In this document: one piece after another, positions 1 to 20,210 of the stretch
How the letters are laid out: the number at the start of each line of letters is the position of its first letter
Numbering within the stretch: the first letter of the stretch is position 1
DNA from: a virus
Length of the DNA: 20,210 bases
Virus record (IMG/VR): IMGVR_UViG_3300040790_000003
Span: 1 to 20,210 of that record
Direction: 5' to 3' (one strand)
Notes under the pieces: model-generated
What the model was told of the DNA's origin: nothing
Seen by the model: only the letters and a program-made list of their open reading frames with translations
Databases searched by the model: none
Translations under genes and position numbers: made by a program

Positions 1-351
1 AACCTCCTTGTCGTACCAATGAAGTTCCTCGATTAGAATCTCTAAAAGGGTAATGTCGTTTTCCTTATCCCAGTCGTAATCTTCCCGCTCGTGGTCTACC
101 TTCTTATGGTTGTGGAGGTCGTAGAGTTTTGAAAAGCTGGAGCGTTTACTGGTCGCCATTGTCATCATCGTCCTCACGATGTAGAACCTCAAGTATCCGC
201 CTTCGTTTATCTGTTGCCATTTCTCTTCGGGCATCTCCAGTAAAAGAAGAACCACCTCTTGTATAAGGTCGTCAGGGCAATTGCATAGCTTCTGCGCGAG
301 TTCATATAACTCTTGGTCAGATAGTAGGTCGATTGCCGCTTGCTCTTTCAC
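1..351 (-). CDS. Sigma-70-like RNA polymerase factor (partial, C-terminus off window)
   Basis: An open frame of 117 codons runs from a GTG at 349-351 to the window edge without a stop; an in-frame TAA lies about 20 bases upstream and no ATG lies between, so GTG is the best visible start. Residues 25-60 contain a run resembling sigma-70 region 2 (PDDLIQEVVLLLLE, then a Gly-Gly-Tyr-Leu-Arg-Phe-Tyr-Ile stretch). This matches the pattern, known to me from Bacteroidota phages, of small sigma-like proteins with a DLxQEV motif. The part that would carry region 4 is outside the window. It is the last gene of the leftward array, behind a 169-base leader holding two TTTACGGGGTTAA repeats and a hairpin. 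A role in late or middle transcription is inferred. Alternatively it is an unrelated helical regulator. Confidence 0.6.
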   Translation of the reverse strand, partial: MKEQAAIDLLSDQELYELAQKLCNCPDDLIQEVVLLLLEMPEEKWQQINEGGYLRFYIVRTMMTMATSKRSSFSKLYDLHNHKKVDHEREDYDWDKENDITLLEILIEELHWYDKEV

Positions 352-385
352 GGGCTTAAATGTAGTGATTTATTTTAAACGTTGA

Positions 386-433
386 GTTAACCCCGTAAAT
401 GTTACGGCTTTCATTTAAATTAACCCCGTAAAT
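386..433 (-). promoter_or_regulatory. Two direct copies of the ATTTACGGGGTTAA motif
   Basis: Plus-strand copies lie at 386-400 (GTTAACCCCGTAAAT) and 419-433 (ATTAACCCCGTAAAT), 33 bp apart, about three helical turns. They sit in the leader of the sigma-like gene. Related copies occur in the leaders of other genes at 2598-2612, 6318-6330, 6484-6498 and, weaker, 4227-4240. The motif is an imperfect dyad (TTAAC..GTAAA). It could be an operator or an activator site; no binding protein is shown. Confidence 0.5.
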
Positions 434-443
434 CTTACAACTA

Positions 444-473
444 AGCTAAAGAACACTGCACGATTCTTTAGCT
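444..473. promoter_or_regulatory. Perfect 10-bp inverted repeat, terminator-like or protein site
   Basis: Arms AGCTAAAGAA (444-453) and TTCTTTAGCT (464-473) are exact complements around a 10-base loop. It lies about 50 bases after the stop of the gene at 521-778. No T-run follows on the minus strand, so it is not a classical intrinsic terminator; it may be a weak terminator, an RNA stabiliser or a dimeric protein site. Confidence 0.5.
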
Positions 474-520
474 GGACGTTGTACACAATAAAATAAAACT
501 ACTTCTTGCCATCTAAAGCA

Positions 521-778
521 TTATTCTACAAAAGTTACCTCGTTCTCTATTATCTCGTCAATCTTGTTCTGACAATGTTCTAAAAGTTCGATTATCGTCA
601 GGTCAGTATTGCCACCTCCGTAAGCTGTGTTAAGGAACTTCTCCACTTCCTTCTGAAACGAGTTACCCTTTGCTTTTAGCTGCTGCTTGAAATGGTTACT
701 TCCTCGCATTTCGTCCAGTGCGTAAACGAATAACTGCCCGTACACCATTGTTTTGATCGTTGTTTTGTACTCTTTCAT
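521..778 (-). CDS. Hypothetical protein, 85 aa
   Basis: I do not recognise the family with certainty. The product is small, mostly helical and charged, with a short Gly-Gly-Gly turn near residue 54 and an acidic C-terminus. The ATG overlaps the TGA of the helicase-loader gene upstream (ATGA at 775-778), so it is translationally coupled to it and probably belongs to the replication operon. There is no signal peptide, membrane segment or cysteine motif. Small helical proteins of this size next to DnaC-like loaders are common in Bacteroidota phages, but no function can be assigned. Confidence 0.75.
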   Translation of the reverse strand: MKEYKTTIKTMVYGQLFVYALDEMRGSNHFKQQLKAKGNSFQKEVEKFLNTAYGGGNTDLTIIELLEHCQNKIDEIIENEVTFVE

Positions 779-1419
779 TTCCTTAAATCTTCTCCTTTTA
801 CACCGATAAAATTAAACATCTCGTAGATACGTGATTCGATTCGCTTGCCGTACTTCTTGCCAATCATCTCAGCGTTGAGGTTGGTAGTAGCAAAGGTAAG
901 GTAACCCTTGTTCGTGTATAGCTGGTGTCGCTGTGTCAACGCATCAACTCCGACATTTATCTCAGTGCCGTAGCGTTTAATTGTCGTATGCTCTTCTCCG
1001 ATGTCATCAATGGCGAACATCTTGGATTTCATTGCTGTTTCTAAACTGAACAAGTCCTCGCCTTCTGCTTGATATATCCGCTCCATTTCAAACCCCGTGT
1101 AAATCTTGAACTTGAACTTCTGAGCGTAGCCCATAAATAAACTCAGAGATTTCAAATAAACCGTTTTCCCGACACCAGTAGAACCCATCAGAATTAAACC
1201 TTTGTCGGTGTCCCCGTTGAAGGAGTCCAACTGAAGAGCGTATCTCACAATTTGGTCAGTTAACTCAGGGTGCTTGTCTTGCCACTTCGGAAGAACATAT
1301 CGGCAGCACTTTTCAAATGCGAGCCGTGCGGTTTCAAAATTATGCTCTTCGTACTTTCGAAGCTGGTAACGAGCATCTTGCCCCTTCTCAATTCTGCTAA
1401 TGTAGTCGTCTATTCTCAT
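775..1419 (-). CDS. DnaC/IstB-like helicase-loader AAA+ ATPase
   Basis: The 214-aa protein carries a Walker A motif (GSTGVGKT, residues 79-86), a Walker B motif (MFAIDD, about 134-139), a sensor-1-like TFATTN (175-180) and an arginine-rich KRIESR segment (192-197) as expected for the Arg finger or box VII. This is the architecture of DnaC/DnaI/IstB ATPases, which load replicative helicase onto DNA. The gene overlaps the initiator gene by 4 bases (ATGA at 1416-1419), matching the initiator-plus-loader pairs of lambda (O/P) and many Gram-positive phages. No phage helicase is visible in the window, so it probably recruits the host DnaB or one encoded elsewhere. An IstB transposition role is unlikely, because no transposase gene is adjacent. 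Confidence 0.85.
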   Translation of the reverse strand: MRIDDYISRIEKGQDARYQLRKYEEHNFETARLAFEKCCRYVLPKWQDKHPELTDQIVRYALQLDSFNGDTDKGLILMGSTGVGKTVYLKSLSLFMGYAQKFKFKIYTGFEMERIYQAEGEDLFSLETAMKSKMFAIDDIGEEHTTIKRYGTEINVGVDALTQRHQLYTNKGYLTFATTNLNAEMIGKKYGKRIESRIYEMFNFIGVKGEDLRK

Positions 1420-2072
1420 GGGTATTCTACGTTTTCAAAGTTCTTAAAATCATACTGCTGGTTCTTCTTGAGATTATCGTCTTTAAACCAAATGCTTCGG
1501 GCTTTCTGTTTCCAATTCTTTACGGTGTTGCCTCTGCCATCCTTCCAAACTATTCCGCGAGGCTTTCTGCTTTCCTCGTAATATTCAAACATCTTGGTAG
1601 CTGATTCCTTAGTGTAACCGTTCTCATCAAAGTACGAAATTACTTCTTCAAGCGATGGTGGTGCTTGTTCCTTGTTTATTGGTTTACTTGTTTCTTGTTT
1701 ATCTATACTATCAATGCTTTCACTTTGCTTTGTCCCGTGCTTTATCAATGCTTTGTCAAGTGCTTTGTCAAGTGCTTTGTCAAAATTTGATAGGGCAACT
1801 ATGTTAGCAGAGTATTGATTCTTTGACCTTTGAACCATTGAAATAAAGCCCCATTCCACAAGGTCGTTTAAAGTGTTGATGTAAGTATTGTAAGACTTGA
1901 TTCCGATAGCTTCCATTGCCATCGTGGTCGGCATTCCGTACTTCTTCTTCCAGCCTAATCGGTTGCAATGTTCAACCGCAAAGAAATATAGAGCCGTGTG
2001 GTTTGGTTTTATCTTCTCAGGATTCTCGAAGCACCAATCAAACCAGTTTCGTGATAAGTCGTAGCCGCTCAT
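1416..2072 (-). CDS. Winged-helix replication initiator-like protein
   Basis: The 218-aa protein has an N-terminal part (about 20-95) consistent with a winged helix, including a predicted recognition region MAMEAIGIKSYNTY. A low-complexity linker follows (98-135), with DKALDKALDKAL and many Ser/Lys/Gln residues. The C-terminal region (about 140-205) has spaced aromatics and W-x-x-x-A-R-x-x-W, resembling C-termini of DnaD-like phage initiators. It is followed by the helicase loader in a 4-base overlap and preceded by the HNH gene in another. The linker-coding DNA carries the TGCTTT repeat array, as lambda O carries its origin iterons. The likely role is binding the origin and recruiting the loader; this rests on context and fold pattern rather than a strong signature. 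Confidence 0.65.
   Translation of the reverse strand: MSGYDLSRNWFDWCFENPEKIKPNHTALYFFAVEHCNRLGWKKKYGMPTTMAMEAIGIKSYNTYINTLNDLVEWGFISMVQRSKNQYSANIVALSNFDKALDKALDKALIKHGTKQSESIDSIDKQETSKPINKEQAPPSLEEVISYFDENGYTKESATKMFEYYEESRKPRGIVWKDGRGNTVKNWKQKARSIWFKDDNLKKNQQYDFKNFENVEYP
1668..1712. other. AT-rich stretch beside the iteron-like array (candidate unwinding element)
   Basis: By hand count 12 of 45 bases are G or C (about 27%). It contains three TTGTTT copies starting at 1672, 1688 and 1695. It abuts the TGCTTT array inside the initiator gene, as expected for a DNA unwinding element. Confidence 0.4.
1713..1783. repeat. Six iteron-like TGCTTT direct repeats, candidate replication origin
   Basis: TGCTTT starts at 1715, 1726, 1738, 1749, 1761 and 1773, spacings 11, 12, 11, 12 and 12. 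The last two units are identical 12-mers (AGTGCTTTGTCA), and the one before differs at one base. The 11-base steps shift the repeat relative to the codons of the surrounding gene: the first three copies fall in other phases than the last three. The repetition therefore is not only a by-product of a repeated peptide. The spacing is close to one helical turn, as for initiator-binding iterons. Confidence 0.6.
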
Positions 2073-2527
2073 ATTCTGTAATCTATAAATGAATCACTCT
2101 TTCTTGAATTACAACTTGCGCATAAAGTTTGCAAGTTGCTAAGTGTGTTATTTCCACCCTTGTTTACTGGTACAATATGGTCAGCAGTCAATTTCTTATT
2201 AGAACCACAACACAAACACCTCCAGCCGTCTCTTTTAAATAGCCATAGTCTAATGTTCTTTTTGCCAATAAATGCCTGAGCATCTCGTCTTGGCTGATTT
2301 CTTAAATGTGCTTTGAGTTCTGATAGATGACGAACACCTGTATCAAATATTGTTCTTAAAACAATGTATTCGTGGTCAGTAAAAACTTGTAATGTACTAC
2401 CTTCTCTAAGTAAATCACAATACTTCAATTGGTTATTATAAGTCAGGTATGACTGACCGTAAGAATCGTCTATATCCCACTTGATTTTTAATATATCATC
2501 AAGTATAGCATTTTTAGTTCTTGGCAT
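2069..2527 (-). CDS. HNH endonuclease
   Basis: The 152-aa protein ends in a clear HNH nuclease domain: a C-x2-C zinc knuckle at 104-107, ADHIVP (115-120) with the catalytic His, an Asn in NTLSN, and a second C-x2-C at 136-139. The first ~85 residues are unassigned and could provide DNA specificity. Many phage HNH genes sit beside the terminase, but this one lies in the replication module between the DnaA-like and initiator genes, overlapping the latter by 4 bases. By hand count of seven lines its GC is about 34%, against about 50% in the DnaA-like gene. A terminator-like hairpin ends 4 bases before its ATG. Together these suggest a free-standing homing-type nuclease or a late acquisition, which is inference. 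Confidence 0.85.
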   Translation of the reverse strand: MPRTKNAILDDILKIKWDIDDSYGQSYLTYNNQLKYCDLLREGSTLQVFTDHEYIVLRTIFDTGVRHLSELKAHLRNQPRRDAQAFIGKKNIRLWLFKRDGWRCLCCGSNKKLTADHIVPVNKGGNNTLSNLQTLCASCNSRKSDSFIDYRI

Positions 2528-2530
2528 TTT

Positions 2531-2567
2531 GAAAAAAAAAGGGGTTGGCGTTGACTGCGCCCCTCCC
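2531..2567 (-). terminator. Intrinsic-terminator-like hairpin with T9
   Basis: On the minus strand a GC-rich stem (GGCG/CGCC inner pairs, outer GGG/CCC, 7-base loop) is followed by nine T residues (plus-strand A-run 2532-2540). It lies between a candidate promoter near 2672 and the HNH start codon at 2527. The stem has an internal mismatch, so efficiency is uncertain. Confidence 0.5.
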
Positions 2568-2597
2568 GTTCAGCCCTCGAAGTAGCCGTCCGTTTGT

Positions 2598-2612
2598 TTT
2601 AACCCCGTAAAG
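2598..2612 (-). promoter_or_regulatory. Copy of the TTTACGGGGTTAA motif upstream of the HNH gene
   Basis: The minus strand reads CTTTACGGGGTTAAA, matching 13 core bases of the pair near 386-433. It lies between the candidate promoter at 2672-2702 and the terminator-like hairpin. Confidence 0.45.
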
Positions 2613-2671
2613 TAGTTTCTTCATTTCTTCGAGTTTCAGATAAACACTTGTCAGGCGTTCATTAGTAAGTA

Positions 2672-2702
2672 GCAAATATACAAAATTGTTCCACTTGGAA
2701 AT
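2672..2702 (-). promoter_or_regulatory. Candidate Bacteroidota-type promoter (TATATTTGC)
   Basis: The minus strand carries TATATTTGC at 2672-2680, matching the Bacteroidota -7 consensus TAnnTTTG; the -33 element is weak (TTTCC at 2697-2701). The 214-base gap 2528-2741 holds this promoter, one TTTACGGGGTTAA motif and the T9 hairpin, and no convincing gene. Confidence 0.45.
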
Positions 2703-2741
2703 CATTTTTCTCGTTCATAGCCAAGATTCCACATAATGAAA

Positions 2742-3185
2742 TCAAGCACCCTCACTTTCCAGTTCTCCATATTTCGTGTGAATTGATTTAACTAACTTGT
2801 CTTGAACTTGAAGAGCGTGCCTCATCGTCTTGATGGAATACAGCACCGTTGAGTGGTCTCGGTAGAACATCTTGCCAATGTCTTGCAAAGAGTACCCGCT
2901 TCCGTATAACTCCCGATGCACTCTGTAGATAGCGTACTGCCGAGCAATGGTTACATTCCTCATTCGTGTCCGTGCTTTCATCGCTGAATAGCCGATGCCT
3001 GTAGCTTGCTCAACTCTGTTAATGATGTCTTTGCAACTTTTGTCGATGTGCTTCTCGCAGTAAACTCCTTGAATTGCAGCTAGTAGCGTTTGGCAATCCT
3101 CCCCGAAGTAACCTTGATGTAGGTCGATGATGTTAATTAGCTGCTCCTTTAGGCTTTGTGATAGTCGTATTACTTGCATCTCCAT
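2742..3185 (-). CDS. Protein with a DnaA domain IV-like DNA-binding region
   Basis: Residues 78-125 match the DnaA C-terminal domain IV pattern: an A-R-Q-x-A-x-Y helix, then LQDIGKMF and the signature R-D-H-S-T-V (109-114) that in DnaA contacts the DnaA box. No AAA+ ATPase motifs are present, and at 147 aa the protein is about a third of a full DnaA. It would bind DNA without oligomerising through ATP. Possible roles are origin recognition with the initiator and loader downstream, competition with host DnaA, or transcription control. It overlaps the preceding winged-helix gene by 16 bases. ATG at 3185 is used; a second ATG two codons later is possible. The fold assignment is fairly secure, the role is inferred. 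Confidence 0.75.
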   Translation of the reverse strand: MEMQVIRLSQSLKEQLINIIDLHQGYFGEDCQTLLAAIQGVYCEKHIDKSCKDIINRVEQATGIGYSAMKARTRMRNVTIARQYAIYRVHRELYGSGYSLQDIGKMFYRDHSTVLYSIKTMRHALQVQDKLVKSIHTKYGELESEGA

Positions 3186-3478
3186 ACGTTTATTTGTTTA
3201 CCGAAATCTCCTTCTATCTTGTAGCCAGCCTTCTCGATTAAGCCCTTCTTGTGGAGGTTCGAAAAGGACCTTCTTATGGAAGTAATAGGAGTGTTTGCCC
3301 ATCTGTCAGATGATAACGGCTCCATTATTCTGAAGTGTCGCAGAACCCTCTCAGGCGTTACTCCGAGCTGGTCATGGTTTCGGAAGTAAATCAAGACAAG
3401 TTCGTCCTGACTTTTCGCTTTCTCTTGGGACTTCTTGAGCTCTGTCCCAACTTCGTTGTTCGTGTTGTAATAGTTCAT
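3170..3478 (-). CDS. Small winged-helix-like protein, 102 aa
   Basis: The ATG at 3476-3478 overlaps the stop of the upstream gene (ATGA), so I prefer it to a TTG 12 codons further upstream. The middle and C-terminal part (about 25-90) looks like a winged helix: a helix starting SQDELVLIYF, a turn, then TSIRRSFSNLHKKGLIEKAG, typical of a recognition helix followed by the wing. It is one of four consecutive small DNA-binding-like genes between 4049 and 2742 and is presumably a phage regulator or replication accessory factor. I cannot name a family. It overlaps the DnaA-like gene by 16 bases. Confidence 0.7.
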   Translation of the reverse strand: MNYYNTNNEVGTELKKSQEKAKSQDELVLIYFRNHDQLGVTPERVLRHFRIMEPLSSDRWANTPITSIRRSFSNLHKKGLIEKAGYKIEGDFGKQINVWRCK

Positions 3479-3873
3479 CCTTTCACGGTCTTTGTGTAAA
3501 GTCCCCAAAACCAAGAAGTAGTTTCTGTCTTTACTGATTCAATTTTATTTGTCTTATTCGCCTTCGGTTGCGCCTTCGGTTCTTTGAAATCAACCTTTAG
3601 CTGCGGTTCTTTTGTTGGTCGCTTGCCGTTGGTCTGCTCGTTCATAAAGTCTGCCAACTGAGTAGCCATACCTAAGGTTACTTCTCCTCTTGTCCATTTG
3701 TACTTCGCAGTTCCAACCTTTTCAATCCATCCTATTCTTTTTAAGCTGCATATCATGTTGTTCGTTGCTTTGTACTTAGCTCCGAGTTCTTTGCCAACGA
3801 TTCGCTCGTTATTTTTGCAAGCTTCTTTCACTTCTTGCAGCATTGCCGCGTACTTGATTGTTGTCTTTTTCAT
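3475..3873 (-). CDS. Hypothetical HTH-like protein with basic tail
   Basis: The 132-aa product has an N-terminal helical region (about 8-60) resembling a winged helix (GKELGAKYKATNNMICSLKR, then a Trp-Ile-Glu-Lys wing). A Lys/Pro/Gln-rich linker of roughly 75-120 follows, and a tryptophan-containing end. The start ATG overlaps the TGA of the XRE-like gene upstream by 4 bases, and its own stop overlaps the next gene likewise, so it sits mid-operon. The layout of a DNA-binding head with a disordered basic tail suggests nucleic acid binding. No specific family or function is recognised. Confidence 0.65.
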   Translation of the reverse strand: MKKTTIKYAAMLQEVKEACKNNERIVGKELGAKYKATNNMICSLKRIGWIEKVGTAKYKWTRGEVTLGMATQLADFMNEQTNGKRPTKEPQLKVDFKEPKAQPKANKTNKIESVKTETTSWFWGLYTKTVKG

Positions 3874-4049
3874 TGTTTGTTTATGTAGTTAATAATTGTT
3901 TCCTGAGTTCTTACGCTGACCTTGTCGCCAGCGAAGTAAGCGTACACGGTTTGAGTTGATAGCCCCGTGTCTTTGGCTATTCGGTAAGCGGTTATCTTCT
4001 TGGCGTTCGCCTCCGCTATCACTTCGTCAATCTTGATAATGTTCAGCAT
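3870..4049 (-). CDS. Small XRE/Cro-like helix-turn-helix protein, 59 aa
   Basis: A 60-codon frame starts at ATG 4047-4049 and stops in TGA at 3870-3872, which overlaps the next gene's ATG (ATGA). The protein has a classical Cro/CI-type helix-turn-helix: AYRIAKDTGLSTQTVYAYFA, with Ala in the first helix, Gly in the turn and a Thr-Val-Tyr recognition helix. It starts 23 bases inside the preceding cysteine-rich gene. At 59 aa it is near the size of Cro-type repressors and has no dimerisation or cleavage domain. It is the best candidate in the window for binding the repeated ACGGGGTTAA operators, but that link is only inference. Confidence is high that it is a gene, moderate that it is a repressor. 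Confidence 0.75.
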   Translation of the reverse strand: MLNIIKIDEVIAEANAKKITAYRIAKDTGLSTQTVYAYFAGDKVSVRTQETIINYINKQ

Positions 4050-4194
4050 GGTAATAATCTAAACAGGTTTCACATTTGGTTTCGTTGATGGTTACTTCTC
4101 CGCAGTCCTCGCAGTAGTTGCAGTCGCAGTCATCGCACTCCCTTATTCGCTTTCCGCAGCACTCTCTGTAAGTCCATCTAAAATCGTCTATCAT
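4027..4194 (-). CDS. Cysteine-rich small protein, probable zinc binder (55 aa)
   Basis: I chose ATG 4192-4194 because its leader (AAAACAAGAACAATG) matches the leaders of three other genes in the window; an in-frame TTG 18 codons upstream lies inside the promoter region. The 55-residue product has eight cysteines, mainly as C-x2-C pairs (ECDDCDCNYCEDC, then KCETC), plus two His near the end, consistent with one or two zinc ribbons. It is the first gene after the candidate promoter at 4246-4276 and overlaps the XRE-like gene by 23 bases. Small zinc-ribbon proteins in phages can be host-takeover or transcription factors. Function unknown. Confidence 0.7.
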   Translation of the reverse strand: MIDDFRWTYRECCGKRIRECDDCDCNYCEDCGEVTINETKCETCLDYYHAEHYQD

Positions 4195-4226
4195 TGTTCT
4201 TGTTTTTTCTCGCGTTACGGATGCGC

Positions 4227-4276
4227 GACCCCCGTTTGATTGGTGCAATATCTAAATAACTTTTGAATATCCAAAA
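4227..4276 (-). promoter_or_regulatory. Candidate promoter plus AACGGGGG motif, paired with the one near 6525
   Basis: On the minus strand TTTTG (4272-4276) is followed after a spacer by TAGATATTG (4246-4254) and then AAACGGGGGTC (4228-4238). The block 4260-4293 matches 6522-6555 in 29 of 34 positions, and the downstream TTG..CC..ATC..AACGGGG order is also shared. The -7 match is weaker than in the other copy. It would drive the cysteine-rich and XRE-like genes. Confidence 0.45.
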
Positions 4277-4293
4277 CATTTAGGCAAAAAAAA
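4260..4293. repeat. 34-bp dispersed repeat, copy 1
   Basis: Plus strand CTTTTGAATAT..C.A.AACATTTAG..AAAAAAA. It shares 29 of 34 bases with 6522-6555; both copies cover the upstream part of a candidate promoter in an intergenic gap. Confidence 0.7.
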
Positions 4294-4316
4294 CACACTC
4301 AGGATGTTTAGGAAGT

Positions 4317-4706
4317 TTAGGATTCTAAGGATTTGACCTTCTGTTTATACTCTTTGAGCATCTCCTCCAGTTCCCACGTTGCAAACTTTACGGTCGTTAA
4401 GCTAAGCTGGTGCATCTCTTCAGCCAACCCTTCGCGTTCTCGGTCTAAGTTAATGCCAAAGTCGTATTGGCGACCTTGTTGCATCACGTTGCATCCGTAG
4501 CATTGCGGTCGGCAGTTATCTTCGTGCCATCTCGTAGCGTAACGTGCGCGGCTCATAAAGTGTCCGCATTGAATCTTCTTCCATTCGTAGGAACGTCCGC
4601 AAGTGTAGCACTCTACAAAGCCGTCAAGATTAACCGCCCTCAACCGAATGTAACGGCTGAAGGCGGCATCTAAATCTTTTACTACCTTAGAACGGGAGGT
4701 CGCCAT
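4317..4706 (-). CDS. NinG/Rap-like recombination nuclease
   Basis: The 129-aa protein has the NinG (Rap) pattern: a C-x2-C at 33-36 (ECYTCG), QCGHFMSR (46-53), R-W-H-E-D-N-C-R-P-Q-C (59-69) and a second cysteine pair at 69-72 (QCYGCN). A helical C-terminus follows, in which NinG members have G-L-A-E-E-like acidic helices. Lambda NinG/Rap is a structure-specific nuclease that acts on Holliday junctions and D-loops. Here it follows the exonuclease and the small SSB-tail protein, overlapping the latter by 20 bases, so it completes a phage recombination cluster. It is shorter than lambda Rap (about 200 aa) but has the core. An HNH-related fold is also possible. Confidence 0.8.
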   Translation of the reverse strand: MATSRSKVVKDLDAAFSRYIRLRAVNLDGFVECYTCGRSYEWKKIQCGHFMSRARYATRWHEDNCRPQCYGCNVMQQGRQYDFGINLDREREGLAEEMHQLSLTTVKFATWELEEMLKEYKQKVKSLES

Positions 4707-4977
4707 CGTCTACCGTTACCGCTTTGGCAGTTACCTCCGCTTTCAACTTCGGCTCGTAGGTGTCAACGCTTGCGTATAACTTGCCCTGTGCTGACTGCTT
4801 TACTTGTAGTCGAACCTCAAGACCATGTTTACCTTCTTTGAGGTACTGGTCGTTTTCCTGTAGCCACTTGATTAGCTTGGTCGGGTTCAGAACCATGTCA
4901 GCTTTCACCCAGTCAGGAGCGTTGGTTGATGGTGTGTAGACGTTCAAGCCGTCCACGAATACTACTTTACTTTCCAT
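4687..4977 (-). CDS. Small protein with SSB-like acidic C-terminal tip
   Basis: The 96-aa product ends in DDGDLPF, close to the DDDIPF tip by which bacterial SSB proteins recruit repair enzymes. Residues 45-80 alternate in the manner of beta strands (LEVRLQVKQ, KLYASVDTY), compatible with an OB-like fold, though the protein is shorter than a typical SSB. It lies between the YqaJ-type exonuclease (TAATG junction at 4977) and NinG, in a recombination operon. A single-stranded-DNA-binding or exonuclease-partner role is inferred from the tip and neighbours. The N-terminus (VVFVDGLNVY) could mislead towards a PIN or NYN fold, but no matching acidic residues follow. Confidence 0.6.
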   Translation of the reverse strand: MESKVVFVDGLNVYTPSTNAPDWVKADMVLNPTKLIKWLQENDQYLKEGKHGLEVRLQVKQSAQGKLYASVDTYEPKLKAEVTAKAVTVDDGDLPF

Positions 4978-5606
4978 TATTTAGAGTTTAAAAGGTTACT
5001 AAGATAATCATTTGCAAACGCTAACCGTTCGCGGAGTTGTTCTTGCATCTCAAGGTCTTGCTCGACTCGAATCTCGATGAGTTTGAAGCGTTCGTCTTGA
5101 ATGCGTGGGTCGAATGAAATAAACCGACAAGCCGTTGCTCCAGTTGCCAGCATTTGCCCTTGCATCTGCCACACATACTTCGGGTCGATGTAACCCTCGA
5201 AAGCGGTCTTGAGGTGGTTTGCTGTGTTGTACGGGCATTTGATTTCTATCAGTTCGCCATCTACCATACCATCGGGCGAAGCCCCTGAGTATTCGTTTAT
5301 CTCAACGAACGGCATCTCTTCAATGGTTACGCCTTTCAATTCTGAGTAATACGTTTTGCAGATTGGTTCGTACTCATTGCCCCAGTCTAACGCCTTGCCG
5401 AAGATTTCGGTTCTTTGCCCTGTCAGTAATTCTGCAGCCTTCTCGTAGATGTAGCTGATAGCTGTCTGCCCAAGTACCTCGTCTTTCTTTCGTCCGTTGG
5501 TCATAAGGTCGCCAAAGCGGGAAGCCGTAAACTTCCCTAACCTTTGCGCGTGCCATTCCTCCGACCTCTGCTGAGTGTTGCTGATTGCTTCGAATATATC
5601 TTCCAT
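4977..5606 (-). CDS. YqaJ/lambda-exonuclease-type viral recombinase
   Basis: With ATG at 5604-5606, one base after the previous stop, the product is 209 aa. Further upstream in-frame ATGs at 5627 and 5636 and a TTG at 5654 would overlap the preceding gene. The YqaJ motifs are clear: QRSEEWHAQRLGKFTASRFG (13-32), G-N-E-Y-E-P (77-81), S-G-A-S-P-D-G (107-113) and E-I-K-C-P (121-125), so Asp112, Glu121 and Lys123 form the D-ExK metal site, followed by W-Q-M-Q-G-Q-M (146-152). Such enzymes degrade 5' ends to leave 3' single strands for the annealing protein encoded just upstream. The pair is equivalent to lambda Exo/Bet. Confidence 0.9.
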   Translation of the reverse strand: MEDIFEAISNTQQRSEEWHAQRLGKFTASRFGDLMTNGRKKDEVLGQTAISYIYEKAAELLTGQRTEIFGKALDWGNEYEPICKTYYSELKGVTIEEMPFVEINEYSGASPDGMVDGELIEIKCPYNTANHLKTAFEGYIDPKYVWQMQGQMLATGATACRFISFDPRIQDERFKLIEIRVEQDLEMQEQLRERLAFANDYLSNLLNSK

Positions 5607-5607
5607 C

Positions 5608-6009
5608 TTACGCTCGTTTAAAGTCATCAGATTCATCTTCTCCAAATACGCCAACTTCGTAAAGTCCTGACAGTTTTAACACTACTCTTGATAGTGCGCG
5701 TTTCTCCGCCATCGCTACTGGATAGGTTTGGCGCGTGTTAGCTGGTGCCGATTCCCCGAAGGTTTCCATTTGAACGGGTAGACCCTGACCGTTGGACATT
5801 TCGCCAATGGCTTTGATGACCACGAACTTGCAGTCGTCTGTCAGGTGTACCATCTCATACCTAACTCGGATTCCCTTGTGCGCTTGGATTCGCTCAATGC
5901 CTTGTCGGGTTATAATTACGAACCCTTGAGGGCTTTTGAAGAAGTGGTCTTTTGTCAGACCGTTCTCTTTTGCGAGGTGTTGCAACCTCTCTTTCTGTGT
6001 TTCGTTCAT
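5608..6009 (-). CDS. Candidate single-strand annealing protein (Rad52/Erf/Sak3-like)
   Basis: The 133-aa protein has a central beta-rich part and the C-terminal signature YPVAMAEKRALSRVVLKLSG followed by an acidic tail (GEDESDD). The aromatic-Pro-x-x-x-A-E-K-R-A-x-x-R motif recurs in phage annealing proteins of the Rad52-like superfamily. It sits one base before the YqaJ exonuclease, where the annealing partner is expected. The start is well supported by the leader AAAAACAGAACG directly before ATG 6007-6009. The assignment rests on the motif and neighbour and needs a profile search; a generic recombination accessory protein is the alternative. Confidence 0.55.
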   Translation of the reverse strand: MNETQKERLQHLAKENGLTKDHFFKSPQGFVIITRQGIERIQAHKGIRVRYEMVHLTDDCKFVVIKAIGEMSNGQGLPVQMETFGESAPANTRQTYPVAMAEKRALSRVVLKLSGLYEVGVFGEDESDDFKRA

Positions 6010-6042
6010 CGTTCTGTTTTTGATGATTAATAAAAATTGAAT

Positions 6043-6285
6043 TTACGAATTTAAAGTTTGAATGTCAACATAATTTTCATCGTTGACCACCCTGACAAAG
6101 GTATAAAGCCCTGACTTGACGGCTGTCGCTTCTGAGTGCCTGACCAGTTGCCAAAAGATGTACGGCTCGACATGGGTAGTTCCTCCGCCATTACGTAGGT
6201 CGGTGAGTGCTTTGCGAGCAACCAACCGAATAAACGCTGGTATCTGCTCGTTTGACATTGTAAGTTCGAATTGTAAATGGTTCAT
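6043..6285 (-). CDS. Hypothetical protein, 80 aa
   Basis: I choose ATG 6283-6285 because its leader (AACAACAGAACC) matches the leaders of the annealing-protein gene and the 43-aa gene. An ATG nine codons upstream at 6310-6312 lies next to the ACGGGGTAAC motif and is less likely. The product is a compact mixed alpha/beta protein without signal peptide or cysteine motifs; residues 20-35 look helical and 57-75 strand-like (LYTFVRVV, YVDIQTL). No family recognised. It lies between the 43-aa gene and the recombination operon, probably in the same transcript started near 6506. Confidence 0.7.
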   Translation of the reverse strand: MNHLQFELTMSNEQIPAFIRLVARKALTDLRNGGGTTHVEPYIFWQLVRHSEATAVKSGLYTFVRVVNDENYVDIQTLNS

Positions 6286-6317
6286 GGTTCTGTTGTTTGA
6301 TGGGGTCGGCATTACCC

Positions 6318-6330
6318 GTTACCCCGTTTA
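6318..6330 (-). promoter_or_regulatory. ACGGGGTAAC motif copy in the leader of the 80-aa gene
   Basis: The minus strand reads TAAACGGGGTAAC directly after the stop of the 43-aa gene and about 30 bases before the preferred start at 6285. A second partial unit (ACGGGTAA) follows immediately. Confidence 0.4.
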
Positions 6331-6333
6331 GTT

Positions 6334-6465
6334 TTACATTAAGCCTTTCTGCTTTATCCATTCTTTAACTACAACCTTGCTTTGATTCCAGTCGTTTCCG
6401 CTTATTGCCATTTCTGCCTTAACCATCTGAATGAATAGCTTTTCTACTTGTTCTTGAGTTGTCAT
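6334..6465 (-). CDS. Very small hypothetical protein, 43 aa
   Basis: A 44-codon frame starts at ATG 6463-6465 and ends in TAA at 6334-6336. It is the first gene after the candidate promoter at 6506-6538 and has the A-rich leader AAAAACAGAACAAA just before the ATG, shared with neighbouring genes; this is the main evidence that it is real. The product is a single amphipathic helical unit with a Trp pair (NDWNQ, KEWIKQKG) and no recognised domain. Its position as first gene of an early-type transcript, behind the same regulatory block as the cysteine-rich gene, suggests an early host-interaction or regulatory role. That is inference. Confidence 0.6.
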   Translation of the reverse strand: MTTQEQVEKLFIQMVKAEMAISGNDWNQSKVVVKEWIKQKGLM

Positions 6466-6483
6466 TTTGTTCTGTTTTTAGTG

Positions 6484-6538
6484 GGTTACCCCGTTAATGA
6501 TGGCTCAAATATAAAACTATTCTTTTGAATATTCACAA
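6484..6538 (-). promoter_or_regulatory. Candidate Bacteroidota-type promoter with ACGGGGTAAC motif
   Basis: The minus strand has TTGTG (6534-6538), a 20-base spacer and TATATTTG (6506-6513), a good fit to the TTTG/TAnnTTTG promoter. Directly downstream lies ATTAACGGGGTAACC (6484-6498), where an operator overlapping the transcription start would sit. It would drive the 43-aa, 80-aa, annealing and exonuclease genes. Confidence 0.6.
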
Positions 6539-6555
6539 CATTTAGATCAAAAAAA
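6522..6555. repeat. 34-bp dispersed repeat, copy 2
   Basis: It matches 4260-4293 at 29 of 34 positions. It covers the -33 region and spacer of the promoter at 6506-6538 plus an upstream A-run (T-run on the transcribed-sense strand). Confidence 0.7.
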
Positions 6556-6578
6556 GTGAAAATATTTTCAGTTTGAAC

Positions 6579-6779
6579 TCAATTCTGCCGAAAATGGGCG
6601 TTGAGAATAGCCTCTTGGTTGGTTTGAATCTCGTTGTACATCTCCTCCGCATTGACCGCAGCATCGAAGATTACGTCTTGAGTTTCGATGATTGCCCTGA
6701 CAGCATAAAGAAGGTACACCAGCAGACCGACCAGCAATAGAATTAGAAATAGAATAGACGTTAAAAGAAAGACTATCAT
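6579..6779 (-). CDS. Small membrane protein, 66 aa
   Basis: Residues 2-26 form one strongly hydrophobic segment (Leu/Ile/Val-rich); the remaining 40 residues are acidic and probably helical (AVNAEEMYNEIQTNQEAI). The protein is likely anchored in the inner membrane by its N-terminus with a coiled tail. The ATG overlaps the stop of the metallophosphoesterase gene (ATGA at 6776-6779). It could be an accessory to lysis or superinfection exclusion, but nothing specific supports either; the lysis genes are about 1.2 kb upstream. It is the last gene before the promoter gap at 6466-6578. Confidence 0.7.
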   Translation of the reverse strand: MIVFLLTSILFLILLLVGLLVYLLYAVRAIIETQDVIFDAAVNAEEMYNEIQTNQEAILNAHFRQN

Positions 6780-7777
6780 CTTATTTTCCCGTTGATGATG
6801 CGGAGGTTATCAACCTCGAAGTCTCCACCCTCTGAAATCTGCACGAAAGCAAAGCCATGATTCCACTTATTTATGGGCATATACATCGGATTCATTTCGC
6901 AAAGGCAACCAGTAGACCATGTAGTTACTATCTTGCCTTCCAAGTTGTTCTCGGTGTGTTCACTTGTTTGGTGGTTGTGTCCGCAGATAACGGACGCTTT
7001 GGCTCTCATGTAATATCCTCGCGCTGGGTTAACTGGAGAGAATACAGACCGCCCGAACTCGTGTCCGTGTAAGATGTTCAGCTTACCAGCTTTTATTATC
7101 CGTTTGTCTTGAATTAAGGTAACCCCGAACTCCCCGAACTTTAGCAATGTGTCAAGCGTGAACTCCGAAGTACCAAGCAACTCAGGTGCTTTGGTTCTAA
7201 GGTAAGCCTCGTATCGTTCCTCGTGGTTTCCCAGCTTGAAGTAAATTGGACAGTCAAGCTCACGTTTCAAAATACCAAGCAGTTGACGACAGGCTTCAAG
7301 TTCAGCAGCAAAGCCTCTTTTTCGTGGGTCTTTCTCGTATCTGCTCAGAGCGTAACAGTCCAACGTGTCGCCATTCAAAACCACAGCGTTGACCTTCTTC
7401 TCTTTTCCGTACTCAATAGCTTTCGTGAGTGCTTGGATGTTGTGGTAAGGCACATGAATGTCCGACAATAAAAGGATGCGGTTGTTGCCTTCGGGTAACA
7501 CGAACGGCTCCCAATCCTCTTCGTCTGATTCAGGTAGTCCGAACGGGTTAGCAACTCCTAACGCTTTAGCGTGTTCTGCTGGCTCTGCCTTATGGGTTGC
7601 CCTGTGGCGTTGTGCCTTGCCTCGCTGACCACGATAGTAACGTATCTTTCCACGTACATCATCCACATCTTTAAAGACCTCCACGTTGTCCTTGTATATC
7701 AAACGTGCAAGCGTTAAACTCGGAAGGCTTCCCCATTCAGGATGCTCCAAATACTCTTTTACGATTTCTCCTTTCAT
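6776..7777 (-). CDS. Metallophosphoesterase with N-terminal extension
   Basis: The 333-aa protein has the complete calcineurin-like phosphoesterase motif set: S-D-I-H (105-108), L-N-G-D-T-L-D (134-140), L-G-N-H-E-E (182-187), L-H-G-H-E (236-240) and C-G-H-N-H (265-269). These bind two metal ions and hydrolyse phosphoesters. The ~95-residue N-terminal part (LTLARLIYKD..., VRGKIRYYRGQRG) is basic and helical and may bind nucleic acid. Enzymes of this type in phages act as DNA or RNA end-processing phosphatases or cyclic nucleotide phosphodiesterases; the substrate cannot be read here. It is coupled by ATGA overlaps to genes on both sides. A role against cyclic-nucleotide defence signalling is possible but unsupported. 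Confidence 0.85.
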   Translation of the reverse strand: MKGEIVKEYLEHPEWGSLPSLTLARLIYKDNVEVFKDVDDVRGKIRYYRGQRGKAQRHRATHKAEPAEHAKALGVANPFGLPESDEEDWEPFVLPEGNNRILLLSDIHVPYHNIQALTKAIEYGKEKKVNAVVLNGDTLDCYALSRYEKDPRKRGFAAELEACRQLLGILKRELDCPIYFKLGNHEERYEAYLRTKAPELLGTSEFTLDTLLKFGEFGVTLIQDKRIIKAGKLNILHGHEFGRSVFSPVNPARGYYMRAKASVICGHNHQTSEHTENNLEGKIVTTWSTGCLCEMNPMYMPINKWNHGFAFVQISEGGDFEVDNLRIINGKIR

Positions 7778-7983
7778 CTGTGTTGTGCCATTATTCGTTC
7801 ACGATAGAACTTCGGGTCGATTTCACGAATCTGTTTAGCCAGTTCCATCCATTGCCGTTTGGCTTCTTCTCGCTCTTCGGCTGTGGAGTCTGTCCCTAAG
7901 TTAGCTTGGATTGTGGCATTTTGTTGGAGCAGTTCGTCTATCTGTTCGCGAACTTCAGCATCTTGGTAATAGTAGTAATTCAT
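7774..7983 (-). CDS. Hypothetical coiled protein, 69 aa
   Basis: The product is highly charged and helical (EVREQIDELLQQ, EEREEAKRQWMELAKQI), preceded by a run of four tyrosines at 3-6. It has no hydrophobic segment or cysteines. Both ends overlap neighbours by 4 bases (ATGA at 7980-7983 and 7774-7777), linking the spanin-like gene and the metallophosphoesterase into one translationally coupled string. No family recognised. Confidence 0.7.
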   Translation of the reverse strand: MNYYYYQDAEVREQIDELLQQNATIQANLGTDSTAEEREEAKRQWMELAKQIREIDPKFYRERIMAQHR

Positions 7984-8636
7984 CTACTTATGATTGTCAG
8001 ACCAATGCCAACACCTACATAGTGCTGACCATTGAAGCCATAGTTTGCGCTAATGTAGGTTTTTTTAATTGACCCAAGCAAACCGACCCCGAACATTGGG
8101 ACATACTGGCTTTCAAAATCAGAAATCAACCCCACGTTACCGTGTATGCCAAGTGCAAATTTTGCACCTCCATTCTTTGGTAAATAGTCGATTACTAACT
8201 TCTCGGTTACGTTTTGGTAGTTCTGCCACCTTACCCTGACATCATTGACCGTAGTGTCATAACAGTTGACCTCAGTTAGCCATGCTTCGACTATCTTAAC
8301 CGTGTCTACCTTTAACATTGTGTCTAAACGAATAACTATCTTTTCCGAGTAGATAGTGTCATAACGAGTAATTAGTTCTCTTCGTACGAATCTAACGGTG
8401 TCAACCTTCCATCGGTCAACGTATTTGGTTGTGTGGACTGGCTTCTCGATGGTTACGGTTTCAATTTCACCGCTTCCGCAGCCTTGCCAAGCTACGATAA
8501 CACCCAGCAAGAACGCCAAAAGGTAAGGCGTGTAGACCTTAACTAAATGTATTGCGATGTCCCTTCCCAAAGTTCGATTTCTGCTTCCCTTCTTCTTATT
8601 AACCCGTTCAGCACCTTGCCGCCTCCTTTGTTCCAT
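7980..8636 (-). CDS. Spanin-like envelope protein with C-terminal outer-membrane-like strands
   Basis: The 218-aa protein begins with a basic stretch, then a hydrophobic segment (about 37-52) ending in W-Q-G-C53, which could be a membrane anchor or loose lipoprotein signal. Residues 58-130 are beta-prone with repeated Asp-Thr pairs (79, 93, 105, 111, 127), typical of periplasmic proteins after phage lysozymes in Bacteroidota phages. Residues 159-217 form four glycine- and aromatic-rich alternating strands (KFALGIHGNVGLI, YVPMFGVGLLGSI, TYISANYGFN, HYVGVGIGLTII), resembling outer-membrane beta-barrel strands. It follows holin and lysozyme genes and overlaps the lysozyme gene by 94 bases from ATG 8634-8636; a TTG at 8568-8570 would reduce the overlap. 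An envelope-spanning lysis role is inferred. Confidence 0.6.
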   Translation of the reverse strand: MEQRRRQGAERVNKKKGSRNRTLGRDIAIHLVKVYTPYLLAFLLGVIVAWQGCGSGEIETVTIEKPVHTTKYVDRWKVDTVRFVRRELITRYDTIYSEKIVIRLDTMLKVDTVKIVEAWLTEVNCYDTTVNDVRVRWQNYQNVTEKLVIDYLPKNGGAKFALGIHGNVGLISDFESQYVPMFGVGLLGSIKKTYISANYGFNGQHYVGVGIGLTIISR

Positions 8637-9028
8637 CTTCTGAATTGCTCAGGAATACGAGGAAACTCAGGGTTTGAATTAAGCCAAGCCAATAGAGTAG
8701 AGTTTGAAAAGTTGCCGATGCCTACGTTGTAAGTGAAGGAGATTAGAGCCGCCAGCTTATGCGCTGGAAGCTTGACCTCCACCACGTTTTTCACTTGCTT
8801 TTCTACTGATTTAATGGTGTCCATGAGCATCTCCGTAGCTTGCTCTTCGGTTATCTCAGTGTCGTCCATAGTTACCCGTTCGCCATTCGGGTACATGGTA
8901 TTTCCGTAGCCAATTGTGGGTACGTTAGCTGGGCACAGATAAGGCTTGCTTTCAAACCCTTCGAACTCCTTTATTACCTCTGCGGCTATCTTTGCCGCGC
9001 TTCGGTTCTTTTTCTTCGCAGTTTCCAT
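8543..9028 (-). CDS. GH24 phage lysozyme (endolysin)
   Basis: From ATG 9026-9028 the product is 161 aa, the usual length for T4/P22/lambdoid GH24 muramidases; an in-frame TTG nine codons upstream is less likely. The catalytic spacing is E-8aa-C-5aa-T: Glu23 in F-E-G-F, Cys32 in the place of the usual Asp, and Thr38 in TIGYGN. A known subgroup of endolysins has Cys at this position. Further family features are SFTYNVGIGNFSNSTLL (about 104-120) and the C-terminal GLIRRREAEIELW. No signal-anchor sequence is present, so export needs the holin just upstream. It cuts the glycan strands of peptidoglycan during lysis. The gene's 3' end overlaps the spanin-like gene by 94 bases. Confidence 0.92.
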   Translation of the reverse strand: METAKKKNRSAAKIAAEVIKEFEGFESKPYLCPANVPTIGYGNTMYPNGERVTMDDTEITEEQATEMLMDTIKSVEKQVKNVVEVKLPAHKLAALISFTYNVGIGNFSNSTLLAWLNSNPEFPRIPEQFRRWNKGGGKVLNGLIRRREAEIELWEGTSQYI

Positions 9029-9067
9029 CTTTACAATTACATTCTCTTGGTGCAATAGCGCACCACT

Positions 9068-9304
9068 TTACACCTTGCACCTATTCTCTTTTAGTTCGCC
9101 ACGCATCTCAACCAATGCCTTCGTGTTCTCCGCAATCACGTCGCTGAACTTCTCTACGTGCTTATCATTAGCAACTTGCCATTCCTTGCGCTCATCTCTG
9201 TGTATGTCGGTCAGTTTGTTAAGGTAGTAAACCAAAACAGCAAGGAAGATTCCAGCTATTCCGTAACTCGCTAACGCTTCAATTATTGCATCCATCCCAG
9301 TCAT
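9068..9304 (-). CDS. BhlA/UviB-like holin
   Basis: The 78-aa protein has one hydrophobic segment (about 11-28, ASYGIAGIFLAVLVYYL), then a charged helix (DIHRDERKEW) and a long hydrophilic coil, the architecture of BhlA/UviB-type holins. It lies 39 bases upstream of the lysozyme gene, which is the classical holin-endolysin order. ATG 9302-9304 gives the full membrane segment; an ATG at codon 4 might allow a second, shorter start. Other small membrane proteins are possible but the position argues for a holin. Confidence 0.75.
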   Translation of the reverse strand: MTGMDAIIEALASYGIAGIFLAVLVYYLNKLTDIHRDERKEWQVANDKHVEKFSDVIAENTKALVEMRGELKENRCKV

Positions 9305-9337
9305 CTATGTTGTAATTTGTTTTCAATTCGCGACTGG

Positions 9338-9538
9338 TTATGGTTCGTGTATTATTTCAATTTCAACCGTTTCAAAATCAATTCCTCTTGCAGTCAATTC
9401 TGATTCCCAGCCTAACGGCAATAACCATTTATCAAGCGTGTCATCGTAAGACGGTCTGCACTCCGCGCCCCAAGATGACACGAAAGGTTCAATATTGGCA
9501 TCCAACGCCAACATACTATATGTTACACTTTCTTCCAT
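9338..9538 (-). CDS. Hypothetical acidic protein, 66 aa
   Basis: The product is acidic, with three tryptophans and no hydrophobic segment or recognised motif. The gene overlaps the end of the glycine-linker appendage gene by 23 bases and precedes the holin gene by 33 bases, so it is last in the structural operon. It could be a chaperone or small tail component of the appendage protein, as genes after phage fibres often are, but nothing in its sequence shows this. Confidence 0.65.
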   Translation of the reverse strand: MEESVTYSMLALDANIEPFVSSWGAECRPSYDDTLDKWLLPLGWESELTARGIDFETVEIEIIHEP

Positions 9539-10646
9539 CTGTAATTACTATCTTGTTAAACTCATCCCACGCCTCACTAAAATCTAAATACTCATTAGCA
9601 CTTAACCAAGGCGTTACGGCAAAGCCTGCATATGTATTGGCTGATGGGTTTGTAGAAACGCCTGTTGAAGCATTATGATAACCATGAGCGTAGAAATCCT
9701 CAGTTATTGCGCTGCTAGATGCCGCACCAGCAGTTCCATCATAATTACCATTTGTAGCTATCTTTACCTGAGTTGCATTATCCCTACCAAACGACATTAC
9801 CCCTGTTATTGATTTTTTTGATGCAGAACTTCCACCGCCAGCATTGTTAACTCTTATAACAGCCGCTGTTTGATTAAACTGCCAAAAAGCACTTACACCA
9901 TCTGAGTTTTGATCCGTAATGTGAGCACCCATAGGTACTGTTAACAATTCAAACCCGTACTTAGATTGGTAGAAGTGACACATTATATTATTAAGATCAA
10001 AGTCAGCAGGCTGCACATCCATGTTCAAAGCCTTACCCGCACCACCTTTAACGCCTTCCACGCTAATATCACCCGCTACCATATTTATGAAAGTACCCGT
10101 GTGAGTTGGGTCGAGTAGGTCTATCTTGTAACCATCGAAATAAGCAGTTGAATCATCATTAGGGCAGTAGATATACCAAGCTGCGTTGGTTGCCGTTAAC
10201 ATTGTCCAAAGGTCGGTAGAGTTTGTCGTATCATTTCCATTAAGCATCCACACCAAACGGTTAACGGCATCTTTCTGTCTACCGCCCATCGTGTCAGATG
10301 TAAGCGTTTCGAGTGCTGTTATAAATGTTCCAGCTTCTGTTATGGATGATACTGTCAATGAACTATCAACACTTGCCGCAAAGGAAATTGCATCAGTTGC
10401 TTGTACATAGATAGTTGGATTCAAGGTGTTTACAACCCAACTCAAAGTGTTACCAGCCTGTACAGTAATAGTCTCGTCAATATTACCCGCAATAATGAAC
10501 GTGTAAGATGTTGGTGTTATACCAGTCGGTGTTGCAGCAATAGTGATAGTATCCCCGTATGTTGGCGTGTTGTTTGAATAGCTTATGGCTATGCTACCAC
10601 CGCCACCGCCACCACCGCCACTTGGTCTTGTTAGAATTGATGGCAT
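9516..10646 (-). CDS. Large virion appendage/tail-type protein with glycine linker
   Basis: The 376-aa protein starts MPSILTRPS followed by eight consecutive glycines, then a beta-rich Ig-like segment (about 18-100; repeated TIT, TPT, SYTF patterns). A mixed domain follows with many aromatics and Asn/Asp, and a C-terminal motif ending E-Y-L-D-F-S-E-A-W-D-E-F-N-K-I, similar to ends of Bacteroidota phage tail and fibre proteins I know. The glycine run after a short N-terminus suggests a flexible hinge between a virion-bound peptide and an exposed domain. It lies between connector-like genes and the lysis cassette. A receptor-binding or appendage role is inferred; there is no catalytic motif I can point to. 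Confidence 0.6.
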   Translation of the reverse strand: MPSILTRPSGGGGGGGGSIAISYSNNTPTYGDTITIAATPTGITPTSYTFIIAGNIDETITVQAGNTLSWVVNTLNPTIYVQATDAISFAASVDSSLTVSSITEAGTFITALETLTSDTMGGRQKDAVNRLVWMLNGNDTTNSTDLWTMLTATNAAWYIYCPNDDSTAYFDGYKIDLLDPTHTGTFINMVAGDISVEGVKGGAGKALNMDVQPADFDLNNIMCHFYQSKYGFELLTVPMGAHITDQNSDGVSAFWQFNQTAAVIRVNNAGGGSSASKKSITGVMSFGRDNATQVKIATNGNYDGTAGAASSSAITEDFYAHGYHNASTGVSTNPSANTYAGFAVTPWLSANEYLDFSEAWDEFNKIVITDGRKCNI

Positions 10647-10649
10647 AGC

Positions 10650-10916
10650 TTATTGGTTATAGATTACAACGCTCCCGCTTGACATGGTGATGGCTGTGAT
10701 GGCATCGCCCGAAGGGACTACGATGTACGCTCCAGCTTTTAAGGTTGCGCCCGAAAGTCCAAAGGCGGCAAGGGCATCAACTCCATCCACTTCGAATGTA
10801 GTTAGAACGGTGTCCTCTTGCGCGATGAAAGCGTAGCCTTTTAAGCCTGTCAACGCTCCCGTTCCTGTAAGGAGTTTGCAGCCGCGCGTTCCGATTAGTT
10901 TTTGTGATTCAGTCAT
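10650..10916 (-). CDS. Small beta-rich structural protein, 88 aa
   Basis: The product is rich in Gly, Ala, Thr and alternating hydrophobics (YIVVPSGDAITAIT, GSVVIYN), consistent with a compact all-beta fold, with no signal peptide. It lies three bases before the appendage gene and one base after the connector-like gene, within the virion operon. Small proteins like this are found in Bacteroidota phage virion modules and may be decoration or trimeric plug proteins. No function is established from sequence. Confidence 0.6.
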   Translation of the reverse strand: MTESQKLIGTRGCKLLTGTGALTGLKGYAFIAQEDTVLTTFEVDGVDALAAFGLSGATLKAGAYIVVPSGDAITAITMSSGSVVIYNQ

Positions 10917-10917
10917 T

Positions 10918-11346
10918 TTAGTTTGGTATTTGACACTTGTTGTAGTCGTAAGGTTGTGTAATTGATAATACGCAAGAATGACCGCTTACCTTGTCGTCAA
11001 AGCGTTCGGTAAATGGTTCAAGAGTTACGCTCGGTTGTATACTTAAATCTGTCGTGTGCAACTGTCGGAAGTAAGCAACGAAGTCCAGTAGAACTTGTAT
11101 GGTGTCGCTCATCACTTCTTGCTCGTTATCTTCGCCAGGTAAGACTCTGTCCATTGCTAAAAGTCGGATGTTGTAGGTCAATGTCCTTTCCGATAATACA
11201 ACGCTCTCCTCTATCGCCCACAGAACAAGGTAATCAAGTTCCTTTGGGTTGATTTCCCAAACGTCCCCCTGACCGTACTGCTTCACTTGAAGGTGAGCGT
11301 TCGCCTGAGTTTCGATTATGGTTAGTATTTCGTTGAGCGTGTACAT
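10918..11346 (-). CDS. Connector/tail-completion-like protein, 142 aa
   Basis: The protein starts with a helical region (MYTLNEILTIIETQA) followed by alternating strands. It has the length and layout of tail-completion or neck proteins that close the tail end or joint, but no diagnostic motif. It follows the portal and the 186-aa connector-like gene. A structural role at the head-tail joint is inferred from position, with moderate uncertainty. Confidence 0.5.
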   Translation of the reverse strand: MYTLNEILTIIETQANAHLQVKQYGQGDVWEINPKELDYLVLWAIEESVVLSERTLTYNIRLLAMDRVLPGEDNEQEVMSDTIQVLLDFVAYFRQLHTTDLSIQPSVTLEPFTERFDDKVSGHSCVLSITQPYDYNKCQIPN

Positions 11347-11372
11347 ATGCTTTTAGCTTCGCTTGATTTCTC

Positions 11373-11933
11373 TTACTTGCGTTTGTACTCATATTTATCC
11401 TCCAATGAAATAAACTTCGGTCTGCGCCCTAAGAACATTCCAGTCGTGTAGGTTCTCGTGTCAGGCTGGATTATATCAAGACCATCGTCAGGGTTAGCGT
11501 ACGCTGGGTAATTGGATTCGTTTTCTAAAAGGAAAGTAACGAGCCTCTCGGTGTACCATTCTGCTTTGTCCTTGTACCGCTTGGAAATAAAGTTTATTTC
11601 GTCCAAAGAAGCGTTCGAACTATTCTCAGAACTTTGTTGGTGTAGCCCTTTGTTCAGAAACTTGTAGCTAATGGCTGTCGGTGCTTCGCTTTGAACCCAA
11701 TGCAAAAGAGCTGGCTGTATGTAATCCTCCAAAAGTGTAAGGTTCGCAGCCGTTAACGTAGAGTTGGTTATCTGTGTCTTGAGTTCGTTGTATAATGTAG
11801 TCCCAATTTTGTGCTGGATGTGGATGTCCTGACACATCAAAACCACAGGTCGCAAGTACTTGAAGTCGATATTCTCGTGGAGCAAAGTGTTGTCCTTGAG
11901 GAATGTTTCCGATATGAATAAGACGTTAGCCAT
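11373..11933 (-). CDS. Head-tail connector-like protein, 186 aa
   Basis: The mostly helical protein starts MANVLFISETFLKDNTLLHENI and has PVVLMCQDIHIQHKIGT and LLEDYIQPALLHWV segments. This resembles a protein (possibly DUF6712, from memory) that regularly follows the portal in Bacteroidota phages and whose helical bundle recalls gp6/gp15-type adaptors. The ATG overlaps the last base of the portal stop (TAATG). The C-terminus is basic (EDKYEYKRK). Adaptor function is inferred from position and composition. Confidence 0.55.
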   Translation of the reverse strand: MANVLFISETFLKDNTLLHENIDFKYLRPVVLMCQDIHIQHKIGTTLYNELKTQITNSTLTAANLTLLEDYIQPALLHWVQSEAPTAISYKFLNKGLHQQSSENSSNASLDEINFISKRYKDKAEWYTERLVTFLLENESNYPAYANPDDGLDIIQPDTRTYTTGMFLGRRPKFISLEDKYEYKRK

Positions 11934-13993
11934 TACTTCTTAATCTTCATAAGTTTCTGCTCCCAGTAGTGTCGGCAATGGTATGATTTACCCCAAAATC
12001 CACCGCCTCGCATCCATACGTTTCTATTTTGGCTTACTCCGATGTTTTGAATCTCGGTCAACTTCCAACTCTTACCAGCTTCTGTTTCCGTTACGAGTTC
12101 GCGGCAGAATGGTCGCGTAGTTGGAATGATAGCCGCACCGCTTGCCTCTGGTCGTTTGGAGTAAACGTAACGAATAACGAACTCCTCCTCTACTGGTGGT
12201 ACCTGCTCAAGTAGTCGCTCGCCTTCTTTGGTTACTTCTACGGCTCGTTGCGTTGAGTCCAGTACGTTGTCGATGGCTATCTTGATAGCGTTGGCTTCGT
12301 TCAGTCTTTGAAGCCCAGCCATTACCCTTTCAATTGAAAGTTGTAGCTGTTCTGCAATCGCAAGAAACGGAGTAGCTGGATTCTCCTTTAGGATGTTCAA
12401 AATAGCCGTGTCCAACGGGTCTATCTCAGCGAACCAATACTTTCTATTCAGTTCCTCGTGTAATCTTGCGGAGGTTTCGCTTTCAAAGTTTAACGCCTTG
12501 CCATTCCCTACGGGTTCGTAGTCAGTCGAGCCGCAGTTCTTGAAGTACTCAACAAGGATAGCGTCCTCGTCTTGCTTCTCGAATACCGCTCGCATCTCTG
12601 CCGCCACATTCTCAGGGATAACTTCGCCCGTAATTGTAGACCTTGCAATCTCAGGACTGAAGCCGTACAACTCAACAAGTACAGCGATAGCGGAGTTCTC
12701 AGCGATAAGACCCTCTTTGACGTTCTGAAGTAACGTAATGATACCGCTAACACCACCGACTGACCCTTTAAGTGCAGCTTGTGCATCTTTGGTCTTGCTG
12801 TCAACCGTAGAATCTTCCTTAGTTTGAACAACTTGCAGCCCTACTTTCTCACGTATTTCCGCCTCTGTCATTACAGAAGTAACCGTAGACTCTGAGAATT
12901 GTACGCTAATCGGTTCTGTGTCTTGTATAAACAAACGATTCCATAACCCTTGAACTGCGGCAAGGTCATTAAATACCCTCTCGATGAACTGCTGTCGGTT
13001 GTTTACGTAGGTGTTTTGGAACAACTCAAAGCTGTCTACCAGTTGGTTTCTGCTCGTGAAGATTCCGTCCTCTTTGATTCCGAAGAGTGCAGGGTCAGTT
13101 ACCGAATGCCCAGCATAAATTTCCCTTTGTACGGTCTTGTTTAAGATGTCAAAACGCTTGTCGAAGTCGTTGCCATTCAACTGCTGAATCTCGACTCCTC
13201 TGTCCCTTGAATCTGCAAAGTTTAGAACGATAGAGTTAGCGTTGTCAGTTCCCGTAAACTTGTCCTTTATCTGTCGCTCGATTTCCTCTTGTTCTTCAAG
13301 AGTCGGCTCTCCATTGTAGAAAGACACGATTGTCCCTCCGACAAAGTTGTTCTTAACCGCGTTAAGGTGGAAGTTGGCAATCTCTACGTCTAACTCAATG
13401 TAACCCGTTGACCCAAGATATGTAGGAAGCGGGTAGTATTTGCAGTCAGGAGAGTATCCTTTGACATAAAGTAGCTGCTTGCCGCTTGGCTCTTTCCAGT
13501 TGAAAGCATCTATTTCTTCAACGACAGGGTTGTGCTTCTTCCAATCTTCCGAATAGTAGTATTTCGTGCCGTCCTCGTTTGACCGATAACGCGCAAAGTC
13601 AGCGTGATAAATAGCCGCAATCTTGTCGTTCAGTTGGTTGTAAACGATTTCTAACGCGAAGCCGTTGTATAACTCGTAATCAAGTGCTACCTTCTCCAAG
13701 ATGTCGTTTAAAGACTCATATTGGTTCGGCTCTTGAATGAACTGCTGAAGTCTTGCAAGCCCCATCGTGTCCAATCCTTCAGCGTTAACAGCCCATCCCT
13801 GACCAACTACGTAGTCTTTTTTTGAGTTGATGATGGCGTGATGCTTCGCACTTCTGCGGTAAAGGTTCAGAAGGTACTCAGGATAGCGGTTCTTGTATTC
13901 CCCTTCGTCTCCAAAGAGAATCCAATCTTTGCCCTTTGCTTCTTTGAAGGTAGGCACTTTATGCGCTCCGAAGTTTAGAATTTTAAGAGCCAT
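11933..13993 (-). CDS. Portal protein with Cys/His-rich C-terminal extension
   Basis: The 686-aa protein is the likely portal: the N-terminal half has the wing/crown pattern (YRRSAKHHAIINSKKDYVVG, about 44-63; LALEI-type strands; IANFHLNAVKNN, F-A-D-S-R-D-R-G and S-V-T-D-P-A-L-F-G-I near 300). Portals are usually about 400-550 aa. Here the extra C-terminal part has helical repeats and ends with TRPFCRELV, then GGGFWGKSYHCRHYWEQ, a Cys/His arrangement resembling the C-terminus of SPP1 gp7/MuF-type minor head proteins. A natural portal-minor-head fusion is therefore possible. It forms the dodecameric DNA channel at one capsid vertex. The gene overlaps the upstream structural gene by 11 bases and comes after the capsid gene, not before it. 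Confidence 0.8.
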   Translation of the reverse strand: MALKILNFGAHKVPTFKEAKGKDWILFGDEGEYKNRYPEYLLNLYRRSAKHHAIINSKKDYVVGQGWAVNAEGLDTMGLARLQQFIQEPNQYESLNDILEKVALDYELYNGFALEIVYNQLNDKIAAIYHADFARYRSNEDGTKYYYSEDWKKHNPVVEEIDAFNWKEPSGKQLLYVKGYSPDCKYYPLPTYLGSTGYIELDVEIANFHLNAVKNNFVGGTIVSFYNGEPTLEEQEEIERQIKDKFTGTDNANSIVLNFADSRDRGVEIQQLNGNDFDKRFDILNKTVQREIYAGHSVTDPALFGIKEDGIFTSRNQLVDSFELFQNTYVNNRQQFIERVFNDLAAVQGLWNRLFIQDTEPISVQFSESTVTSVMTEAEIREKVGLQVVQTKEDSTVDSKTKDAQAALKGSVGGVSGIITLLQNVKEGLIAENSAIAVLVELYGFSPEIARSTITGEVIPENVAAEMRAVFEKQDEDAILVEYFKNCGSTDYEPVGNGKALNFESETSARLHEELNRKYWFAEIDPLDTAILNILKENPATPFLAIAEQLQLSIERVMAGLQRLNEANAIKIAIDNVLDSTQRAVEVTKEGERLLEQVPPVEEEFVIRYVYSKRPEASGAAIIPTTRPFCRELVTETEAGKSWKLTEIQNIGVSQNRNVWMRGGGFWGKSYHCRHYWEQKLMKIKK

Positions 13994-14369
13994 ACACTAC
14001 ATAGTTAGAGTTGCCACCTGAGTAGGTGGTAACTGGTGTTGATGTTCCCGTTACTTTCACGATTCCCGATTCTAATTCGGTCAGTCCAGTCGGGTCTAAA
14101 TTTGAACTTGAAGAGTTCGCATAAACGAAATACCGCCATTGCCCCTCTGTTGGTAGTTCCACCTCCGCATTTAGATTGTCAGGTGTTGACGTTTCCGTGA
14201 TGATGAACTTGTTAAAGCGGTCAGGGTAAAGGCTTGAATCCGTAGCAATGCAGTACTCCACCGCCTCTGTGTTATCCGATTGGAACTTAAAGAGGTAGTA
14301 AGTAGCCGTTCCCTTTTCCGTAAGGGTTAACGCCACATCATTAGCCGTATTTCGTGCGATGTTTATCAA
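13983..14369 (-). CDS. Virion structural protein, 128 aa (TTG start)
   Basis: The frame starts with TTG at 14367-14369, overlapping the preceding TGA; there is no ATG in a useful position. The product is beta-rich (VALTLTEKGTATYYLFKF, WRYFVYA, SGIVKV) and ends in Tyr/Gly/Asn-rich sequence (TYSGGNSNYVVYG). This type of protein, often starting MINI and with LTLTEK near residue 15, recurs in Bacteroidota phage virion modules before or after the portal. It is probably a minor structural or decoration protein. The stop overlaps the portal start by 11 bases. Confidence 0.6.
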   Translation of the reverse strand: MINIARNTANDVALTLTEKGTATYYLFKFQSDNTEAVEYCIATDSSLYPDRFNKFIITETSTPDNLNAEVELPTEGQWRYFVYANSSSSNLDPTGLTELESGIVKVTGTSTPVTTYSGGNSNYVVYGS

Positions 14370-14818
14370 ACCGCAAATACCACATATTCGATATCACAGT
14401 CTGCTGTGTTAGCTTGTGCGCTTATCACATCAATGTCAACGAATGCGCTGAATGCTCCAGCACTTGTGTCTGCATCCATTGAGCCAGTCGATAGCATGAA
14501 GGTAGCCCCAGCATCAACCTTAACGTCTGCGGTTTCTGCACCGCTATTCTTGAACCTTACCCGAATGAAGTTAGTGTTGTCCAAGTTAGTGATGCGGATG
14601 TAACGGATAGCTGAACGAATGAACTTCCCCTGACCGTTGTTGGTGTTGAGTTCGATGATGTCAATCTCGTTCGCTGAGTCGATTGTCATCACTCTGCGGT
14701 CAGCTTCTGCCACGTTTGAAATTGAACGTGTGTGTGTGCCTCCTCTGTCAACTCCTCCGAGTGTTAGAGATTCTACAATTTGAACCGTTGCGGTTGCTGG
14801 TGTTACGGTCGATGCCAT
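14366..14818 (-). CDS. Virion structural protein, 150 aa
   Basis: An all-beta, Thr/Ser/Asn-rich protein with a repeated I-R-I-T-N-L-D-N-T, F-I-R-V-R-F-K-N type of strand pattern (about 70-95) and no lysine-rich or membrane segments. It looks like a capsid decoration or tail-tube-associated protein. The leader (TTTGCTATTTA, then AAAAACAAGC before ATG) resembles that of the scaffold-like gene. It is the first gene after the terminator at 14864-14888. Function beyond being structural is not readable. Confidence 0.6.
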   Translation of the reverse strand: MASTVTPATATVQIVESLTLGGVDRGGTHTRSISNVAEADRRVMTIDSANEIDIIELNTNNGQGKFIRSAIRYIRITNLDNTNFIRVRFKNSGAETADVKVDAGATFMLSTGSMDADTSAGAFSAFVDIDVISAQANTADCDIEYVVFAV

Positions 14819-14863
14819 GCTTGTTTTTCTTTAAATAGCAAAAGTTCGTTTTTGTGCCAAACG

Positions 14864-14888
14864 AAAAAGGGTCAGCGTTAGCCGACCC
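14864..14888 (-). terminator. Strong intrinsic terminator between structural genes
   Basis: On the minus strand GGGTCGGC-TAAC-GCTGACCC forms an 8-bp stem with one G-T pair, followed by five T residues (stem 14869-14888, T-run 14864-14868). It lies 45 bases after the stop of the 173-aa gene. In the 115-base gap a TATATTTAC sequence at 14921-14929 is a weak promoter-like match. Confidence 0.75.
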
Positions 14889-14933
14889 CTCCCCAACAGA
14901 ACAAATGAAAAAGAGAAAGTGTAAATATACGAA

Positions 14934-15455
14934 TTAGTTGGTAATCGCAGTAACGTCTGCTGAACCGATGGAAAGCATTTGCTCCGCTTCCATTCCGCTA
15001 AACGTCAAAGAGTAACCCGAAAGGTCAGCGAAAGCCGTACCCGTTGCAGAAGTTCCAGCGTTCAATTCAAGACCGTTTTGGTAACCAACGACCCAATATG
15101 ACCCGTCGTTAGTTTCAACGATAGCCACCAAACGCTGCTGAGCAAGAACTTTGATTTCGTTTCGCTTGTCTACGTCCAACTTTGAAAGCACTACAACCAC
15201 CTCAGGCGTGAAGTAAACCGTTCCGTTCTGACTGTTACCGTTGATGGTCTCGGTCAACGAGGAAGTTTCCTTTAGTTGCTCGTACTTGTAGAATGTAGGC
15301 GTTCCTGTGATTGAAGTAACCGCTCCAGCAGATACAACAGGTGTTAATGCAAGATAGTCAGCAAGGTTCGCAAATCTACAGCTCTTCACTCCGCCTACTG
15401 TATCGCGGCAGTCAAGATCATGTGAGTAGCTGAGTGCGCATCCAGTATATGCCAT
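14934..15455 (-). CDS. Virion structural protein, possibly tail tube (173 aa)
   Basis: The protein is beta-rich with a Cys-containing start (GCALSYSHDLDCRDTVGG) and a C-terminal segment TGTAFADLSGYSLTFSGMEA, a pattern I associate with tail-tube-like proteins in Bacteroidota phages. Its position directly after the capsid gene, its length and the terminator after it suggest an abundant virion protein. A hairpin separates it from the capsid gene. Tail tube is the preferred call; a decoration protein is the alternative. Confidence 0.5.
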   Translation of the reverse strand: MAYTGCALSYSHDLDCRDTVGGVKSCRFANLADYLALTPVVSAGAVTSITGTPTFYKYEQLKETSSLTETINGNSQNGTVYFTPEVVVVLSKLDVDKRNEIKVLAQQRLVAIVETNDGSYWVVGYQNGLELNAGTSATGTAFADLSGYSLTFSGMEAEQMLSIGSADVTAITN

Positions 15456-15475
15456 GTTTTTAGTTTTTAGAGTGA

Positions 15476-15497
15476 AGGGGCGACCCGAAAGCCGCCC
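15476..15497 (-). terminator. Hairpin after the capsid gene, no T-run
   Basis: On the minus strand GGGGCGGC-TTTCGG-GTCGCCCC pairs over 8 bp, one of them G-T, directly after the capsid stop at 15506. Only TT follows, so it is likely a partial terminator or an RNA end-stabiliser, not a full stop. Confidence 0.5.
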
Positions 15498-15505
15498 CGA
15501 TTAGA

Positions 15506-16465
15506 TTAAAGAATTACCGCAGAGATTTGGTCAGGGTATGCAACTTGAACACCAAGTGTCAAGTCAACAGCTACCTTGTACTTTCTGTCATCCTTAGAGT
15601 ACCATGCCTCGATTTTAGAAGCATCGTCCTCAAGGTCAACTCCCAAGAACATATTGCTTGTTCTCATACAGTACACATCGTTAGTTCCTGTTAGACCGTT
15701 AACAGCGATGATTTCAATGTTAGTACCTGGGAGAACCATTGTAAGGTCAGCGAATGAACTCTGAGCGTTTTGAAGTTGACCGCCAGCAGTAACGATTCCA
15801 AGACCGTTCTGAAGACCAAGTGCCAACGCTCTAAAGGAATCATATCCAACGAAAATCTTAGCGTCAGCCTTGTCAACGATAGCAGCAGCAGCCGCTTCGT
15901 AAACTCGCTGAACAGCCTCAACCATGTTGTTTGCAGTCAACGCAGTTGTAAGAGCAGTACCCGAACCAAATGCAGTTGTATTTGCATTGATGTAAGAACC
16001 ACCTCCAATTACGTCAATAAGACCATCGAAAAACTGAAGGTTACCTGATACCAATGTAGAGTCAGACTGCCAAATCATAACCTCCAACTCTGATTGGATT
16101 TTCTCAATCAAGTAAGCACCGAACTGCTCCTCGAAAGGAATAGACTCGTAATGCGCCCCGCTTGGAAGTTGCGAACGTAGGTAGTAACCCTCCAAAGTCT
16201 TTGGGCAAAACTCCATGTTCAACTTCAATTTTGCTGGGTCAATCTCACGCTGAGTAAAAGTTACATCGCCATCAGCGTTGAACGCGCAACCGCTACCATC
16301 TTGGAAGTTTACATCAACATCCATTAGGTTGATTTTGGTCTTGCCCTTTACGCCTACTTGCTTCTCCATAAGTGAAGCTGTACGACCTCCAGTTACTGCT
16401 TTTGTGATTAGAGGAAAGTTTTGTTCCTCAATGTAGGCGGTTAAGCCCGATACATCAAATGCCAT
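15506..16465 (-). CDS. Major capsid protein (HK97-fold-like)
   Basis: The 319-aa protein has the length and layout of an HK97-type major capsid: a charged N-terminal arm, an E-loop-like beta segment, a long helix (QFGAYLIEKIQSELEVMIWQ, about 113-132) as the spine helix and the A-domain strands (DAKIFVGYDSFRAL, about 201-214; IEIIAVNGLTGT). It follows the protease and scaffold-like genes, the expected assembly order, and is followed by a hairpin that may raise its mRNA level. No conserved crosslinking Lys/Asn pair can be asserted. The first 20 residues are not the long delta domain of HK97, in keeping with a separate scaffold. Confidence 0.8.
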   Translation of the reverse strand: MAFDVSGLTAYIEEQNFPLITKAVTGGRTASLMEKQVGVKGKTKINLMDVDVNFQDGSGCAFNADGDVTFTQREIDPAKLKLNMEFCPKTLEGYYLRSQLPSGAHYESIPFEEQFGAYLIEKIQSELEVMIWQSDSTLVSGNLQFFDGLIDVIGGGSYINANTTAFGSGTALTTALTANNMVEAVQRVYEAAAAAIVDKADAKIFVGYDSFRALALGLQNGLGIVTAGGQLQNAQSSFADLTMVLPGTNIEIIAVNGLTGTNDVYCMRTSNMFLGVDLEDDASKIEAWYSKDDRKYKVAVDLTLGVQVAYPDQISAVIL

Positions 16466-16485
16466 TTTTTATAGTGTTTATAGGT

Positions 16486-17064
16486 TTATTTCTTGGTTAT
16501 TGCGCGCATCTTCTCTACCATCTCTGAGTAGTCGATGCCTTTGTTGAATGGGTTAGCAACCTTCTTAGAAGGCTCTTCCTTTGGAGTGGCTGCCATCTTC
16601 TCAACGATGTCTGTAATTAGACCGACAGCTTTCTCGATGTCCGTAACCTTCTCGGTCTTGGCGAATTGAGCCGCAGCGATTTCTGACTTTATCAATTCAG
16701 ATACAGCAGAAAGGATGTCGGCTTTGAAGCCTTCAGCATCGAACTTTTCTTCGCTCGCCATTTCTTCCTCTTTATCCTCTCCAGCTTCCTCTTCTACTTC
16801 AGGCTCAAGGATTTCAACGATAACACCTCCTTCAGTTCTTACAACTTCACCGCTTTCAAGTTCGTGTTGTCCATCAGGTGCTGGTACGGTTTCGCCATCC
16901 TCTCCGATAACGGCAACAGATGCGCCTATTTCCAAAGCTGGTTCTACTCGGACGATAGTACCATCAACGAGTTTAGCATCAACGAAAGCCTCTTCGGTTG
17001 TCTCGCTGAAAAGTAGTTTCTTGATTTCGGGCAATTTCTTACCCACAAGTTCTGAAATGTTCAT
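16486..17064 (-). CDS. Scaffold-like acidic protein, 192 aa
   Basis: The product is very acidic in the middle (EPEVEEEAGEDKEEE, about 87-101), with helical regions at 105-165 and a basic C-terminus (VEKMRAITKK), typical of capsid scaffold proteins whose C-terminal basic helix binds the capsid. The first ~85 residues look beta-rich with hairpins (GTIVRVEPALEIGASVAVIG). It lies between the prohead protease and the capsid, where a scaffold is expected. It would be removed by the protease. An alternative role as a minor capsid protein cannot be excluded. Confidence 0.65.
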   Translation of the reverse strand: MNISELVGKKLPEIKKLLFSETTEEAFVDAKLVDGTIVRVEPALEIGASVAVIGEDGETVPAPDGQHELESGEVVRTEGGVIVEILEPEVEEEAGEDKEEEMASEEKFDAEGFKADILSAVSELIKSEIAAAQFAKTEKVTDIEKAVGLITDIVEKMAATPKEEPSKKVANPFNKGIDYSEMVEKMRAITKK

Positions 17065-17112
17065 GCGTTGTTTTTTTAGTAAATAGCAATTCTTGGAAGG
17101 TGTGCCACTTGG

Positions 17113-17673
17113 CTATGCCCGTAGTGCTTTCTCCACCTCTTCGATAATCATCTTGTCTACGTCCATTTGTCGGCTTTCGCTGAACACGCCCTCAACGCTG
17201 AACCCTTTAAAAGTGCCGTCCTTTACTTGCGCCCAAACGTCATCATTATCGACCTTATAACTCACGAACCAAGAACCGTTCGGTAGCTTGTCAAATCCCT
17301 TTGGCGTTGGCTTCATTTCATCAATTAGGAAAGATTCAAACATAAACACCCCTTCCACATCTGTTGAGTGGTCTAAATTTGTTGCGTTCGTCTTGCCTTC
17401 CTTCATAAACTTGTAGGCTATCTTGCGAATAGCATCCGAATCGAATACAACGTAATACTCTCGCCCATCCTCATCTTTGCGATAGATAGGGTAATCGGCA
17501 ACCATTGCAGCACCGCTTACGACTCTCTTCTCTTCATTTAGCGAAAACTTCTGCTTCTTGTTAAACGCCATCCAATTACGCTCAATGGCTGGATGGTCAA
17601 CGAGTGAAATGGCATCAAGACCCGTTTCGTGGTCTTCGTCAATTGTCAGGTAAATTACTGGTAGCTTGTTCAT
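17113..17673 (-). CDS. XkdF-like prohead serine protease (S78-type)
   Basis: The 186-aa protein matches the XkdF-like protease pattern: VVSGAAMVADYPIYRKDE (51-68), a catalytic His in NATNLDHS (His102), the nucleophile Ser114 in FMFESF, then PNGSWFVSYKV (about 131-141) and GTFKGFSVEGVF (about 153-164). Such proteases cut the scaffold and the capsid N-terminus during prohead maturation. It sits two genes before the capsid. The start overlaps the tape-measure stop by 4 bases (ATGA). It is a full-length member by size. Confidence 0.85.
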   Translation of the reverse strand: MNKLPVIYLTIDEDHETGLDAISLVDHPAIERNWMAFNKKQKFSLNEEKRVVSGAAMVADYPIYRKDEDGREYYVVFDSDAIRKIAYKFMKEGKTNATNLDHSTDVEGVFMFESFLIDEMKPTPKGFDKLPNGSWFVSYKVDNDDVWAQVKDGTFKGFSVEGVFSESRQMDVDKMIIEEVEKALRA

Positions 17674-19592
17674 CCTCCGAATGTTGCTTGTGATTCAATT
17701 TGGTTTACGTTATTCTGATTTCCTGTTACTTCTGTCTCCACGACATAGGCTTGAATAGGTGCGAGTTGGGCTTGTTCCACTCCTCCGAGTTCGGTTGTTC
17801 CAGCAGTTGCTTGTTGGATAGCTGGAGCAGTTGCCACTTGTGGAGCGGTTGGCGTTGCCGCACTTCCGCCCGGCACATTAGCAGAGTTGAGTGTTGAAAC
17901 TGCCGAAGCAATACCCGCTACAACTGCCGCGACCCCCGTAGCAATGGCTACTAAGTTACCCGGATAAGGTACGCTTTGCGCCTGTGCAATCGCCCCGACT
18001 ATTGCCTTTGCCGTATCAATGGCAATCTGAGCAATGGCTAAAGTCTTTTGAAGTGCCACAGCCTCTTTCGATTGGTTGCCGCTTGCCTCAACAAGTTGGT
18101 CAATTGCTCCAAGAATAGAACCAGCCGCAGTAAGACCGTCTTCTCTTAGTTTGCGTTTAGCATTCTCCGCTTCTTTGACTGCTTTAACATTATCCTCTTC
18201 TACCTTTGCAAGTGCATCTGCAATTTCTTTTTCTCGCTCTAAATCTTCCTGTGCGTATTTCTCCCTTATCTCATTTTCAAGCCTAAGCCTTTCCTCTTCT
18301 CTCGCAAGTTCTAACGCATCAAGTTCTTCAAGTAAAACGCCTTGTTCTTGTGCCGCTTGAACTGCCGCTTGGAATTTCGCTTCCTCAACCGCGAGTGCAT
18401 CGTCAATTTCTTTTTGAATCATCCCCTCTCTGGACAATGATTCTCTATCTGCTAAATAATCATCAAGAACCTTTTGAGCCTCGGCTTTTGCCTCCGCAAT
18501 CTTAAAAGCCGCAACCCTTTCTGCTTCCGCTTCTTCCTCTAAAATCTTTATTCGTTCTTTCGAGATTTCAATTCCTTCCTTCTTTAATGCGTTCTCGTTG
18601 GTCAACTGCTCCGACCTTTGACCCGTTATACGCTCGTTGATGTCAGCTATTTCCTTTCGCGCATTGATTACTTCAATCTCCGCATCAACGGAGTCTTTGT
18701 TGATTGACTGCTCAAGTAGTGCCAACTCCAAACGCTTGTTGGCTAACTTTAACTCCTCCTGAGATTGCTCGTCAAGTATTTCTCCGAGTGCTTTGTTTGC
18801 CGCTTGTCGCTCCTCAATAGTCAACGATACATCGTCCCGAATCTGTCTTTGAAGTTCTGCCTCTCGTTGATACTGAAGCATCAAGAGACCTTGTTGAGCC
18901 TCTGCAAGTTTTACCTCTTTTCTAAGTGTCTCTATTTTTGTTGCCGTGTCTAGTGCTTCCGTTCCAGCTTTAACAACTCCATCAACAAATGCGTTCTGTT
19001 GTTCTATGTCATATCCACTTACTACCTGAGCGACACCTTGAGCCGTTTGCCTTAGACCTCTTTGAACTTCATCCCAATCTAAAGTGAAAGCACCCTTGAG
19101 TTGTATTCCAACACCTTCAGCAACTACTCCTATTCCCTTTAGACTAGTTACGAATCTGTTAAAGATTCCGCTTACAAGGTCAACAATAGCTTGTTTAGGG
19201 TCGTCAAATGCAGCCATCATTGCATCGCCCAAAGGCTCAACGGCTTTAAATAGTTGATTGAAAAGAACCTCGATAGTTTTAAGTGCAATGGCTAAAGTGT
19301 CGGCTACCTTTTGGTTCTTCATTAACAACTCCTTCAGGAAGTTGAATACCTCCAAAGCAAGCCCAATAAGCCCCAAAGATTTAAGCACTCCACCTATTGA
19401 AGTGCCAAAGCCTTTCATCCCTTGACTCGCCCCCTTTGCTCCTTTTTCTGCAGCCTTGAAACCAGCTTTAAACTGGTCGCTCATTTCCTTCTGAGTCTGC
19501 TTGACCTTTTCGAGTTCTTCCCTTAACGCTATTATGTCGTCATTGGCTTCACCCGTTTTAACGTCTACTTCTATTGCAACCTTTGTAGCCAT
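17670..19592 (-). CDS. Tape-measure-like protein, 640 aa
   Basis: The long helical protein has a coiled start (EELEKVKQTQKEMSDQF), a Gly-rich hinge (GAKGASQGMKGFG), a hydrophobic segment (about 69-92), a central 300-residue charged coiled coil rich in Glu/Lys/Ala/Arg, and a C-terminal hydrophobic Ala/Gly segment (AIATGVAAVVAGIAS). This is the tape-measure pattern. At about 0.15 nm per residue it would set a tail of up to about 95 nm, which implies a siphovirus or myovirus form. The C-terminal motif Y-V-V-E-T-E-V-T, then N-Q-I-E-S-Q-A-T-F is shared by tape measures of Bacteroidota phages I recall. It precedes the protease, an unusual place. Confidence 0.75.
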   Translation of the reverse strand: MATKVAIEVDVKTGEANDDIIALREELEKVKQTQKEMSDQFKAGFKAAEKGAKGASQGMKGFGTSIGGVLKSLGLIGLALEVFNFLKELLMKNQKVADTLAIALKTIEVLFNQLFKAVEPLGDAMMAAFDDPKQAIVDLVSGIFNRFVTSLKGIGVVAEGVGIQLKGAFTLDWDEVQRGLRQTAQGVAQVVSGYDIEQQNAFVDGVVKAGTEALDTATKIETLRKEVKLAEAQQGLLMLQYQREAELQRQIRDDVSLTIEERQAANKALGEILDEQSQEELKLANKRLELALLEQSINKDSVDAEIEVINARKEIADINERITGQRSEQLTNENALKKEGIEISKERIKILEEEAEAERVAAFKIAEAKAEAQKVLDDYLADRESLSREGMIQKEIDDALAVEEAKFQAAVQAAQEQGVLLEELDALELAREEERLRLENEIREKYAQEDLEREKEIADALAKVEEDNVKAVKEAENAKRKLREDGLTAAGSILGAIDQLVEASGNQSKEAVALQKTLAIAQIAIDTAKAIVGAIAQAQSVPYPGNLVAIATGVAAVVAGIASAVSTLNSANVPGGSAATPTAPQVATAPAIQQATAGTTELGGVEQAQLAPIQAYVVETEVTGNQNNVNQIESQATFGG

Positions 19593-19593
19593 C

Positions 19594-20172
19594 TTAGAGC
19601 GTTATAATTCGGTAAGTAACGTAGATTGTAATGTCACTATCTCCTGCCGTTGGGTCTGCTGAATCGCACCGAATTATCAAAGAATCATTCTCAATTATTT
19701 GAGTGTCTGTTGCTCCAGTAGGGTCGGTCAAAATAAACCTCTTAAAAGTTGAAACTGTTGACGCTAATACACCTCCCCCTCTAAATTGGTCTGTATTTGA
19801 TGATGAGTTTGATATTAAAAGATTAGTGCTAGTAGCATAAGCCGTTGTGTTGAAATCAATCTTAACACTTGCGCTAATAACCTCAATTGCATACCCTGCT
19901 CCTGGAGCAGGAACAATCGTTAAAGGCGTTGAGTTCAATTGTAGAACATCGGCACTTGCAATTGTGAGTTTTGCCGTTCCTTGTATGCACTCAATTCCTG
20001 AGTCGCCTCGTGTCCACAGAACGCCATCAGCTTGGTTGTAGAAGAGTTCTCCTTTGTAGATGTCCGTAGCTATCCAAGTCCCATCGGTGTGGTCGTTTGA
20101 ACTTGGAACGGTTGGAACGGTACCAGTAATCGTTGACCGTTTAATCTTGATTCTTGAATCTTGTGTTGCCAT
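19594..20172 (-). CDS. Tail fibre/baseplate-like beta protein, 192 aa
   Basis: The N-terminus (PTVPSSNDHTDGTW, TDIYKGELFYNQADGVLWTRG) has the pattern of phage virion fibre proteins that start with an attachment peptide and a GELF-x-N-x-x-D-G motif. The remainder is all-beta, Thr/Ser/Asn-rich. There is a single Cys pair and no coil. The gene is one base upstream of the tape measure and its start overlaps an upstream stop (TAATG at 20170-20174). It is probably a short appendage or baseplate protein; receptor contact is inferred. Confidence 0.55.
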   Translation of the reverse strand: MATQDSRIKIKRSTITGTVPTVPSSNDHTDGTWIATDIYKGELFYNQADGVLWTRGDSGIECIQGTAKLTIASADVLQLNSTPLTIVPAPGAGYAIEVISASVKIDFNTTAYATSTNLLISNSSSNTDQFRGGGVLASTVSTFKRFILTDPTGATDTQIIENDSLIIRCDSADPTAGDSDITIYVTYRIITL

Positions 20173-20210
20173 TATTGTTCGCCCCCTTCTATTGTGTAAA
20201 TAGCTATTTC
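20172..20210 (-). CDS. C-terminal end of an upstream gene (partial)
   Basis: An open frame reaches the window's right edge and ends in TAA at 20172-20174, coding EIAIYTIEGGEQ. The stop overlaps the next ATG (TAATG), the coupling style used elsewhere in this window. Twelve residues are too few to name a product. Confidence 0.45.
   Translation of the reverse strand, partial: EIAIYTIEGGEQ

Follow-up and report, generated by a model that had tools for sequence, protein, structure and literature searches.

The initiator gene and its neighbours

The window, a 20.2-kb stretch of an IMG/VR virus record, carries likely genes on the minus strand only, among them a replication initiator gene of 218 aa at 1416-2072 whose weak match to PHROG_18020 ('replication initiation O-like', 7.8e-4) may point to the lambda O family. 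The encoded protein comprises an N-terminal winged helix, a linker whose codons contain the putative origin described below, and a C-terminal domain. The first-pass annotation had proposed a winged-helix initiator, and this assignment holds: the DNA-binding N-domain (residues 1-94; 1791-2072, minus strand), folded alone with AF2, reached a mean pLDDT of 91.7. The linker showed pLDDT values mostly below 50, and the full-length AF2 model was poor outside the N-domain. Using Foldseek, the N-domain model was matched to viral replication proteins at E about 1e-4, and with weak E values to the PDB entries 5kbj (a Rep-DNA complex; rmsd 2.8) and 4pql, both of which we take to be Reps of pSK41/RepA_N-type plasmids. 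This resemblance exists at the fold level only; the RepA_N profile (pfam06970) gave no match in the initiator in the Pfam search. A Pfam scan of the initiator returned no match above the cut-off, a PDB sequence search retrieved neither a relative nor a solved initiator that matches at the sequence level, and members of the N-domain family gave weak matches to O-like, 'replication initiation protein' and DnaD-like PHROGs. The C-terminal domain (residues 138-218; 1419-1661, minus strand), which is exchanged independently of the N-domain, is presumed to contact the loader or the helicase.

The next gene downstream (775-1419, minus strand) encodes a DnaC-like AAA+ helicase loader (PHROG_50, 1.5e-12; NCBIfam PRK06835, 2.7e-11, which is under the cut-off of that model), so the earlier statement that a loader gene adjoins the initiator as in lambda was correct. 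Within 1.5 kb downstream, only 14 of the 111 relatives' loci gave a match to a loader like that of the window, and the partner gene therefore varies or diverges. Directly upstream of the initiator lies an HNH endonuclease gene (2069-2527, minus strand), the end of which shares four bases with the start of the initiator gene and which is possibly a homing element beside the origin gene. Further upstream, a gene at 2742-3185 (minus strand) encodes DnaA domain IV without the AAA+ part (Bac_DnaA_C, 5.2e-15). A phage DnaA domain IV is also annotated in the Polaribacter phage Danklef and was matched in 11 of the 111 relatives.

Six AAAGCA cores in the linker codons

Array 1 (1715-1778, minus strand) consists of six AAAGCA cores, which read TGCTTT on the plus strand and start there at 1715, 1726, 1738, 1749, 1761 and 1773, exactly where the first-pass annotation had placed them and within the linker codons. 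Along the gene strand the cores (1773-1778, 1761-1766, 1749-1754, 1738-1743, 1726-1731 and 1715-1720) follow each other in steps of 12, 12, 11, 12 and 11 nt. The proposed shift in codon phase is real, with three cores in frame 0, two in frame 2 and one in frame 1. The description as one repeat per helical turn is only approximate: the spacing is near one turn, but the mean step of 11.6 bp exceeds the 10.5 bp of B-DNA, relative to which five such steps drift by about half a turn. No other hexamer reached six copies in 70 bp across the 20-kb window; the runner-up, CTTGTT with four copies, belongs to the neighbouring second array. Tandem Repeats Finder reported a 12-bp array at 1726-1783. Given the peptide, 1.04 cores would be expected compared to the six observed, and none of 1000 synonymous permutations scored as high, as determined for locus L005, the gene of which is identical to that of the window and stands for it in the per-gene permutation.

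DNA-level conservation of the cores in relatives

To find relatives, viral contigs and bacterial genomes were queried with an alignment restricted to the N-domain; as the linker was excluded from the query, it cannot bias the matches. The best 80 of 459 viral relatives were kept together with 25 loci in bacterial genomes. The N-domain search, a first full-length search and phage Danklef, accession MT732458, together yielded 111 distinct ORFs with a recognisable linker, spanning viral contigs, one cultured phage and mostly Bacteroidota genomes. All 111 contain three to nine AAAGCA per linker, at a density of 27.6 per kb compared to 0.95 per kb elsewhere in the same genes (29-fold). The cores are spread over the three codon frames (302/184/197), and their steps are mainly 12 nt (342) or 11 nt (180). 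Between the cores both bases and residues vary while AAAGCA stays. The DNA repeats are thus kept despite changed codons, as the first-pass annotation had anticipated for homologous genes, and this is the opposite of a peptide that is kept while the repeats are lost.

In a set of 65 genes, each less than 85% identical to the others, 392 cores were observed, whereas synonymous permutation gave 118.6±8.1 (z = 33.7), and 64 of these genes were individually significant at 0.05. Linker lysine is written AAA in 97% of cases before alanine (frame 0) and AAG in 99% before histidine or glutamine (frame 2), compared to 79% AAA elsewhere; alanine after lysine is GCA in 98% (47% elsewhere), and serine inside the motif is AGC in 96% (15% elsewhere). 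Judging from these frequencies, codon choice follows the DNA motif in these linkers.

The triple pattern of AAAGCA cores separated by five or six bases (N5-6) was confined to the initiator gene in every one of the 16 family records scanned, which include four bacterial genomes of 3.5-5.8 Mb. One of the 16 records has a gene identical to that of the window. The reversed triple pattern, used as a control, had zero occurrences in these 16 records, and the triple pattern was absent from two phages whose initiator is of the DUF6291 type. Starting from the triple core, a reverse scan of IMG/VR gave, among the matches listed, many lysine-rich coding repeats outside the family, with 33 of 81 clusters being family members; the pattern alone is therefore not diagnostic.

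An AGTATA box and a second, AT-rich array

Three features go beyond the first-pass annotation: an AGTATA box, a second array and an exchange of cassettes. The AGTATA box (1704-1709, minus strand) starts 11 nt past the start of the last AAAGCA, and the same start-to-start distance was found in 54 of 58 thinned genes and in 100 of 104 overall. It is followed by array 2 (1664-1703, minus strand), a candidate DNA-unwinding element of AAC(A/C) repeats with an A-rich, G-poor sense strand, in which the AC(A/C) units (1696-1698, 1689-1691, 1681-1683, 1673-1675 and 1666-1668) are spaced by 7, 8, 8 and 7 nt. In 63 genes, AC(A/C) at lags 7 and 8 exceeded the synonymous null (z = 10.3 and 12.6, respectively) and a codon-order shuffle (z = 19.6 and 28.0). 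Tandem Repeats Finder independently called a period-7 array at 1664-1700.

Both composition and repeats show that an AT-rich, strand-asymmetric segment adjoins array 1. The 45-base low-GC stretch noted beside the cores in the first-pass annotation was recovered at 1668-1712 with 26.7% GC; its A+T content places it among the top 2% of the window, and its T-over-A asymmetry among the top 0.2%. The opposite strand of array 2 reads TTGT/TGGT. Known unwinding elements carry repeated AT-rich single-strand motifs, some of them T-rich such as TTGT (PMC10797057), and we regard the apparent likeness as a lead. Array 2 resembles the DUE of RK2 and oriC and the DnaA-trio in these repeated motifs, but differs in its pitch of 7-8 nt instead of 13-mers or trios, in being coding, and in having a candidate binder only.

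Exchange of the N-domain together with both arrays

In seven of eight informative comparisons between the window and its relatives the edge of DNA similarity fell at 1661-1669, only a few codons from where array 2 ends; in the eighth the similarity broke at 1678. Three of the loci compared (L014, L018 and L021) have the window's N-domain and another C-domain, and five (L044-L048) carry a window-like C-domain under DUF6291-type or Lin1244_N domains. The C-domain of the window shares 87-96% protein identity with DUF6291-type genes and 83% DNA identity with a Lin1244_N gene. The position of the edge implies that the DNA-binding domain travels with both arrays as one cassette, as would be expected of a domain that recognises the array.

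Some of the swapped-in DUF6291-type cassettes have linker repeats of their own, while none were seen in L045. In L003, L004, L044 and L046-L049, the DUF6291-type linkers (DSVSVN..., TVTDTV...) are written by short GT-rich DNA repeats with a pitch of 6-18 nt.

A putative replication origin in the initiator gene

We interpret 1664-1778 as a probable phage replication origin located inside the linker-coding part of the gene for its own initiator, and assign this reading, which rests on comparative sequence evidence, a probability of about 0.88. Within it, a coding origin like those of lambda O and the pSK41 Rep, composed of iterons and an unwinding element, appears to be the best supported form. 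Direct repeats between the DNA-binding and the C-terminal domain, with an adjoining loader gene, place the locus with initiator-embedded iterons.

Lambda iterons are 18-19 bp long and have dyad symmetry, whereas the core found here has only six bases, recurs 11-12 bp apart through all codon frames and is accompanied by an AT-rich part with ordered 7-8-nt repeats; furthermore, the N-domain is only weakly similar to O-like profiles. The arrangement is nevertheless that of the lambda/Stx ori in gene O, where direct-repeat iterons and an AT-rich, strand-asymmetric segment lie in the middle of the initiator gene, the helicase-loader gene comes next, and the iteron copy number differs between phages, adding residues to O (PMC7466680, PMC5043065). 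Likewise, oriL of SPP1 has repeats and an AT-rich DUE inside the initiator gene 38, with the loader encoded by gene 39 (PMC6316719). SPP1 has a second origin, oriR, whereas a second copy of the array was not found in the 16 family records. In the RepA_N plasmid pSK41, the N-terminal domain binds Rep boxes central in rep and the origin codes for the linker, and in the chimaeric rep of pPR9 the N-terminal domain plus origin is swapped against a conserved C-terminal domain (PMC5703833), the same exchange as observed here. The present locus differs from pSK41 in its phage context and in core and pitch, with 4pql and 5kbj matching at the fold level only.

Detrended GC-skew minima were located within 1 kb of the array in two of eight genomes (Danklef, 531 bp; G005, 640 bp) and 2.4-17 kb away in the six others. 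DnaA boxes were not enriched; TTATNCACA with one mismatch was depleted.

Among the alternatives, the strongest is that the repeats are an operator or copy-control array, to which the initiator binds to repress its own gene or to handcuff genomes, with replication starting elsewhere. Iterons act in copy control in some plasmids, and a protein bound to an array inside the gene could block transcription. However, the conserved AT-rich second array and the fixed box resemble an unwinding element and would be superfluous for an operator, no promoter-like site was present at the array on the gene strand, and arrays of this kind constitute the origin in the most similar known systems (PMC7466680, PMC5703833), leaving this explanation with a slim chance. 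A site for another DNA process appears slightly less probable again. Short repeat arrays also occur at packaging (pac), centromere, recombination and homing sites, and the HNH endonuclease gene lies directly upstream (2069-2527), but the array follows the DNA-binding domain of the initiator through exchanges, an HNH match was found anywhere in the locus in 7 of 111 relatives and just upstream in only three, and in Danklef the array lies away from the terminase genes.

It is hardly credible that KALDKAL... is selected as a helix or coiled coil with the DNA repeats as a by-product. Half of the six repeats do form in-frame 12-nt units and AF2 placed a low-confidence helix at residues 101-117, yet the motif occurs in all three frames, the codon for the same residue flips with phase, and AAAGCA is kept well above the synonymous null while flanking residues vary. 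The earlier argument that peptide repetition is an insufficient cause is thereby borne out, and peptide selection as the sole cause is refuted by frame rotation and codon switching. An RNA-level element in the initiator mRNA is equally implausible: in its favour, the conserved strand is the coding strand, but the region is less folded than shuffled sequence (z +1.5 to +1.8) and has zero Rfam matches.

Proposed mechanism at the candidate origin

From this anatomy and the precedents of lambda, SPP1 and pSK41, we infer that an origin at 1664-1778 would operate by iteron binding, melting and helicase loading, with replication starting at the arrays. The winged helix of the initiator would bind the six AAAGCA iterons on duplex DNA with about one protomer per 11-12 bp. 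Because the mean pitch exceeds that of B-DNA, the protomers would either form a spiral or hold underwound DNA. Array 1, once loaded with initiator, might strain or wrap the DNA, whereupon the A+T-rich, strand-asymmetric segment past the AGTATA box would melt. The 7-8-nt AC(A/C) array, with the T-rich TTGT/TGGT opposite, would serve as the unwinding element, its repeats probably being captured in single-stranded form by the initiator or the loader. The C-terminal domain would then deliver the melted DNA to the DnaC-like loader from the neighbouring gene, and this loader would load the host replicative helicase. The comparison of relatives shows that the linker peptide is for the most part carried along by the DNA: the candidate origin dictates the peptide, not the peptide the origin.

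Coding origins inside initiator genes have long been known. As far as the open-access literature was searched, the multi-frame six-base iterons of this family, its second array of 7-8-nt pitch and the comparative proof are new, and no description of origins of this phage family was found there; no origin is mentioned in the passages of the Danklef paper that were consulted. The result is a predicted, near unambiguous origin call from sequence alone for a phage family mostly of Bacteroidota with at least 459 viral-contig relatives. The swapped cassettes of N-domain and array provide a natural set for asking how winged-helix initiators read short iterons, and array 2 offers defined, ordered repeats for asking how an unwinding element is recognised.

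Similar arrays in other initiators

Several unrelated N-domain families of phage initiators might share one grammar of coding origins, in which 11-12-bp duplex iterons that may use all codon frames are followed by an AT-rich array of 6-8-nt pitch for single-strand capture, the core changes along with the N-domain, and the origin dictates the disordered linker peptide. We give this generalisation somewhat less than even odds and offer it as a hypothesis, because sample sizes are small and it was the AAAGCA pattern itself that led to the DUF1376-like family. In DUF1376-like initiators, AAGCAA recurs with an 11-nt period and occupies all three frames, with a permutation p of 0.0000-0.0135 in six genes and of 0.056 in one. 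In distant relatives from Riemerella phages, Marinitoga phages and a Levilactobacillus plasmid, different cores recur at 11-12 nt.

DUF1376-like and other initiators (L199, L217 and L294-L302) show linker arrays of AAAGCA/AAGCAA with an 11-12-nt pitch and, beyond them, short AT-rich repeats. The reverse scan of IMG/VR also gave, among the matches listed, other initiator-like proteins with AAAGCA-core linker arrays (L156, L183, L210, L221 and L228), and the core common to them could reflect convergence.
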